Both the position numbers and the translations under genes were made by a program. Below, piece after piece: positions 1-64,000 of a DNA stretch of 64,000 nucleotides. The stretch is from contig NZ_KI912402.1 in assembly GCF_000518245.1 (NCBI RefSeq), forward strand, positions 364,544 through 428,543. Direction: 5' to 3'. The notes below the pieces were generated by a model. It was not told where the DNA came from. It saw only the letters and a list, made by a program, of their open reading frames with translations, and did no database searches. This stretch comes from Brachyspira alvinipulli ATCC 51933. Lineage in GTDB: Bacteria > Spirochaetota > Brachyspiria > Brachyspirales > Brachyspiraceae. Positions within the stretch are counted from its first letter, which is position 1. Each line of letters opens with the position of its first letter.

Positions 1-860
1 TGAAAGAATATGATAATTTGAAATCTGCAATAGTTCAAATTATAGAAGAAGAGGAATATTTAAGTTCAAGCAGCGAAGAGGATACTTTTATGCAAGATAA
101 ATTAAAAGAATTATTACAAAGCAATGATGCATATAATAATATTAGTACACCTGAAGAAGCACAGGAATATATTGATTTGATTGAAAGTACAATAACTGTA
201 TTAAATAATAAAAAAAATAATAAAATAAAAATATATATAAATTATGTAAAAGATGTACTTAATATATTGAATAGTGAATATGGTATAAAGGATTTTGAAT
301 TACATGAAATTTTGAATAAAAAAATAGATAGAATAAGATATAATAGAGATGAAGAGTATCATAGTATATGGTATTATAGTAAAAATATTCCTGTATAGAA
401 GATATAGATAATTTTATTGATATATTAGAAAATACAAAAGAAGTTCTTATTAAAAAAAGACGTGAATTAGTAAAAAAAGATGTACAGAATCATATTGATT
501 TTTCTAAGGACGTTTATGAATTAATAAAATCTAAAAATGAACATTTTAATTTTAAAGAAGAAAATACTTTATTAGATGAGATTTATAAAGATATAGAAGG
601 AGCTATAATATATTGTTATGTAAATGACTTTACTATTTATATAAGTATTGGTCAAGGAGAAGAATATATATATCTTTGTATTTACTCTGAAAATATAAAA
701 CTAATAAATAAATTAATAAAGTATATATTTAGATAATGAATTGTCTTTCCTTGATGGAAATGATGAGCATTATATATGGGGACCTGTTGCTCAAAATGAT
801 GCAGAAGAAACAGCAAATAGAATGCTTACTATATTTGATGTAGTAAATAAAATTAAATAG
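1..860 (+). pseudogene. Frameshifted remnant of a hypothetical (possibly PD-(D/E)XK-fold) protein
   Basis: The reading frame is open from the left edge and stops at 398 (TAG). The coding signal then continues in another frame from about 389 to a stop at 736 and returns to the first frame from about 732 to TAG at 860. The three pieces are charged, helical, stylistically continuous segments, so this reads as one gene broken by two compensating indels, the first near an A5 run at 381-385. The middle part (helix rich in E/K, then alternating Tyr/Ile strands) recalls the C-terminal part of PD-(D/E)XK-type proteins, but I see no firm catalytic motif. The start lies outside the window. Sequencing error is an alternative to decay. 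Confidence 0.55.
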
Positions 861-1060
861 TTGTTATAATTAATTTAATATATTTTTTATCGCTTTTTCT
901 AACTTTATGGCACTGTATTTGAGTTTATAAAAGAATCTTATATTCTATTATGCTTTTGAAAGCGTAAGTTAAATATTGTATTAAATAATACTAAGACAAA
1001 GCCCTGCAAATATTAAAATTAAAAAGCTTAGTATAATTTGTTATTTTTAATCTATTTACA

Positions 1061-1385
1061 TTTGCCCGCCCTATATATTTAAAACTTCTATATATTATGT
1101 TTATTTTATACTTCTTGAAAAATAATACTGCAATTATAAAACCCACCCGAAATTTTATTTTACTTTATAATCTACACACCGCACGCAGAATGAAATTATA
1201 AATATATATTAATTATGAATTCTAATTTTTACTATATTTGAAATTTCACTTACCGTGCGTATAGTAAAGTCTTAAATTTAAAAAAATCTTGGGCGGGTGC
1301 TAAAATTTATAATAAAGCTATAAATATAATAATATTATAATTTCAAAATAAAACTATAAAAAATAAATGGCGGGGAATGTAATTT
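1061..1385. repeat. Nested palindromic intergenic repeat element, copy 1
   Basis: Three pairs of inverted arms are nested. The inner arms are caCCGCACGC near 1178 and ttaCCGTGCGT near 1251. Middle arms are cccacccgaaatttta near 1142 and gggcgggtgctaaaattt near 1291. Outer arms are gcccgccc near 1064 and ggcgggg near 1370. A related element lies in inverted orientation at 51531-51735 and shares the 14-mer cttgggcgggtgct and the following roughly 100 bases. This suggests a dispersed MITE- or REP-like family; no transposase is nearby. Confidence 0.6.
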
Positions 1386-1479
1386 ATTATTCAAATCTGT
1401 TTGTATCTGCAAGCTTTATATTTTTAAAATTTTATTTTATAATTCTGCAAAATTAATACTGCAATTATAATCCTACCAA

Positions 1480-1672
1480 AATTTCATTTAAATATATAGT
1501 ATCTTCATCATATTCGCAATGAAATTATAAATAAATGTTAATTTTTATTATTTTGAAATTTATTAAGTGTACTGCGGTATATTTTTAATTTTTTAAAAAG
1601 TTATTGTTTTTATTAATTAATTTATTACCTTTATAATATAGAAACAAAGATATATATATGCGGGGTAGGTTA
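1480..1672. repeat. Degenerate second palindromic repeat
   Basis: It repeats the pattern of the preceding element with fewer G/C bases. A cctaccaaaatttcatt arm near 1483 faces ggggtagg near 1662, and cgcaatgaaatt near 1516 faces gaaatttattaagtg and actgcgg near 1556-1575. The right arm directly precedes the ribosome-binding site of the 36-residue gene. It is probably a decayed relative of the element at 1061-1385. Confidence 0.4.
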
Positions 1673-1689
1673 TAAAATGGAGGAAAAGC

Positions 1690-1800
1690 ATGGAAAAATT
1701 ATCAGCGTTGTTACATATTATTTATACTTTCTTGGATGATGAAGAATATTATTTACTAATTAGTGAATATCAAGCTATATCTAATTATTTAGAAGAATGA
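1690..1800 (+). CDS. 36-residue microprotein
   Basis: A short frame starts at ATG 1690, has a strong ribosome-binding site (tggaggaaaagc, GGAGG six bases upstream) and is followed by a strong Rho-independent terminator eight bases after the stop. The product starts MEKLSALLHIIYTFLDDEEY and is acidic, with a hydrophobic first half and no signal peptide. The combination of a good Shine-Dalgarno, an uninterrupted frame and its own terminator argues for a real monocistronic gene. No family is recognised. It could also be a regulatory leader peptide, but the terminator lies beyond its stop and the next gene is well separated. Confidence 0.5.
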   Translation: MEKLSALLHIIYTFLDDEEYYLLISEYQAISNYLEE

Positions 1801-1808
1801 AATCGACT

Positions 1809-1845
1809 AATAATACCTACACAAATAGTGTAGGTATTATTTTAT
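1809..1845 (+). terminator. Rho-independent terminator
   Basis: A 14-bp perfect stem (aataatacctacac / gtgtaggtattatt) with a five-base loop, followed by a T-rich tail. It ends the microprotein transcript. Confidence 0.85.
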
Positions 1846-1945
1846 TTATATAAAATAAGTATGATATCTTTTATTTTATAAATATTATTGATTAATATAT
1901 AATTAGCTATATAATATATCTGTTAAAATTAAAAAGGATAAATCT

Positions 1946-2647
1946 ATGATTGCAGAAAATGATTTTTCATTTCATAATCAAAATAAGCATTTTATAATAA
2001 GCGGTGAATTAGCATTAATTTGGGTAGTTGTTATGAATAGTTTTGGAGTTGTTTTAATGCTTTATTCTGGTTCTGGAATATCAGCAATTTCAAGTGTACC
2101 TTATGCTTTTTCTGAGGTAATACCAAATATATCATTAGGGACTTTTACGTATATTTTTCAAACTTTACTTGTATTAATACTTATGATATTAAGAAGAAAA
2201 TTTGTAGGAGAATATTTATTTAGTTTTGTTGTTGGTTTTTGTTTTGGAAAATTTGTTGATATACATGGACTATGGATTAATCATCTTCCTTTAACTATCG
2301 TAAGCAGAGTTATATATTTTGCTGTAAGTTATTTTATACTTGCATTTGGAATAGCATTATCAAATAGATGCCAACTGCCTATAATTCCTACTGATTTGTT
2401 TCCTAGAGAATTATCATCTATTATTAATGTTAAATATTCTAAAATAAAAATAATATTTGATGTGGTATGTCTTTTTACAACAGCAATACTTACATTTGTT
2501 TTTTTAGGCCATATTAAAGGACTTGGTATAGGAACTGTGCTTGCTGCTTTTACTATGGGTAAGACTATATGGGTAATAGGACAATTTATTGATAGAAAGT
2601 TTGAATTTGTATCTTTTATAAAACAAAAAATAAATTTAGGTAGATAA
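1946..2647 (+). CDS. YczE/YitT-like integral membrane protein (DUF6198 type)
   Basis: A 233-residue polytopic membrane protein with about five hydrophobic helices, without a cleavable signal. Order and spacing (first helix near residues 18-40, then helices near 65-80, 85-105, 115-140, 170-205) and the small-residue-rich segment GLGIGTVLAAFTMGK near 185-200 resemble the YczE/YyaS/YitT group of bacterial membrane proteins, whose substrate is unknown. The start ATG follows aaaaaggataaatct, a fair ribosome-binding site. It stands alone, with lysS 75 bases downstream. Assignment is by overall look and not by a diagnostic motif. Confidence 0.65.
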   Translation: MIAENDFSFHNQNKHFIISGELALIWVVVMNSFGVVLMLYSGSGISAISSVPYAFSEVIPNISLGTFTYIFQTLLVLILMILRRKFVGEYLFSFVVGFCFGKFVDIHGLWINHLPLTIVSRVIYFAVSYFILAFGIALSNRCQLPIIPTDLFPRELSSIINVKYSKIKIIFDVVCLFTTAILTFVFLGHIKGLGIGTVLAAFTMGKTIWVIGQFIDRKFEFVSFIKQKINLGR

Positions 2648-2722
2648 TAGAATTTTTTTTATTTTTAATATATATTTATATAATGTTTTTCATATAACAA
2701 ATAATTTAAGAAGGATAATTTA

Positions 2723-4255
2723 ATGTCAGAAAATCAAAATAATTCTGAAAATACACAAAATGAAAAAAATACTAGTGTAGAAAAAAATGCAGAGAAAGAA
2801 AACAGAAAAGAAAAGTTAAACACATTAAGAGGTATGGGAATTAATCCATTTCCAAACAGTTATGATGTAACTTATAAATCAAAGGATATAGCAGAAAAAT
2901 TTGAAGAGTTGGAAAAGAATGAAACAGAAGTTGCCATTGCTGGAAGAATTATGCTTTACAGAGTAATGGGTAAATCTTCATTTTTAACTATAAAAGATGC
3001 ATCGGGAACAATTCAGGCCTATATACAAAAGGATAAGGTAGGAGATGAATTTTATAATACAGTATTTAAAAAATTAATAGATATAGGCGATATTGTAGGT
3101 GTAAAAGGTACTGTTTTTAAAACTAAAACAGGTGAAATAACTATATATGCAAATGAATTAAAACTTCTTACTAAATCACTTAATCCATTGCCTGAAAAAT
3201 TTCATGGATTAACAGATACAGAGCTTCGCTACAGACAAAGATATGTTGATTTAATAATGAATGATGATGTAAAAGAAGCATTTATTAAACGTTCAAAAAT
3301 GGTTTCTGCTATAAGAGAAGTTATGATAGAAAATAACTTTTTGGAAGTAGAAACACCTATGATGCATCCTTTAATTGGAGGAGCTAAGGCTAAGCCTTTT
3401 GTTACACATCATAATACTTTGGATATGACTTTATATTTAAGAATAGCACCTGAGCTTTATTTGAAAAGGTTAGTTGTAGGCGGTTTTGATAGAGTATTTG
3501 AACTTAATAGAAATTTCCGTAATGAAGGTATATCTACAAGACATAATCCAGAGTTTACAATGATGGAAGCATATATGGCTTATGCTAATTTCCACAAAGT
3601 TATGGAATTGGTAGAAGAAGTATTTTCAAAAGTATGTTTCAAATTAAATGGAAAATATACTTCTCAATATAAAGATTATGAAATTAATTTTAAACCTCCG
3701 TTTGCAAGAGTACCTATGGTTGATTTGGTTAAAGAGCATTCAGGCCTTGATTTTAATGCTATACAATCAGATGATGAAGCATTAGAAAAAGCTAAGTCAG
3801 TAGGTGTGGAAATAGATACTTCTAAAACTAAACCTACTAAGTGGGAAGTAATGGTTGCTGTATTTGAGGAAAAAGTTGAAGAAAAATTGATACAGCCTAC
3901 ATTTGTTATTAATTATCCTAAATCAGTTTCTCCTCTTTCAAAATCTTATCCTGATAATCCGGATATTACAGAAAGATACGAGTTATTTATTGGCGGAATG
4001 GAGATGTCTAACGGATTTAGCGAGCTTAATGACCCTATAGACCAAAAAGAACGTTTCGAGGAACAATTAAAGGCTAAAGCACGCGGTGAAGATGAAACTA
4101 TGGATATGGACTTGGACTATATCAATGCCTTGGAATACGGACTTCCTCCTACAGGCGGACTCGGAATAGGTATTGACAGAATGGCTATATTATTCTTGAA
4201 TGTTGCGAGCATTAGAGATACTATTCTTTTCCCTCAAATGAGAAAATTAGATTAA
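2723..4255 (+). CDS. lysS: Lysyl-tRNA synthetase, class II
   Basis: 510 residues that charge tRNA-Lys with lysine in the cytoplasm. An N-terminal OB-fold anticodon-binding domain (about 60-170) precedes the class II catalytic core. Motif 2 is visible as FRNEGISTRHNPEFTMMEAY near 265-290 and motif 3 as GLGIGIDRMAILF near 480-495. The first 25 residues form a low-complexity Asn/Glu/Lys tail before the conserved part begins at RKEKLNTLRGMGINPFPN. The ribosome-binding site is aagaaggataattta. Length and motifs fit bacterial LysS well. It is apparently monocistronic or weakly linked to the lipoprotein downstream. Confidence 0.97.
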   Translation: MSENQNNSENTQNEKNTSVEKNAEKENRKEKLNTLRGMGINPFPNSYDVTYKSKDIAEKFEELEKNETEVAIAGRIMLYRVMGKSSFLTIKDASGTIQAYIQKDKVGDEFYNTVFKKLIDIGDIVGVKGTVFKTKTGEITIYANELKLLTKSLNPLPEKFHGLTDTELRYRQRYVDLIMNDDVKEAFIKRSKMVSAIREVMIENNFLEVETPMMHPLIGGAKAKPFVTHHNTLDMTLYLRIAPELYLKRLVVGGFDRVFELNRNFRNEGISTRHNPEFTMMEAYMAYANFHKVMELVEEVFSKVCFKLNGKYTSQYKDYEINFKPPFARVPMVDLVKEHSGLDFNAIQSDDEALEKAKSVGVEIDTSKTKPTKWEVMVAVFEEKVEEKLIQPTFVINYPKSVSPLSKSYPDNPDITERYELFIGGMEMSNGFSELNDPIDQKERFEEQLKAKARGEDETMDMDLDYINALEYGLPPTGGLGIGIDRMAILFLNVASIRDTILFPQMRKLD

Positions 4256-4350
4256 TTGTTTAAATGTATAAAAAAAATACAAAAAAATTATTACTAATTT
4301 TATATTATTCTGTTTTACATAAAACAAAGAATATACAAAAGAGGGTAAAA

Positions 4351-4773
4351 ATGAAAAAAATCTATTTATTATTAATCATTTTTGTGCTTGCAATTTCATG
4401 TTCTAATAAGACAGAAAGCACTCAAAATACTGCTTCAGATACTAATGCAGCACCTGAAACTAATGCAGCAGCAGATACTCAATTAAATGCAAATACTCAA
4501 GTGTTTGAAGGAGATTTTGTTTACTATGCTGATTCTGCTAATTTTAGCAATTACACAGAAATGAAAACTTATCCTGTAGCTATGGAAGGAGAGTATATTA
4601 ACTTAGAAAGAGAATATACAGGTTTTAATTTTGCTGAACCTACTAAAGTTAATCTAAAAGTTGAAGGCTATTTAGAAGAAAGACCTGGTATGGAAGAAGG
4701 CACTACAAATATGTTTTTAATAGTTACAAAAATAATAGGTTTTGATACTAATAAAACAGCACCATTATTTTAA
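4351..4773 (+). CDS. Small lipoprotein, tandem copy 1
   Basis: The start at 4351 (gagggtaaaa ATG) is preferred over upstream starts because it begins a classical lipoprotein signal, MKKIYLLLIIFVLAISCSNK, with the lipobox Cys at residue 17. A Thr/Ala/Asn-rich linker (about 20-50) leads to a compact domain beginning VFEGDFVYYADSANF. The domain is clearly related to that of the next gene, sharing EGDFxY, ADSAxF, MExEYxNLERE, FNFxEPTK and VTKIIGFDTN. Function is unknown; it should be a membrane-anchored periplasmic or surface protein. A terminator separates the two copies. Confidence 0.8.
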   Translation: MKKIYLLLIIFVLAISCSNKTESTQNTASDTNAAPETNAAADTQLNANTQVFEGDFVYYADSANFSNYTEMKTYPVAMEGEYINLEREYTGFNFAEPTKVNLKVEGYLEERPGMEEGTTNMFLIVTKIIGFDTNKTAPLF

Positions 4774-4788
4774 TTTTTAAAAGTTATG

Positions 4789-4828
4789 AGCTGAGGATAA
4801 AAGAAATAATTTATCCTCAGCTTTTTTA
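4789..4828 (+). terminator. Rho-independent terminator
   Basis: A perfect 12-bp stem agctgaggataa / ttatcctcagct with a ten-base loop, then a run of T. It ends the first of the two related lipoprotein genes. Confidence 0.9.
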
Positions 4829-4850
4829 TTGTTTTTAAAGGATAAAAATA

Positions 4851-5225
4851 ATGAAAAGGCTATATTCATTATTAATTATATTTATAATTTGTATTTCATG
4901 CAGTGTAGAAAAGAATCATGAAACTCAAAATATACCTGACCCTATATTAAAAGTATTTGAAGGTGATTTTATATATTTAGTAGATTCAGCAGTATTCACA
5001 GATTATGCAACTTCAAGTAATTTTCAAATTGCTATGGAAAGAGAGTATTTTAATCTTGAAAGAGAATTTATAAGTTTTAATTTTGAAGAGCCTACAAAAA
5101 TTTATCTTCAAGTTGAAGGTTATTTGGAAGATAGACCTGGTATTGAAAAAGATAAAATAGATACATTTCTTATAGTTACAAAAATTATAGGTTTTGATAC
5201 CAACAGAATTACATCATTATTATAA
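4851..5225 (+). CDS. Small lipoprotein, tandem copy 2
   Basis: 124 residues starting with a lipoprotein signal (MKRLYSLLIIFIICISCSVEK, lipobox Cys near 17). The mature domain matches the preceding gene along its whole length (VFEGDFIYLVDSAVF, MEREYFNLEREF, FNFEEPTK, DTFLIVTKIIGFDTN) but lacks its Thr/Ala/Asn-rich linker. This is a tandem duplication with divergence. Function is unknown; a lipid-anchored envelope protein is expected. The ribosome-binding site is ttaaaggataaaaata. Confidence 0.8.
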   Translation: MKRLYSLLIIFIICISCSVEKNHETQNIPDPILKVFEGDFIYLVDSAVFTDYATSSNFQIAMEREYFNLEREFISFNFEEPTKIYLQVEGYLEDRPGIEKDKIDTFLIVTKIIGFDTNRITSLL

Positions 5226-5409
5226 TTATATTCATTTGAATATTTTAAATATTAATTTTATTTGTGCTACATTTAAAACTAATAATCATTTAAATATAGA
5301 GCATTATTTTCTATTTCTTAAACATATATATATTTACTATTTACAAAAAAACTTATTAAGATATAATCATAAACAATATTTAACTTTTTATTTTAGGTAC
5401 AAATAAATT

Positions 5410-7479
5410 ATGAGAAAAAATAATATATTAATTTTTATAATATCATTAGCAGTAACATTAATCACATTGTTCAGTATTAATTATATAAGTTATAATGATT
5501 CTAATACATCATTAAGCGATATTAATATAATGGATACTAATTATAAAGAAGTTAGGGATTATGCATTAGATGCTTATTATATAGATGGATATAAAGAAAA
5601 AATAGAAAAGTTAAAAGAAACATTTAAATCAAATTCAATAACAGCGAGATTAAAATACAGAGCTAGTTTAATATCATATTTGGGTGAAGAAGAAATTATC
5701 ATAAACGGAATAGATTTGAATAATGATAAAGAAGTTTTTAATGTTGTAGGAGATAGTACAGTTAAAAATTTTAATACAAATAATTCTATTGTTATAAGTA
5801 AATCAATAGCATCAGTTTTGGATTTAAATACTAATGATACTGTTATATTAAAACTTATTACAAAAACAGGTCATTACAATGCTGAAGAATACACTATCAT
5901 AGAAGTTTCTGAAAACTTAGATTATAATTATGCTTTAGTAGATATTAATAATTTGAATGCATTTATTGGTTTGGAAAATACAGCAACCGAAGTATATGTA
6001 AGCGGCTTAAAATTAGAAAATGATAATGATGATATAAAATTAATATTTGGAGATGATATAGGCATTTATTCAAAGAAAGATATTCTTGGAGATGATTATA
6101 ATACAAATTCAAATATTAAAAGATTATATATTTATATACTTATAGCTTATTTATTTGTTTTATTTTCTGTATTTATGTTTATTAATTCGCATACATTTTA
6201 TGATTATGATAAATTATTAAAAAGTAAAATATTATTTTCTTTTATTGGTTTTGCAGTGTCATTCGTCATATATATAATAATTCTCAAACTATATTATAAA
6301 AAAGAATTTATATTTGATTATATGTATATATTTATGCTTATTATTAATATAGTTTCTGTTTTATCTGCTAATCTTAAATATTTCCTATTGGAGAAAATGT
6401 TTGTAAAAAAAGATGAGGAATATAATAAAAAGAAAAATATATTGATTATATTGGGGATGGTATTTACTTATATAATAGCATTAGTAGTATTATATTTATC
6501 ATTTTTAGGATTCATTAACGATGGAAATAATACTGCATCAGAAGAAAATAAAGAAACTATTATAAGAATAGTAAAAGCAAATACATCTAAAAATACTTTT
6601 TTATTTAATGGTTCAATATATTCTATAAATAGCAATGATAATATAACAAATATTTTAATTAAAGAGATTAACTCTTATGATAAATATGCTGAGATAGAAA
6701 GAGTATTGAGTTTTCCAGTTGGAGTAGTTATAAGAACAGGAAGTATTGGCTCAAGAGTTTATACCTATGATAATAATATATTGGAAAATGGTATGAGTGT
6801 ATCAAATATTATTATAGAAGGTGAAATATTTGAAAGCCCAAAGAAGGAAATTATTGTAGGAAAAGATTTAGCTAATTATTTAAATTTAAAAGTAGGAGAT
6901 GCTTTATCGTTAATAGCAAAAGCATCAAGAGGATGGCTTGAAACAGCATATTTTTATGTTGCAGGAATTTATGATTTGAAAGATAAAAATTATGATATTA
7001 TAGGCGATTCAGAAGCTATGAATAGTTTTATATATCTAAAAGAAGGAGATAAATCGCCTTATAATGAAAGTATAATAGTTTTTTCTGAGAATAAGGATAT
7101 TTATTCAAGTTTGAATGAAAGCTCTGTTATAAATGATTATGGTTTAGAAATATTGAAACCGGATATAAAAAATAATATTTCTATAAAAAATATTATTATT
7201 TTATTTATAATCATTTTTGCATTTTCGATTTCTTTGTTATCTTCATCAATATTATCTATTTTCTACAGACGATTAGCAAAATTTATTGATTTATTACATA
7301 GAAAAAGTATATTGTATACTTCATTTATAATATCTTTATTAATTTCTATAATAATATCAATGTTAATAATATACTTTTTCATGTTATTTAGTTTTAAATT
7401 TTTAGTATTTACAATTTCTATAATATTATTATCATTTATATTGTCGCTTTTAATATCAAATTATAATGATAATATTTAA
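5410..7479 (+). CDS. LolC/MacB-type permease-like membrane protein
   Basis: 689 residues. A first helix (about 5-25) is followed by an extracytoplasmic domain with SIVISKSIASVLDLNTNDTV near 126-145. Four helices lie between about 240 and 375. A second extracytoplasmic domain contains KEIIVGKDLANYLNLKVGDA near 478-497, and C-terminal helices lie between about 595 and 680. The two V-x-K-x-(L/I)-A-x-x-L-x-(L/V)-x-x-(G/N)-D segments are typical of MacB periplasmic core domains, so this looks like a FtsX/LolC-type permease. No ATPase gene is adjacent. The start is ATG with a weak ribosome-binding site. It is probably cotranscribed with the phosphoesterase 12 bases downstream. Confidence 0.65.
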   Translation: MRKNNILIFIISLAVTLITLFSINYISYNDSNTSLSDINIMDTNYKEVRDYALDAYYIDGYKEKIEKLKETFKSNSITARLKYRASLISYLGEEEIIINGIDLNNDKEVFNVVGDSTVKNFNTNNSIVISKSIASVLDLNTNDTVILKLITKTGHYNAEEYTIIEVSENLDYNYALVDINNLNAFIGLENTATEVYVSGLKLENDNDDIKLIFGDDIGIYSKKDILGDDYNTNSNIKRLYIYILIAYLFVLFSVFMFINSHTFYDYDKLLKSKILFSFIGFAVSFVIYIIILKLYYKKEFIFDYMYIFMLIINIVSVLSANLKYFLLEKMFVKKDEEYNKKKNILIILGMVFTYIIALVVLYLSFLGFINDGNNTASEENKETIIRIVKANTSKNTFLFNGSIYSINSNDNITNILIKEINSYDKYAEIERVLSFPVGVVIRTGSIGSRVYTYDNNILENGMSVSNIIIEGEIFESPKKEIIVGKDLANYLNLKVGDALSLIAKASRGWLETAYFYVAGIYDLKDKNYDIIGDSEAMNSFIYLKEGDKSPYNESIIVFSENKDIYSSLNESSVINDYGLEILKPDIKNNISIKNIIILFIIIFAFSISLLSSSILSIFYRRLAKFIDLLHRKSILYTSFIISLLISIIISMLIIYFFMLFSFKFLVFTISIILLSFILSLLISNYNDNI

Positions 7480-7491
7480 GGATAATCTAAA

Positions 7492-8388
7492 ATGAAATTT
7501 TTTAAAAAGATATCTAAGAGAAATAAAATAATATTTTTAGCAGTGATTATAATTCTTGTTCTTATTAATATATATATGTATAATACTGCACATTCTATAA
7601 GATTTAGATATATAACATTGGAATTTGAGGATTTACCTGAAAGTTTTGATAATATAAAAGTAGCCTTCGCTGCCGATATGCATGCTGGACTTTATATACC
7701 AGAAAGTTATGTAAGAAAGATGTCTGATATGATAATGGAATCAAAACCTGATATGATATTATTTGCAGGCGATTATATATACACTTCTCCACGCTGGTTT
7801 CATGCTTATAAAAAAGAAAATAGTGAGAAATTCAATAATGGTATAAAAGATTTGGAAGCTAAATATGGAAAGTATGCTGTTTTAGGAAATCATGATAATT
7901 GGGAAAGTACAGAAGATGTTTCGAATTCATTATATAATAATGGATTTAAAGTAATGGATAATAGTATTTTATTTATTACAAATGAAAGCGGAGAGTATAT
8001 ATCAATAGGAGGAGTTGGTGATTATTTAACTGATGATGTAAGATTTGATATAGCAACGAGCAATGTTTCTTCTAATGATTTTCATATACTTTTATCGCAT
8101 GAACCTAATATTCCATTAAAACGTGCTAGAGAAGGAGGATACAGCGAGTTTATAGACTTCTTTTTGGCAGGTCATACTCATGGACTTCAAATAAGTTTTC
8201 TTCCTATGTGGGTTTGGGAAGGTCTTAATAAGAATAGAGAATATCCTCATTTCCCTGCTATTTATGGTATTATGAATTACGGTGCAATGAAAGTTTATGT
8301 TACATCAGGTATAGGTGCTGTTTTATTTCCTCTTAGATTGTTTGCATATCCTGAAGTTGTGATAATAACTTTAAAAAGAAAAAATTAG
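7492..8388 (+). CDS. Membrane-anchored metallophosphoesterase (YkuE/YaeI type)
   Basis: 298 residues with an N-terminal helix (about 12-30) and then a calcineurin-type metallophosphoesterase domain. The motifs are in canonical order: DMH at 62-64, GD at 93-94, GNHD at 132-135, SH near 202-203 and GHTHG at 227-231. These residues bind two divalent metals. YkuE/YaeI relatives act on UDP-sugar lipids or unknown phosphoesters at the membrane surface; the substrate here cannot be read. It follows the permease-like gene by 12 bases, so the two are likely cotranscribed. Confidence 0.88.
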   Translation: MKFFKKISKRNKIIFLAVIIILVLINIYMYNTAHSIRFRYITLEFEDLPESFDNIKVAFAADMHAGLYIPESYVRKMSDMIMESKPDMILFAGDYIYTSPRWFHAYKKENSEKFNNGIKDLEAKYGKYAVLGNHDNWESTEDVSNSLYNNGFKVMDNSILFITNESGEYISIGGVGDYLTDDVRFDIATSNVSSNDFHILLSHEPNIPLKRAREGGYSEFIDFFLAGHTHGLQISFLPMWVWEGLNKNREYPHFPAIYGIMNYGAMKVYVTSGIGAVLFPLRLFAYPEVVIITLKRKN

Positions 8389-8396
8389 AAATAAAA

Positions 8397-8422
8397 AAGA
8401 GACTCATTTTATTGAGCCTCTT
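8397..8422. terminator. Bidirectional terminator between convergent genes
   Basis: The hairpin aagag-a-ctca ttttat tgag-c-ctctt has A- and T-rich flanks. It sits between the phosphoesterase on the plus strand and msrA on the minus strand and can serve both. Confidence 0.7.
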
Positions 8423-8445
8423 CCTTTTCATCCTTTAATTAAATT

Positions 8446-9057
8446 TTAAAATAGTTTTGTATAGAAATGACAATATGGCATAGCACCTTTTTTAGCATAG
8501 TAATTTTGATGATAATCTTCTGCCTCATAAAAGTTTTTATATTCTCTTATTGTAGTAGCCACATCATAATTTCTTTCTCTAAGCATTGCAACATATTTTT
8601 CAGCTATTTCTTTTTCTTCATCATTTTGATAAAAAATTGCTGATAAATACTGTGAACCTATATCAGGACCCTGCCCATTCTTTTGAGTGAAGTCATGGGT
8701 TTCAAAGAATAGTTTTACTAATTCTTCATAAGTAGTTTTTTCAGGATCATAACCAACTTTAACAGTTTCTAAATGTCCTGTAAGTCCAGTGCAAACTTCT
8801 TGATATGTAGGATTAGCTTTATGTCCTCCTGCATATCCGCTTACAACAGAAAATACACCTTTAGATTTTTCAAACCAATATTCAGTTCCCCAAAAACATC
8901 CGGAAGAAAAATAAGCATATTTTGCATTTTCTGGTATTTCTGATATTTCATCTTTCACATCATTATCCTTTGTGTTAATATTTTGACTATTTAATTTTTT
9001 AGAACAAGATATAATTGATAGTAAAGACAGAGTAATTATTGTTATTTTTTTTACCAT
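8446..9057 (-). CDS. msrA: Peptide-methionine (S)-S-oxide reductase, lipoprotein form
   Basis: 203 residues when started at 9057, where ATG follows aaaaggagtcat and opens a lipoprotein signal with lipobox Cys 18 (SLLSIISCSK). The catalytic motif GCFWG has Cys at about 54. The family signatures SGYAGGHKANPTYQEVC, GHLE, YDP and the terminal YHQNYYAKKG are present. It reduces the S epimer of methionine sulfoxide in proteins. The signal shows that this copy works outside the cytoplasm, so it needs an exported electron source that is not visible here. It lies 22 bases after msrB in the same operon. Confidence 0.93.
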   Translation of the reverse strand: MVKKITIITLSLLSIISCSKKLNSQNINTKDNDVKDEISEIPENAKYAYFSSGCFWGTEYWFEKSKGVFSVVSGYAGGHKANPTYQEVCTGLTGHLETVKVGYDPEKTTYEELVKLFFETHDFTQKNGQGPDIGSQYLSAIFYQNDEEKEIAEKYVAMLRERNYDVATTIREYKNFYEAEDYHQNYYAKKGAMPYCHFYTKLF

Positions 9058-9079
9058 ATGACTCCTTTTATAAATACAT

Positions 9080-9586
9080 TTATTTTTGGTTTGTAGAGTT
9101 TTCGTTTGTAAATTTATTAACAAAGTTTAGAGAAACAGAGTTTATACAATATCTTGTCTGTTTTTCAGTAAATCCTTCATTATAGAATACATGCCCCATA
9201 TGTCCCCCACAATTGGCACATATCACTTCAACTCTACTTCCATCCTTTACTAGTTTGATGTTTTCTATTATAGCTTCATCAAAACTAGGCCATCCCGTAC
9301 CAGAGTTAAATTTAGCTTCAGAATGGAATAAAGGCGTATCACATATTTTACATGTGTATATACCATCTTCTTTCACATTTAAAAGGTCTCCAGTAAATGG
9401 TATTTCAGTACCTTTATTTATAAGTACATGATATTCCCTTTCTGTAAGCTCTCTAGTTTGATATGCTGCGTTATCATTATTATTTGTATAAGCAACACTC
9501 CTCTTTTCACTTTTCACTTCTGATTCATCGCAAGATATTAGAACCATGAAGCTTATCACAATTAATAATATAATATAATTTTTCAT
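9080..9586 (-). CDS. msrB: Peptide-methionine (R)-S-oxide reductase, lipoprotein form
   Basis: 168 residues from ATG 9586, which starts a lipoprotein signal (MKNYIILLIVISFMVLISCD, lipobox Cys 19). The MsrB domain shows both zinc CxxC pairs (CKIC at 79-82, CANC at 123-126), GTGWPSF at 96-102, HMGHVF near 129-134 and the catalytic Cys in RYCINSVSLNF at about 147. It reduces the R epimer of methionine sulfoxide. Together with msrA just downstream it forms an extracytoplasmic protein-repair pair; separate genes are common, but two lipid-anchored ones are less so. Confidence 0.93.
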   Translation of the reverse strand: MKNYIILLIVISFMVLISCDESEVKSEKRSVAYTNNNDNAAYQTRELTEREYHVLINKGTEIPFTGDLLNVKEDGIYTCKICDTPLFHSEAKFNSGTGWPSFDEAIIENIKLVKDGSRVEVICANCGGHMGHVFYNEGFTEKQTRYCINSVSLNFVNKFTNENSTNQK

Positions 9587-9635
9587 AATAATAATATTAT
9601 ATAACAATTATTTTTTAAATCAATAATTATGTTAA

Positions 9636-10619
9636 TTATTTATATGATTGAAGCGGAAATGAATATGCTGTTCTTGTTTTTACATCAAATATATTTCCAG
9701 AAGCATCTATTATTCTATAATCAAACATTTTAGTAAATTTTTTATATTTTATTTTTGCAGGAAGCGGTATAGTATTAATATTTCCAGAATATGCATCTAT
9801 ACTGTATAATACCATATCATCATTTTTTATATCAGATAATTTTTCCTGTATTATTGCAGGAGTATCTAAATATATTTTATTATCATCCTTCATATAGAAA
9901 AAACCACCCTTATAATGGTTTAAAAATGAAAGAAACTGTATTTTCCATATAATTTTTTTGCTGCCGTATAAAGATACGGACTCATTGTTATCTAATAAAA
10001 GCAAATCTTTATCAGCTGCTTTGAAAATTTGGGATATTTTAATATCAGAGTATCCTATTTCTTCTTTTGTATCTGTTAGAGAGCCAAAGTTTAAATGACT
10101 AATTGTTTTGTTTTCTGAAGTATAAGCATATGTAAATATACTTCTATTTTCATTGAAACATCCATTTTTTATAAAAATGTTTTCTTTTAATAAATAAACA
10201 ATTTTTTTTGTTTCTATATCATATACAAAAACACTGATTTTATTAAATTCACTTGCTCTAATAAATATATATCTAGGATTTGAAGTGAAGTACGCTTCAT
10301 ATACATACATAGTAGAGATTTCTAATAATACTTTATTAGTTCCAATTTCTATTATTTTAAATACATTATTTTTTGAATCGTTTGACGTAACAGATATAGT
10401 CATTATTTTTGTTCCGTCTAATGATAAATCTATAATAGAATAAGTTCTAGGATTTTTATGGAATGTTCTGCATATATCTAATTTAAAATCGTATAAAAAA
10501 CTGTTTCTGCTTCCTTTATAATAAGGTGTAAATATTCCTTTATTAGTTTTTTGATCTATATAAATAAAGTAATCATCTTTTTCTATTTCATTGTATATTA
10601 CATTTTGTTTTGCTATCAT
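9636..10619 (-). CDS. Hypothetical cytoplasmic protein, beta-propeller-like
   Basis: 327 residues with no signal peptide or membrane helix. The sequence is a run of short beta-strand units (for example SIIDLSLDGTKIMTISV, YEAYFTSNPRYIFIRAS, ISVFVYDIETKKIVYLL) that look like WD40/propeller blades, but no exact repeat signature is met. The start ATG lies eight bases after the upstream gene's stop, with aaggagtaataattt as ribosome-binding site inside that gene's end, so the two are translationally linked. Function is unknown. Confidence 0.6.
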   Translation of the reverse strand: MIAKQNVIYNEIEKDDYFIYIDQKTNKGIFTPYYKGSRNSFLYDFKLDICRTFHKNPRTYSIIDLSLDGTKIMTISVTSNDSKNNVFKIIEIGTNKVLLEISTMYVYEAYFTSNPRYIFIRASEFNKISVFVYDIETKKIVYLLKENIFIKNGCFNENRSIFTYAYTSENKTISHLNFGSLTDTKEEIGYSDIKISQIFKAADKDLLLLDNNESVSLYGSKKIIWKIQFLSFLNHYKGGFFYMKDDNKIYLDTPAIIQEKLSDIKNDDMVLYSIDAYSGNINTIPLPAKIKYKKFTKMFDYRIIDASGNIFDVKTRTAYSFPLQSYK

Positions 10620-10627
10620 ATAAATTA

Positions 10628-11605
10628 TTACTCCTTGATTTTCACTTTCATCATTACTTCGATATTTTGTCCGCTATTATTTTCCAGTACTGCATAATTC
10701 TCATATAATTCTATTACTTTTGCAGATCCTACAAAACTTTCAATATTTTTATAATATCTGTATTTATATAGCATCTCACTTGTATACCAAACATCTCCTT
10801 TTTCATTGCTTCTAATTCCAACATATGCTTTTGTATTATTAGTTTCAAAATATGCTTTAGGTATATTACTTATATTTGTTGAAGGAGATACTTCATTTGT
10901 AGGCATTTCTAATACTTTATCTATTTTGTATATATTAAATTCATCTCCATTTTTAATATTATTTTTTTTACCAAGATTTATATATAATTTTTTATCTTCT
11001 ACTCTTGTTATAACTCCTGATAGAGGAGGATTGTTAAAATAATCAGCAATACTATTAGCTATTTTATTGAATGCTGTTGTAGATGCCTGTCCTAATGCAG
11101 TTTCATTGAATAAGGCATCTTCGGATGAATATATTTGACTGTTGCTCGGCAAGGTGTAGCTTCCTTTTTCAATAAATGACTTTACTATTTTTAAAGAGTT
11201 AATATCCATTAAATTGACTTTAAACTCTACATTAGCTGTATATTTACCGCCTTTTTTTAAATCAAAATTTAATACTTCTCCAGTGATAATATAATCTGAA
11301 TTAAATGTTTCTTTTATAAAATTTGATGCTATTTGCAAATTAGTTATTAGGCTTTTATATGACATTACAATATCATATGATGTGAAATATGATATTAAGA
11401 GGTCATAATCTGTGACATCAAACATTTTAGTATTGATTATTGATTCTTCTAATACTCTAGGCATTCCATCATCTACTTTATACTCAGTTATCCATTCTTC
11501 ATTTGCACTTGAAAAAGGTAAAATAGTAAATGTTATAGAATATGCATTAATACCAATCGAGAGTATTAATAAAAATAATAATTTTTTATTCAGATTTAAA
11601 AACAT
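10628..11605 (-). CDS. CsgG/FlgT-like exported protein
   Basis: 325 residues with a signal peptide (about 1-22, ending SIGINAYS). The N-terminal domain starts ITFTILPFSS, continues with RVLEESIINTKMFDVTDYD and SDYIITGEVLNF, and matches the alpha/beta layout of CsgG-type and FlgT middle domains. A C-terminal part (GVITRVEDKKLYINLGKKNN) resembles the small barrel at the FlgT C-terminus. It is likely periplasmic or outer-membrane associated. Genes of this shape take part in curli export or flagellar motor stabilisation, but no curli genes are present. Cotranscribed with the gene at 9636-10619. Confidence 0.55.
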   Translation of the reverse strand: MFLNLNKKLLFLLILSIGINAYSITFTILPFSSANEEWITEYKVDDGMPRVLEESIINTKMFDVTDYDLLISYFTSYDIVMSYKSLITNLQIASNFIKETFNSDYIITGEVLNFDLKKGGKYTANVEFKVNLMDINSLKIVKSFIEKGSYTLPSNSQIYSSEDALFNETALGQASTTAFNKIANSIADYFNNPPLSGVITRVEDKKLYINLGKKNNIKNGDEFNIYKIDKVLEMPTNEVSPSTNISNIPKAYFETNNTKAYVGIRSNEKGDVWYTSEMLYKYRYYKNIESFVGSAKVIELYENYAVLENNSGQNIEVMMKVKIKE

Positions 11606-11608
11606 ATT

Positions 11609-11740
11609 TTAATAATCTTTGCTTATATCTTTTTTCTTATTAGGTTCTTTGTAGGAAATTATTGCATGCATAGATATGAATGCCATAATAATTCCTAAAA
11701 TAAAAATCATTTTTCTAAAAATTTTCATAAATACATCCAT
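11609..11740 (-). CDS. Small single-helix membrane protein
   Basis: A 43-residue frame (or 39 from the internal ATG at 11728) ends four bases before the CsgG/FlgT-like gene on the same strand. It begins MDVFMKIFRKMIFILGIIMA and consists of a basic start, one hydrophobic helix and a Lys-rich tail. No clear ribosome-binding site is visible. Its position as first gene of the operon and its typical inner-membrane topology support it. No family is recognised. Confidence 0.4.
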   Translation of the reverse strand: MDVFMKIFRKMIFILGIIMAFISMHAIISYKEPNKKKDISKDY

Positions 11741-11818
11741 AAAAATTACACTATTTTTATTATAGTACTAAAGTATAACAATTTCAATAGGTTAATGGAA
11801 AAATTAGCATTAAGTTAT

Positions 11819-11847
11819 TTGACAACTCACTTAACATAATATATTAT
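11819..11847 (+). promoter_or_regulatory. Sigma-70 type promoter of the LCP gene
   Basis: TTGACA at 11819-11824, a 17-base spacer, and TATTAT at 11842-11847. The start ATG of the LCP gene is eight bases after the -10 box, so the transcript would begin at or within a base or two of the ATG. Confidence 0.65.
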
Positions 11848-11854
11848 ATAGTAT

Positions 11855-13084
11855 ATGAATAGGATTAATAAAAAGAATAATAATGATGATAAAGCATTAA
11901 AAACCATAAGTCATGCTAATAAAAGAGCTACTATATTGATTACTGTATCTATAATATCTGTTAGCTGTTTATTAGTTTTTATACTTTATTATTTTTTCGT
12001 AAGCAGTCTTGATATAGCTAAAAAGAAAGATGAGCCTGTTTACTTTTCTTTATTATTTTTAGATGAAAAAAATGAGCCTTATGGTGCTTATGTAGGTATC
12101 GTATCAAGCCTTCATAATAGAATAGGATTAATAGGACTTCCTAGAAATATTTCTTTATGGGAAAATAAGAATTCGCCTAGAAGTGTTCCTTTAATAAATT
12201 TGTATAAAAACGGAGGTGAAAGTTCTGTTTTTAGAGCTATAGAAAATTCCGTTGATAAACGCATAACTTATAGGATCACTATTGATAATAATGCAATTTC
12301 TGATATTATAGATTTAATAGGCGGAGTCAAAATGTATATTGAAGAGCCTATAGAATTTAAAGATGAGGAGAAAGGATATAATCTTTCATTTGGAATAGGT
12401 GAGTGGCTATTTACTGGTAATAAAGTTATAGCATATTTACATTACCTTCGTATGAAAGGATATGAGGATATAGAAACTTTATATAGATTAGAAGATATTA
12501 TAGTTAATTCTATGATAGGATTAATTCAAAATCCTGAACTTAGAACTATAATACACTCTAAAGATATGAGAGACGCAATAGCATCTCATATGAAAAGTAA
12601 TTTAAGACCTCCTGATGTGAAAGCATTTTGTAATATATTAGCTAACAGCAATGAAAGAACATTAATTATAAACAATATAGATGCAAGATTCGATGATAAT
12701 GGCATTTTAACCCCTATATTTGAAGGAAGTGCTTTTGTGAAACAGATGGAAGATTTAACAGCTTATGTTGAACTTAAAACACAAAAGAGCGAATTAAATA
12801 ATGAGGATGTAAATTTAAGTGTATTAAATGCTACGGATGTTGCAGGACTTGCTGATAGAATAAATATTAGGATGCGTTACAGAGGTTTTGCTGCTGGAGA
12901 ATATGGAAACTTTACCACTAATTTAAATGAAAGTGTTGTTCTCGTTAGAGACGGACAAATAGAAAAAGCATTTATGGTTGCTAATGAGGGCAGGGTTACA
13001 AGAGTATATGCTAGCACGGACAGAAGAGTATTAAATAATGCAGTATTAATTTTGGGGAAAGACTATTATGAAATTACACAATAA
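11855..13084 (+). CDS. LytR-CpsA-Psr (LCP) family protein
   Basis: 409 residues. A basic cytoplasmic start and one helix (about 25-52) are followed by an LCP-like domain (about 60-250: SLLFLDEKNEPYGAYVGIV, IGLIGLPRNISL, IDLIGGVKMYIEEPIEF, AYLHYLRMKG) and a LytR C-terminal domain (about 325-405, LSVLNATDVAGLADRINIRM). LCP enzymes attach glycopolymers to peptidoglycan or related acceptors. Some of the usual Arg residues that bind the polyprenyl phosphate are hard to place, so the copy may be divergent. Translation probably starts on a leaderless message. It overlaps rsfS by 17 bases, a linkage seen in many bacteria. Confidence 0.75.
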   Translation: MNRINKKNNNDDKALKTISHANKRATILITVSIISVSCLLVFILYYFFVSSLDIAKKKDEPVYFSLLFLDEKNEPYGAYVGIVSSLHNRIGLIGLPRNISLWENKNSPRSVPLINLYKNGGESSVFRAIENSVDKRITYRITIDNNAISDIIDLIGGVKMYIEEPIEFKDEEKGYNLSFGIGEWLFTGNKVIAYLHYLRMKGYEDIETLYRLEDIIVNSMIGLIQNPELRTIIHSKDMRDAIASHMKSNLRPPDVKAFCNILANSNERTLIINNIDARFDDNGILTPIFEGSAFVKQMEDLTAYVELKTQKSELNNEDVNLSVLNATDVAGLADRINIRMRYRGFAAGEYGNFTTNLNESVVLVRDGQIEKAFMVANEGRVTRVYASTDRRVLNNAVLILGKDYYEITQ

Positions 13085-13472
13085 TGAAGAAAATTCAAAA
13101 CCTAAAAAGAAATTTATAGATAAAGAAACAGCTAAAGAATTAACATTAAGAGCTGCAAAAGCCTTAGATGATAAAAAATTAGAAAATATTGTTGTATTAG
13201 ATTTAGAAGGAGTTACAACATTATCTGATTATTTTATATTAGCTACTGCTTCTTCATCTCCTCAGATGAAAGCTGGTTCTGATGCTGTATATAAAGAGTT
13301 AAAAGAAGATGGCATTTTGCCTTATGCTGAAAATGATAATGATCCTGAGGCTCTTTGGTATTTAACTGATTATGGTTTTTTGGTAATACATATATTTACT
13401 GAAGAGGGCAGAGAGTATTATGATTTGGATAAGTTATGGCATGAAGCTAAAAAAATAGAATTAAATTATTGA
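13068..13472 (+). CDS. rsfS: Ribosomal silencing factor RsfS (Iojap family)
   Basis: 134 residues. The Iojap domain (about 22-130) shows AAKALDDKKLENIVVLDLEG, LSDYFILATASSSPQMKA, LWYLTDYGFLVIHIF and a terminal YDLDKLWHEAK. RsfS binds ribosomal protein uL14 and blocks subunit joining when nutrients are short. The gene starts inside the end of the LCP gene, so its translation is coupled to it. Length and motifs are typical. Confidence 0.95.
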   Translation: MKLHNNEENSKPKKKFIDKETAKELTLRAAKALDDKKLENIVVLDLEGVTTLSDYFILATASSSPQMKAGSDAVYKELKEDGILPYAENDNDPEALWYLTDYGFLVIHIFTEEGREYYDLDKLWHEAKKIELNY

Positions 13473-13531
13473 TAATTTTTTTGTAAAGTATTACAATATG
13501 AATGTAAATAAAATTTGTTAAGGAAATTGAT

Positions 13532-14278
13532 ATGAAAAAGATAAGAATATTTGCGGTACTAATATGTGCCTTATTATTTTCTAAATTCTCTTTTGCAGAG
13601 AGCGGATGGCAGTTCGGAGTAATGATTCCAATAGGAGCAAGTTTTAGCTTTTATAATGTTAATTTTAGTTCTCAAGCTACATCTGACTATATGAACAATT
13701 ATAAAAAAAGCACAGGTACAATAGGCTTTGATATAGGAGTAAATTTACAAGGCGGATATTTAGTATCAGACGGAGATATAGGTATCAGCTTATTGGCAGA
13801 TTTAGGGTACTCTCATGATTCATTTGGTTTGACAAGTTCTTATCAAAATACTGCAGGAAAAAAAGTAGATGTTAAAGAATATTATACATTTGAAAACTTA
13901 TCTGTAGGAATACTTCCTAAATTTCATTATAAAAATTTTGGAATTGGTTTAGGATTAGGAGTAAAAATACCTTTATATTTAACTCACTCTACTGAGTCAA
14001 AAATAGATAACACAAGTACAAAAACTTACGGATATTATAATGCTTCAAAGATAGATGATGTTATAAAAAATTCTGTAATTACTTATGTTAAGCTTACATT
14101 TGATTATTCTTTCTATGTTGCTGATGATATAGCACTTTTATTAGGAGCTTATTTAGGTACAGATTTCGGATTAGATTTACGCGGTGCTGAGGTAGTTATG
14201 GTAGAAAGCAGAGATTTAGCTTCATTCGATTTAGGCGTACAATTAGGTGTGAAATTCGGACAAGGTATATTTGATTAA
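13532..14278 (+). CDS. Outer-membrane beta-barrel protein
   Basis: 248 residues with a clear signal peptide (MKKIRIFAVLICALLFSKFSFA) and then alternating amphipathic strands rich in Gly and aromatic residues (QFGVMIPIGASFSFYNV, GTIGFDIGVNLQGGYLV, NFGIGLGLGVKIPLY, IALLLGAYLGTDFGL). The last strand ends FDLGVQLGVKFGQGIFD. This is the look of a small outer-membrane barrel; no specific function can be read. The ribosome-binding site is gttaaggaaattgat. It precedes the tRNA/SRP RNA cluster. Confidence 0.7.
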   Translation: MKKIRIFAVLICALLFSKFSFAESGWQFGVMIPIGASFSFYNVNFSSQATSDYMNNYKKSTGTIGFDIGVNLQGGYLVSDGDIGISLLADLGYSHDSFGLTSSYQNTAGKKVDVKEYYTFENLSVGILPKFHYKNFGIGLGLGVKIPLYLTHSTESKIDNTSTKTYGYYNASKIDDVIKNSVITYVKLTFDYSFYVADDIALLLGAYLGTDFGLDLRGAEVVMVESRDLASFDLGVQLGVKFGQGIFD

Positions 14279-14345
14279 AAATTATAATTAATATTTGCAA
14301 AAAAATATTAACTATGATATAATTCTTACACTCAAAAGTATTTAA

Positions 14346-14419
14346 GTGCCTGTAGCTCAATTGGATAGAGCATCAGATTGCGGTTCTGAAGGTTGGAAGT
14401 TCAAATCTTCTCAGGCACA
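14346..14419 (+). tRNA. tRNA-Arg, anticodon GCG
   Basis: A full cloverleaf is present: acceptor GTGCCTG/CAGGCAC, D stem GCTC/GAGC, anticodon stem TCAGA/TCTGA with loop TTGCGGT, a five-base variable loop, T stem GGAAG/CTTCT with loop TTCAAAT, and discriminator A. CCA is not encoded. The anticodon at 14380-14382 is GCG, where bacteria usually have ACG modified to ICG. The GCG form reads CGC/CGU without TadA editing. Confidence 0.93.
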
Positions 14420-14423
14420 AATT

Positions 14424-14509
14424 GGAGAGATGTCCGAGCTGGTTGAAGGAGCACGATTGGAAGTCGTGTGTACGTAACAGTACCGTGGGTTCGAATCCCA
14501 CTCTCTCCG
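14424..14509 (+). tRNA. tRNA-Ser, anticodon GGA
   Basis: Acceptor GGAGAGA pairs with the terminal tctctcc. The anticodon stem CACGA/TCGTG has loop TTGGAAG, giving GGA. A long variable arm (tgtacgtaacagtacc) is as expected for serine, the T loop is TTCGAAT, and the discriminator is G. It lies four bases after tRNA-Arg, so the two are one transcript. Confidence 0.95.
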
Positions 14510-14525
14510 TAAGCTAGTTTTGTAC

Positions 14526-14634
14526 ATCTCTTATAGCGGGGTTCTACGGCAGTTGATGATGAATCCGCCAGGTTCGGAAGGAAGCAACGGTAAGTCAACC
14601 CAACTGGGTGCTAGTTCTCCTGTTATAAGGGGCC
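14526..14634 (+). ncRNA. ffs: Signal recognition particle RNA (4.5S)
   Basis: The conserved SRP apical domain is visible around 14563-14590 as ccgccaggttcggaaggaag followed by caacggta, which binds Ffh. Flanking strands tcttatag / ctgttataagg close a long hairpin, and a run of T follows. The size of about 105 nt fits the bacterial small type. It guides co-translational membrane targeting. Confidence 0.93.
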
Positions 14635-14767
14635 TTTTTTCAAACCTCTTTATAATTATATTTTCATAATTTTTTATCTTTTTTTATTCATAAATAACTT
14701 GACAAAAATAATGTATTTTTATACAATGTATTATTATATAAATATTAATTTTTAGGAGAAAATATAA

Positions 14768-16051
14768 ATGGCTACTAAAAAGAAAGAAACTGCTGAAGTG
14801 AAAAAAGATGGTAAAAGCGAAGCTATTGAAGCTATTACCGATCAGATAAATAAAAAATACGGTCCGGGTTCTTTTATGAGACTTGGAAGCAATAAAACTG
14901 TTAATGTTGATGTTATTTCTACAGGTGCTTTAACTCTTGACCATGCCTTAGGAGTAGGAGGAATTCCTCGCGGAAGAATCATAGAAATTTACGGACATGA
15001 GGCTTCCGGTAAAACTACATTGACTTTACATATCATAGCAGAAGCTCAAAAGGCTGGAGGATATGCTGCTTTTATAGATGCTGAACATGCTTTAGACCCA
15101 GTGTATGCGAGTGCTTTGGGTGTAGATATAGATAATTTATATATTTCTCAGCCTAACAGTGGTGAAGAAGCACTTGAAATATTAGAAAAAGTTGTTTCTT
15201 CTACTGCTTTTGATATAGTTGTTGTTGACTCTGTTGCCGCATTGGTTTCTAAGGCAGAGCTTGCTGGAGATATAGGGGATGCTCATATAGCTTTGCAGGC
15301 AAGGCTTATGAGTCATGCTTTGAGAAAACTTACTGCTATAATAAGCAATACTAATACTGCTGTTATATTTATTAACCAATTAAGACAAAATATCGCCACT
15401 ACTGGCTATGGTGCTGGACCTACAGAAACTACTACAGGCGGTAAGGCTTTGAAATTTTATTCTTCTGTAAGGCTTGATATTAGAAGAACAGAATGGATTA
15501 AAAAAGGCGATGATACTATAGGTCATAAAGTAAAAATAAAAGTTGTAAAAAATAAATTATCATCTCCATTTAAAGTTGTAAATTTGGAAATAATATTCGG
15601 ACAAGGTATATCATCAGAGGGACTTTTAATAGATTTAGCTATGGAGGCAAAAATCATTACAAGAAGCGGGGCATGGTTCTATTATAATGGAGAGCAAATC
15701 GCACAAGGTAAGGAAAAGGTTAGAGACTTATTAGCATCTGATCCTAAAATGCGTATGGAGCTTGAAATACAAATCAGAGAGACACTTAATATGGGCGGTG
15801 TTGATAAAGTTAAAGAAAAACTTGCTGAGTACTTGGAAGAACAGAAGAATGGAGGAGTACCAAAAGAAAAATCTATTAGTAATGAAGAAGAGACTCCAGT
15901 TACAAAGAAAAAATCTTCTAAAAAAGTAGATACGGATGATTCTGATCTTCTAATGAGTGCAGAAGAGGCTTATTCTAGTGATGATGATGATGAAACCTAT
16001 AATGATAATGAGTTTGAAGACGACAGTATTATAACTCCTGTAAAAAATTAA
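14768..16051 (+). CDS. recA: Recombinase RecA
   Basis: 427 residues that form the ATP-dependent strand-exchange filament and promote LexA-type autocleavage. Walker A is GHEASGKT at 76-83, [10 protein letters not shown] corresponds to the Walker B region, and [25 protein letters not shown] covers loop L2. The core ends near residue 345. The remaining roughly 80 residues form an unusually long Lys/Ser then Asp/Glu-rich tail (E. coli RecA is 353 residues). The ribosome-binding site is tttttaggagaaaatata. A terminator follows. Confidence 0.98.
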
Positions 16052-16066
16052 TATTTTGGGAATTAT

Positions 16067-16094
16067 GGGACTTTATCATTATAAAGTCCCTTTT
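16067..16094 (+). terminator. Rho-independent terminator of recA
   Basis: Stem gggacttta / taaagtccc with a six-base loop, then ttttag. Confidence 0.85.
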
Positions 16095-16133
16095 AGTTTA
16101 TTAAAAATAAAATATATACATATTTTTATAAAA

Positions 16134-16142
16134 TGATATAAT
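16134..16142 (+). promoter_or_regulatory. Extended -10 promoter
   Basis: TGA-TATAAT, an extended -10 box, ends seven bases before the ATG at 16150. No good -35 hexamer is seen. Spacing puts transcription start at the ATG. Confidence 0.5.
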
Positions 16143-16149
16143 ATTTTAA

Positions 16150-17004
16150 ATGAAGTTGATAAAATTTGTATTTATTTTGACTATATACATATTTCTAATA
16201 TTTAAGCCGTTGATAGCACAAACTAATATGCAGTCAGGTTTATATATTGGTGCTGATTTAAATGGTCGTTTTAGTCCTTATTTAGATGGCGGCGGAAGAA
16301 TTTTTTTATTTTACAGATTTATATCAGATGTTTTTCCAGGATATATTTGGGAAGGTATAAAAACAGATATAGGAATAAGCGATCATATAAGTGCTGAAAT
16401 GAATAGGTTTACAGTTTTCCTAAATATTTCTATAACATCATATTTCACTATAGATGCTAAAGTATCTCTTCTCAATTATTATCTTTCGTATGCTAAAAGA
16501 GGGTTTGTTAATTTTGATAGTCCAGATTCTGATTTTGGAACAAATGGAATATTAAATGCCCATAAAACATCAAACATTTCACTTGAGGCAGAAATTACTC
16601 CAACATTTAGGGTAAGTTTTTTAAAATCTCTATTTGAAGGAAGGGGATTAACATTGCAGGCGGGAGTAACTTTTAAATATGCACATAATCAGTATGGAAA
16701 ATACCATTTAGATTATGATTTACTTTTAATAAGGGATCAAGATGATATATCATATAAACTAGACACGATGCTTCTTTTTGATTTAATGCCGTTATCTGTA
16801 GGTATTAATTATATGCTGGCTTATATGAATAACACTAAACAGCTTTGGCAGTCAATAGGAGCTTATGCACATTTCCAATATGAATTTTTAAACAGAATAT
16901 ATACTGAAGTAAATTTAAAAATAGGACAGTATATGACTCATCCTCAATTCAAAGCAACATTATATTTTGATATGAACGCTATGATAACCTATAGAATTAT
17001 CTAA
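16150..17004 (+). CDS. Outer-membrane beta-barrel protein
   Basis: 284 residues with a signal peptide (about 1-24, ending PLIAQT). Many amphipathic strands follow, with aromatic girdle residues (GLYIGADLNGRFSPYL, FTVFLNISITSYFTIDAKVSL, GLTLQAGVTFKYAHNQYGKY, IYTEVNLKIGQYM). The C-terminus ends on an aromatic strand, AMITYRII. This is typical of an integral outer-membrane protein; no function can be assigned. The message is probably leaderless. Confidence 0.65.
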   Translation: MKLIKFVFILTIYIFLIFKPLIAQTNMQSGLYIGADLNGRFSPYLDGGGRIFLFYRFISDVFPGYIWEGIKTDIGISDHISAEMNRFTVFLNISITSYFTIDAKVSLLNYYLSYAKRGFVNFDSPDSDFGTNGILNAHKTSNISLEAEITPTFRVSFLKSLFEGRGLTLQAGVTFKYAHNQYGKYHLDYDLLLIRDQDDISYKLDTMLLFDLMPLSVGINYMLAYMNNTKQLWQSIGAYAHFQYEFLNRIYTEVNLKIGQYMTHPQFKATLYFDMNAMITYRII

Positions 17005-17155
17005 AATTTTATTATTTATGTATATACTTTTTAAAAATAATAAGTTTTGGAATTCTATATTTTATTACGGTTAAATAATTACTAAAATTATTGCATTATG
17101 ATATTTTTTGATTTATATTATTTAGCATCAAATTTATATTTTAGGAGTTATTTAT

Positions 17156-18541
17156 ATGAATAAGAATAATTTAATAAAATTATCTGCCGTTTTAATTGTA
17201 ATAATAGTAGTAGCGGCAGTTTATTTTTTTAAGAGTTCTAATAAAAGTTATGATTATTTGCTTTTTAGTGAAGTAACAGATGCAGGAGAGGTAGTAAGTA
17301 AGGCTATAATAAATTATCCGAATAACATGAAGCCTGTTGATGTTGATAAAGATACATACACTGTAAATGCAAAATCATATATTCAGGCTGGTGCCAAAAA
17401 AGATCAATTATATTATGATACTAACAGAAATATAGTAAAAATAGAAATTACAAATAATCAGGTAATTTTATATTTTGACGAGTCAGAAGGAAGTACATTA
17501 ACTTGGCTGGATGAGGGAAGAAATTTTCCTGCTAAGTTAGAATATACCATTACTCAAAATAAACCTGTTACTCTTGAAAATTCAAGTTCTAAAAAAAGCG
17601 TTATAGAGAATGGTAAATATGTATGGGATAATAAAGTAGTTAATGAAGAACTTGCTAAATTTGAATCCGTAATTCAAGATGGTAAGATAAATTATCAGTT
17701 TTATAATGCAGGAGAATCAGATAAACTTATAATTTGGTTTCATGGTAACGGAGAAGGTGACTTTAATAAATCTGGTAATAATGTGGCACAAATTAAAGCA
17801 AATAGAGGAGGTGTTGCTTGGGTATCAGATGAAGCACAGGAAATATTTGGTAAGGCTCATGTAGCGGCTTTTCAAGTTCCAGATACTTGGTATTATGCTG
17901 AGAAAGACAATATTTTAGAATTAGTTTATAATGAAATAAATTCAATAGTTGATAAATATGGTATAGATAAAAATAAAATAGTTGTATCAGGATGTTCTGC
18001 AGGAGGGTATATGACTACTAGAATGATAATAAAATATCCTGATTTATTTGCGTCTGCGATGATAATTTGTCCTGCATTAGATGTTGCTACAGCAAGAGGC
18101 GGAAGAACTCCTACTGCCGAAGAATTAGATGCTATAACAAATAGTAGAACATCTATTTGGCTTGTTCAAAGTGAAACAGATGGTACTGTAAATACTGAAG
18201 AATGTTCAAAGCGTATGTTTTATACCTTATCAAAAGGTCAAAATATAACAACTACTAGAATAGAGCAGGAAATAAATGCTGATTATACAACTTATGAAAC
18301 TCCTGATAATAAATATAAGCTATCTTTATATGATACAGTTGATAAAGAATTAATAAAAGATTCTTTAGGTGCTGAAAGATTTGCAGGAAAATTAGAAGTT
18401 TCTGAAGACTATGATCAAGATGGTGTATATACAGCAGTTAAATATAATGATCATTTTTCTTGGATATTTACATTAAATAATAATCCTAAATCATCAGATG
18501 GAACACAAATAATGAATTGGGCTTCTTCATTTGTTAAATAA
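17156..18541 (+). CDS. Exported alpha/beta-hydrolase (esterase/peptidase type)
   Basis: 461 residues. An N-terminal helix (about 7-24) anchors or exports the protein. Residues 30-140 form an Ig-like beta domain, and 170-461 are an alpha/beta-hydrolase. The nucleophile elbow GCSAGG has Ser 281, the oxyanion region is IIWFHGNGEG near 192-201, and the likely catalytic His is 433 (DHFSW). Ig domain plus hydrolase resembles PHB-depolymerase/prolyl-oligopeptidase-like esterases. Residues 405-425 include DYDQDGVYTAV, an Asp-rich loop that could bind calcium. The substrate is unknown. A terminator follows. Confidence 0.75.
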   Translation: MNKNNLIKLSAVLIVIIVVAAVYFFKSSNKSYDYLLFSEVTDAGEVVSKAIINYPNNMKPVDVDKDTYTVNAKSYIQAGAKKDQLYYDTNRNIVKIEITNNQVILYFDESEGSTLTWLDEGRNFPAKLEYTITQNKPVTLENSSSKKSVIENGKYVWDNKVVNEELAKFESVIQDGKINYQFYNAGESDKLIIWFHGNGEGDFNKSGNNVAQIKANRGGVAWVSDEAQEIFGKAHVAAFQVPDTWYYAEKDNILELVYNEINSIVDKYGIDKNKIVVSGCSAGGYMTTRMIIKYPDLFASAMIICPALDVATARGGRTPTAEELDAITNSRTSIWLVQSETDGTVNTEECSKRMFYTLSKGQNITTTRIEQEINADYTTYETPDNKYKLSLYDTVDKELIKDSLGAERFAGKLEVSEDYDQDGVYTAVKYNDHFSWIFTLNNNPKSSDGTQIMNWASSFVK

Positions 18542-18560
18542 TATTTTATCATTTTATATA

Positions 18561-18604
18561 AAAATTACAGACTGATATTATCGAATATGAGTCTGTAATT
18601 TTTT
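18561..18604. terminator. Terminator between convergent genes
   Basis: A 13-bp stem aaaattacagact / agtctgtaatttt, followed by T on one side and preceded by A on the other, so it may act in both directions. Confidence 0.85.
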
Positions 18605-18631
18605 CTATATTAATTATTTAATTAAATAATA

Positions 18632-19684
18632 TTATCTAATCTGTTTTATAAGTTTGCAAATAAGTTCAGCTTCGCTTTTTTGTAAAGTAGGATATATAGG
18701 CAATGATATACTTTTTAAATATGCATTCTCAGTATTAGGGAAATTTTCATTAGGTAAATTCAAATACTGATGAAGAGGTTTAAATATCGGTCTTGCCGCT
18801 TCTACATTATGACGTTCAAACATTTTTATAGCATCATAAATATTCATAGAACCATTAAGCATGCATACATATCTGTAATATGAAGGACTTTCACTATCAT
18901 GTGTAGATAATTTCATTAAATTACTTTCTAATATAGCATTGTCATAGAATGATGCAATATCAGCTCTAACTTCAACCATTCTTTCAAGATGCTTTAATTC
19001 TTCCAAACCTATTGAAGCCTGTAAATCTGTAGCACAATAATTGAATCTTTTAATAAAATTTTCTTTTTTGTCATAGTGAATTATATCTCTTATAGCATCC
19101 ATTCCTTTTTTCTTTGTAAGAATCATACCGCCAGCACCACCTGAAGTTATCATTCTAGTTGCAGAAAGTGAAAAATATGCAAAATCTCCGAAACTTCCAA
19201 GTAAAGTATCTCTGTATTTTCCACCTAAACTATGTGAAGCATCTTCTATAACAGGAACTTTTATGTCGGCAAGCTCATCTATTAAGGCACAGTTTCCAAA
19301 CATATGAGATATTATAATAGCTTTTGTTTTTTCGTTTATAGCTTCTATAACATTGTCCATAGAAATTTGAAAGCTGTCTTCGTCTATATCTATTAAAACT
19401 GGGGTTGCTTTTAAATTAGTAACCACTTGAAGAGGGGAAGCATTTAAAAAAGATGACATTATAACTTCATCTCCCTCACCTATATTTAAATGTCTCAATA
19501 TAAGTTCTAATGCAGTAGTTCCGCTATTAACAAATATTGCAGTAAAACCTTTGCCGAAATAATTTGCAAAACTTCTTTCAAACTCATATATGACATCGCC
19601 TGTGGCTAAATTATCGCTTATCATAACTCTTAGAGCAGATTCTAAATCTTTTTTTCTTATAGTAGGTCTGGAATGTCTAATCAA
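18632..19684 (-). CDS. DegT/DnrJ/EryC1-family protein lacking the PLP lysine
   Basis: 350 residues of the sugar aminotransferase fold: NSGTTAL near 53-59, GDEVIMSSFLNASP near 71-84, VPVIEDASHSLGG near 143-155. At the position of the lysine that forms the Schiff base with pyridoxal phosphate the sequence reads SLSATRMITSGGAGG, so Arg 177 (codon AGA, 19154-19156) replaces Lys. Translation appears to start at TTG 19684, eight bases after GGGG. Normal family members make amino-sugars for surface glycans. This one may be inactive, regulatory, or use another chemistry. It is divergent from a membrane glycosyltransferase, suggesting glycan modification. Confidence 0.85.
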   Translation of the reverse strand: MIRHSRPTIRKKDLESALRVMISDNLATGDVIYEFERSFANYFGKGFTAIFVNSGTTALELILRHLNIGEGDEVIMSSFLNASPLQVVTNLKATPVLIDIDEDSFQISMDNVIEAINEKTKAIIISHMFGNCALIDELADIKVPVIEDASHSLGGKYRDTLLGSFGDFAYFSLSATRMITSGGAGGMILTKKKGMDAIRDIIHYDKKENFIKRFNYCATDLQASIGLEELKHLERMVEVRADIASFYDNAILESNLMKLSTHDSESPSYYRYVCMLNGSMNIYDAIKMFERHNVEAARPIFKPLHQYLNLPNENFPNTENAYLKSISLPIYPTLQKSEAELICKLIKQIR

Positions 19685-19844
19685 TTTTATTCCCCATGAT
19701 TATAAATTAAATATTGTTAATGATGATATCATAAAATATATTATTTTCAATATTTATTGTATATTATAAAAAATGATTTTTTATTGTATTTTATAATATT
19801 ACTAGTATAATAATATATCTTGAATTATATGGAAAAATAAAAGA

Positions 19845-21203
19845 ATGAATTATTTTGTTGAAAAAAATTATATAAAAATTATACTTTTATCTTTAATTGT
19901 TTTTTCATTCATACTAAATATTGTATTATCTTTTAGTATTTTAAATATAAGATCTACTTATGATGATTTTCAGCATTTTTATGATATGTATAGATGGTAT
20001 GAGAAAAAAGAATTCCCTTTAACTGGAAGTAGGTTTGAATTGTCAGATACTTATGAAGATGAATTTAAAACTGCAAGAGTGCCAGGAGGCGCTTATTATA
20101 TATATTATATATTATGTTATAAATTATCAAATGAAAATTTATATGCAGCTAAAATTATAAATTATTTTTTTTGTATTTTATTAATATATATGTTTATATT
20201 TTGGATTTATAAAAGATTAGGGCTTTTTGTATGTTCTTTAATATCTCCTCTTATTTTGCTTAATGGATATTTTGTAAAAGCTGTAACTAATTTCTGGAAT
20301 CCAAATATAGCATTAATATTTAGTTTTATATTCTTTATATTATTATTTGAATATGTATATGCTATAACTGAAAATACTAATAAAAATCCTGTAATATCAT
20401 CTGTTTTTATTTTTCCAGTATTAGCTATTGTAGCACAAGGACATTTTGCTTCATTTTTTTCTGTTATTGCTGCTATGATATTTTATTTAATTATAACTTA
20501 TAAAAATACAATTAAATATTTAAAATATTGGATTTTAGGAGTTTTTATATCATTTTTGGAATATTTACCATATTTAATTGCAGAGATTAATAATGGTTTT
20601 TATAATACAGAATTAATGCTTTCAAAAAGTTCAGAAACAGGAAAAATCATAATTGCTAAAATACAAGCTTTATTTTTATTCCCTACAAATGAAATGTCAT
20701 CTCATTATTTAAGCGGTTTTAATAATATTATAGGATTTTGGACTTCAGAACCGGCTTATATATATGGTTTAATATTTTTAATTTTGAGTCTTATATTTTC
20801 TGCTTACTGTTTAATAAATATGCTTTATTTTTTGTTTAAGTTTAATTATAAAGCAAAAACAATTAATGAAACTGTGTGTATAAAGTTATCTAAATTTTTT
20901 ATTTTATCAGCATTTTCTACTATTTTATGCTTTTTTATATTTAAATTTGGAGAAGGGTATTTTCATTATTTGTATGGGCTTTTTTCAATATCTTATATAC
21001 CTATAATATTATTTTTAGTTCAAAAAGAAAATCTTATTCTTCATAATAAAAAAATATTTTCTGTTTTAATTGCATTTTTAGTATTAAATTCTATTGCTAT
21101 GTTTGGAAGCATTGATAGATACATTAATAAATTTGAAAAAAGATCATCAGAATATCATAAAAAATATATAATTGAGTTTTTGGAAAATAGAAAGAATAAA
21201 TAA
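19845..21203 (+). CDS. Membrane glycosyltransferase (GT39/ArnT-like)
   Basis: 452 residues with about ten hydrophobic helices and no cleavable signal. The first extracytoplasmic loop after helix 1 contains STYDDFQHFYDMYRWYEK, the acidic D/E-type loop of GT-C glycosyltransferases, followed by RVPGGAYYIYYIL. Such enzymes transfer a sugar from a polyprenyl phosphate to a lipid or protein outside the cytoplasm. The divergent DegT-family gene next to it supports a role in surface sugar decoration. The exact donor and acceptor are unknown. Confidence 0.7.
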   Translation: MNYFVEKNYIKIILLSLIVFSFILNIVLSFSILNIRSTYDDFQHFYDMYRWYEKKEFPLTGSRFELSDTYEDEFKTARVPGGAYYIYYILCYKLSNENLYAAKIINYFFCILLIYMFIFWIYKRLGLFVCSLISPLILLNGYFVKAVTNFWNPNIALIFSFIFFILLFEYVYAITENTNKNPVISSVFIFPVLAIVAQGHFASFFSVIAAMIFYLIITYKNTIKYLKYWILGVFISFLEYLPYLIAEINNGFYNTELMLSKSSETGKIIIAKIQALFLFPTNEMSSHYLSGFNNIIGFWTSEPAYIYGLIFLILSLIFSAYCLINMLYFLFKFNYKAKTINETVCIKLSKFFILSAFSTILCFFIFKFGEGYFHYLYGLFSISYIPIILFLVQKENLILHNKKIFSVLIAFLVLNSIAMFGSIDRYINKFEKRSSEYHKKYIIEFLENRKNK

Positions 21204-21295
21204 CTATTTAATTTATAATTTTATTTGACTTTATTATTATGGTATTATATAATACTAATAATAGTAATTATGTATAAAATTTGAAGGAGATATAA

Positions 21296-22255
21296 ATGAA
21301 AAAGTTATTTATCATATTCTTGGCTGGTATATTAATGCTTTCTTGTTCAAATAATTCATCCAGCACATCTTCACAGGATGACGGAGCATTAAAGAAAATA
21401 GGAATAATTCAGTTAGTAGAACATAATGCTTTGGATCAGGCTAATAAAGGTTTTGTAGACGGTTTGAAAGAAGCAGGCTATGAAGACGGAAAAAATATAA
21501 CTATAGATTATCAAAATGCACAGGGTGAGCAGGCTAATTGTATAACAATATCACAAAAGTTTGTTAATGATAGAGTTGATTTAATATTAGCTATAGCAAC
21601 ACCAGCAGCACAGGCGGTAGCAAATACAACTAAAGATATTCCAATATTAGTTACAGCTGTAACAGATCCTGCTGATGCTAAATTGGTAGCTGATAATACA
21701 GTACCAGGCGGTAATGTTACAGGTACGTCAGATTTAACACCAGTAAAAGAACAAATAGATTTATTAAAGAAATTAGTTCCTACAGCACAGAAAATAGCTT
21801 TTTTATATAATTCAAGCGAACAAAACTCTAAATTCCAAGTTGATATGGCTAAAGCTAAATCAGATGAAATAGGATTATCGTATATAGATGCGACTATTAC
21901 AAATCCTAACGATATACAGCAGGTTGTACAAAGTTTAGTAGGAAAAGTTGATGCTGTATATGTTCCTACTGATAATATGGTTTCTGCTGGCATGGCTAAT
22001 GTTATAGCTATTACAGAACCTGCAAAAATACCTGTAATATGCGGAGAAGCTGCTATGCTTAATGCAGGCGGGCTTGCTACTTATGGTATAGATTATTATG
22101 AATTAGGAAAATTAACTGCTAATCAGGCTGTAAAAATATTAAAAGGCGAAGCTAAGCCTGCAGATATGCCTATTGAATATATTCAAAATCCAGTATTAGA
22201 AGTTAATACTAATGCAGCTCAAAAATTAGGTGTTACAATACCTGCTGATTTATGA
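21296..22255 (+). CDS. ABC transporter substrate-binding lipoprotein (TrpX/YtrP-like), copy 1
   Basis: 319 residues with lipobox Cys near 17 (AGILMLSCSN). The mature part is a two-lobed periplasmic-binding fold of the PF04392 type: IGIIQLVEHNALDQANKGF, DYQNAQGEQANC, AIATPAAQAVANTTKDIPIL, NVTGTSDL, YVPTDNMV. Related proteins bind aromatic amino acids or other small ligands. No permease or ATPase gene is in the window. The ribosome-binding site is tttgaaggagatata. A terminator separates it from its duplicate. Confidence 0.88.
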   Translation: MKKLFIIFLAGILMLSCSNNSSSTSSQDDGALKKIGIIQLVEHNALDQANKGFVDGLKEAGYEDGKNITIDYQNAQGEQANCITISQKFVNDRVDLILAIATPAAQAVANTTKDIPILVTAVTDPADAKLVADNTVPGGNVTGTSDLTPVKEQIDLLKKLVPTAQKIAFLYNSSEQNSKFQVDMAKAKSDEIGLSYIDATITNPNDIQQVVQSLVGKVDAVYVPTDNMVSAGMANVIAITEPAKIPVICGEAAMLNAGGLATYGIDYYELGKLTANQAVKILKGEAKPADMPIEYIQNPVLEVNTNAAQKLGVTIPADL

Positions 22256-22279
22256 TAATTATTTAATTTGATTATACAA

Positions 22280-22310
22280 AAGCCTATATACAATTATATG
22301 GGCTTTTTTT
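22280..22310 (+). terminator. Rho-independent terminator
   Basis: Stem aagcctatat / atatgggctt with a short loop, then seven T. Confidence 0.8.
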
Positions 22311-22340
22311 ATTAAAAAATATATTATTAAGGTTATTGCC

Positions 22341-23303
22341 ATGAAAAAAAATGTTTTTATATTTTTTATTTTATTTATAATTTTTTCTTGTTCAGAGAAT
22401 AAAGAAAATAAATCTTCTTCTAATGAATTAATAAAGATAGGTATAATACAATTAGTTGAGCATCCTGCTTTAGATCAAGCTCATCAAGGTTTTATTGACG
22501 GTTTAAAAGAGGCTGGATATGAAGAAGGTAAAAATGTTGTGTTTGATTATCAGAATGCTCAGGGAGAACAGGCAAACTGTATTACAATAGCTCAAAAATT
22601 TTTAAATGATAAAAATAATTTGATACTTGCAATAGCTACACCAGCAGCACAGGCAGTTGCAAATTTAATAAAGGATATACCAATATTAGTTACAGCAGTT
22701 ACAGATCCGGAAACAGCAAAATTAGTTGAAAAAAATGATGCACCTAATGGGAATGTATCAGGAACTTCAAATCTAACCCCTGTAGATGAACAGATGGAAT
22801 TATTAAAAAAATTAGTTCCTAATGTTAAAACAGTTGCTCTTATGTATAATTCAAGCGAGCAGAATTCAAAATTTCAAATAGATATGACAAAAAGAAAATT
22901 AGATGAAATGGGAATATCTTATATAGAGGCAACAATAACTAATCCTAATGATATACAGCAAGTGGTTCAAAGTATAATAGGCAAAGCTGAGGCAGTATAT
23001 ATACCTACAGATAATATGCTTGCATCTGGTATGGCTAATGTTATATCTGTTACAGAACCTGCAAAAATACCAGTTATATGCGGTGAAGTTGATATGCTTA
23101 AATCAGGAGGACTTGCTACCTACGGTATAAGTCATTATGAACTTGGAAAATTAACTTCTAAACAAGCAGTTAGAATACTTAAAGGTGAGGCTGTACCTGC
23201 AAATATGCCTATAGAATATTTACAAACTCCTACATTAAGCATAAATACAAATGCTGCTGAAAAGCTAGGAATAATTATACCAGAGGATATAACTAATAAT
23301 TAA
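22341..23303 (+). CDS. ABC transporter substrate-binding lipoprotein (TrpX/YtrP-like), copy 2
   Basis: 320 residues, a tandem paralogue of the preceding gene, with the same framework (IGIIQLVEHPALDQAHQGF, DYQNAQGEQANC, AIATPAAQAVANLIKDIPIL, NVSGTSNLTP, YIPTDNML, AGE/CGE near the ligand cleft). Lipobox Cys is near 17 (FIIFSCSE). Most differences are conservative, but ADAKLVADNT and the signal region have diverged, so ligand specificity may have shifted. It is followed closely by truA, possibly in one transcript. Confidence 0.88.
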   Translation: MKKNVFIFFILFIIFSCSENKENKSSSNELIKIGIIQLVEHPALDQAHQGFIDGLKEAGYEEGKNVVFDYQNAQGEQANCITIAQKFLNDKNNLILAIATPAAQAVANLIKDIPILVTAVTDPETAKLVEKNDAPNGNVSGTSNLTPVDEQMELLKKLVPNVKTVALMYNSSEQNSKFQIDMTKRKLDEMGISYIEATITNPNDIQQVVQSIIGKAEAVYIPTDNMLASGMANVISVTEPAKIPVICGEVDMLKSGGLATYGISHYELGKLTSKQAVRILKGEAVPANMPIEYLQTPTLSINTNAAEKLGIIIPEDITNN

Positions 23304-23324
23304 TTATTAGTGTGAAATATTATA

Positions 23325-24074
23325 ATGAACAATATAAAAATAACTATACAATATGATGGAACGGATTTTTACGGATGGCAGATACAGCCTAATTTGAGAA
23401 CCGTTCAAGGCGAAATATATAAAGCAGTTGAAAAAATTTATGGTGAAAAAATAACCATATATGGATGCGGAAGAACAGATGCGGGAGTTCATGCATTAGG
23501 TCAGGTTGCTAATTTTAGAGTTCCTAAAATGCTTGTTCCTATTCATAAAGTGCATATAGCTTTAAACTCATGTTTGGACAGAGATGTAAGAATAATAAAA
23601 GCCGAAGAGATGCATGATTCATTTAATGCTAGAGCCTCTGCTACATTTAGAGAGTATTTATATATTGTTTATAATGGTGATACTTCTTTTCCTTTTTATG
23701 AGCGATATGCTTGGTTCTATAGGAAAAATATTATTGATGAGAAATTAATTAATGAATATGCTAAATATTTGATAGGCGAGCATAATTTTACGTCATTTTG
23801 TTCTACAGAAGATGAGAATGATTCTAAATTTAGATATTTAGAAAGAGTTAAAGCTGTAAGAAAAGGGGATACTATATATTTTATAATTAGAGGCAATGCT
23901 TTTTTGCATAATATGGTTAGAATAATAGTAGGTACTTTGGTTGAAGGACAAAAAAAGAAAATGCCTATTAATTTTATAGAAGATATTTTAAGAAGTGAAA
24001 ATAGAGCAGATGCTTTTGTAACAGCACCGTCTCATGGTCTTTATTTCAGACGAGCCTTTTTTAAAGATGATTAA
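23325..24074 (+). CDS. truA: tRNA pseudouridine(38-40) synthase TruA
   Basis: 249 residues. It makes pseudouridine at positions 38-40 of the tRNA anticodon arm. The catalytic motif GRTDAGVHALGQ has the nucleophilic Asp at residue 52. IQYDGTDFYGWQIQPNLRTVQGE at the start and the terminal GLYFRRAFF are typical. It lies 21 bases after the second substrate-binding protein gene, with no strong ribosome-binding site (tgtgaaatattata). Confidence 0.96.
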   Translation: MNNIKITIQYDGTDFYGWQIQPNLRTVQGEIYKAVEKIYGEKITIYGCGRTDAGVHALGQVANFRVPKMLVPIHKVHIALNSCLDRDVRIIKAEEMHDSFNARASATFREYLYIVYNGDTSFPFYERYAWFYRKNIIDEKLINEYAKYLIGEHNFTSFCSTEDENDSKFRYLERVKAVRKGDTIYFIIRGNAFLHNMVRIIVGTLVEGQKKKMPINFIEDILRSENRADAFVTAPSHGLYFRRAFFKDD

Positions 24075-24136
24075 AGTATAAAAAAAAACTTGAAATTAAT
24101 TTTTTATATGTTATAATCTATAGCATATTTAGTTTT

Positions 24137-24219
24137 GGAGAGTTCGTTCAATTGGTAGAGCAGCGGTCTTGAAAACCGCCGGGCTAACACCCATGTGGGT
24201 TCGAGTCCCACACTCTCCG
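24137..24219 (+). tRNA. tRNA-Ser, anticodon TGA
   Basis: Acceptor GGAGAGT/ACTCTCC. The anticodon stem GCGGT/ACCGC has loop CTTGAAA, giving TGA. A long variable arm contains gggctaacaccc. T loop TTCGAGT, discriminator G. The D arm is slightly unusual (GTTC/GAGC). Confidence 0.9.
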
Positions 24220-24233
24220 ATTTTTTATTGCAT

Positions 24234-24306
24234 GGGGCTTTAGCTCATCTGGATAGAGCACTGGTTTCCTAAACCGGGTGGGCAGGTTCGAGTCCTGTAA
24301 GCCCCA
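24234..24306 (+). tRNA. tRNA-Arg, anticodon CCT
   Basis: Acceptor GGGGCTT/AAGCCCC, D stem GCTC/GAGC, anticodon stem CTGGT/ACCGG with loop TTCCTAA giving CCT (reads AGG), T loop TTCGAGT, discriminator A. It begins 14 bases after tRNA-Ser and 24 bases before kdsC, so all three may share a primary transcript. Confidence 0.94.
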
Positions 24307-24330
24307 AAAATGTATCAAAAGACTTTATAA

Positions 24331-24882
24331 ATGAACCTAAAAGATTATTTTTCATACCTTTTCAATATAAACAAATTAAAAAAAATCAAATTATTAGTTT
24401 CTGATATAGATGGTGTTATGACAGACGGAAGGCTTATATTTGATGATAATGGAGCAGAAAGTAAGTTTTTTCATACTCAGGATGGTATGGGGGTTGTTAT
24501 GGCATTAAAATCCAATATTAAGGTAGCTGTAATATCAGGCAGTAATTCTAATGCAATAAAAGTAAGATTTGATAAATTTAAAAAACATGGATTTGAGGAT
24601 TTGATTCTAGGCGAAGAAAATAAAATGCCTTCTATTTTAACATTAATGGATAAATACGGTTTAAAAAAAGAAGAAGTGGCATATATTGGGGATGATTTGA
24701 TAGATTTATCTCCTATGAAATATGTAGGCGTATCATTTGCTCCTAAAGATGCTGTAGATGAAGCTAAAAAATCTGCTGTTATAGTGATTAATAGAAAAGG
24801 TGGACATGGTGCTGTTAGGGTGGCTATTGATATGATATTGCATGCTAAGGGTATCTATAATGAAGTTATTAAAAATTTTTAG
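24331..24882 (+). CDS. kdsC: KdsC/YrbI-family HAD phosphatase
   Basis: 183 residues of the compact, capless HAD type. Motif I is DIDGVMTDG with Asp 25 and Asp 27, motif II is ISGSNS, Lys lies in EENKMP, and motif III is YIGDDLIDLSPM. The family dephosphorylates KDO-8-phosphate in lipopolysaccharide synthesis or related sugar-acid phosphates. The ATG has no evident ribosome-binding site and follows the tRNA by 24 bases. The next gene starts 23 bases before this one ends, and the lptC-lptA-like neighbours support a lipooligosaccharide role. The exact substrate is inferred. Confidence 0.85.
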   Translation: MNLKDYFSYLFNINKLKKIKLLVSDIDGVMTDGRLIFDDNGAESKFFHTQDGMGVVMALKSNIKVAVISGSNSNAIKVRFDKFKKHGFEDLILGEENKMPSILTLMDKYGLKKEEVAYIGDDLIDLSPMKYVGVSFAPKDAVDEAKKSAVIVINRKGGHGAVRVAIDMILHAKGIYNEVIKNF

Positions 24883-25417
24883 TATTATTGTATTATTATC
24901 TTTTTTTGTTTCATGTACAAATTTTAATAATCTTGGGAATCAAAATGTAGATGATAATTTTGTTCCTCCACCTGATATGGAATTTTATGGTTTTAGAAGA
25001 GAGAGTTATGATACAAATTTTAAGCAGCTTGATTCTTTTGCAACTAATGCTAAATTTTATAACAAGAAAAGAATGGTGGAGCTTTTTGACAGCAGAACAT
25101 ATACTTATGATTCCAACAGTACAATAGCAGCAAGCATATCAGGACAATTTGTAACTATAGATCAAAATACATTTTATGTGCAAATTTACACAAATGTAGT
25201 AGCAAAATCTTCAAATAATACAATTCTTTATACAGAACATTTACAATGGGATAATGAAAAACAGTATGTTAGAAGCCCAGTACCAATGCGTATAGAGAAT
25301 GAGGATGGAAGCTGGCTTACAGGAAGCAGTATGGAAGGTGATTTGGGATTAGAGCATATAACAGTTTATAATGAAACCGATCAGGGAGATGCTATAGGAG
25401 TTCCAGTTGCAGAATAA
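24860..25417 (+). CDS. LptC-like lipoprotein
   Basis: 185 residues from ATG 24860 (aagggtatctata upstream), which opens a lipoprotein signal with lipobox Cys 19 (IIVLLSFFVSCTNF). The body (about 45-180) is a beta-rich domain: DTNFKQLDSFATNAKFYNKK, VELFDSR, TVYNET. This layout (anchor, then a jellyroll of short strands before an LptA-type gene) matches LptC, which passes lipopolysaccharide from the inner-membrane transporter to LptA. It overlaps kdsC by 23 bases and lptA by 11 bases. Primary sequence identity to known LptC cannot be judged here. Confidence 0.6.
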   Translation: MKLLKIFSIIVLLSFFVSCTNFNNLGNQNVDDNFVPPPDMEFYGFRRESYDTNFKQLDSFATNAKFYNKKRMVELFDSRTYTYDSNSTIAASISGQFVTIDQNTFYVQIYTNVVAKSSNNTILYTEHLQWDNEKQYVRSPVPMRIENEDGSWLTGSSMEGDLGLEHITVYNETDQGDAIGVPVAE

Positions 25418-26750
25418 TAGATTATTTTTTGTATTTGCTATATTGTTCATATTCGCTTTATGCTCAGTAGCTCAGCAGTCAAGAAGAAGTGCGGATAAAT
25501 TTACTTATAACAATAAAACAAAAGTATTTCAATATACAGGCAATGCTAAAATGGAAGATTCTTCAGCCGTTATTACTAGCCATGTTATGACATTCTATCA
25601 AGAGACAGAATTGGCAACTTTCAGCGGAGGTGTAAGATTATTAAGTAAAACAAATGGTTCTACTATATCAGGCGGATATGCTAGCTATAATGGAAAAACA
25701 AGATACGCTTATGTAAAAAATAAACCGGTATTAAGATCTCCTACTAATAATATGACTATAAGAAGTTCTTTTATGGAGAGAGATTTTAATACTCCTATTG
25801 CTAGAGCTATTAGTAATGTTCATCTCACACATGTTGATAGAGAAAGTAAAAGACAAACAGATGGATATGCAGACAATTTAGTTTATGATATGGATACTCA
25901 AATATCTGTATTAACAGGAAATCCTAGAATATATCAAGGTGCTGATAGGCTTGAAGGTGAAATATTGGAGTATAATGCGAAAAATGCTACAGCAAATGTT
26001 ATGGGAAGAGGAAAAGTTTATGTTCTTCAAACTAATAATTTGATAAATAGTTCTGAAACAAATAAAAAAAACAGTAATGTTAGTAATTATAATATTATAG
26101 TTGCTGATAGATTATTTTTGAATGAATATGGCGGAAAAGATAATAATACTCGTACTTTATATGCTTATGGAAATGTTACCGCTTTCTTTTATGAAGAGAA
26201 TATGATACTTAAGGGCGGATATATAGAATATGAAATAGATAATGAGCATGTTTATATGTATCAGGATCCTTCTGTTAGAATACCTGACAGAGGAATTATA
26301 GCTTTTGGAGAATGGATAGAATATAAAAAAGATGATAAGTTTAAAGATATAATATTCCATAATGATGTTGTAATGATTGATTATGATGAAAGCATATCAT
26401 TGGAAGGAGATTTGCTTCATTTAGACCCTGATACAAAAGTTGCTACTGTAAGCGGAAACCCAAAGGCTTATGTAGAAGATAGAAGTATTAAGATTACATC
26501 TGTAACTATGCAAATGTTCAATGATGAAGAAAAACTTAGAGCTAATGGAAATGTACATGTAGAAGGTAGAGATATGAATTCTCAAAGTGCTTGGGCTACT
26601 TATTTTGATGAAGAAAAATATTTAAGACTTTGGGGTGAAAGTCCTTATTTAAAGCAAAAAGAAAGTATTGTAAGGGCTAGAGAAATAAAATATTATATAG
26701 AAACTGAAAAAATTGAAGCCACAGGTGTAAGCGGTGAAATACCTGAATAA
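25407..26750 (+). CDS. LptA/OstA-like periplasmic transport protein, extended
   Basis: 447 residues starting at TTG 25407, supported by GGAG six bases upstream inside the previous gene. A signal peptide (about 1-22) is followed by repeated OstA-type strands such as FTYNNKTKVFQYTGNAKMED, SNVHLTHVDRESK, DRLEGEILEYNAKNATANVM, LHLDPDTKVATVSGNP and KLRANGNVHVEGRDMNS. These build the jellyroll bridge that carries lipopolysaccharide through the periplasm. It is more than twice the length of E. coli LptA (185), suggesting fused tandem jellyroll units. It overlaps the next gene by 17 bases. Confidence 0.75.
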   Translation: MQNNRLFFVFAILFIFALCSVAQQSRRSADKFTYNNKTKVFQYTGNAKMEDSSAVITSHVMTFYQETELATFSGGVRLLSKTNGSTISGGYASYNGKTRYAYVKNKPVLRSPTNNMTIRSSFMERDFNTPIARAISNVHLTHVDRESKRQTDGYADNLVYDMDTQISVLTGNPRIYQGADRLEGEILEYNAKNATANVMGRGKVYVLQTNNLINSSETNKKNSNVSNYNIIVADRLFLNEYGGKDNNTRTLYAYGNVTAFFYEENMILKGGYIEYEIDNEHVYMYQDPSVRIPDRGIIAFGEWIEYKKDDKFKDIIFHNDVVMIDYDESISLEGDLLHLDPDTKVATVSGNPKAYVEDRSIKITSVTMQMFNDEEKLRANGNVHVEGRDMNSQSAWATYFDEEKYLRLWGESPYLKQKESIVRAREIKYYIETEKIEATGVSGEIPE

Positions 26751-27708
26751 TGTAATATATTTAATTGCTTTGTCTGTAATTGCGTTTTCATGTACAAAAA
26801 GTACAGAACCTCTTAATAAAGAAAAAAATTATAATGTTAATATTACTTATATAGAAGATGATGGTATTAATTCTTTTGAGCCTAAAGATTTTATTGATAT
26901 TTTTGATGATGATTTGAGTAAATTAACTTATGAGCTGCTTGGATATAAGATAAAATATAATCTTAAAAATGGAACTGATGATAATTATTTTTATAGAGCT
27001 AATAGAAAAATAATACTTGATAATGCTGATGTATTTAAAAGAGATTTTATAGATATAAGAAATATAGATTATGATGTATTAGAAAATGATATAATAAATT
27101 CATTGTCTAATGAAACCAGTATTAATATAAAAAAATTATTTGGTTACGATTACGGAACACCTTTAGAAGTTATATCAAAAAATATAGCACCATCATACGT
27201 AGAAAGTATATTAAGCGTATGGAATAGTCCGGTAAAGAATAGAAATGAATTACTCGTTGGAAATAGATTTATGCTTTATACTGCTTTGTATTGGAAAATA
27301 GTTGCTGAGGAATTTGAAGATTCTGCTATTGTTCTTGTAAATATTCCTATAGCAGCAAATTACAGAGGTATGTCTGCCAAATCCATTGCTGACGGAGGTT
27401 TTGTTGATAGAATAGTTATAGAAAATAATCATATAAAGCCGTGCAAATCTGTAGCTGTAATAAGTATATATAACTTTTTGAATTCTAATATGGATAATGA
27501 AACAATAAAAAAAATATTTTCATATTATATAGTTCAAACTATGGGTATGATGTTTCCAAAGTATGATATAAACGAAGAAGAAAAACATTCTATAATGTCA
27601 GAAGTAAGAGGCTTTGATTATTTCAGCTGGTACAGTAACATAATTAATTTTCAATTAAAAACTCCTTATAAAACTATAAAAGAATATAAAGATACTATAA
27701 AGAAATAA
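26734..27708 (+). CDS. Hypothetical lipoprotein, end of the Lpt-like operon
   Basis: 324 residues from GTG 26734, which opens a lipoprotein signal (VIYLIALSVIAFSCTKS, Cys near 20). The mature part is mixed alpha/beta and rich in Asp/Asn/Tyr, with no family I recognise. It overlaps lptA by 17 bases, so it is translated with the lipopolysaccharide-export genes and may assist them. A role in that pathway is inference from position only. Confidence 0.6.
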   Translation: MKYLNNVIYLIALSVIAFSCTKSTEPLNKEKNYNVNITYIEDDGINSFEPKDFIDIFDDDLSKLTYELLGYKIKYNLKNGTDDNYFYRANRKIILDNADVFKRDFIDIRNIDYDVLENDIINSLSNETSINIKKLFGYDYGTPLEVISKNIAPSYVESILSVWNSPVKNRNELLVGNRFMLYTALYWKIVAEEFEDSAIVLVNIPIAANYRGMSAKSIADGGFVDRIVIENNHIKPCKSVAVISIYNFLNSNMDNETIKKIFSYYIVQTMGMMFPKYDINEEEKHSIMSEVRGFDYFSWYSNIINFQLKTPYKTIKEYKDTIKK

Positions 27709-27967
27709 ATCCATAAAAAATAGTATGAATTAACAATAATAAAATAAACATTATCTCAAAAATGTCTATTAAAAATAATACAAAATTAAAAAAGTGTCTA
27801 TCTATAATGTATAAAATGTAAAGTATAAATATATTGTAATAAACATAATTATAAATTTGTTGTAAATTCACAAAAAAATCTATTTACTTAAAATTAAAAG
27901 AGGTTACAATTTATATATAAACATATTATATATTATGTCGATTTTTATTAGTGGGAGAAAAATTTTA

Positions 27968-28774
27968 ATGAAAAAGATATTAATTTACATTTTTATGGCG
28001 GCAAGCTTTTCGCTGGCTTACGGTTTTGACGAAGGTTTTATTTGGGCATTAAAGGCAAACTTTAATGGTTCTGCTACATTGCCTTCTATAAGTGCCTCAG
28101 ATTTGGATAAATTGGGTGCTGCATATATGAAAGGAGCTGTAGGATATACCATGGACGGAGAGGCTGAGCTTGGTTATTTATTCGGTTCAGAAAAATGGTT
28201 TGGAATGGATACTTCCAAATTTAGCGGAATGAGTGTTTTTGCTTCTTTAGGTGTTGGAAACGGATTTGCTGGACAGGTCGCTGGTAATACTATTGAAGGC
28301 GTTACAGTTAATATGTTTATTAATGTAAGCTATGCTCCTGTAATAAGTTTTGGAGTAGGTACAAAAGCATATTTTTTTGACAGCAGACTTGCTGTTGGCT
28401 TGCATTTGGGAGGAAAATTAATAGCTGATTTATCACCTGAATATTTGGCTTATGCTGATGATAATAGTGCTTTGGCTCCTGAAATAGGTGAAATAATAGT
28501 AACTGATTTTATGATAAAGAATATGAATCCAGTAATGTTCAGTATAAAATTTATGCTTGAATATAATCAGCCTGTAAATGACAGAGTTGAGGTAATATTG
28601 GGAGCTTATACTAGATTTAATGTATATGCCCCAGGTTACATAACTATGCCTCAGAGCTTGCTTGATTTGATGCATCAGGTAAGACCTAATTTTACTACTG
28701 ATACCCCTTTACCATCATATTTCATCAATTCATTAGATTTCGGATTAACTTTGGGGTTAGCATTTAAAGGATAA
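27968..28774 (+). CDS. Outer-membrane beta-barrel protein
   Basis: 268 residues from ATG 27968 (gtgggagaaaaatttta upstream), with a signal peptide ending SFSLAYGF. Gly/aromatic-rich strands follow: GAVGYTMDGEAELGYLFG, MSVFASLGVGNGFAG, YAPVISFGVGTKAYFF, LAVGLHLGGKL, RVEVILGAYTRFNVYA. The end is LDFGLTLGLAFKG. This is the pattern of an outer-membrane porin-like protein. It sits 14 bases before the first member of the large lipoprotein array and is likely cotranscribed with it. Confidence 0.65.
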   Translation: MKKILIYIFMAASFSLAYGFDEGFIWALKANFNGSATLPSISASDLDKLGAAYMKGAVGYTMDGEAELGYLFGSEKWFGMDTSKFSGMSVFASLGVGNGFAGQVAGNTIEGVTVNMFINVSYAPVISFGVGTKAYFFDSRLAVGLHLGGKLIADLSPEYLAYADDNSALAPEIGEIIVTDFMIKNMNPVMFSIKFMLEYNQPVNDRVEVILGAYTRFNVYAPGYITMPQSLLDLMHQVRPNFTTDTPLPSYFINSLDFGLTLGLAFKG

Positions 28775-28788
28775 ATGAGGGGTAAATT

Positions 28789-30351
28789 ATGAAGAAAATA
28801 TATTATTTGCTATTTATTTCTATTATATCAATATTTTTAATGTCTTGCGGAAATTATTTCAATCCAAGATATTATTATAATAGCAGAGGATCATCAATTG
28901 CAGGCAATCTTCCTGATAACCCTGATATAGGCGGAGGAGGAGAGGGCTTATCTCCTGAAGACGATCCTTTTAATAATGATAATGGCGATAAACCATGGAA
29001 TGATCCTAATTACGGCGGATTTACTTTAGACCTTGATGATCTTGTAATAAGAGCAGATTTTGATGGTGATAACAGACCTACTTACAGATTAGAAAAAGGT
29101 ACTTGGGCTTCACATAATCCTGCCAAAAACAGCTATAAAAATGGCGGTAATTTATCATCTGCTGCTGGAAGTTTTAGCATTGATAATGTTACTTATTATT
29201 TATATAAAGGAAAAAATCCAAATTATGACCCTAATAGTTCATATAATCAGAGCAGCAGAATGGAAAGATTTTATTTCTATCATTTAATAGGAAGCTCAGC
29301 AGGAAATACGGTTGATAATTATTTAATATGTATAGATAAATATTCAAAATTAGTATTTGCATTTGGTGTACCTACAAAGTGGACAAAGGTTGTAATAAAA
29401 CAGATGCCTATAGCTTGGGGTGCAGTTGAGTTAGGTTGGGAAGCTGATGCTTATTCTAATGATCCTGTATATTTTAATAAAACAGATGGTATACAATATT
29501 TTTATGAATATGACCCTGTAGGTGTAGTTCTTCCTGATAATACAATTAAGATATTTGATTGGTGTAAAAACTCAATAGCTGGAAATAGATATGGTCCAAG
29601 AGTAAAAGGAGATATTATAGATTTAAACAGACCAATAGCTTCAGAAACAGAAACAGAGGGAAGATCTCCTTATATGCCTATTAAAGTAGAAGCTGGTACT
29701 AAAGACAATGTAACAATAATGGCTAAAAGTTTGAAAAATGTGAGCGTAAAAAGTAGAGAAGCTATATTTGGAATTATGGGTTCTCCTAAAAACAATGCAT
29801 GGTTTACTTACACAATAGCAGGAACAGCTTATAATAATGAAATGGGAAGCGGAGTTCTTCAAAATATAGAGAACTTGGATCCTAGATCTGAATCTACTAC
29901 AGGCATGATATATTTAAGTGAAACAAAAGATATATCTGTTGGAGGTAAAGCTGACTTCTCTTCAAAAATAGTAGCTGAGGTAAGGAGTATAGAAAAAGGT
30001 GCTACTATAGAATTAGCTTCACGTGTAGATAAATATAATAAAGAAACAGGATTTGCTGATACAGCCAAATTTGGACAACATGGTAGCGGAAATATGGCAG
30101 CTGTTTCAGCACCTATTTTGAAATTAAAGTATGATGTTGATAATGAGCAGTTTATTGTGGATACTGAAAACTCTGTTATGAGTAATAATGATCTTTCTAC
30201 AACTATAAGTTCTTATCCTGCAGATTTTACTCTTAAGCGAGGTGAAACTAAGGATATTACTATAAGATACAAATGGATGAAAGGTAATGATACTTCAAGC
30301 GGTGAAGAATTCGAAATTACCTATAGTTTGAAATTTGAATCTGTACAGTAA
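28789..30351 (+). CDS. Large lipoprotein array, member 1
   Basis: 520 residues with lipobox Cys near 20 (IISIFLMSCGNYFNPRYYY). A low-complexity Gly/Asp/Pro stretch (about 35-75: GGGGEGLSPEDDPFNND) leads to a conserved domain (about 80-290) with FTLDLDDLVIRADFDG, YYLYKGKNPNY, LICIDKYSKLVFAFGVP, YFYEYDPVG and EGRSPYMPIKVE. The C-terminal part (about 300-520) ends FTLKRGETKDITIRYKWMKG and has a beta-sandwich look. The family is unknown to me. It is likely surface-exposed. The ribosome-binding site is gaggggtaaatt. A terminator follows. Confidence 0.75.
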   Translation: MKKIYYLLFISIISIFLMSCGNYFNPRYYYNSRGSSIAGNLPDNPDIGGGGEGLSPEDDPFNNDNGDKPWNDPNYGGFTLDLDDLVIRADFDGDNRPTYRLEKGTWASHNPAKNSYKNGGNLSSAAGSFSIDNVTYYLYKGKNPNYDPNSSYNQSSRMERFYFYHLIGSSAGNTVDNYLICIDKYSKLVFAFGVPTKWTKVVIKQMPIAWGAVELGWEADAYSNDPVYFNKTDGIQYFYEYDPVGVVLPDNTIKIFDWCKNSIAGNRYGPRVKGDIIDLNRPIASETETEGRSPYMPIKVEAGTKDNVTIMAKSLKNVSVKSREAIFGIMGSPKNNAWFTYTIAGTAYNNEMGSGVLQNIENLDPRSESTTGMIYLSETKDISVGGKADFSSKIVAEVRSIEKGATIELASRVDKYNKETGFADTAKFGQHGSGNMAAVSAPILKLKYDVDNEQFIVDTENSVMSNNDLSTTISSYPADFTLKRGETKDITIRYKWMKGNDTSSGEEFEITYSLKFESVQ

Positions 30352-30360
30352 AGATAAATA

Positions 30361-30400
30361 AATATAGGCATTGGATAAATACTCTAATGCCTATATTTTT
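30361..30400 (+). terminator. Rho-independent terminator, repeated after array member 2
   Basis: Stem aatataggcatt / aatgcctatatt with a 12-base loop and a T-rich tail. Nearly the same sequence follows the next gene, which marks a tandem duplication that included the terminator. Confidence 0.85.
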
Positions 30401-30437
30401 TATTTATATAAAACCAAATTAAAATTTGGAGATTTTT

Positions 30438-32009
30438 ATGAGAAAGATAATTTTATTATTGGTGTCATTGGTATTTATTATTTCCTGTGGAAATTATTTT
30501 AATCCAAGATATTATTATAATAATAGGGGATCATCAGGTGCCGGTAATGTTCCTGATAATCCAGATTTAGGAGGCGGAGGAGAAGGATTAGCACCTGAAG
30601 ACGATCCTTTTAATAATGATAAAGGTGATAAACCATGGAATGAGCCTGATTACGGTGGATTTACTTTGGATCTGGATAATCTTGTAATAAGAGCAGATTT
30701 TGATGGTAATAACAGACCTACATATAGATTAGAACCTGGTACTTGGGATCCTTATCCTGCTAGTAATGCTTATAAAAACGGTGGAAATTTATCATGTGAA
30801 GCAGGAAATTTTAGTATAGGAAGTGTTACTTATTATTTATATAAGGGAAAGAATCCAAATTATAGTATTGATAGTAAATATAATCAAAGCAGCAGATTAG
30901 AGAGATTTTATTTCTATAGATTAAAAGGAAGTTCTGCTGGAAAAGATGTAAATAATTATTTAATATGTATAGATAAATATTCAAAATTGGTATTTGCTTT
31001 TGCTGTACCTATGGCATGGGAAAGTGTTGTGATAAAATACATGCCTATAGCATGGGGAGCTGTTGAATTAGGTTATGAAATTTATGAAACCGGAGGCGAA
31101 GTATATTTCAATAAAACAGACGGCATACAATATTTCTATGAATATGATCCTGTAGGTATTGTTCATGAAGACGGTACTATAGAAATTTATAAATGGTGTT
31201 CTGACTCCATAGGAAATAATAAATTATACGGACCAAGAGTAGAAGGAAATAAAATAGATTTAGACAGACCTATAGCTTCAAAAGGTGTTGCTGGAAGATC
31301 TCCTTATATGCCTATTAAAGTTGAAGCAACTGTAAAAGATAATGTAACAATAATGGCTAAAAGCTTTAAAAATATAAGTGCTAGAAGTGCAGAAGGATAT
31401 TTGGACTGGTTTGAACCTCAATATGATGATATTAGAGATTACGGATACTTTACATATACTATATCTGCTTCTGCTTATAATAGTGAAATTTCTGATGGTA
31501 CTTTAACTGATATAGAACATTTAGATCCTAGAGATAGCAGTCTTACAGGTATGATATATGTAAATGAAGTTAAGAAAATAGATAAAAATAACTATATTAA
31601 TTTTAATTCAAGTAAATCTTTTGAGATTAAAAATATAAATGAAAATGTATGTATAGATTTAGCTTCGCGTATATTTAAATATAATACACTTAAAGCTATT
31701 GGTATAACTTGCATAGATACTGATAACTTTGGAAAAGGAGGAAGCGGAGAGGTTGCTTCTAAAGATATGCCTAAATTAAAGTTAAAGTATGATGCTGATA
31801 ATGAGCAGTTTGTTGTGGATATTGCAAACTCTGTTATGAATAATGACGGACTTTCTACAACTATAAGTTATTATACACCTGATTTTACTCTTAAGAGAGG
31901 TGAGACTAAAGATCTTACTATAAGATACAAATGGATGAAAGGTAATGATGCTTCAAACGGAGAAGAGGTTGAGGTTACTTATACTTTGAAATTTGAATCT
32001 GTAGAGTAA
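30438..32009 (+). CDS. Large lipoprotein array, member 2
   Basis: 523 residues from ATG 30438 (tttggagattttt upstream; an earlier in-frame TTG lacks support). Lipobox Cys is near 17 (VSLVFIISCGNYFNPRYYY). It is closely related to member 1 along its entire length, including the C-terminal end FTLKRGETKDLTIRYKWMKG. The strongest differences lie at about 325-430, where several residues are inserted or replaced (EGYLDWFEPQYDDIRDYGYF). It is likely a membrane-anchored surface protein; no function is known. A copy of the member 1 terminator follows. Confidence 0.75.
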   Translation: MRKIILLLVSLVFIISCGNYFNPRYYYNNRGSSGAGNVPDNPDLGGGGEGLAPEDDPFNNDKGDKPWNEPDYGGFTLDLDNLVIRADFDGNNRPTYRLEPGTWDPYPASNAYKNGGNLSCEAGNFSIGSVTYYLYKGKNPNYSIDSKYNQSSRLERFYFYRLKGSSAGKDVNNYLICIDKYSKLVFAFAVPMAWESVVIKYMPIAWGAVELGYEIYETGGEVYFNKTDGIQYFYEYDPVGIVHEDGTIEIYKWCSDSIGNNKLYGPRVEGNKIDLDRPIASKGVAGRSPYMPIKVEATVKDNVTIMAKSFKNISARSAEGYLDWFEPQYDDIRDYGYFTYTISASAYNSEISDGTLTDIEHLDPRDSSLTGMIYVNEVKKIDKNNYINFNSSKSFEIKNINENVCIDLASRIFKYNTLKAIGITCIDTDNFGKGGSGEVASKDMPKLKLKYDADNEQFVVDIANSVMNNDGLSTTISYYTPDFTLKRGETKDLTIRYKWMKGNDASNGEEVEVTYTLKFESVE

Positions 32010-32020
32010 AGATAAATAAA

Positions 32021-32051
32021 TATAGGCATTGGATAATATCCTGATGCCTAT
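32021..32051 (+). terminator. Rho-independent terminator, second copy
   Basis: Stem tataggcatt / gatgcctata, a slightly degenerate copy of the hairpin at 30361-30400, followed by tcttatat. Confidence 0.7.
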
Positions 32052-32090
32052 ATCTTATATATAATAAAAATTAAAATGGTTTGTAAATTT

Positions 32091-33593
32091 ATGAAAAAGA
32101 TAATTTTTTTATTAATCATATTTTTTGTATTAATTACATTTATTATTTCATGCGGAAATTATTTTAACCCAAGATACTATTATAATAATAGAGGTTCATC
32201 AGTTGCTGGGGATATTCCTGATAATCCTGATATAGGCGGCGGCGGTGAAAATTTATCACCTGAAGACGATCCTTTTGACCCTTCCGGCGGTAAGGACTGG
32301 AATGATCCTAATTACGGCGGATTTAATTTAAATCTTGATAATTTGGTTATAAGAGCAGATTTTGACGGTAATAATAGGCCTAGTTATAGATTTGAAGAAG
32401 GATCATGGGCGGTAAATGATCCTGCCAAAAATAGTTATAAAAATGGCGGAAAATTATCATGTAAGGCAGGAAGTTTTTCTATTAATGATGTTACTTATTA
32501 TTTATATAAAGGAAAAAATCCTGCATTCGATCCTAATAGTTCATACAATAAAAGTGATAGATTAAAAAGATTTTATTTTTATCATCTAATAGGATCTTCA
32601 GCTGGAAATGTTGTTGATAATTATTTAATATGTATAGACAGCTATTCTAAACTTGTATTTGCATTCGGTGTTCCTATAAAATGGAAAAGTGTTATTATAA
32701 AAGATATGCCTATAGCTTGGGGATCTGTTGAATTGGGTTGGGAGGCTGATTCTAGTTCAAATAATCCTATATACTTTAATAATACATATGGTGTAAAATA
32801 TTTTTATGAATATGACCCTGTAGGTGTAGTTCTTTCTGATAAAACTATTAAAATATTTGATTGGTGTTTAGATTCTATAGCTAAAAACAGATATGCACCA
32901 AGAGTTAAAAATAATGTTATAGATTTGAAAAGACCAATAGCTTCAGCAACAGAAACAGAAGGACGCTCTCCTTATATGCCTATTAAAGTAGATGAAAAAT
33001 TAAGTATGACTGTAACAGCAGAACAAATTCAGATACAGAATGTTGATGTTGTAAGCGCTAATTATTTCTTTGGAGGTATAGATTATAAAAAAGGTTTAGC
33101 CGGCATATCTTATGATATAAGATTTGGATACAATACTTCTTCCGGAGTTATGGATAATTTTGAAACTATAAATAAATTTGATAAAACTACTTTGTTTTCT
33201 AGTTTATTCAGTGTCAAAGTTGGGGAAACTAAAACTATAACTTCAACGCCTAAAGAATTGAAAATAGAATATACTGAAAAAGAAGATATTTATTTATTGC
33301 TTGATGCTAATGTTACAGTTTACTCAAGCGGAAATGTCTGGACTTCTGAATGGCCTAGTGCTATGATAGATACTCAAAAACCTATAGTAAAACTGAAGTA
33401 TGATAAATCAAAAGATGCCTTTGTGTTTGACAGTATATATGGTGATAATGCTGATAGAATTATAGAATATACAACAGGATTTGAACTTACTAAAGGAAGC
33501 AGTAAAGATTTTACTATAACATTTAAATCAACTGAAATAGGTGAAGAGAAAAAAACAGGAACAATGAAATTAATATATAGATTAAAATACTAA
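32091..33593 (+). CDS. Large lipoprotein array, member 3, with a different C-terminal half
   Basis: 500 residues from ATG 32091 with lipobox Cys near 21 (VLITFIISCGNYFNPRYYY). The N-terminal 295 residues match members 1 and 2 (FNLNLDNLVIRADFDG, YLYKGKNPAF, YFYEYDPVGVV, EGRSPYMPIKV). From about residue 300 the sequence is unrelated or far diverged (MTVTAEQIQIQNVDVVSANY, ending KTGTMKLIYRLKY). The ribosome-binding site is weak (ggtttgtaaattt), a decayed version of the one before member 2. The domain boundary suggests C-terminal exchange. Confidence 0.75.
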   Translation: MKKIIFLLIIFFVLITFIISCGNYFNPRYYYNNRGSSVAGDIPDNPDIGGGGENLSPEDDPFDPSGGKDWNDPNYGGFNLNLDNLVIRADFDGNNRPSYRFEEGSWAVNDPAKNSYKNGGKLSCKAGSFSINDVTYYLYKGKNPAFDPNSSYNKSDRLKRFYFYHLIGSSAGNVVDNYLICIDSYSKLVFAFGVPIKWKSVIIKDMPIAWGSVELGWEADSSSNNPIYFNNTYGVKYFYEYDPVGVVLSDKTIKIFDWCLDSIAKNRYAPRVKNNVIDLKRPIASATETEGRSPYMPIKVDEKLSMTVTAEQIQIQNVDVVSANYFFGGIDYKKGLAGISYDIRFGYNTSSGVMDNFETINKFDKTTLFSSLFSVKVGETKTITSTPKELKIEYTEKEDIYLLLDANVTVYSSGNVWTSEWPSAMIDTQKPIVKLKYDKSKDAFVFDSIYGDNADRIIEYTTGFELTKGSSKDFTITFKSTEIGEEKKTGTMKLIYRLKY

Positions 33594-33766
33594 TATATTC
33601 AATATAATAGGAAATGAACTTTATCTTTGTGATATAGTTCATTTACCTAATTATTAATTTATAATAATAAAGCAGATGATATTAAAAATCTGATTTTATT
33701 AATAACACTTTACAATATTTTATTTTGATATATAATATTTTATATAAAATAATATGGATTAAAACT

Positions 33767-34141
33767 ATGATAAAAAAACTTTCTATAATACTGATTTCTA
33801 TTTTTATAATTTCATGTAATTCTCCCTTTGCTGGAGCAGGAATAAAGTTTTCCAATAGGGCTGGAAGTTATCAAAATAAAGATAAAAGTATTACAGTTAC
33901 AATTACCGACAAATCTAAAGACAATTTAATTATAGATGCAGTATCTTCCGAAACTATAAATGAAACTATAACAATTAATTCTTCTTCTTCAAGTCAGTAC
34001 TTGAAAGTTAATTCTGAAAAATATAATGGATATATTTATATTTTGAATTTAGGTAATAACGTTCAAAATTTATTTTTAACTGTTAGAAATGATAAAGGTC
34101 AAAATGTTATTTTTAATGAAAAGCTTACTATATTAAAATAA
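33767..34141 (+). CDS. Small lipoprotein within the array
   Basis: 124 residues from ATG 33767 with a lipoprotein signal (MIKKLSIILISIFIISCNSP, Cys 17). The mature part is beta-rich with many Thr/Ser/Asn (SITVTITDKSKDNLIIDAV, TINSSSSSQYLKV). It does not share the conserved domain of its neighbours. Its size and strand pattern could make it a stand-alone counterpart of their C-terminal sandwich, but this is not shown by sequence. The start further upstream at 33725 is less likely because it would bury the signal. Confidence 0.6.
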   Translation: MIKKLSIILISIFIISCNSPFAGAGIKFSNRAGSYQNKDKSITVTITDKSKDNLIIDAVSSETINETITINSSSSSQYLKVNSEKYNGYIYILNLGNNVQNLFLTVRNDKGQNVIFNEKLTILK

Positions 34142-34236
34142 TATTTTTTATATCTCTTATTTTAAACTATATATTGTTTACTTATATTTCTTTTGATATA
34201 TACTTTTATTATTAATTTAATAAAGAGAAATTATTT

Positions 34237-35157
34237 ATGAAAAATATAATAAAAAAAGTTCAGAAGAAAACTATTATTCTATCTATATTAACTATTATTA
34301 TGGTTCTTGTTATATCAAGAGCATGTTCAAGCAAATTCGATCCTAGATATTATTATCAGCAAATGCAAAATAAAGAAAATGGCACAGGTACTGAAGAACC
34401 AGATATTGGGGGAGAGGGAAATTTGAATCCTGAAGATGACCCTTTTAAAACCGGTGAATGGAATGATCCTAATTATAGAGGCTTTACTCTTAATCTTGAT
34501 AATGATTATGTTATAGCCGCTTCTTTCGGACTTAAAAATGAACCTAGATATATGCTTATAAAAGATGATACTTGGAAATTAAATGATTCTTTAAGAAATG
34601 AATATTATTATAACGGTACTAATACAAAAGCTGCTGGTTTTCCTGTTAGAAGAGTAAAATATTTTATGTATAAAAACATGAATCCTACTTTCAATGCAAC
34701 TAATAGCTATAATAAAAGTTCTAGACTAAAAAGGTTTTGGTTTTACCGTTTTACAGGAAATGCAGGTGTAAATACGGATAATTATTTAATCGCTATAGAT
34801 AGTTATTCTAAACTTGTATTTGCTTTTGCTGTTCCTACTAAATGGAAAGCTATTCTTGGAATACCAGCTCCTGAAGAATGGGGAGCAGTTGAGCTTGGAT
34901 GGGAGGCTAATGCTGATACTGATAATTTAAATAGTCATGTGAAATTCGCTGTTGATGGACTAAAATATTTTTATGAATATGATCCTGTAGGTATAGTTAA
35001 GCCTAACGGAGATATAGAGATATATCAATGGTGTTTGGATTCTATAGGAAATAATAACAGATATGCCCCTAGACTCAATGGAAGCGTTTCTGATTTGACT
35101 AGAAAAATTGCTGATTATGGTTTTGCAGGACGTTCGCCTTATTTGCCTATGAAATAG
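34237..35157 (+). CDS. Large lipoprotein array, member 4, short form
   Basis: 306 residues with N-terminal hydrophobic segment and Cys near 30 (VLVISRACSSKFDPRYYY). The conserved domain is present (FTLNLDNDYVIAASFG, YFMYKNMNPTF, LIAIDSYSKLVFAFAVP, YFYEYDPVGIV) and the protein stops at AGRSPYLPMK, exactly where the conserved half ends in members 1-3. It therefore consists of the N-terminal domain alone. The clean stop at the boundary suggests a natural short form or loss of the C-terminal half. The lipobox (SRAC) is poorer than in its relatives. Confidence 0.7.
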   Translation: MKNIIKKVQKKTIILSILTIIMVLVISRACSSKFDPRYYYQQMQNKENGTGTEEPDIGGEGNLNPEDDPFKTGEWNDPNYRGFTLNLDNDYVIAASFGLKNEPRYMLIKDDTWKLNDSLRNEYYYNGTNTKAAGFPVRRVKYFMYKNMNPTFNATNSYNKSSRLKRFWFYRFTGNAGVNTDNYLIAIDSYSKLVFAFAVPTKWKAILGIPAPEEWGAVELGWEANADTDNLNSHVKFAVDGLKYFYEYDPVGIVKPNGDIEIYQWCLDSIGNNNRYAPRLNGSVSDLTRKIADYGFAGRSPYLPMK

Positions 35158-35336
35158 GGTTTTTTATATATTAGTTATTTGTATTTTAATCCAACTTATA
35201 AATATTTAAAAATTTCTATTTTTTAAAAAAATTTGAAAAAGTTATATATATATTGTTTATTTTCTTTAATAAATGGCTTATTTTTTAAAAACATTTGTTT
35301 AACTATAGTCTGTATTATTTATTAAAAGGAGATTAT

Positions 35337-36029
35337 ATGTTTAATGATTTTAATAATGATAACTTAGACGCTAGTTTTATTAATGAAAAACAAATATTAG
35401 CCTCCATTTTGTCAAACGGCATATCCTTTGATAAGGCAAACTCTATAGTAGAAAAACTTTATTACAGGTTTTATAACTTATATAATATAGTCAATGCTTC
35501 CAATGAAGAATTATTGAAAGTTAAAGGCTTAAATATTAAAAAAATAGAACTATTAAAAAATATACCTTCTCTTTTGGAATGCTATCTATTAAGCAGTATT
35601 AAACTTTCCAGCAATCATTTTAAGAAAAAAGATTTAATAAATTATCTTATAGTAAAAATGGGTAAATTAAAGTTTGAAGCATTTTCTATGGTTTGTTTGG
35701 ATGTAAATAAAAGATTTATATCTATGGAGAATATATTTAGGGGTACTATAGATTCGGCTACAATATATCCTAGAGATTTGGTGGAAAAATCTTTGTCTCT
35801 TGGTGCGAGTTATGTTATTATATCGCATAATCATCCTTCTGGAATAGCAAAGCCTTCTAAAGAGGATATAGAGATAACAAAGGTTTTATATAAGGCTTTT
35901 TTAATGGTTGAAATAAGGATGATAGACCATATTATAGTTGCAGGTAATAATGTATACAGCTTTAGAGAAAATGGCATGTTTGAAAAGTATAAAAATAATA
36001 TGGAGGGTATAAATTATGCTAACTACTAA
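35337..36029 (+). CDS. radC: RadC-family JAB-domain protein
   Basis: 230 residues from ATG 35337 (aaaaggagattat upstream). A helix-hairpin-helix-like part (about 15-80: ILASILSNGISFDKANSI, LLKVKGLNIKKIELLKN) precedes the JAB/MPN domain with SHNHPSG at 163-169, the downstream Asp 177 and DHIIV near 205. The domain has a zinc metallo-isopeptidase fold. The original DNA-repair role of RadC has been questioned, and its biochemical function is unsettled. It overlaps the XRE gene by 14 bases, so they form a unit. Confidence 0.88.
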   Translation: MFNDFNNDNLDASFINEKQILASILSNGISFDKANSIVEKLYYRFYNLYNIVNASNEELLKVKGLNIKKIELLKNIPSLLECYLLSSIKLSSNHFKKKDLINYLIVKMGKLKFEAFSMVCLDVNKRFISMENIFRGTIDSATIYPRDLVEKSLSLGASYVIISHNHPSGIAKPSKEDIEITKVLYKAFLMVEIRMIDHIIVAGNNVYSFRENGMFEKYKNNMEGINYANY

Positions 36030-36441
36030 TTTGAAAAAACCATATTATAATAATATTCTTAGTGACAGTAAGGGAGAAAATAATCAAGAAGACTTGCCTC
36101 CAAAAAGAGATGATAATGAGGTTATATTATCTGTTGGTAAAAATATACGTGCTATAAGAAAATCTCAAATGAAAACTATATCTGAAATAGCAGAAATATC
36201 CGGAATATCATCAAAATATCTGCAAAGTGTAGAGGTAGGTAAAAGAAACATATCTATTACAAATCTTAACAAAATAGCTGTGAGTTTAGGGGTTCCTATT
36301 GCATTACTTTTTAGTTATGATCATGTAGAAAAGACAAAAAAACTGTTATGTATAGCAAATAAACTTAAAAATTATTCTGTTTTGCAGCTTTCTAATATAG
36401 ATATTATTATTAATGATTTGGAAGATATAATAGATAAATAA
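36016..36441 (+). CDS. XRE-family DNA-binding regulator
   Basis: 141 residues. An N-terminal tail of about 40 residues precedes a Cro/C1-type helix-turn-helix (about 43-97: VGKNIRAIRKSQMKTISEIAEISGISSKYL, VEVGKRNISITNLNKIAVSLG). A short helical C-terminus follows. The start lies in the end of radC with GGAGG nine bases upstream, so translation is coupled. It may control radC or its own operon; targets are unknown. Confidence 0.85.
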   Translation: MLTTNLKKPYYNNILSDSKGENNQEDLPPKRDDNEVILSVGKNIRAIRKSQMKTISEIAEISGISSKYLQSVEVGKRNISITNLNKIAVSLGVPIALLFSYDHVEKTKKLLCIANKLKNYSVLQLSNIDIIINDLEDIIDK

Positions 36442-36584
36442 AATATTATGTTAATAAAAAATATATTTGTTAATAGATTTTTAACTATTCCGACAATATA
36501 AAAATAGGTTTATAATATTTTTTTACAAAACTATATAAATCGAAGTTTTTATTAATATAGTTCAAATTTTAGGAGAGGTCTATT

Positions 36585-38783
36585 ATGGCAACAACAGGAG
36601 CTTTTCTTGACGAAGTTTATCAAAATGCTGTAGAAGCAGAGGTAAACAAAAGAAGTACTACATTGTCCAATTTAGTGGATAATGCCAGAGAATATCAAAG
36701 AGAAATTTCTGCTTATGAAGATTTAAAAGCCAGATTGAATACATTATCAGAGGCTTCAAAACAATTATATGGATTTCGTTCTCCTTTTAAAAACTATGTT
36801 GGAACAGGTGATGGAATACCTGATTATTTTTCAGTTACAGCTAATAGGCTTGCGAGTACAGGTACTTATGATATAGCAATAAAAGATATAGCTTCAAGTC
36901 AGAAATTTTCTTCTAAAGCATATAATATGTCGGATCAATTACCAGCAGGAACTATAGTATTAAAGGTTGGAGAAGAGGAAAAGACTATAGAATTTGCAGG
37001 CGGAAGTTTGGTTAGTTTGCAGAAAGCCATTGATAAAGCATTCGGTAAAGAAATAAAAACTACAATAACTCAAAAATCTAGAAATTTACAGGTTCTTACA
37101 ATAGATTTGGTAAAAACCGGTTCCAAAAATATAGTAGAAGTTGTAAGCGATGATGCTGGTATATTAACAGAATTGAATATGTTTACAAGAAGACCTTATA
37201 GATATCTTGGGCATATATTTAATCAAGAACTTATAAATAAATGGGAAGATGAGTCTGAAAATTTGTCTACTAATTATTTTGTTAAAAAAGACTTTATGGT
37301 ATTAAAAGGCATTAATAAATTATCAATGCCTCTTCATAGAGAAGCTGAAGCAAATGAAAATATAACCATATCTGTTACGGCTAGAGCATCTGATACTTTG
37401 GATGATGAAGAAGCACCTATGATGCCTCCTACAGTTGATTTATCAATACCTGATACAGGGGTGACATTTAATAAGATAGACAGTGTTATATTTAAAGATG
37501 TAGAATTGTATGGTGAGGGATTATCTCCTGCTGATAGCTCTAGAACATTTGAGGATATAAAAAAGTATAAAGAGGCTTTAGAAGCAGAGAGAAAGGCAAA
37601 GGAAGGTTTAGAGGCCGAAGCTCCTGAGGCAATAAATGCTGATGGATTTAATTTTGAAATTATAGGAGTTAAATATATAAATAAGGCCGGAGATGAGGTA
37701 GAAAAATTTTTTGCATTGCCTACTTTAAGTTCTTCATGGCAAAGACTTAATATTCCTATAGGAAGTCAATTTGAAGAAGGCGATGTTATTACTGAAGTTG
37801 TACTTATAAACAATAATGAAGGCTATAACATATTTTATAAAGATTTGCTTGTTGAAGATATGGGAAGGGAAGAGGATGCCCCTAACTATTTAGTATCTGA
37901 AGCAACTGATGCTAGAGCTTCTATTGATGGTGTTGATGTATTAAGTGAAAGTAATGAATTTAATGATGTTGTAAATGGACTTAATATAACAGCTAAAAAA
38001 GTAACACCTGAGGCATTTGCTACTACAGTTGAAGTTGATAAAGAGGGTGTAGTTAATGCTATAGTTGATTTCATAAGGGCTTATAATGAAGTTACAGATT
38101 TGCTTAATGATACTACTCAAAGACCTTTAAGCAAAGATATAAGAGACGGCATAGAAAATATGAATAGAACAGATTTAATAGATTTAGCTACTACTTTAAA
38201 TGTTGAGTTTGATCCTGAAATATCTGATGCAGGATTGAAGAAGAAATTATATTATGTAGGAGTATTTAGCGGAAATGCCCTTGTTAGTACAATATCTCAA
38301 AGAATAAAAATGATAGTAGCAGATTCTTATGAAACAGAGTATGGAGAGGAATTAGCTTTGCTTGACCAAATAGGTATTAATAGAGGAAATGCTGGAGAGG
38401 ATTGGTCTAAAGTAAAAAAAGCTTTCTTACAAGTTGATGAAGAGAAATTTATGAGTAAGCTTGACACACAAATGGATGGTATAGAAGAATTATTCTCTAA
38501 TGATACAACAGGAGATGATCTTCCTGATACTGGAGTTGCTTATACTATGAGCGACTTTATCACTCCTTATTCTCAAACTAGAGGTATAGTTGAAAATAGT
38601 ATAGCAATGACAAGAAGCCGTTTAGAAGATAATAAAAAGCGTATGGATGCTGAAAAAGATAGAATAGAAGAATATAGACAACAGAGACTTGCTTCATATT
38701 ATAAAATGCAGTCAGAATTGCAGCAGGCAGAGAGAGAGAGAAAGAGACTTGAATCTTCTTTCCAAAATCAGACAGGAAATTAA
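36585..38783 (+). CDS. fliD: Flagellar filament cap protein FliD
   Basis: 732 residues. The N-terminal coiled-coil region (about 1-60) and FliD_N domain (FSVTANRLASTGTYDIAIKD near 82-101) match hook-associated protein 2. The C-terminal FliD_C part includes LLDQIGINRG, FMSKLDTQMDGIEELFSND and a closing coiled coil with SRLEDNKKRMDAEKDRIEEY. FliD caps the growing periplasmic flagellum and folds in flagellin monomers. Length exceeds E. coli FliD (468) because of an enlarged middle region (about 200-440), a variable part of the family. The ribosome-binding site is ttaggagaggtctatt. Confidence 0.93.
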   Translation: MATTGAFLDEVYQNAVEAEVNKRSTTLSNLVDNAREYQREISAYEDLKARLNTLSEASKQLYGFRSPFKNYVGTGDGIPDYFSVTANRLASTGTYDIAIKDIASSQKFSSKAYNMSDQLPAGTIVLKVGEEEKTIEFAGGSLVSLQKAIDKAFGKEIKTTITQKSRNLQVLTIDLVKTGSKNIVEVVSDDAGILTELNMFTRRPYRYLGHIFNQELINKWEDESENLSTNYFVKKDFMVLKGINKLSMPLHREAEANENITISVTARASDTLDDEEAPMMPPTVDLSIPDTGVTFNKIDSVIFKDVELYGEGLSPADSSRTFEDIKKYKEALEAERKAKEGLEAEAPEAINADGFNFEIIGVKYINKAGDEVEKFFALPTLSSSWQRLNIPIGSQFEEGDVITEVVLINNNEGYNIFYKDLLVEDMGREEDAPNYLVSEATDARASIDGVDVLSESNEFNDVVNGLNITAKKVTPEAFATTVEVDKEGVVNAIVDFIRAYNEVTDLLNDTTQRPLSKDIRDGIENMNRTDLIDLATTLNVEFDPEISDAGLKKKLYYVGVFSGNALVSTISQRIKMIVADSYETEYGEELALLDQIGINRGNAGEDWSKVKKAFLQVDEEKFMSKLDTQMDGIEELFSNDTTGDDLPDTGVAYTMSDFITPYSQTRGIVENSIAMTRSRLEDNKKRMDAEKDRIEEYRQQRLASYYKMQSELQQAERERKRLESSFQNQTGN

Positions 38784-38797
38784 TATCATTTGAATTT

Positions 38798-38829
38798 AAG
38801 GTGATATGTTAAATCATATCACCTTTTTT
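38798..38829 (+). terminator. Rho-independent terminator of fliD
   Basis: Perfect stem aaggtgatatg / catatcacctt with a six-base loop, followed by T. Confidence 0.9.
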
Positions 38830-38892
38830 GTGTTTACATAATTATCATTTTATTATAAAATATTGTTTCAAAATTATTTAAGGTTTTATATT

Positions 38893-39732
38893 ATGTTAAT
38901 ATCTTTTACCAAAATGCATGGTATAGGCAATGATTATATTTATATAGATTGCTTTAAAGAAAAGTTTACAGAAGATGATGCCAAAAAATATTCTCCTATA
39001 CTTAGTCATAGACATTATTCAATAGGTGCTGATGGTATTATTTTAATAATGCCAAGTGATAAGGCAGATGTAAGAATGAGAATGTTTAATGCTGACGGAA
39101 GTGAAAGTGAAATGTGCGGAAATGGTGTAAGATGTGTTGCAAAATATGCTTATGATAAAGGTATATCTAAAAATAATCCTATGAAAATAGAAACTTTAAG
39201 GGGTATTCTAGAAGCAAAATTATTTATTAAAGATTCTGAAGTTGATAGTGTTGAAATAAATATGGACAGTCCTATATTTGAGGGGCTTAAAATTCCAACA
39301 ACTATAAATAAAAACCATATAATAGATGAACCCATAAATATAGACGGAAAAATATATAATTTCACTGCAGTTTCTATGGGAAATCCTCACGCTGTTATAT
39401 TTTTAGATGATATAGATAATATCGATATAAACTATATTGGAAGTTATATAGAAAATAATAATATATTTCCAAATAGAACCAATGTAGAATTTGTTAAAAT
39501 TATTAGCAGAGGAGAAGTTAGGCAAAGAACTTGGGAAAGAGGCAGCGGTGAAACTTTGGCATGCGGAACTGGTGCTTCGGCTGTATGTGCTGCCGGTGTT
39601 ATAAGTGGACGTACAAATAATACTATATTAAATCATCTTTTGGGAGGAGATTTGATTTTAAGATATGAAAATAATCAAATTTTTATGAAAGGTGAGGCTA
39701 GATATTCTTTTGAAGGTGTAATTAAATTGTAA
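38893..39732 (+). CDS. dapF: Diaminopimelate epimerase
   Basis: 279 residues from ATG 38893. It converts LL- to meso-diaminopimelate for peptidoglycan and lysine. The two catalytic cysteines are visible, Cys 75 in EMCGNGVRCVA and Cys 224 in LACGTGASAVCAAG. The start FTKMHGIGNDYIYID and the GNPHAV segment near 163 are typical. It appears monocistronic between fliD and a lytic transglycosylase. Confidence 0.96.
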   Translation: MLISFTKMHGIGNDYIYIDCFKEKFTEDDAKKYSPILSHRHYSIGADGIILIMPSDKADVRMRMFNADGSESEMCGNGVRCVAKYAYDKGISKNNPMKIETLRGILEAKLFIKDSEVDSVEINMDSPIFEGLKIPTTINKNHIIDEPINIDGKIYNFTAVSMGNPHAVIFLDDIDNIDINYIGSYIENNNIFPNRTNVEFVKIISRGEVRQRTWERGSGETLACGTGASAVCAAGVISGRTNNTILNHLLGGDLILRYENNQIFMKGEARYSFEGVIKL

Positions 39733-39819
39733 ATTTTACATGACTTTTTTAAATAAATTGTTATTTTTAAATATATATAGTTAATTTAGTTATTCTATCT
39801 ATAGTAATAGAGAGGTTTT

Positions 39820-40377
39820 ATGAAAAGAACTATTATAATAATGTTTTTATTTTTGGGCAGTATAACACTAGAAACCCATAATTTTAATATTAATAATTAT
39901 TCCTTTCCATCTAATGACTGGGTTACTTTAATCAAAGACGTTTCTAATCATTATAAACAGGATTTTTGGTTTATTAAAGATGTTTTTGATATTTGCGGTA
40001 ATTATGATGTAGATCCTCTTTTAATGGTTGCTTTAATTAAAGTAGAAAGCAGTTTTATACCAACAGCATTATCAAGAAAGAATGCTTATGGATACTGTCA
40101 AATAACTCCTATTGCAAATCAAGATGTTGATCCTACTCTAAGCAGATATAATACAAGAGATAATATTGTTTTAGGTGTAAGATTTATTAATAAACTTTTA
40201 ACTAGATTTGAGGGTGATGTTATAAAATCGCTAAGATATTATAATGCTGGTAATAATTATAATGAATATGGTGAATCCTATGCAGACAGTATACGATATG
40301 AATATGATACTATGGTTAGACTTTATGTTAAATCAGATTCTTCTTACGGCTCTATATATAGGAAAGAGGTATTTTAA
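39820..40377 (+). CDS. Lytic transglycosylase (SLT domain)
   Basis: 185 residues with an N-terminal hydrophobic segment (signal peptide or anchor, about 1-18). The SLT/goose-type lysozyme fold shows the catalytic Glu 76 in ALIKVESSFIPTALSRKNAYG, followed by YCQITP, GVRFINKLL and LRYYNAGN. It cleaves the glycan strand of peptidoglycan with formation of 1,6-anhydro-muramic acid. The location beside flagellar genes would suit wall opening for flagellar assembly, but that is inference. Confidence 0.88.
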   Translation: MKRTIIIMFLFLGSITLETHNFNINNYSFPSNDWVTLIKDVSNHYKQDFWFIKDVFDICGNYDVDPLLMVALIKVESSFIPTALSRKNAYGYCQITPIANQDVDPTLSRYNTRDNIVLGVRFINKLLTRFEGDVIKSLRYYNAGNNYNEYGESYADSIRYEYDTMVRLYVKSDSSYGSIYRKEVF

Positions 40378-40402
40378 AAGTATTTTTCTTTTTATAATAA
40401 AA

Positions 40403-40425
40403 AAAGAGGCATTTTAAGCCTCTTT
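40403..40425. terminator. Bidirectional terminator
   Basis: Perfect stem aaagaggc / gcctcttt with a seven-base loop, between convergent genes and flanked by A and T runs. Confidence 0.85.
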
Positions 40426-40456
40426 ATCTATTACTAGTTATTTATTATTCTTTTAA

Positions 40457-41251
40457 TTATCTTTTTAAGTTTACAACAGTAGCAAGCAAGTTATCACTAG
40501 TTTGTACTGCTTTAGAGTTCATTTCATAAGCTCTTTGTGCTACTATCATATCAACCATTTCATCAACAACTTTAACGTTTGACATTTCTACAAAGCCTTG
40601 ATGTATTCTAGGGAAACCATTAGCACCAGGTTCGCCTTCAAAAGCTGGTCCGCTTGCTATAGTTTCTTTATATAAGTTATCGCCTATAGATAAAAGTCCA
40701 GGCTGATTGATAAATCTATGAAGTGTAATTTGTCCTATTTCTACAGGATCATTTTCATCACCTATTTTTACAGAAACTACACCTTCTCTTGATATGCTTA
40801 TCTGCTCTACCAAGAAATTTTCAGGGAATACTATTTCAGGAACTAGTCTGTATCCATTAGAAGTAACCATTTGTCCGTTAGCATCAATTTTGAAAGAACC
40901 GTCTCTAGTATATGAAACGCTTCCGTCAGGCATTAATACTTGGAAAAATCCTTCTCCCTCTAATGCTAAATCAAGTTTATTACCAGTTGCCTGTAAAGAA
41001 CCTTGATCAAACATTTTTTGAGTAGCAGCACTTTTTACACCTAGTCCTGTTTGAAGTCCTACAGGTGTTACAGTGTCTTCTGTAGCAGGAGTTCCTTGTA
41101 TTTTTAAGTTTTGATATATTAAATCTTCAAAATCAGCTCTAACTTTTTTATATCCTATAGTATTAACATTTGCAAGGTTATTTGCTATAGTATCAGTTTT
41201 GAACTGCATACCGTTCATACCGCTTGCAGCTGTCCATAAAGAACGTACCAT
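40457..41251 (-). CDS. flgG: Flagellar basal-body rod protein FlgG
   Basis: 264 residues from ATG 41251 (ggagtgtatt upstream). Start MVRSLWTAASGMNGMQFKTD followed by IANNLANVNTIGYKK is the conserved N-terminal rod/hook signature, and LEGEGFFQVLMPDG and the terminal VVDEMVDMIVAQRAYEMNSK are FlgG-type. It forms the distal rod of the basal body. FlgF is a close alternative; length (about 260) and sequence favour FlgG. It is transcribed alone here, divergent from the next gene. Confidence 0.9.
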   Translation of the reverse strand: MVRSLWTAASGMNGMQFKTDTIANNLANVNTIGYKKVRADFEDLIYQNLKIQGTPATEDTVTPVGLQTGLGVKSAATQKMFDQGSLQATGNKLDLALEGEGFFQVLMPDGSVSYTRDGSFKIDANGQMVTSNGYRLVPEIVFPENFLVEQISISREGVVSVKIGDENDPVEIGQITLHRFINQPGLLSIGDNLYKETIASGPAFEGEPGANGFPRIHQGFVEMSNVKVVDEMVDMIVAQRAYEMNSKAVQTSDNLLATVVNLKR

Positions 41252-41448
41252 ATAATACACTCCATTATCTTATAAATTTATTATATTATATTTTCGGTAA
41301 TTACAAAAATTGCTTTATAGAATTTATATAAAAAATATTATGTTAAGTTATAGAATTAAAAAAATAAAAAACGGGAACTTTTTAAAGTTTTATACGTCTA
41401 ACAACATATATAAATAATAAAACATAAATTATTTTAAGGAGGATGATT

Positions 41449-41847
41449 ATGTTTAAAATGTTATTATTCAATAAAAAAATTATATTTACAGCATTAGTAA
41501 TATTTGTGTTATCTATGTCCGTATTTGCAAGAAGTTATAATTCAGATGATTTCAATTTTAGCAGAAAAGATGGAGTTTACGGAAGAAAATTACCAGATAT
41601 ACAGCTTACATCTGATCAAATATTGCAAATACAATCCATAGAAAATAAATATTACAGCCAAATAGAAAGTTTGCGAAAAGATATTTATAATCAAATACAA
41701 ACTATAAAATTTGAGATGTCAAAAGAAACACCTGATATTAATATTATAGATAAGGCAATAGATGATAAAACTAAATCAGCATCAGAATTACAGAAAATAA
41801 GAATTCAATGCTTTTTAGAAATTGACAGAATATATAAATCAAATTAA
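41449..41847 (+). CDS. Small exported helical protein (Spy/CpxP-like)
   Basis: 132 residues from ATG 41449, chosen because AAGGAGG lies six bases before it. A signal peptide (about 1-27, ending SMSVFARS) precedes a helical body: LPDIQLTSDQILQIQSIENK, then SLRKDIYNQIQTIKFEMSKE and NIIDKAIDDKTKSASELQKI. The L-T-x-x-Q start and two long amphipathic helices are the shape of periplasmic Spy/CpxP/LTXXQ proteins, which act as chaperones or metal/stress sensors. The assignment is by pattern only. A strong terminator follows. Confidence 0.6.
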   Translation: MFKMLLFNKKIIFTALVIFVLSMSVFARSYNSDDFNFSRKDGVYGRKLPDIQLTSDQILQIQSIENKYYSQIESLRKDIYNQIQTIKFEMSKETPDINIIDKAIDDKTKSASELQKIRIQCFLEIDRIYKSN

Positions 41848-41870
41848 TTAATATTCATAATTATATAAGT

Positions 41871-41917
41871 AAAGCTCATATAAAATAACATTAATTATTT
41901 TGTATGAGCTTTAGTTT
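41871..41917 (+). terminator. Rho-independent terminator
   Basis: A long stem starting aaagctcata and closing tatgagcttt, extended by taaaataa / ttatttt, followed by agttttt. Confidence 0.85.
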
Positions 41918-42108
41918 TTATATGTGTAATAAATTTTCTATTATTGTATCGTTTCTATATTTTATATTCTCATTTTGAAATTTGTAATATTGCCTATTTT
42001 CTGCTGTATATATTATGTTAAATTGTTTAAATACTGATTTAAGTAAAATACTTGTTAAAGATAAAATTCTATTATAAAATAATACAAATTAAAAAAGGTA
42101 TTTTTAAA

Positions 42109-43491
42109 ATGTCATATTCCAAGCTAATAATTAAAAATTTCGGTAAGATTAAAGAGGCAGAAATAGAACTTTCTAATCTTATATTGTTTATAGGTGATAA
42201 TAACAGCGGAAAAAGCTATTTGATGACATTGATATATGGCTTGATGAAATATAGTAGATCTATTGCAGATATTATGTTTCAAAATAAGGATTTTATTTAC
42301 AGTTTGGAAGAATATAAAAGAATTCAAAATATAGTTGATAAATACATAAAAATAAATGAGAATATAGAAAGTGGTAGTGTAGTCATAGATAGTTTTTTAA
42401 TAAATAAAGATGCTGATAAAAAATTATCTCTTTTAAAGAATGATGAAATTAATTTATTTAATGAATTATTAAATAAATTATTAAATAAATACAAAATAGA
42501 AATTTTGAAATTTATTTTTAATGATAATGATAATGTAATAAATTTAGAAAGTATATATTTTGATAATTCAAATTATTTATTTAATATTTTTATTACTAAA
42601 GAATCTCTATTTATTCATAAATTACATTCTTTTTCTATATCAGACATAGGAAATGATGACAAGATTGATTATATTTTTATAATGAGAAATATATTTTCTC
42701 GTATGTTAGAAAATAATTTTCATTCTTTAGAATTAAAATTTTTACCTACATCAAGAACTGGTTTTTTATTAACATATAAAGAATTATCAAAAATATCTAA
42801 TATGCAGCAATTTAGTATTGGAGAGAAAAAAGAAAAAACTTTATTTCAAAAACCTATTATAGATTTTATTAATAGTTTAATAGGTTTATCTTATAATTAT
42901 GAAGAAAATGATAATTATAAAGATATAATAGAAATACTTGAAAACAATATATTTAAAGGTAAAATAAATCTTAATAGGGAAACAAATGCTATGTATTATC
43001 AGCCAAATAATAGAGATTTGAAAGTACCTATGCATTTATGTTCTGCTGTAATCACAGAAGTTGCTCCATTATATTTATTTTTGAAATATAGTATGTTTGG
43101 TGATTTATTTATAGAGGAGCCTGAATTATCATTGCATTTAAAATTGCAGAAGCAATTAGCTCGTGTGTTAATAAATCTAGTTAATAAAAAAAGAAATATA
43201 ATAATATCCACTCACAGCGACACTATATTAGAACATATAAATAATATGGCTGTTCTTCATAGCATGAAAGATGAGGATAAAAAGAATCAAATATTAAAAG
43301 AGTATTCATATACTGAAAATGACACCATAGACATAGATAAAATTAGAATATATCAATTTGATACTGATGACAATGATATTACAACCATAAAAGAATTGAA
43401 AGGCGATAGAGAAACAGGATTTTATATAGAAACATTTCATAAATACATAAATAATGCCTCTATAGAATATGATGCAATAAATGAAGATTAA
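42109..43491 (+). CDS. AAA-type ATPase (OLD/RecF-like), component of a candidate defence operon
   Basis: 460 residues from ATG 42109. The N-terminus is SKLIIKNFGKIKEAEIELSN followed by Walker A GDNNSGKS at 29-36. A helical insertion of about 170 residues follows. The C-terminal ATPase half has the conserved FLPTSRTGFLLTY at 211-223, Walker B and D-loop LFIEEPELSLH at 333-343, and the switch STHSD at 367-371. This is the ABC-like AAA_15/AAA_21 group found in OLD, PARIS, Septu and other phage-defence systems. No nuclease domain is fused; a nuclease-like partner starts at its stop codon (TAATG overlap). Confidence 0.8.
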   Translation: MSYSKLIIKNFGKIKEAEIELSNLILFIGDNNSGKSYLMTLIYGLMKYSRSIADIMFQNKDFIYSLEEYKRIQNIVDKYIKINENIESGSVVIDSFLINKDADKKLSLLKNDEINLFNELLNKLLNKYKIEILKFIFNDNDNVINLESIYFDNSNYLFNIFITKESLFIHKLHSFSISDIGNDDKIDYIFIMRNIFSRMLENNFHSLELKFLPTSRTGFLLTYKELSKISNMQQFSIGEKKEKTLFQKPIIDFINSLIGLSYNYEENDNYKDIIEILENNIFKGKINLNRETNAMYYQPNNRDLKVPMHLCSAVITEVAPLYLFLKYSMFGDLFIEEPELSLHLKLQKQLARVLINLVNKKRNIIISTHSDTILEHINNMAVLHSMKDEDKKNQILKEYSYTENDTIDIDKIRIYQFDTDDNDITTIKELKGDRETGFYIETFHKYINNASIEYDAINED

Positions 43492-44117
43492 TGATTATGG
43501 ACGATTTTGATAAACTTTATAATTCTGCTTTTATACTTAATAAAAAAGGTGAAAAAAAGTATCTATTTGATAATACAATGTGTAAAATTGATGTGATAGA
43601 AGATATTTTTACTATAAAAGATAAAAACTCAGAAATGGAATGCCATGTAAAATTAAGCTCTAAATCTATTTGCAGTTCAGATATAGAAGGAGATAAAAAA
43701 TTTAATCATTTAAGAATGAATAAATGTGCTGATGCTGTGATTATAAATAAAAATGAAAATAATAAATTTGATTTACATATAATAGAATTAAAAAATGATA
43801 TTCATGATGATGATTTGAAATGGATTCATCAACAGTTTTTAGGTGCATATTTGAGAATAAGAGCTATTTTTCTTGCTTATTCTAATGATATAGAAAATAT
43901 AAAGTTTTATTTAGTATATAAAAATAATATTAATTCTAAGAGTTATTCTAAAACAAATAATAGTACAAATAAGATAAAAGATAAAATAAATGAGAGACGT
44001 TTATTTGCTAAAAGTAAGATAATTAATAATGTACTTTTAAAAATTTATCCTTTCAATTCTGAAATATTAGATATAATAAAATATGATATAACTTACAATA
44101 ATGAAATTTTTATTTAA
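43491..44117 (+). CDS. Small protein with PD-(D/E)XK-like motif, partner of the ATPase
   Basis: 208 residues. The start ATG overlaps the ATPase stop (TAATG), so the two proteins are made together. The central part reads CADAVIINKN, then DLHIIELKNDI, that is Asp 81 and Glu 99-x-Lys 101 on two adjacent strands, the core signature of PD-(D/E)XK nucleases. A helix with HQQFLGAYLR follows (Gln 115, Tyr 120). The C-terminal 70 residues are basic (SKTNNSTNKIKDKINERR). It is neither HNH, TOPRIM nor DUF4435 in look. Nuclease function is inference from the motif. Confidence 0.6.
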   Translation: MIMDDFDKLYNSAFILNKKGEKKYLFDNTMCKIDVIEDIFTIKDKNSEMECHVKLSSKSICSSDIEGDKKFNHLRMNKCADAVIINKNENNKFDLHIIELKNDIHDDDLKWIHQQFLGAYLRIRAIFLAYSNDIENIKFYLVYKNNINSKSYSKTNNSTNKIKDKINERRLFAKSKIINNVLLKIYPFNSEILDIIKYDITYNNEIFI

Positions 44118-44134
44118 TTATATCTGGAGATAAA

Positions 44135-44902
44135 ATGAAAAAATTGGGTCTTGTATTAGGAGGCGGAGGAGGAAGAGGAGCTTATCATATAGGCGTATGG
44201 AAATATTTAAAAGAGTCTGGTATTTATGATAAAGTTTCTGCTATTTCCGGTAATTCTGTAGGGGCTTTGAATTCTTGTCTTATGATTATGAATGATTATA
44301 ATAATGCTCAAAAAGTTTGGACTCAAGAAATAGAAACAAAAATTCTAAGTCCAAAAAAAATTAAAGATTATTTGAAAATTAATAAATCTTCTATATTCGG
44401 TATATTTTCAAGGGAAGGTTTGATTGAAATTATAGATAAATATATTGATCTTAATCTTTTATCAAATTATCATTTTAATATATACGCATCATGTACAGAG
44501 TATAATGCACCGTTTTTTATAAAGCCTAAATATTTTAAATTAAATGGTAATTCTAATGATAGAATAAAGAAAATACTTTTAGCTACTTCTGCACTTATAG
44601 CTGTATTTCCAACAGAAAAAATTGATGATAAATTCTATCTTGACGGATGTTATACAGATGATTGTCCTATAGAGCCTCTTTATCTTTATGAATATTGTAC
44701 AGATATAATAGTTGTTCATTTGGATTATAAGAAACCTGTTAAAATAAAGAATAATGTTAATATTTATGAAATTTATCCTTCCAAAGATTTAGGTAATTTT
44801 TTTCAAGGTGTTTTGGACTTCTCTCCAGAAGGTGCGTCAAAAAGAATACAGCAGGGATATAATGATGCAAAAACTTATTTAAAAGATTTAAATATATTTT
44901 AG
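44135..44902 (+). CDS. Patatin-like phospholipase
   Basis: 255 residues covering one patatin domain. The oxyanion loop is GGGGGRGAYHIG at 9-20, the nucleophile elbow GNSVG contains Ser 41, and the catalytic Asp 170 lies in DGCY. It hydrolyses acyl ester bonds of membrane phospholipids. No signal peptide is present, so it acts from the cytoplasm. It starts 17 bases after the nuclease-like gene with ggagataaa as ribosome-binding site, so it is probably the third gene of the operon. Patatins serve as membrane-attacking effectors in CBASS (CapV), but no cyclic-nucleotide synthase is nearby. A housekeeping lipase remains possible. Confidence 0.9.
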   Translation: MKKLGLVLGGGGGRGAYHIGVWKYLKESGIYDKVSAISGNSVGALNSCLMIMNDYNNAQKVWTQEIETKILSPKKIKDYLKINKSSIFGIFSREGLIEIIDKYIDLNLLSNYHFNIYASCTEYNAPFFIKPKYFKLNGNSNDRIKKILLATSALIAVFPTEKIDDKFYLDGCYTDDCPIEPLYLYEYCTDIIVVHLDYKKPVKIKNNVNIYEIYPSKDLGNFFQGVLDFSPEGASKRIQQGYNDAKTYLKDLNIF

Positions 44903-44943
44903 TTATAGTATTTTAAATGTATTGTTGCAATATATGAAATATT

Positions 44944-45561
44944 TTATTTAAATAAATATTCTATTATAGAGCCTTTTTTTATATATGGTTTTATTTCATT
45001 TAATGTGAAAGGAATATCAACATAATATTCATTCATTATTTCACTTCCTTCTATATTTTCTTTGGTGAAAGAAATTGTACTGCTGAAATAATATGAGAAT
45101 ACAATACCGCCATTTGGTTTTATATAGAAAGAAAAGTCAGATATATTAACATCTTCAATAATATAATAAATACCTTCATCATTTTCTTTCTGTTCTAATT
45201 TTTTCTGTTCTTGTTTTTCTTTTGCTCTGAATAAATTGATAAAACTCTGATTATTTATGTTCACTATATCATTAATAGCAATATACCTGCCGTCATCTGC
45301 TGAAAAAGTCATATAGTTTTTATATATATCAATATTTGAGGTTTCACTGTTCCAGCCTGAAAGTTCTATTTTAAAAGTAAAAATTTTTGAATCTTTATAT
45401 GCAAGTTTTACTTCATATCCAGAAATATCTTTATTTTGAGAGAATTGTTCTTCAATCAAATTTTTAGCCATTTGTATTTTTTCATCATATGAATATCCGT
45501 ATATATTGTATGAAAATATACATACAATAAAAATTGTTAAAAAAATGATTATTTTTTTCAT
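44944..45561 (-). CDS. Exported protein with DUF3298-like C-terminal domain
   Basis: 205 residues with a signal peptide (about 1-22, ending YNIYGYS). The C-terminal region FYIKPNGGIVFSYYFSSTIS followed by EYYVDIPFTLNEIKPYIKKG is the pattern of DUF3298/RsiV-type domains, which in other proteins bind ligands such as lysozyme. An internal Lys/Glu/Gln-rich linker lies at about 112-126. The gene is convergent with the patatin gene. Function is unknown. Confidence 0.6.
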   Translation of the reverse strand: MKKIIIFLTIFIVCIFSYNIYGYSYDEKIQMAKNLIEEQFSQNKDISGYEVKLAYKDSKIFTFKIELSGWNSETSNIDIYKNYMTFSADDGRYIAINDIVNINNQSFINLFRAKEKQEQKKLEQKENDEGIYYIIEDVNISDFSFYIKPNGGIVFSYYFSSTISFTKENIEGSEIMNEYYVDIPFTLNEIKPYIKKGSIIEYLFK

Positions 45562-45792
45562 GGTTCATTCCTTTTTATAACTATATAGTATAACATATTT
45601 TTATAGAGATAGTATCAAATTTAGTCCATATTAACATAATCTAGTTATCATAATATATAAAAAACTATTCCTTTTTACATATTAACAAAAATCATGTTTT
45701 TTTATACAATATATAATATTGACTTTTATTTATAATTCTATTATTATAAAAGCCATTAAAATAATGTGTAAAAATATAGTAAGGTTATTAGA

Positions 45793-48700
45793 ATGAACAC
45801 TAGGGGTAAGTCTAAAAAGAAAATTAAAGAGAATGATAATCCTTTTTTAAATCTTAATGCTCATGCTAGAGATGATGATGAATTGGCAAAAGCATCAATT
45901 AAAACTATAGCAAACAGCGTTGTTATTACAGAAAGTGATAATAAAAGAATAGATAGAAATAAAAAAGAAGAATCATCTGAAATAATGGATCCTTCCCGCA
46001 GAGATTGGCTTTATTATACTAGATCTCCTTTAATGGATAATTACAGAGATAATCTTTATAGGGAGTATTATAGTTTATCTGTATTATTATCTTTAAGAGG
46101 AGATAACAATAATGAAAGAACTTTAGGACTTTCCTTAAAATTAATAGATTTAGAAAATAAAAAGGAATTCAGAGTAGGAGAGCTTGAAAGCTTTTTATTT
46201 TCATGTGTTATTGGAGATAAGCAGAATATAGAAGATGATGAAAGAGTAATAGAACTTGAGGATTTTAGTAAGGCTGAAGCAAAATTGATAAGATTCTTGA
46301 ATAATTTATATGCAGAAGCTAAGCAGATACAGGAAAACGGTAAATTATGGTTTAAAGATTATAATGCATATCAATGTTTGCTATTATTAAAAGATGTACC
46401 TAATATAAGACTTGAAAGCAGAGTAATTACATTTAGTGATGAAATTTTAAATTTACAATTAGAAAGTTATTATAATGAAAATAAGGATTTAGTGCTTAAT
46501 CTCAGCATTAAAGATGTTGATTTAAACAGAGTTTATACATTCGGAGAGAACTGCGATTTTGTGCTTTATAAAGATATTTTTTATGAAACTAATCCTTCAT
46601 ACCCTAGAATAAAAAAGAATATTTTTAAAGACAGCATAATAGTAAAGAAAGACTATATAAAAGATTTCTGTTCAAGGGTTCTTCCTAATCTTAAGAAAGA
46701 TTTTGATAATATAGGACTTCCTGAAGACATAAAAGAGAATGATATATTAGCTTTTCCTGCTCAGGCATTAGTATTTTTGGATTATGACGGAACTAATGTA
46801 TTTTCTACTGTAAAGTTTAAATATGGTTCTTTCACTGTTGATCCTTATTCTGGAAAGTTTACAAGCAGCAATATGTTTGATAATGAAGTTACAGAGATTT
46901 ACAGAGATACTGAAAAAGAAGAATATTTCTGCAGAACTTTATCAAAATATTTGGAGAAGGTAGGAGATTATACTTTTGCTACTTCAGATGATGAGAAGAT
47001 ATTCTATTTATGCTATAAAATACTTCCAGCACTTCAGGATAGGGGTTGGACTTGTTATTATAGTGAATCTTTTAAATCATTGAAATTGAATGTTAAGCCT
47101 CTTAAAATGAGAGTTTCTTTAACTAAAGATATTAATTTCTTTGAGATTAATTTTTCTTTTGAAGGGGTTAAAGAACTTCATGATTTATCAGAAATAGTAA
47201 GAGCAGTAAAGGTTGAAAATAAAGAATATATAAGACTTCAGAACGGTTCATTCGTACCTATAGATTTAGAAGTAATTGATTATATAGCTAAAATGTTTAA
47301 AGAAAATCCTATAGAACAGAAAGAAGATAACAGATATTTGCTTCCTATGTTCAGTGCTCCTTATTTCGCTGATATGCTTGAGAAACACAGCGGTATAGAA
47401 TTAGATTTAGATGATAATGCCGTTGATACTATAGCTAATATAAAGCGTGTTGAATATGATGAAACACCTCCTAAAGATATAGTAGGCGAGTTCAGAAGCT
47501 ATCAATTAGTAGGTTATAAATGGCTTAGAAAACTGGCTGATATGTCATTGAATGGTATACTTGCCGATGATATGGGACTTGGTAAAAGTTTTCAGACTAT
47601 AGCTACAATATTAAAAGAAAAAGAAAATGGTAATAAACTCACTTCATTAGTTGTTGCTCCTACTTCATGCGTTGCCAACTGGGAATGTGAGATTAAAAAA
47701 TTTGCTCCTTCTCTTGAAGTTATAGTTTTATCAGGTAATTTAAAAGCAAGAATGAAAAAGATTAAAGCAGTAAGTAATTATGATGTTGCAGTTATATCAT
47801 ATTCTACATTAAGACGCGATGTAAAAGCATTAAGCGAAAATGAGTTTAACTATCTTATACTTGATGAGGCACAGCATATAAAGAATGCCAATACTCAGAA
47901 TGCTAAAATGGTAAAGAGTTTAAAATCATTAAAAAGATTAGCATTAAGCGGTACGCCTATAGAAAATAGCATAAGCGAGATGTGGTCAATGTTTGATTTT
48001 CTTATGCCGGGATTTTTGGGTAAGCATAAGGACTTTGTTGAAGATTATGAAGCTCCTATACTTGCAGGTTTAGATAGTTCAAGCGAAGCATTGGATAATT
48101 TAAAAACTAGAATAGCACCTTTTATATTAAGAAGATTAAAAACAGATGTTTTAAAAGATTTACCTCCAAAGCATACTGTTGTAAGCTACTGCGATTTAAC
48201 AAAAGATCAAAAAGAACTTTATATGTCAATACTTGAAGCGGCTAGAATAGAAATATTTGAAACAGTTAAACGTAAAGGTTTTGCTCAATCACATATAGAA
48301 ATATTTTCAGCATTAACAAGATTAAGACAGGTATGCTGCCACCCAAGATTAATGCATGAAGATTTACGCGGCGAGAGTCATACAAGCGGTAAGTTTAATA
48401 TGTTTATAGAGATGATTAAAGAAGCCATTTCAGGCGGTCATAGCGTATTGGTATTTAGTTCATTTACTAGAATGCTTAATCTTATGCGTTCGGCTTTCAA
48501 GAAATTGGGAATAGATTATTTTTATTTGGACGGAGCAACAAAGGACAGAATGGATTTAGTTCATAGATTCAATGCTGGAGAAGCACCTATATTCTTACTT
48601 AGCCTTAAAGCAGCAGGTACAGGACTTACTTTAACTCAGGCGGACACTGTAATGCATTATGATTTATGGTGGAATCCGGCTGTTGAAGATCAGGCTACTG

Positions 48701-48888
48701 ACAGAGCTTATAGAATAGGGCAGAAACGTGTTGTAACTAATTATAAGCTAATAACAAGAGGTACTATAGAAGAGAAGATATTGGAACTTCAAAACAAAAA
48801 GCGTTTATTGATTGATACTGTAGTTGGCGATTCTATGGGCGACATCAATAAATTGAGCTGGGACGAAGTGAAGAATCTTATTAATTAA
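45793..48888 (+). CDS. SNF2-family DEAD/DEAH helicase
   Basis: 1031 residues. The N-terminal 560 residues are a long accessory region without SWIM zinc finger Cys motifs that I can see. The C-terminal Swi2/Snf2 ATPase shows motif I DDMGLGKSFQT near 592, motif II DEAQHIKN near 695, ALSGTPIENS near 715, FILRRLKTDV near 775, and motifs V and VI SLKAAGTGLTLT and ATDRAYRIGQ near 935-980. Such proteins move on double-stranded DNA and remodel protein-DNA complexes or assist transcription recycling (HepA/RapA-like). It is monocistronic. It has no methylase or DISARM-type neighbours. Confidence 0.92.
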   Translation: MNTRGKSKKKIKENDNPFLNLNAHARDDDELAKASIKTIANSVVITESDNKRIDRNKKEESSEIMDPSRRDWLYYTRSPLMDNYRDNLYREYYSLSVLLSLRGDNNNERTLGLSLKLIDLENKKEFRVGELESFLFSCVIGDKQNIEDDERVIELEDFSKAEAKLIRFLNNLYAEAKQIQENGKLWFKDYNAYQCLLLLKDVPNIRLESRVITFSDEILNLQLESYYNENKDLVLNLSIKDVDLNRVYTFGENCDFVLYKDIFYETNPSYPRIKKNIFKDSIIVKKDYIKDFCSRVLPNLKKDFDNIGLPEDIKENDILAFPAQALVFLDYDGTNVFSTVKFKYGSFTVDPYSGKFTSSNMFDNEVTEIYRDTEKEEYFCRTLSKYLEKVGDYTFATSDDEKIFYLCYKILPALQDRGWTCYYSESFKSLKLNVKPLKMRVSLTKDINFFEINFSFEGVKELHDLSEIVRAVKVENKEYIRLQNGSFVPIDLEVIDYIAKMFKENPIEQKEDNRYLLPMFSAPYFADMLEKHSGIELDLDDNAVDTIANIKRVEYDETPPKDIVGEFRSYQLVGYKWLRKLADMSLNGILADDMGLGKSFQTIATILKEKENGNKLTSLVVAPTSCVANWECEIKKFAPSLEVIVLSGNLKARMKKIKAVSNYDVAVISYSTLRRDVKALSENEFNYLILDEAQHIKNANTQNAKMVKSLKSLKRLALSGTPIENSISEMWSMFDFLMPGFLGKHKDFVEDYEAPILAGLDSSSEALDNLKTRIAPFILRRLKTDVLKDLPPKHTVVSYCDLTKDQKELYMSILEAARIEIFETVKRKGFAQSHIEIFSALTRLRQVCCHPRLMHEDLRGESHTSGKFNMFIEMIKEAISGGHSVLVFSSFTRMLNLMRSAFKKLGIDYFYLDGATKDRMDLVHRFNAGEAPIFLLSLKAAGTGLTLTQADTVMHYDLWWNPAVEDQATDRAYRIGQKRVVTNYKLITRGTIEEKILELQNKKRLLIDTVVGDSMGDINKLSWDEVKNLIN

Positions 48889-48908
48889 ATTAAGAAATAT
48901 ATATTATT

Positions 48909-48960
48909 TTGACAATTTAAAATTATTTTAGTATATACCTAAACAACTATAGTTTGTCAA
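48909..48960. promoter_or_regulatory. Symmetric bidirectional promoter with shared -10 box
   Basis: Plus strand: TTGACA at 48909-48914, 17-base spacer, TATATA at 48932-48937. Minus strand: TTGACA at 48960-48955, 17-base spacer, and the same TATATA at 48937-48932. Both halves therefore have a consensus -35 and optimal spacing to one palindromic -10 box. Confidence 0.55.
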
Positions 48961-49079
48961 TTTTTGATTATTTTTAAACGTAATTAAAATTTATAAATAA
49001 TATAAAATATTAGCACATAGTAGCAAAATATATTTTTAAATGTAATATCAAAACTTATATTTGTACAATAATAAGTAAT

Positions 49080-49148
49080 CAGCCTCACGTATAGAGGACT
49101 TTTGATAAGAATAGGCAATACCGTGCGGGAAGGTGCCGCAGCTCGCAG
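49080..49148. other. GC-rich structured island upstream of the LRR gene
   Basis: This stands out from the AT-rich flanks. It can form cctc-acgtata-gagg and tgcgg-gaaggtg-ccgca hairpins, with an alternative ggc..acc / ggt-gcc pairing. It ends two bases before a promoter. It could be the tail of a small RNA started from the promoter at 48909-48937, or a fragment of an intergenic repeat (it contains accgtgcg like the repeats at 1251 and 51720). I know no riboswitch family that fits. Confidence 0.35.
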
Positions 49149-49177
49149 TTGACAAACTTAAAAATTTTTAGTATAGT
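49149..49177 (+). promoter_or_regulatory. Sigma-70 type promoter of the LRR gene
   Basis: TTGACA at 49149-49154, a 17-base spacer, and TATAGT at 49172-49177. The ATG at 49185 is seven bases after the -10 box, giving a leaderless or nearly leaderless message. This also argues against translation from the TTG at 49149. Confidence 0.6.
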
Positions 49178-49184
49178 TTATTTT

Positions 49185-50012
49185 ATGCTGTCAGATAAAG
49201 ATTTTAATAAAATTATTTCTTGGGCTTCGGATTTAGAAATACAAAATTTTCCAAGAAGTAAAGAAGAATTAGAGAATATTGAAGAGCTTGATTTATATGA
49301 TTTGCCTTGTAATTTATTTTTAGATGAAATTTCTAAATTAAAATCATTAAAAAGAATTTGGTTTATGTATAATGATTTTGATGAAATACCGAATTTTATT
49401 TATAGTTTGGAAAATCTTGAAGAAATAAATTTATCTGGAAATAATATTAGTTTTATTGATGACAGAATATCAAATTTGAAAAACTTGAAAATCTTTAATA
49501 TTTATGAGAATAAAATAAGCAGTATATCAAGGGAAATTATCAATCTGAAAAAATTAGAAGTTTTTAATATAAGCGGAAATAATTTAAATGATATTCAGGA
49601 AGAAATTTTTTATTTAGAGAATATAAAAAATTTAGATTTAAGTGCAAATAAAATTACTAATATTGATTTAAAAATTTCAAATTTAAAAAATATAGAAGCT
49701 CTTGATTTATCGAGCAACAATATAGAAATTATACCTAAAGAAATTGCTTATTTAAAAAAACTTAAATATTTAAATATAAGCTATAATAAATATAAAACTT
49801 TACCTGAGGAATTATTTAATTTAACAAATTTGCAAATACTTTTAATAGGTTCTAATAATTTAAAAGAAATTTCTGATTCTATTTGCAAATTAAAAAATTT
49901 AGAAGAATTACATATTCTTTCAAGTTCTATAAAAAAACTTCCTGAATTAAAAAACTTAAAAGAATTAATTCTTATAGATACTAAAATAAAAAATAAAGAT
50001 ATTTTTGTATAG
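49185..50012 (+). CDS. Leucine-rich-repeat protein
   Basis: 275 residues from ATG 49185, without a signal peptide. After a short helical cap (about 1-35) come about ten repeats of 22-23 residues with consensus LxxLxxLxLxxNxIxxIPxEIxx (for example LKNIEALDLSSNNIEIIPKE and LKKLEVFNISGNNLNDIQEE). The solenoid provides a protein-binding surface. Spirochaetes commonly carry many such genes; partners are unknown. The 3' end is convergent with the C26 amidase gene, only 17 bases away. Confidence 0.85.
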   Translation: MLSDKDFNKIISWASDLEIQNFPRSKEELENIEELDLYDLPCNLFLDEISKLKSLKRIWFMYNDFDEIPNFIYSLENLEEINLSGNNISFIDDRISNLKNLKIFNIYENKISSISREIINLKKLEVFNISGNNLNDIQEEIFYLENIKNLDLSANKITNIDLKISNLKNIEALDLSSNNIEIIPKEIAYLKKLKYLNISYNKYKTLPEELFNLTNLQILLIGSNNLKEISDSICKLKNLEELHILSSSIKKLPELKNLKELILIDTKIKNKDIFV

Positions 50013-50029
50013 AAATTATTTTTAAATGA

Positions 50030-50746
50030 TTATTTTCTTGATTTGCAAACTTCAACAAACATATCAAAAATATTCTGCATCTTTATTATTTTAGAACTCA
50101 TTAATTCAGGATGCCATTGTACACCTAATATAAAAGAATCTTTTTTCTTATATTCTATAGCTTCTACTATACCATCTTTTGCAGCTGCTGTAACTTTGAA
50201 ATCTTTAGCTAATTTATCTATGGCTTGATGGTGAAAACTATTAACCTCAGAGCTTTCTCCCAACATATCATAAATAATACTGTCTTTTACTATTTGTATT
50301 TTATGAGTTGCAGCATGATACTCTGCTGTTTGACTATGAAGTATATTTGTACTTCTTTGTGTTGGTATATCCTGTATTAAAGTGCCTCCGAAATATACAT
50401 TTATAACCTGTATTCCTCTGCATATTCCAAATATTGGTTTATTCATTTCTACTGCGTATTTCATTAATTTAAAATCGAAATCATCTCTTTCTATAGATAT
50501 AGTGCCGATTTTTTCTATAGGTTCTTCATTAAATCTAAAAGGATGAACATCAACTCCACCTGTCATAATAATTCCATCAACATTTTCAAGCATTTTTTTT
50601 ATTATTTCCTCATCCTCTATAATAGGTATTATAAAAGGTGTTCCTTTTGACCTTATCACAGAATCAATATAAGAACGATTAACAAATGCTTTTGGTATGG
50701 AAGTATTTTCATATAAAAGATTTCCTGATAAACCTATAACAGACAT
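50030..50746 (-). CDS. Class I glutamine amidotransferase-like hydrolase (peptidase C26)
   Basis: 238 residues of the gamma-glutamyl-gamma-aminobutyrate hydrolase (PuuD-like) type. The nucleophile is Cys 109 in PIFGICRGIQVINVYFGG, the catalytic His 212 is in GVQWHPE, and MTGGVDVHPFRFNEEP near 61-76 is characteristic. It hydrolyses gamma-glutamyl amides; related enzymes act in putrescine, glutamine-like amine or folate-polyglutamate metabolism. No puu genes are adjacent, so the substrate is open. The ribosome-binding site is aaaaaggatatattt. Confidence 0.85.
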   Translation of the reverse strand: MSVIGLSGNLLYENTSIPKAFVNRSYIDSVIRSKGTPFIIPIIEDEEIIKKMLENVDGIIMTGGVDVHPFRFNEEPIEKIGTISIERDDFDFKLMKYAVEMNKPIFGICRGIQVINVYFGGTLIQDIPTQRSTNILHSQTAEYHAATHKIQIVKDSIIYDMLGESSEVNSFHHQAIDKLAKDFKVTAAAKDGIVEAIEYKKKDSFILGVQWHPELMSSKIIKMQNIFDMFVEVCKSRK

Positions 50747-50819
50747 AAATATATCCTTTTTATTTAAATAAAAATTTGCATATATTTTACAAGTAAAATA
50801 ACTTTTTTACAATAGATTA

Positions 50820-50836
50820 GGGGCGGGTGGGTGGGG
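50820..50836 (+). other. G-quadruplex motif
   Basis: The sequence ggggcgggtgggtgggg has four G-tracts of 3-4 bases separated by single-base loops, the composition of very stable parallel quadruplexes. It lies 100 bases upstream of kptA in a genome of roughly one quarter G+C. Confidence 0.75.
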
Positions 50837-50861
50837 TAAATAAAATTCTATTAAATAATAG

Positions 50862-50889
50862 TATTAACATAATATAGTTGACATAATTA
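50862..50889 (+). repeat. 28-bp direct repeat, left copy (promoter-like)
   Basis: Identical over 28 bases to 51736-51763. It contains ttaacataatatag and TTGACA (50878-50883) and lies in the promoter region of kptA. The two copies bracket kptA and its downstream repeat element. Confidence 0.85.
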
Positions 50890-50935
50890 ATAAATGATAT
50901 TATTTTATTAACTATGTATTTTGAGGAGAAATAAG

Positions 50936-51499
50936 ATGAAAGATGATAAATTAACTAAAGATGAAGTTAAAATAAGTAAATTTGTTAGTTTAGTATTAAG
51001 ACATAAACCTGAAAATATAGGAATCACATTATCAAAAGACGGCTGGGCAAATGTTTATGAATTAATAGAAAAAATAAAAGCTACAGGAAGAAATATAAAT
51101 AAAGATATACTTGAAAGAGTTGTATTATATAATGATAAAAAGAGATTTAGCTTCAATGAAGATCATACTTTAATAAGAGCAAATCAAGGTCATAGTATAG
51201 ACGTAGATTTACAATTTGAAGAGAAAGAACCTCAGGAAATATTATTTCATGGAACATCAATTAATAATATAGATAGTATAAAAGAGGAAGGTATAAAGAA
51301 AATGGGAAGACTTCATGTACATTTATCATTAACAGAAGAAACAGCTAAAAAAGTAGGTGAGCGTCATGGTAAACCTGCAATAATAAAAATTAATTCTAAG
51401 AAAATGCATGAAGACGGTATTAAATTTTACTTATCCGAAAATAAAGTTTGGCTATGCGATTATGTTGATCCTAAATATATTTTTGATATTAATAAATGA
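50936..51499 (+). CDS. kptA: RNA 2'-phosphotransferase (Tpt1/KptA family)
   Basis: 187 residues from ATG 50936 (tttgaggagaaataag upstream). It uses NAD+ to remove an internal RNA 2'-phosphate. Family residues are present: SKFVSLVLRHKPENIGITL (Arg-His pair) near 11-29, LSKDGWANV, FHGTS near 105, and HLSLTEETAKKVGERHGKP near 125-145. The native role in bacteria is uncertain because they lack tRNA splicing that leaves a 2'-phosphate. The gene is isolated and flanked by repeats, which suggests acquisition. Confidence 0.93.
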   Translation: MKDDKLTKDEVKISKFVSLVLRHKPENIGITLSKDGWANVYELIEKIKATGRNINKDILERVVLYNDKKRFSFNEDHTLIRANQGHSIDVDLQFEEKEPQEILFHGTSINNIDSIKEEGIKKMGRLHVHLSLTEETAKKVGERHGKPAIIKINSKKMHEDGIKFYLSENKVWLCDYVDPKYIFDINK

Positions 51500-51530
51500 A
51501 TTAACATAATATTTTTTAATTTTAAATAAA

Positions 51531-51735
51531 TACCCCGCCCTTTATATTTTCTAGCTTTATTTAGATAATAAAATTTAAATTATTTTTAAAGCTTTATTAG
51601 AATTTTCAGCACCCGCCCAAGTTTTTATTAAGTTTAAAATTTTATTATACGCACGATTTATTTTTATTGATTTTTGTATTTAAATATAAAGTTAATGTAT
51701 TTATATTTTTTAATCTATTCACCGTGCGTAAATTA
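51531..51735. repeat. Nested palindromic intergenic repeat element, copy 2
   Basis: In the reverse orientation this matches the element at 1061-1385: accccgccc at the left end, gcacccgccc at 51609-51618, atacgcacga near 51648 and caccgtgcgt at 51720-51729, in the same order and similar spacing. It follows kptA and ends at the 28-bp direct repeat. Confidence 0.6.
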
Positions 51736-51763
51736 TATTAACATAATATAGTTGACATAATTA
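51736..51763 (+). repeat. 28-bp direct repeat, right copy (promoter-like)
   Basis: Identical to 50862-50889. TTGACA at 51752-51757 followed after 16 bases by TATCAT could be the promoter of the peptide-binding-protein gene downstream. Confidence 0.85.
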
Positions 51764-51818
51764 TAGATTTGGTTATCATATTTAAATATATAATTATGTT
51801 ATAAAGAGAATATCTATT

Positions 51819-53423
51819 ATGAAGAAACTAATTTTTATAATAATTTTGATTGCTAATATATTTTTGTTATCTTGTTCAAATAATAAATCATCTAATGAAG
51901 GCATAGTTGTATCAGTTGGAGGAATGCCAAGCAGTTTGGATCCGGCATTTGCTAAAGGCATTAATACAGCAGTTTACATAACACATGCATTTGAAACACT
52001 CACTCAAAGAGATGAAGATGGTACTATAATTCCAGCACTTGCTGAAAGCTGGGAGGCTATGAGTAATAATACAGTTTATATATTTCATTTGAGAAAAAAC
52101 GCTAAATGGTCAGACGGGAAAGATTTAACAGCTAATGATTTTGTATACACTCTAAGAAGGTTAATTGATCCTGAAGTTGCATCTCCTTTTTCTTTGGGGT
52201 TTGATATAATAAAGAATGCTCATAGTATTATGAAAGGTGATAAAAAATTAGAAGAACTTGGAGTTTATGCTTTAGATGATTATACATTAAAAATTGAGCT
52301 TGATATACCGCTTCCATATTTTGAAGAGGCTATGGCTAGCGATATTGCTTCGCCTGTAAGAGAAGATATTATTAATACTTATGGCGAGGATTGGGCATTG
52401 AGCAAAGATCATTACATTGGAAATGGACCTTATATAATGACTGAATATGATGAGGCTGTAAAAATAGTAATGGAGAAAAATCCTTATTATTGGGATAAAG
52501 ATAATGTAAAAGCTGAAAAAATAACTTTTGAATTTTTGGAAGATGTTAATACTGCAGTTGCAGCAATTTATGGAGACAGTATATTATTTTATCCTGAAGC
52601 CCCAGAAAATGAGAGAGCATCTTTGATAGAGCAAGGTATAGGAAGAGAAGTTGACATAACATCTATTGCTTATTATATGGTTAATTTAAAAAGAAAACCT
52701 TTTAATAACCCTTTGGTAAGAAAAGCATTAGCACTTGGTATAGACAGAAATTATATAGTAAATAATGTTTTAGGCGGGGGAAGGGTAGCATCTGACGGAT
52801 TTGTTCCTATAAATGTAAAAAATGGTACTAATAATTTTAGGGATAATGCTCCGGAATATATTTCTTTGGAAGGGAGCAATTATCAGAAAAATATTGAAGA
52901 GGCTAAAAAACTTCTTGCTGAAGCAGGTTACCCAGATATAAAAAAATTTCCTATAATAGAATTAATTACAACTACAAATCCTTCGTCATTATTTGTTGCA
53001 GAAGCTATTCAAAGTATGTATAAAAATAATTTAGGTATAGATTTAAAACTTAGATATGAAGAACCTACAACATATTTACAGTCTATAAAAGATGGAAGTT
53101 TTCAAATGATCAAGGCTGGAACTAGCGTTGCTTATAATCAGGCTACAGGATATTTAAGACTTTTTCAGCTTGATGGCTTAGGTAATGACGGCGGATATAC
53201 AAATGCGCTTTATGATTATTTAGTTGATATTGCCATAACAAATGCAAATGAAGATATAAGAATAAAAGCAGCTTATGATGCAGAGCGTATACTCATACAA
53301 GAAGATATGGCAATAATACCTATATATTATGACAAGGCTACTATTATGCAGAGTAAAAAACTTCATGGTGTGAAATATGATATTTTTTCAATATATGATT
53401 TTAGAAATGCATATATTGAATAA
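51819..53423 (+). CDS. Oligopeptide ABC transporter substrate-binding lipoprotein (OppA type)
   Basis: 534 residues with lipobox Cys near 19 (LIANIFLLSCSN). The family 5 binding-protein fold shows MPSSLDPAFAKGINTAVYIT near 35, WSDGKDLTANDFVYTLRRLIDP near 105, the signature YIGNGPYIMTEY near 200 and NPLVRKALALGIDRNYIV near 295. It captures peptides in the periplasm for import. No permease or ATPase genes are in the window, so it may serve a transporter encoded elsewhere. The ribosome-binding site is aaagagaatatctatt. Confidence 0.92.
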   Translation: MKKLIFIIILIANIFLLSCSNNKSSNEGIVVSVGGMPSSLDPAFAKGINTAVYITHAFETLTQRDEDGTIIPALAESWEAMSNNTVYIFHLRKNAKWSDGKDLTANDFVYTLRRLIDPEVASPFSLGFDIIKNAHSIMKGDKKLEELGVYALDDYTLKIELDIPLPYFEEAMASDIASPVREDIINTYGEDWALSKDHYIGNGPYIMTEYDEAVKIVMEKNPYYWDKDNVKAEKITFEFLEDVNTAVAAIYGDSILFYPEAPENERASLIEQGIGREVDITSIAYYMVNLKRKPFNNPLVRKALALGIDRNYIVNNVLGGGRVASDGFVPINVKNGTNNFRDNAPEYISLEGSNYQKNIEEAKKLLAEAGYPDIKKFPIIELITTTNPSSLFVAEAIQSMYKNNLGIDLKLRYEEPTTYLQSIKDGSFQMIKAGTSVAYNQATGYLRLFQLDGLGNDGGYTNALYDYLVDIAITNANEDIRIKAAYDAERILIQEDMAIIPIYYDKATIMQSKKLHGVKYDIFSIYDFRNAYIE

Positions 53424-53448
53424 TTAAAATAAAAAAGGATTTTTATTT

Positions 53449-53634
53449 ATGAAAAAATTTTTTGTTGGTTTATTTGTTGGAATTGCATTAACTATTTTTA
53501 GTTATAATATTATGCCGAAACTTTATTCAGAGTTAAGCAGCAGAGATTCGAGTGCTTTAAATAGTATAGCAAATGAATTAAGGAATATAAGAAATATTTT
53601 AAATGATATAAAAATTGAACTAAGAAATAGATAA
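53449..53634 (+). CDS. Small membrane protein with coiled-coil tail
   Basis: 61 residues: one N-terminal hydrophobic helix (about 4-24) and an amphipathic helix (about 35-61, ELRNIRNILNDIKIELRN) with heptad spacing. The ribosome-binding site aaaaaggatttttattt supports the start. It follows the OppA-type gene by 25 bases and may be cotranscribed. No family is recognised. It is the last chromosomal gene before the prophage-like element. Confidence 0.6.
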   Translation: MKKFFVGLFVGIALTIFSYNIMPKLYSELSSRDSSALNSIANELRNIRNILNDIKIELRNR

Positions 53635-53690
53635 TTATATTTTTTAATAAGTTAAAATTTAAAAAAATTTTTGCTCATTAAACTATAGTA

Positions 53691-53733
53691 TAAAAAAGAT
53701 TTATACAATAGTTTAATTAATTTTGAATAAGCC
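53691..53733. repeat. 43-bp direct repeat, copy A
   Basis: Identical over 43 bases to 62886-62928, starting taaaaaagatttatacaata and ending gaataagcc; similarity continues more weakly through the following terminator. The left border also forms an imperfect palindrome (aaactatagtat / atacaatagttt). Confidence 0.9.
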
Positions 53734-53762
53734 TACATTATTTTTAATAGCATCGGCTTGTA
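53731..53762 (-). terminator. Probable terminator of cassette A
   Basis: An imperfect hairpin between aagccta and tcggctt, 15 bases after the stop of the ribbon-helix-helix-like gene on the minus strand. It is a degenerate relative of the hairpins at 54457 and 62926. Confidence 0.5.
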
Positions 53763-53776
53763 TTTTTTATTTGCTG

Positions 53777-54007
53777 TTATTTATTTTCTTCCATATCTAT
53801 TATTTTATCAAATATTATTTTTTTTGAATATAATCCAACACTCATATCATTTTCCTCAGCATATTTTTTTAAAAGCTCATTTTCTTCATCGCTTATTCTA
53901 AAAAATATAACATGAGTATTTTTTTTATTTTCTTTTTTCTTCCTGCCTGCCCCAGCTCTAGCACCGCCGTGAGTATTTTTTACTTCATTACCCATTTTAT
54001 TACCCAT
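53777..54007 (-). CDS. Small DNA-binding-like protein, cassette A (GARAGAGRKK)
   Basis: 76 residues. The N-terminus carries GGARAGAGRKKKENKK, a basic arm common in phage DNA-packaging and regulatory proteins. The C-terminal 45 residues (THVIFFRISDEENELLKKYA, then SVGLYSKKIIFDKI) have the strand-helix-helix order of ribbon-helix-helix proteins. It starts inside the preceding membrane-peptide gene (28-base overlap), with a second possible ATG at 53995. It is a paralogue of the gene at 62962-63165. It may be a repressor or a small terminase-like protein. Confidence 0.65.
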   Translation of the reverse strand: MGNKMGNEVKNTHGGARAGAGRKKKENKKNTHVIFFRISDEENELLKKYAEENDMSVGLYSKKIIFDKIIDMEENK

Positions 54008-54096
54008 ATTAAAATAGATATTGAAAATATAAATAAAGATATAGAAAAAATTATTTTAGATAAATTATTAATTTTTTTTAATGTTTTTTCTTTCAT
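53980..54096 (-). CDS. 38-residue single-helix membrane peptide, cassette A
   Basis: From ATG 54096, with agaggtcaattttt as ribosome-binding site. It starts MKEKTLKKINNLSKIIFSIS: a basic head, then about 20 hydrophobic residues, and ends WVMK. It overlaps the next gene by 28 bases. The equivalent peptide in cassette B (63170-63268) has the same plan and the same gaggtcaat ribosome-binding site. Small holin-like or toxin peptides look like this, but function is unknown. Confidence 0.5.
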   Translation of the reverse strand: MKEKTLKKINNLSKIIFSISLFIFSISILIWVIKWVMK

Positions 54097-54147
54097 AAAA
54101 AATTGACCTCTATATGTTATTATGTTATACTATAAAAAAAATTAGTG

Positions 54148-54167
54148 GGGGAGATTACCCGCTCCCC
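54148..54167 (-). other. GC-rich hairpin, cassette A
   Basis: Stem ggggag / ctcccc with an eight-base loop, between the amphipathic peptide and the membrane peptide. A hairpin of similar sequence holds the same place in cassette B (63308-63331). It lacks a proper T tail, so it may be an RNA-stability or translation-control element and not only a terminator. Confidence 0.5.
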
Positions 54168-54210
54168 TTCGGGTTGTTTTCGCCTTATTTAAGTGCTTTT
54201 ATTAAGGTTG

Positions 54211-54309
54211 CTATACACCTATAAGGCTTGCGATTGAAATGATAAGTTTAGCTATTGTCTCTACTAACTTATACAAATCAGTCGCTTTTTTTTGCCGTTT
54301 TCTGAACAT
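54211..54309 (-). CDS. 32-residue amphipathic peptide, cassette A
   Basis: From ATG 54309 with the strong ribosome-binding site tgaggaggtaagcaa. The peptide begins MFRKRQKKATDLYKLVETIA and ends in a hydrophobic stretch, LIISIASLIGV. Basic head plus short hydrophobic helix is the look of type I toxins and phage holin-like peptides. It has a recognisable relative in cassette B. This is the best-supported of the micro-genes because of its Shine-Dalgarno. Confidence 0.55.
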   Translation of the reverse strand: MFRKRQKKATDLYKLVETIAKLIISIASLIGV

Positions 54310-54456
54310 TTGCTTACCTCCTCATTGATTATGATATTATTATAGCATATCTTGATTTTATGTCAATAGTTTTTCAAGAAAAATAATAAAAAAATCGCTA
54401 AATAATTATATTTTATATAAAAAAATAGTATTTTTATTTATAATTAGAGGCATTAA

Positions 54457-54490
54457 AAAAGCCGACATCGTTTTTACGGTTTCGGCTTTT
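54457..54490 (-). terminator. Rho-independent terminator of the ImmA/IrrE gene
   Basis: Stem aaaagccga / tcggctttt with an inner tcg/cgg part; on the minus strand it is followed by T. It lies 29 bases after the stop of the metallopeptidase gene and shares gccgacatc with the hairpin at 62926. Confidence 0.8.
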
Positions 54491-54518
54491 AGTTTTACAT
54501 TAAATAGTTTATGTTTTT

Positions 54519-55163
54519 TTATTTTGTTAATAAACTATAAGTTTCTTTGATAGAGGAAAGTATATTTTCATCTGAAAAAGTTTGACATATTTTGCTATAA
54601 AAATGATCCTTATCTGCTATAGAAAAAATAGCAAATAAAGTTGAAAATTCTTCTTTTGTAATAGAAGTTTTATTAATTTTAGTAATATTATTATAATAAA
54701 TGTGTCCTAATTCATGAGCTATATATCTCCTAATTTGTTTCGTTTCTGTAACATCAGAGTCATAATATATAATAGCCCCGCCATTATACATAAAAGTAAC
54801 TTTAGCTTTTCTTTGTAGTTTTTTTGGTCTCCTTAATAAAATAGGATAATACCTAATCTTTTCATTTTTTATTAAGTTAATTAATTCATTGTATTTTTCT
54901 TCATCTAAATTTTTATTTTCTACTTCTTTTTTTATATGGCATAAAAATTTTTCTCTTTCATTAGCATTTATTAAACTTTCTATAGATGAAATTAAATGAG
55001 AAAGATAATGTTCGTCCATTTCGGGTTGTATTATTGTTTTATATTCTTCTGATAATTTTTTTATAATAGTTTTATCAATATTAGTAATCTTTTTTACTTC
55101 ATTAAGAAAATCTTGACAATATATATCCCAATTTACTGAGGGCTGATTTATATCGTTCTCCAT
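54519..55163 (-). CDS. ImmA/IrrE-type metallopeptidase
   Basis: 214 residues from ATG 55163, chosen because GGAGGG lies four bases before it. The zinc motif HELGH is at 150-154 (RRYIAHELGHIYYNN), within a small alpha/beta fold seen in ImmA/IrrE proteins that cleave phage or ICE repressors. The N-terminal 100 residues are helical. Normally an XRE repressor partner is adjacent; here the partner is an 85-residue protein without a helix-turn-helix, overlapping by 16 bases. It may cleave a regulator encoded elsewhere. Confidence 0.8.
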   Translation of the reverse strand: MENDINQPSVNWDIYCQDFLNEVKKITNIDKTIIKKLSEEYKTIIQPEMDEHYLSHLISSIESLINANEREKFLCHIKKEVENKNLDEEKYNELINLIKNEKIRYYPILLRRPKKLQRKAKVTFMYNGGAIIYYDSDVTETKQIRRYIAHELGHIYYNNITKINKTSITKEEFSTLFAIFSIADKDHFYSKICQTFSDENILSSIKETYSLLTK

Positions 55164-55405
55164 GTACCCTCCAAAAATATAGCTAGGCAATCCTCGTATT
55201 CAGCTTTTTCCTCATCTATCTTATTTTCTGAATCATTATAATTACATACTTCACTTATGCCCATTAAAGAGTATAAGAACATATATTTTTCTTTATAAGT
55301 TTTTTTACCGCATTCCTCTAGTAATCTATCAATAACTTTTTCATCGTCTGCTAAATAAAACTTCATATATATTTCATTTTCTATTTCTGTTTTATTGATA
55401 ACCAT
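55148..55405 (-). CDS. Small acidic protein upstream of the ImmA/IrrE gene
   Basis: 85 residues from ATG 55405 (agggagtattt upstream). The product is acidic and helical (KFYLADDEKVIDRLLEECGK, KIDEEKAEYEDCLAIFLEGT), without signal, membrane helix or DNA-binding motif. The metallopeptidase gene starts within its last codons, so the two are cotranslated. It could be an inhibitor, substrate or chaperone of the peptidase. No family is recognised. Confidence 0.6.
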   Translation of the reverse strand: MVINKTEIENEIYMKFYLADDEKVIDRLLEECGKKTYKEKYMFLYSLMGISEVCNYNDSENKIDEEKAEYEDCLAIFLEGTWRTI

Positions 55406-55911
55406 AAATACTCCCTTTACATTATTAACTTTTGCTAATAAGCACTATTTTATAATCTCTAAAGTTTTTATTTTTTTATAAATTATTTGATTTAAAAAAA
55501 GAATCAGACTAAAAAGCCCTCTATAAGATAAAACATTTTTTCACTCCTTTTTTATTTTTTAGTTTTAATATAAAAAATCGGTTATCGCCGCCTTAAATCT
55601 TAATAACCGAATTTCTACCCACCTTTATAATTTTGTATATGTATTATAATAAACTTTTCCCGCAACTATAATATAAAACATATATTATGAAAAAGCAATA
55701 CAAAATCAAAAATTTAAATAAAAAAGTCAATAGGGAAAAGAGAAAATAAATAACCCTTCTATAATTCATAACTTCACGCAAAAAAAGTAACAAATGCCTC
55801 ATATAAAGAGGTTAAAAATCGAAAAAAAAGTATAGACTGTACATTTAAACACTTTTAAAAAACGTATTATATGTTAGAATTTTTAACAAAAAATAAGTAT
55901 GGGGGTCTTTT
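55406..55911. other. Intergenic region inside the prophage-like element
   Basis: About 500 bases without a convincing gene. It holds a minus-strand terminator-like hairpin (55578-55610) and promoter-like AT-rich sequence before the plus-strand gene at 55912. A 20-codon basic frame at 55688-55750 has no ribosome-binding site and is not called. Confidence 0.6.
55569..55610 (-). terminator. Terminator-like hairpin with no obvious gene upstream
   Basis: Perfect eight-base stem tcggttat / ataaccga with a 17-base loop. On the minus strand it is followed by six T. No minus-strand gene precedes it, so it may end a small RNA or a readthrough transcript. Confidence 0.5.
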
Positions 55912-56106
55912 ATGAAAAAGATTTTAATAATTTTCACTTTACTTTTTAGTTTTAGTTTTTTAGTTTACGGGCAGAAATTGATTGATAGTTATTTTGATGA
56001 AGAAACAGGAATAAAAATAGAAGAATATGATAATAAATTTTCTATAATACATAAATATTGGGGCAGTATTGTAATTCAAGATATTAGCGAAAGATATGAA
56101 TACTAA
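55912..56106 (+). CDS. Exported protein, N-terminal part (gene probably frameshifted)
   Basis: 64 residues with a signal peptide (MKKILIIFTLLFSFSFLVYG) after the excellent ribosome-binding site atgggggtctttt. The mature part KLIDSYFDEETGIKIEEYDN ends abruptly at RYEY. The next frame starts within the last four codons and continues with similar composition. The two together would make one exported protein of about 170 residues. It is either a single-base frameshift or a coupled pair. No family is recognised. Confidence 0.55.
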   Translation: MKKILIIFTLLFSFSFLVYGQKLIDSYFDEETGIKIEEYDNKFSIIHKYWGSIVIQDISERYEY

Positions 56107-56422
56107 TGATACTAATATACTTATTTTATTAAAAAATGATGGAATTTATATTTTTTGTAATAAAAATTATTTTTATTCAAAACCTAATAGTTATTTTTTA
56201 TCTAAAGAAAAATATAAGATAGGTACTGTTTTAGATGAAAAAGAGGGGTATGCTTTTCTTTTACCAAAAGAACATTTTAATAAAATAAAAAATAATGGTT
56301 TTATAATGATACCTACTTTAAATAATAATGAGGGATATACTATCTTTAATTTAATATCTATGGCAAAATTCTTTGATGAAAAACTTAATAAATATAGTCT
56401 ATATAATAAATATTTAAAATAA
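56096..56422 (+). CDS. C-terminal part of the split exported protein
   Basis: 108 residues beginning NTNDTNILILLKNDGIYIFC after ATG 56096, overlapping the previous frame by 11 bases. It lacks its own signal peptide and a clear ribosome-binding site. It is beta-rich (KIGTVLDEKEGYAFLLPKEH). It reads best as the continuation of the exported protein in the preceding frame, with the frame broken near 56090-56106. Translational coupling is the alternative. Confidence 0.5.
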   Translation: MNTNDTNILILLKNDGIYIFCNKNYFYSKPNSYFLSKEKYKIGTVLDEKEGYAFLLPKEHFNKIKNNGFIMIPTLNNNEGYTIFNLISMAKFFDEKLNKYSLYNKYLK

Positions 56423-56523
56423 TTGGTATTTTTTTAAAAACTTTATAAATATTATACTTTTGTATAAGATTTATTTTTATAATTATACTATAATATCCTT
56501 ATATTTTTATATGAGGGTATTAT

Positions 56524-57114
56524 ATGCCAACTTCTACAAATCAAATAGATTTTACATTAAATGCTGATACAAGCAGTTTTGAAACAAATATAAATAATTC
56601 AAGCAAGGCAGTAGAAAAACTTTCAAAAAATAATGATGATTTATCCGCAGGCTTAGAAGATGTTTCAAAGTTTATGAAAGAAACAGCAAAAGTAAATACT
56701 GATTTAACAAAAGCAATTAATAATTTAGCAAAAGCATTTGATGACAGTATTGTTTCTACGAATAAAGAAGCTAATGCTTTAGATGATATTTCTAATGAAG
56801 CAAAAGACGCGGCAAAAGAAATTAAAAAAGTTTCTGATGCCGCGAAAGATATTGAAAAAAATTCAAAAGCAGGCAACTTGGCACTTGAGGCAATAAAAGA
56901 TAATCTCGGAGCTATTCCTGTTATAGAAAATAATACAGTAGAAGCATATTTTTCATTTGAACCTTTTTTTCTAGGAACTCTAATAGCTTTAACTTCATCA
57001 TTAAATAATTTATTTTCTGCTGCTGTTTTTACTATAGTTCTGCTGCTTATTTTTATAAAAAAATTCTCGTATATAACATCACTTACCATATATGGAGTAT
57101 ATTTACAAGTATAA
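56524..57114 (+). pseudogene. Truncated phage tape-measure protein
   Basis: Residues 1-138 (start ATG 56524, ribosome-binding site tgagggtattat) are the classic beginning of a tape-measure protein: FTLNADTSSFETNINNSSKAVEKLSKN, then alternating Ala/Lys/Asp/Asn helices such as NEAKDAAKEIKKVSDAAKDI. From about 56940 the frame reads the antisense of another gene (NNTVEAYFSFEPFFLGT) and is no longer plausible protein. The complete protein would be many hundreds of residues. The gene was thus cut by a rearrangement with an inverted junction near 56930-56950. Confidence 0.7.
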
Positions 57115-57281
57115 AATTTCTTATATTTTTCTAAAGTTTGCTGTTTAGTATTTAAATCCATTTTTAATTTTTCATTTTCTTTATTAATATGCCCTATTAT
57201 TTCATTTAGCTCACTTATTCTATTTTTATAAAGTTTATTATCTTCTTCTAACTGTTTAAGTTTATCTTCTGTATTATACAT
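56541..57281 (-). pseudogene. Coiled-coil protein gene truncated at the same junction
   Basis: The start ATG 57281 has the good ribosome-binding site ataggagcaatttt. The first 45 residues form a coiled coil (KLKQLEEDNKLYKNRISELN, EKLKMDLNTKQQTLEKYKKF). A short domain follows, ending VPRKKGSNEKYAS near 56945. The remaining open frame down to 56541 is antisense to the tape-measure gene. The real 5' part is therefore about 110 residues and lost its C-terminus. In phages such proteins can be small structural or regulatory proteins; no specific function is seen. Confidence 0.55.
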
Positions 57282-57413
57282 AAAATTGCTCCTATTTATA
57301 GTATAATATAGCATATAAAAAACTTCAATATAAAATAAAACTTTATTTAAATAATGTCTGATTTTTTATCTTTTTCTATTGACTTATCATAAAAACTTTG
57401 TTAAACTATAATC

Positions 57414-57535
57414 ATAGCTAGGATGAACTGCAGAAAATCAGCCTCGCCTGCCGTGATATTTAGTATTTACTAAATTGATACGATGGAGGGAATCCCATAC
57501 TAGTTATGGACAGGCTGTCCTCCCATCTTAGCTAT
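57414..57535 (+). ncRNA. Possible structured RNA or MITE-like hairpin element
   Basis: The outer strands atagctaggatg (57414-57425) and catcttagctat (57524-57535) pair over 12 positions with one G-U. Inside are hairpins tttagt-attt-actaaa and ggaca-ggc-tgtcc, and ggg-aat-ccc. TATAAT at 57407-57412 could start a plus-strand RNA, and the 3' strand runs into ttttcttttat, a plausible terminator tail. The 3' end overlaps the last codons of the portal gene on the other strand. No known RNA family is recognised; a short inverted-repeat element is the alternative. Confidence 0.45.
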
Positions 57536-60500
57536 TTTCTTTTATAGTTTTATCCAGCTTTTCTTTTTGTTCCCGTTGTCTATTTTTTATTACATGATAA
57601 TTTATTATTTCATAGTTTTCTTTTTTATCAGATAATTCTAATAATACTAGATCGTTATGTTTATCATCAGTTCTTGATATAAAATTATGATATGCTGGTT
57701 TATCAATATTTGCCTTTAATATAACTTCTGGTTTATATAAAGCATTTCCTATTATTCTTTTAGCTTCTTCTTCGGTAATATCAGGGTGGCTTGCCTTATT
57801 TTTTTCAATTATATTCTTTTTTAATAAAATAGGCTTATCTTCTAAACCTTGTTTTTTCAAAAAAGATTTAGGAAAGTTAGGCAGAGTATTATCTTTTGTC
57901 CAGTCGATTTTTTCAAGCTGTTCAATTTTTTCTTTTATCTCTTTTTCTTCTCCTTTTTCTTTAAACTCTCCATTTGCTTTTCTAGGATGATCTTCTTCTC
58001 TAAAATCAGTATCTATTTTTATACCGCCAATACCTAGCGGTTTATTAAAATTTGAATCTGTTTGAGTTCTATGAACACTGTTTAAAAATCCCCGCTCAGA
58101 GATTTCATTATCTTTTGAACCATCTTTAATTCTTTGATAATGTTCTTTCTTATATTGTTTATATAAATCTCCGTACATTTCCCATACTTCATCTCTGCTC
58201 ATGTTATCGAATGCTGTATCATTAGTTACTTCCATAAAATCAAAAAATGAAAGAGGTTTATCATTTTGCTTTTTAGCATAGAAATGATTTTTCATTATGT
58301 CATATATTAAACTTTTTGGAGTAATATCTATTTCGTCATGAGTATTATATTGATAATCTCCCTGCCTCAATACATCTTTTATTTCACTGCTGTAAGGGTT
58401 AGCATTTTTCCAAGCGTTTAATTCATCTTCAGTAAATAATTCGCTAGCTATTTTATTTACACTTCCTTTATCTATAGAATTGTATCCATGTTCTTTTATT
58501 TTTTCGATTACTTGTTTAGAAAACTCTTCTTTGTTTTTTATTTTATTAGCTACATTATTTCTAAGTGGTTTTTCTCTTGCTTCTTTTTCTTCGTATTCAC
58601 GTTTTTTCTTTTCTTCTGCTTCTTTTTTAGCATTAGCAAGCCTATTTTCTCTGTCATCAAGACTTTCACTAGCCATTTCCATAGCCTTTTTAGTAGTTTC
58701 TGGGCTGTCTGTTACCCATTTTTCACTAACTAAATCGTAATAAGAGTTATTTAAATCTTTAAAATATATTCTTTTGTCCTGCCAAGTTTTACCTAAACTT
58801 TTTAATTTTTCTATAGTATCATTGTCGTAAGCTATTGAATAAGTTTTTCCGATTTTCTTTTCCTTTGATGTTTGTCCTTTACTTTCCTTATCACCTTTAT
58901 TTACTTTTTTCTTTGTTTCTTCATATTTTTTATTTTCCGCCTCTTTTTTTTCAATACTTTGCTGTACACTGTTTATTTGTTCTTCTTTTTTTGCTCTATT
59001 CTTTTTATCATTTACATGTATTTGCTCTAATTCTCTTTGATAAAAACCTAATAAATCTTTTAAATCAACTAAATCTTTTCTGTTTTTTGTATATTCAGTT
59101 TTTGATATATTTTTAACTTCACTAAATGTATTATTTTGTGCTTCAAGTTCTTTTTGTTTATTTTCGTTGTACTCACGCTCTGCCTCTGCTGCTAAGGTTT
59201 GCTGATTAAAAGTGTATTTTTCAAACTTTCCTGTATTTTTATTTTTGAAATATTTACCTTTTAAATTTCCGCCTGCTCCTGAAATAATAGTGCCATTTTC
59301 ATTAACTAGTATATGTTCCCCATTTTCTAAAGTTTTCCATTCTGTGCCCGGAGGTATATCACTAGCATCTGCTTTTATAGTGCTGTCATTTTGTGTGTAA
59401 TCAAATACTTCTTCATCATCTGCCGCATCTGTTCCGCCCATACCGTCCATTCCTTGAGGCTGTGAATCCAATTCCATTTCATTTTTAAATATTTCGCTTT
59501 CGTTTAGTTCTTCCTGTAAGTCCGCAGGATTAGCTCCCAACTGTTGGGCTTTGAGTAAATTATCAAGTTTTTTAGCATTATTGTCTTGAGTAACGCTTTC
59601 AGGTTCAGGAAATAAGTTGCCGTATTGAAACTTGAAATTTTCAGCCCAGCTTCTAAATATTTCGCTGTCTGTTTTGTCCTGATATTCGCTGTATTTATAA
59701 CGCATATCATCAATAAAAGCACTGTCCCAAGCCTTGAGCATAACATAATAGTCAGTAAGGTTATATAAAGGAGTGAGTTTATTTTCTCTAAAACTTTCTA
59801 TTATTGATATTTCAGTTTCTTTGTCTTTATCTCCCTCGCTGAATCCATTTGAAAGGCTTTTATCGAATAGTATTGAGGCAGGAGTGTCATTTAATGCTTT
59901 TGTTATATCATCTTCAAGTTTATTAATGCTGTCAATAAGTCCGTTTAAATTAGAAATAGGAAAATCTTCGATTGTGCTGTCGGCTGAAATAGAAATAACT
60001 TCTCCGCTTCTTTTTTGCTCTAAAATCTGTTTTGAGGCAGTTATAGCATATATTGTAACGCCGTTTAATTTTGCTTTGGCAGGATATTTATAAATAATTG
60101 CCCCTGCTTTATAAAGTAAATCTCCTATCGATTTTATGGCATCATCATATTGATTTAATAATGCTGCCATATTGTAAAAAACAGAAGGAGGAGAAAACGG
60201 AATAAGTGAAGTTCTTGAGTCTAAATACAAAGGCTCTAAAGCATGAGAAATAGCTATTCTTTTTTTAGGTATTTGTTTTGAGTTTACTTGAATATCAATT
60301 ACTTGTAAAAAAGTAAAAGAAAGAGGATCTAAATCTACCCTCGAACCGCTTATATTTAGTGGGTCCATAACTGTAAACTTCATTTTATATTTATGAGCAT
60401 CTTCAAATGTTGGTTTTGTAGTAAAATCATCTTCTTCTTTTTCTTCATCGTACATAGCAACATATAATACCCCAGTTCCGTAAATACGTGAATTATATAT

Positions 60501-60722
60501 AGTTTTTTTTATTGCCTCATCTTGTTTCATCTCGTCGGCTGTTTCTTTGAACTTTTCTATTGCCTCGGGTGGTGCTTTATGTATATCTATTTCACGCTCA
60601 GCACTCATAGCGAAGTTTACAAGTCCTTCAACAATTCTTTTACCGAGTGTGGCAGTTCTATAAATGTTTTTACACTCATCGTAAGTTAATATTAGATTTT
60701 TACCATCTTTAAAGAAACTCAT
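57528..60722 (-). CDS. Phage portal protein fused to a C-terminal toxin-like domain
   Basis: 1064 residues. The N-terminal 390 form a DUF1073-type portal (TLGKRIVEGLVNFAMSAERE, YGTGVLYVAMYDEE, TPASILFDKSLSNGFSEGDKDKE). A Gln/Asn-rich linker contains GEHILVNENGTIISGAGGNLKGK near 475 and long charged helices (500-760). The C-terminus has DHPRKANGEFKEKGE near 935, then a domain (about 950-1050) with DKPILLKKNIIEKNKASHPD and IIGNALYKPEVILKA that recalls MuF-C/PBECR nuclease-type domains of phage proteins. ATGA overlaps the terminase stop. Portals form the DNA entry ring; the C-terminal part may be an injected effector. Confidence 0.75.
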   Translation of the reverse strand: MSFFKDGKNLILTYDECKNIYRTATLGKRIVEGLVNFAMSAEREIDIHKAPPEAIEKFKETADEMKQDEAIKKTIYNSRIYGTGVLYVAMYDEEKEEDDFTTKPTFEDAHKYKMKFTVMDPLNISGSRVDLDPLSFTFLQVIDIQVNSKQIPKKRIAISHALEPLYLDSRTSLIPFSPPSVFYNMAALLNQYDDAIKSIGDLLYKAGAIIYKYPAKAKLNGVTIYAITASKQILEQKRSGEVISISADSTIEDFPISNLNGLIDSINKLEDDITKALNDTPASILFDKSLSNGFSEGDKDKETEISIIESFRENKLTPLYNLTDYYVMLKAWDSAFIDDMRYKYSEYQDKTDSEIFRSWAENFKFQYGNLFPEPESVTQDNNAKKLDNLLKAQQLGANPADLQEELNESEIFKNEMELDSQPQGMDGMGGTDAADDEEVFDYTQNDSTIKADASDIPPGTEWKTLENGEHILVNENGTIISGAGGNLKGKYFKNKNTGKFEKYTFNQQTLAAEAEREYNENKQKELEAQNNTFSEVKNISKTEYTKNRKDLVDLKDLLGFYQRELEQIHVNDKKNRAKKEEQINSVQQSIEKKEAENKKYEETKKKVNKGDKESKGQTSKEKKIGKTYSIAYDNDTIEKLKSLGKTWQDKRIYFKDLNNSYYDLVSEKWVTDSPETTKKAMEMASESLDDRENRLANAKKEAEEKKKREYEEKEAREKPLRNNVANKIKNKEEFSKQVIEKIKEHGYNSIDKGSVNKIASELFTEDELNAWKNANPYSSEIKDVLRQGDYQYNTHDEIDITPKSLIYDIMKNHFYAKKQNDKPLSFFDFMEVTNDTAFDNMSRDEVWEMYGDLYKQYKKEHYQRIKDGSKDNEISERGFLNSVHRTQTDSNFNKPLGIGGIKIDTDFREEDHPRKANGEFKEKGEEKEIKEKIEQLEKIDWTKDNTLPNFPKSFLKKQGLEDKPILLKKNIIEKNKASHPDITEEEAKRIIGNALYKPEVILKANIDKPAYHNFISRTDDKHNDLVLLELSDKKENYEIINYHVIKNRQREQKEKLDKTIKENS

Positions 60723-62860
60723 TGTATTTTTTCTCCTTCAAACTCATAATAAATAAGTTCAAGTAATGTTTCTAAAATAATATTTTCTTTCACTTCTTCA
60801 GGAATATATTGACACACATTATCTATAATAGTTCTTTCAAGTTCCTGATTCTTTTCTAAATAAATAAGCTTGTTTTGTATATAAGGCATTGAGTATGCTG
60901 CATAATCTATTAATTTTAGTTTTTCTATCTCTATTCGTTCTATATTTTTTATATTCAAACAGCTGAAGTCTATATTTTCATTGTCAAAAGCTATTATTGA
61001 ATTAACATCGTTTAAATAATCTTTTGTCTTTTCTGCTATCTCGTTTGTATCAGCTGATTTTATTTCTTTAATTAAAAAGTGCTGGAATTGTTTTAATCCG
61101 TCCCTAGTGTAGAAATAATCAAATAATATAAATACGCTCTTACTGCCTTTAAAGCTGTAATAAGCAATTTTATTTGTAATATTGTAGTCTGCGGCAATAT
61201 CATCGATACATTTAAACCAAGCACGTTTAAAGTAAACATCAATTGAATTAACATCTTTCAAGCCTAATAACTCATAAACGCCCCAAACAAAACTGTCGAG
61301 TCGGTCAGGGCTTTCTCCTTGCTCTCCTTGATAGCCTTGTATTGTAAGTAAAAGCATTTGATTTTCTAATTTTGGAAAACTTTTTAAGAAATATACTTTA
61401 CCTTGTGAACATAAGTTTGCCACAGGTAAAGCCCTTAAATATTTACTTTGCGTTGCTCGTACAGGTATTAAACGAACGCTTTTACTTTCGCTTAATATTG
61501 TATTTGCCACATGGTCGCCGCCTTGATTTTCTTCATAAACTACTGCCTCACATTCATAATTAAAATACGTTTTTACAAGCACTTTCGCATATTCTGAAGC
61601 AGTATAATGTCCGCTAACATCAGCTATTAAATGAACATATCCCTCATGCGTTATGCCGAGTACTGTAATTCCGTATTCGTTATTGAAGTCTTTACTGCTT
61701 GTGGCAGGGTCGGTTGCTAATATCCTGCGTACATAATTGTCTTTGTCATATGATAAATTAAGATTTAAGTCTTTTATCTCTTCATAAGTCCATAAAGCTC
61801 CGTCAAACTCTGTCTGAGGTTCACCATTCCAGATATATTTCCATTTTTTTAAGTTTGTTGCTTTGTCAAGTTCGGCTAATGAAATAAGCTCTGGGGAATT
61901 AAACTTATTGTCATAATAATTTATATTTATATGCTGAGTCAAAATGAGACGTTCTCGGGTCACATTTTCATTAAAAAAATAATCATAAATTACAGTGTTT
62001 TGTCTATGGCGGTTATAAGTAAATATTATTTGATAATCTTCAACCCTTGCCGCAGTTGGTATTAATTTTTCAAGTGAAAGTTCTGAAATGCTTTGTGCCT
62101 CTTCAATCCAAGCTAAAAATAAAAGGTCTGTAGATTTTAATGTGTCTGAAGCATCCGAAGAAGCCTCTTTTAATCCCATAAAAATTATGCGTACATTATT
62201 ATGCTTTGAAAGTATTTCCTGCTTTGTGATATTAAAATAATTCTCTAAATGATAAAGTTTTATAATTCTTTCAAGAAGCGGTTTAACTGATGTTTCAATA
62301 GATTTTTGAACCTCACGACCGCAAAGAAGTGAACCGTTTGTTTTTCTCTCAAGTGCTTTTAATATCACGTATCTTGCTACTTGTTCACTTTTTCCGCCCG
62401 CTCTCCCGCCTTCGAGATGTACAAACTTTTTAGTAGGATCAATATTTTCTTTTCTGGCTAATTGGAAGAATAATTCTATATCATGCCTCAACAATTCTAA
62501 TTTATAATCAAGTTCAGTAGCTCCGCCGGATTCTTCATTGTCTTTGTCAATTCCTATGCCGTGGCAATATTTAGCTAAAAAAATAAGACCTTGAACTGAT
62601 TTATTTAGATATATTTTTTCAAAAAGCATTTTTTTTTGTTTTTCTTTTAATTTTGAATACCAGAAAGTGAGAGTTTCTTCAGTTATTTCTTTTCCTGCCT
62701 CACTTTTTAATATTCGATGTACGCTTTGTCTTACCCAATTATTTTCTAAATAAAGCTGTTCAAAAGTAGGGTATTTAGAATGCTTTTTATTTACATACTC
62801 TTTGAACTTTTCAATCATAAAAGGTATATGATATTTGTCCCTAGTCTTATTATTAGCCAT
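60719..62860 (-). CDS. Phage terminase large subunit (Terminase_3 type)
   Basis: 713 residues. Walker A is GGRAGGKS at 151-158, Walker B is LLFLAWIEEAQSI near 243-255, and the coupling motif TYNRHRQNTVI is near 280. The nuclease domain has the acidic residues in ILATDPATSSKDFNNEYG near 370, VVYEENQGGDHVANTI near 435 and ESPDRLDSFVWGVYELLG near 515. The N-terminal 120 residues may replace a small subunit, and the C-terminal 170 residues beyond the nuclease are an extension. It cuts and pumps phage DNA into the procapsid. It overlaps the portal gene. Confidence 0.92.
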   Translation of the reverse strand: MANNKTRDKYHIPFMIEKFKEYVNKKHSKYPTFEQLYLENNWVRQSVHRILKSEAGKEITEETLTFWYSKLKEKQKKMLFEKIYLNKSVQGLIFLAKYCHGIGIDKDNEESGGATELDYKLELLRHDIELFFQLARKENIDPTKKFVHLEGGRAGGKSEQVARYVILKALERKTNGSLLCGREVQKSIETSVKPLLERIIKLYHLENYFNITKQEILSKHNNVRIIFMGLKEASSDASDTLKSTDLLFLAWIEEAQSISELSLEKLIPTAARVEDYQIIFTYNRHRQNTVIYDYFFNENVTRERLILTQHININYYDNKFNSPELISLAELDKATNLKKWKYIWNGEPQTEFDGALWTYEEIKDLNLNLSYDKDNYVRRILATDPATSSKDFNNEYGITVLGITHEGYVHLIADVSGHYTASEYAKVLVKTYFNYECEAVVYEENQGGDHVANTILSESKSVRLIPVRATQSKYLRALPVANLCSQGKVYFLKSFPKLENQMLLLTIQGYQGEQGESPDRLDSFVWGVYELLGLKDVNSIDVYFKRAWFKCIDDIAADYNITNKIAYYSFKGSKSVFILFDYFYTRDGLKQFQHFLIKEIKSADTNEIAEKTKDYLNDVNSIIAFDNENIDFSCLNIKNIERIEIEKLKLIDYAAYSMPYIQNKLIYLEKNQELERTIIDNVCQYIPEEVKENIILETLLELIYYEFEGEKIQ

Positions 62861-62885
62861 TTGTTTTATTATAAAATCAAAGAAG

Positions 62886-62928
62886 TAAAAAAGATTTATA
62901 CAATAGTTTAATTAATTTTGAATAAGCC
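62886..62928. repeat. 43-bp direct repeat, copy B
   Basis: Identical to 53691-53733 and in the same orientation, 9,195 bases away. It lies between the cassette B terminator and the terminase start codon on the minus strand. Confidence 0.9.
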
Positions 62929-62953
62929 GACATCATTTTAATGACATCGGCTT
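62926..62953 (-). terminator. Probable terminator of cassette B
   Basis: Hairpin gccga-ca-tcatt tt aatga-ca-tcggc, nine bases downstream of the ribbon-helix-helix-like gene's stop on the minus strand. The tail is only moderately T-rich, so readthrough into terminase is possible. Confidence 0.6.
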
Positions 62954-62961
62954 GTATATTT

Positions 62962-63165
62962 TTATTTTGTGCTGTTTATCTTATTTATTATTATTTGCTT
63001 TAAATATTGACTGATAGTTTGATTTTTATTTTCAGCAATATTTTCTAATTTATCATATAACTCATTTTCTAATCTTACATAAACTACTTTTGATATTGGT
63101 TTGGCTTTATTTTCAGGGGCTATTTTTTTACGTCCTGCCCCTTCCCTTGCTCCTTCTCTTGCCAC
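62962..63165 (-). CDS. Small DNA-binding-like protein, cassette B (GAREGAGRKK)
   Basis: 67 residues from GTG 63165 (aaaggataatatt upstream). The basic arm AREGAREGAGRKKIAPENKA precedes a ribbon-helix-helix-like part (SKVVYVRLENELYDKLENIA, QTISQYLKQIIINKINS). It is a paralogue of the gene at 53777-54007, with clearer ribbon-helix-helix spacing. It is located just before terminase in transcription order, where phages often place a small terminase subunit or a regulator. Confidence 0.65.
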   Translation of the reverse strand: MAREGAREGAGRKKIAPENKAKPISKVVYVRLENELYDKLENIAENKNQTISQYLKQIIINKINSTK

Positions 63166-63169
63166 AATA

Positions 63170-63268
63170 TTATCCTTTAATTATAAAAGATATAGATAAA
63201 ATTATTACAGATAAAGATAATATAATAAAACTAGCAAATCTTATATTTTCAATTATTTTGTTATTCAT
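63170..63268 (-). CDS. 32-residue single-helix membrane peptide, cassette B
   Basis: From ATG 63268 with ribosome-binding site atggaggtcaatat. It starts MNNKIIENIRFASFIILSLS and continues as one hydrophobic helix ending FIIKG. The stop lies four bases before the GTG of the next gene. Plan, position and ribosome-binding site match the 38-residue peptide of cassette A. Confidence 0.5.
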   Translation of the reverse strand: MNNKIIENIRFASFIILSLSVIILSISFIIKG

Positions 63269-63307
63269 ATATTGACCTCCATTTTATATATGTTATAATT
63301 TTTTACA

Positions 63308-63331
63308 GGGGCAGGATTGCCGTCCCACCCC
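63308..63331 (-). other. GC-rich hairpin, cassette B
   Basis: Stem gggg-ca-gga / tcc-ca-cccc, in the same place between peptide and membrane-peptide gene as the hairpin at 54148-54167. Conservation of a GC hairpin in both copies suggests a function at RNA level. Confidence 0.5.
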
Positions 63332-63345
63332 GTTTTTTCTTTTAA

Positions 63346-63423
63346 TTACTGTTTAAGTAATGCTACTAAAGCAGTTATCAAACTTGTAATCGCTATGATT
63401 AATTCAGTTAGGGCTTTAATCAT
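63346..63423 (-). CDS. 25-residue hydrophobic peptide, cassette B (possibly decayed)
   Basis: The frame starting MIKALTELIIAITSLITALV resembles the peptide of cassette A, and the similarity extends upstream of the ATG (KKRQEKIA versus RKRQKKAT) into a stretch that begins after a stop and has no start codon. No ribosome-binding site is visible. The gene may therefore have lost its proper start. Kept because of its relation to the better-supported copy A. Confidence 0.35.
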   Translation of the reverse strand: MIKALTELIIAITSLITALVALLKQ

Positions 63424-63613
63424 AGCGATTTTTTCTTGCCGTTTTTTATATTAAAATTTAAATTCTTTTATTATCATATTAAATAAATATTTTTCTATTA
63501 TGTTTACTTTATTAAAAAATTATGGTTATTTATATAAATATTATGCATATTGATTAAAATTTAAATATTAGTATAATAAATTAGATATATTTTATAAAAT
63601 GATTGGGAATATA

Positions 63614-64000
63614 ATGTTTTTTGGTGATTTTAAATTTATAGTTTTATATATATTAATTCCTGTACTTATTGCCTTATTTGTTATGTCTAGAAAAAAAGTT
63701 CATAAGATATTGTCAATATTTACAAAAAATTCTAATTTCAAAAATGATAAGAATTACAAAAGAATATCAAATTTGAGAGTATTTTCTATTATATTTATGA
63801 TATTGGCAAGTGCTTGTTTAATATTTGCACTCATGCAGCCTAAATGGGGCATAATAGAACAAAAAATTAAAACAGATAATTATATGGTAACTATTGCCTT
63901 GGATTTGTCCAGATCTATGGATGCAGATGATGTATGGCCTTCAAGATTGGAAAGAGCAAAATTAGAAATAAAAAAATTTGTTGAAAACACTGACAATTTA
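63614..64000 (+). CDS. BatA/BatB-like VWA-domain membrane protein (partial)
   Basis: The first 129 residues are present; the gene runs off the right edge. Two N-terminal hydrophobic helices (about 6-24 and 53-75) are followed by MVTIALDLSRSMDADDVWPS, the MIDAS metal-binding DxSxS motif of von Willebrand A domains, and SRLERAKLEIKKFV. This layout is that of BatA/BatB (aerotolerance operon) proteins. The ribosome-binding site is attgggaatata. The first chromosomal gene after the prophage-like element. Confidence 0.85.
   Translation, partial: MFFGDFKFIVLYILIPVLIALFVMSRKKVHKILSIFTKNSNFKNDKNYKRISNLRVFSIIFMILASACLIFALMQPKWGIIEQKIKTDNYMVTIALDLSRSMDADDVWPSRLERAKLEIKKFVENTDNL

Follow-up and report, generated by a model that had tools for sequence, protein, structure and literature searches.

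We found that four tandem genes (m1 to m4) in a Brachyspira genome of 3.42 Mb are built on a constant N-terminal half, the N module, and that the C-terminal half joined to it, the C module, has been exchanged by recombination at a G-x-S-P-Y boundary. Copy number differs between species, part of the array appears to have been transferred recently, and the gene 5' of m1, p279, co-occurs with the N module and adjoins it in several genera. We see about an even chance that the products are modular envelope lipoproteins that work with p279, a small putative outer-membrane barrel, the C modules being the changeable part.

Organization of the array

All four genes lie on one strand of the window, the whole 64,000-nt stretch of DNA analysed here (Table 1); the starts of m2 and m3 were shifted to ATG. 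In m1–m3, reading of the signal peptide gives a lipobox cysteine (SCGNYF), as expected of bacterial lipoproteins, while m4 has the cysteine in an atypical lipobox. The shared start (C)GNYFNPRYYY, claimed for all four genes by the original prediction, holds for m1–m3 only, since m4 reads CSSKFDPRYYY after a longer leader. The coordinates of p279 fall outside the region covered by that prediction, and the prediction mentioned neither p279 nor x138. Relatives of x138 amount to 19 ORFs in the fetched stretches (see below) and the window, x138 itself counted. A promoter scan predicted 69 promoters, as compared to a shuffled mean of 61.4, and its result was set aside.

Table 1. Coordinates of the array, its neighbours and associated features in the window.
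Feature	Position	Strand	Description or basis
p279	27968..28774	+	268-residue secreted protein, putative outer-membrane barrel; 14 nt 5' of m1
m1 lipoprotein	28789..30351	+	N module 28789-29685, A-type C module 29686-30348
Terminator hairpin 3' of m1	30360..30398	+	Folding z -7.0, 0/200 shuffles
m2 lipoprotein	30438..32009	+	N module 30438-31319, A-type C module 31320-32006
Terminator hairpin 3' of m2	32020..32053	+	Folding z -4.2, 0/200 shuffles
m3 lipoprotein	32091..33593	+	N module 32091-32987, diverged A-type C module 32988-33590
Recombination switch in m3	about 32956-32960	–	Informative-site comparison with m1 and G002
x138, small lipoprotein gene near the 3' end of the array	33767..34141	+	ORF reading
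m4, N module only, stop at GRSPYLPMK	34237..35157	+	ORF reading, N comparison

The hairpin 3' of m2 is nearly a copy of the one 3' of m1, and m1 and m2 are 88% identical over 267 nt whose end lies in the terminator (30112-30378 against 31770-32036), so the duplicated terminators described earlier are real. The recent tandem duplication that had been read from them is contradicted, because another species (G009) carries the same m1-m2-m3-x138-m4 set; the duplication is thus not recent.

The N module and its boundary

The N module comprises about 300 residues, ends at G-R-S-P-Y and is common to m1–m4. It is 75% identical between m1 and m2, 77% between m1 and m3 and 70% between m2 and m3, and m4 is 50–52% identical to each of them; the motif GRSPY(M/L)P(I/M)K closes it in all four genes, as originally described. 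A search with a single protein as query detected the module in 25 of 41 genomes, comprising all 25 members of the genus and none of the 16 others. We fetched 40 stretches around the N hits and read their ORFs, so that the ORF counts given here refer to these stretches and not to whole genomes. The 87 N-bearing ORFs reduce to 85 distinct ones (m4 was placed under an identical G009 protein, and one gene had been read twice in overlapping stretches). G-x-S-P-Y forms the end of the N module in 81 of these 85, in stretches from 25 Brachyspira genomes; the remaining four are fragments that lack the boundary motif and were excluded from the clustering of C modules.

Neither Pfam nor NCBIfam gave a match above cut-off for m1–m4 or for ten long Brachyspira relatives. 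NCBIfam also gave nothing for a set of ten relatives. In Pfam, two of ten relatives from other genera passed a cut-off, with Ig_3 or Flg_new_2; these Ig_3 and Flg_new_2 (InlB-type) repeats adjoin the same N module in long relatives of another family.

C modules belong to two unrelated superfamilies

The C modules of m1–m3 have 201–229 residues. Those of m1 and m2 are 57.5% identical and of the same type, as had been proposed, and both are 29–31% identical to that of m3. The latter had been described as a different domain; it is diverged (27% identity to that of m1 in blastp), but since blastp still relates the two at E 2e-9, it is a diverged member of the same superfamily. Single-linkage clustering (E below 1e-6) of the C parts of the 81 ORFs assigned 43 to superfamily A, m1 and m3 together, and 30 to superfamily B, with no C module in the other eight. 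Of these eight, one represents the initial part of a split gene (G008) and one is cut by a contig end (G012). Comparison of the A profile with the B profile showed no relationship (hhalign probability 0.1). C parts of N-bearing ORFs in the fetched Brachyspira stretches range from 0 to 891 residues, and long B parts contain two or three matches each to a 284-residue B module; comparison of the long B parts with themselves found no repeat at E 0.01, which indicates that the repeats are diverged. A-type modules also occur in proteins of family f19, which we take to be Treponemataceae, and B-type modules in relatives from the Brachyspira family.

The claim that m4 stops exactly at the boundary was confirmed. 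The radC-linked N gene of 12 other genomes does bear an A module, and these 12 genes form a supported group with the m4 type on the N tree. For this reason, m4 and its counterparts in G009 and G002 have most likely lost their C module cleanly.

Exchange at the boundary and transfer between species

The clearest exchange is found in m3, which is 77% identical to m1 in the N module and 31% in the C module, whereas against the single long gene of G002 the values are 56% and 92%. The 551 informative sites place the switch between residues 289 and 290, beside GRSPY (291–295), with 201 against 64 sites to its left and 13 against 273 to its right (chi-square 294). This value was reached in none of 2000 shuffles, the highest of which gave 19.5. 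Other mosaics include a hybrid gene (L037) whose N module is nearer to another type while its C module shows 72–91% DNA identity to that of m1, in blocks only, and a case seen on comparing G016 with G019, with 86% identity in N and 27% in C. In one array (G010), two genes with N modules 79% identical carry an A and a B module, respectively. The fixed N half and exchangeable C half of the original prediction are therefore supported, both by the recombination among m1, m3 and G002 and by the presence of two unrelated C superfamilies on one N family: C halves are exchanged onto a fixed N module by recombination at the G-x-S-P-Y boundary. Such exchange is occasional. N and C identities correlate at 0.76 over 780 A-type pairs, and the C label changes nine times on the N tree, a quick tree that warns of long branches, as compared to a shuffled mean of about 31, which indicates that the two modules usually stay together in inheritance and are swapped from time to time.

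Positions 31300-35156 are 99.56% identical to G009 over 3,860 aligned nt, the DNA upstream of this segment is 72–97.5% identical in 200-nt blocks, and the DNA 3' of m4 in G009 is unlike that of the window. Together, these observations suggest that part of the array has moved between species recently. The comparison of copy number and C-terminal swaps that had been proposed was made here at the level of species, where neither is identical: G002, a close relative (lptA, radC and fliD at 97%), carries a single long gene in place of the three of the window. At this level, the refuting outcome named beforehand, identical copy number and C-terminal domains, therefore does not apply.

The original prediction considered the layout suited to antigenic or ligand-binding variation. 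A locus whose C modules are switched within the host by gene conversion or phase variation would explain the tandem copies, the mosaic genes and the copy numbers that differ between relatives, but the genome itself speaks against it. Its three A modules are all inside the full-length m1–m3, no B module was found in it by a search that finds B in three of six check genomes, and no spare C-module cassettes without an expressed N module were found. Scans of positions 25000-36500 and 27700-35300 revealed no homopolymer of at least 8 A/T or at least 6 G/C, and at the gene starts no probable phase tract. The absence of spare modules and of phase tracts therefore argues against switching within the host, as do the C module of m1, which is as conserved as its N module in comparison with G009 (91% and 85%, respectively), and the stability of the C type over long stretches of the N tree. 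We consider antigenic variation in this strict sense very improbable; the layout would fit diversified ligand binding by the C modules.

p279 accompanies the N module in several genera

The usual gene order is an lptA-like gene, o324, p279, and one to six N-bearing lipoprotein genes, with x138 frequently coming after them. This run continues in some genomes with an N gene, radC, an HTH gene and fliD; in others, the radC-linked N gene is found elsewhere. p279 is directly 5' of the first N gene in all 24 Brachyspira loci that hold it, with gaps of 3–77 nt. Profile searches of 392 genomes of the phylum found the N module in 52 and p279 in 50, all of the latter within the former and spanning 10 genera; outside Brachyspira, the positive genomes belong to two genera of its family and to family f19. 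The two genes are adjacent in 49 of the 50 genomes, of which 40 were read as ORFs (24 Brachyspira loci, 12 genomes with 13 loci from other genera, three more genomes and G114). For the other nine, adjacency was judged from hit coordinates only, the two hits being on the same strand and no more than 1.2 kb apart. There are exceptions. Two genomes have the N module without p279: G079, of 1.1 Mb, encodes a single N protein of some 290 residues; in G239 the N match is weak (E 3e-4). G275 has p279 with no N gene adjoining, the same is true of second p279-like genes in G012 and G008, and the copies of p279 next to the N gene in G287 and G338 are shortened or broken.

A search of 25 p279 members against Pfam returned only four chance families, with one member each, and no recognised family. 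Because p279 has a leader, a strand-like amphipathicity matched by only two of 500 shuffles and a conserved C-terminal strand, we infer that it may be an outer-membrane barrel. When lptA and o324 are allowed for, p279 still covaries with the first N module (partial r 0.30, reached in 14 of 2000 permutations), as compared to -0.03 for the control, o324 against N given lptA. Both values come from 16 of the 24 p279 loci, the others being without lptA or o324 or having a cut N module, and the covariation could stem from co-transfer of neighbours.

These genes could also be ordinary paralogous lipoproteins, perhaps facing the periplasm, that arose by duplication and homologous recombination, with p279 as an unrelated porin-like neighbour. 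Genes and terminators are indeed duplicated, frequent recombination is reported for B. pilosicoli (PMC8116685), and one stand-alone N protein encoded in the window's own genome has a Sec-like leader but lacks a lipobox. Many N genes, moreover, are distant from p279, namely radC-linked genes, single genes and those of stand-alone proteins. However, all 50 p279-positive genomes among the 392 have the N module, with adjacency in 49 of them across 10 genera, and a merely casual linkage should break more frequently. We regard this explanation as unlikely, although it deserves to be kept in mind.

Predicted structures

The model of m1, built with 17 sequences (mean pLDDT 75.9, pTM 0.52), shows a sandwich at the C terminus, preceded by a beta-rich N part. 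The best structural matches of this sandwich are C2 domains, with Z 9.0, only slightly above the Z of 7–8 that models without clear relatives often reach (rmsd 3.9, 126 aligned residues, about 8% identity). Foldseek on the m1 model returned 7dbu first (E 2.5e-4), which is not a C2 domain by name, and a C2 domain second. By sequence, profile searches found no solved relatives for A1, one chance hit for A2, three for A5 and nine for A6; the best of the A6 hits was congerin (E 0.019 over 48 positions), and the A6 search gave no support for a C2 identity. A match of the m1 C module to DUF5640 (E 0.004) was under the cut-off and was set aside. The likeness of the modelled A module to a C2 beta-sandwich is suggestive only and perhaps reflects a common arrangement.

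The N module, modelled on m4 (pLDDT 76.7, pTM 0.74), had no Foldseek match at E 0.001 or better when taken alone. Its best structural comparison (VIA Z 2.9) was OspA, and a TbpB chain appeared only at E 1.0. These fold comparisons revealed no clear relative and were set aside.

Comparison with known systems

In Bacteroidetes, the barrel SusC and the lipoprotein SusD are encoded together, as are the barrel-like p279 and its lipoproteins. The present genes might likewise form an uptake pair, in which the lipoprotein catches a ligand, p279 serves as the channel and the C module sets the specificity. Gene order, the fixed pairing and the wide difference between A and B modules agree with such a function, but no SusD or TonB-dependent-receptor family of Pfam was matched in m1–m4 or the 25 p279 members, up to six lipoproteins accompany one p279, and some lipoproteins have no C module. 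We find an uptake pair improbable.

The logic also resembles that of Slam, an outer-membrane barrel protein described as a TPR domain with a 14-strand DUF560 barrel, and whose lipoprotein substrates in Proteobacteria share an eight-stranded barrel domain thought to carry the export signal (PMC5449769). Like Slam, the putative barrel gene p279 adjoins lipoprotein genes with a shared domain. In contrast to Slam, p279 has only 268 residues including the leader and no DUF560 match in Pfam, the combination of TPR and DUF560 was not found by Pfam in the 25 members, and the N module showed no Foldseek match to an eight-stranded barrel domain at E 0.001 or better. It is nevertheless possible, and we suggest it tentatively, that p279 is a dedicated spirochaete barrel for export or anchoring with the N module as its recognition target, and that this module serves as a general display signal for unrelated passengers (A, B or the Ig/InlB-type repeats). 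Such a system would be the spirochaete equivalent of Slam, with another kind of barrel and with its signal domain at the N terminus.

The route by which spirochaete lipoproteins arrive at the surface is still disputed according to PMC13078400, which for Borrelia describes lipoprotein flipping by LptD and an export cluster with BBJ25, a protein of the Omp85 type. The same question, of lipoproteins reaching the outer face, is raised by the present genes; unlike BBJ25, p279 has no match to the Omp85-type Pfam family. Within Brachyspira, a known surface lipoprotein is BPP43_05035 of B. pilosicoli, which PMC11444514 presents as a six-bladed propeller that binds host cells (PDB 7ZAO). Like m1–m4 it is a Brachyspira lipoprotein; profile searches with the m1-type, N and A modules, taken to E 10, did not return PDB 7ZAO. 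The same paper reports that genes could not yet be deleted in Brachyspira. The modelled sandwich of the A module resembles C2 domains in its overall form, at about 8% identity.

Scans of Pfam and NCBIfam gave no name to the N module, A or B, and Pfam gave none to p279. Neither the family nor the p279/N pair is described in the titles and abstracts searched, which covered open-licence papers only and do not prove absence.

Proposed mechanism and significance

Returning to modular envelope lipoproteins that work with p279, we propose that each protein would be held by its lipid anchor, followed by an acidic Gly-rich spacer. The N module would be the constant interface, kept together with p279 over long evolution, and p279 may dock or export it, as their pairing suggests. 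The C module would then be the free end facing the surroundings, presumably the outward part that contacts ligands. Recombination between tandem N modules, or between species, would swap the C module at the boundary and leave the constant part untouched, so that a new C module could bring a new binding function to an unchanged interface.

The N family occurs in every Brachyspira genome sampled and extends to further genera of spirochaetes; its partner is conserved and barrel-like, and the junction of its modules can be seen in the sequence. It offers a concrete gene pair and boundary on which display and binding can be studied, and the C modules that differ between close species matter for the choice of diagnostic or vaccine antigens.

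Distribution of the N module, the C module and neighboring genes

The N module, the shared front half of the four lipoproteins m1–m4, also occurs in stand-alone proteins. The source genome encodes one on contig C2, with a Sec-like leader and without a lipobox, and similar frames of 226–245 residues are present in many Brachyspira genomes. In G079, a genome of 1.1 Mb, the single N-module protein ends in GHSPYRAM at its C-terminus, and p279, the putative outer-membrane barrel encoded directly 5' of m1, was not found. Second p279-like genes are present in G012 and G008, and no N gene was found beside them. An A-type C module lies within a 315-residue frame in G010, where no N module is listed. 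In G008, an m1-like gene is broken into two ORFs directly after the N/C boundary; intact copies are present elsewhere.

Coordinates of the features
Feature	Location	Residues
Stand-alone N-module protein (source genome)	L005:1471-2172	233
N-module ORF (G079)	L110:4524-5387	287
A-type module	G010:C3:108498-109115	
Split m1-like gene (G008)	L051:14911-16529	
Second p279-like genes (G012 and G008)	L132:5781-6647 and L133:1823-2671	
o324	window 26734-27708	
x138	window 33767-34141	

Two neighboring genes have no assigned family. The small lipoprotein x138 is encoded close to the 3' end of the array, and its relatives occupy a comparable position in many Brachyspira loci. The other, o324, located between lptA and p279, is a fast-evolving gene: its identity is just 64–71% in 14 of 16 relatives despite 86–93% for lptA.
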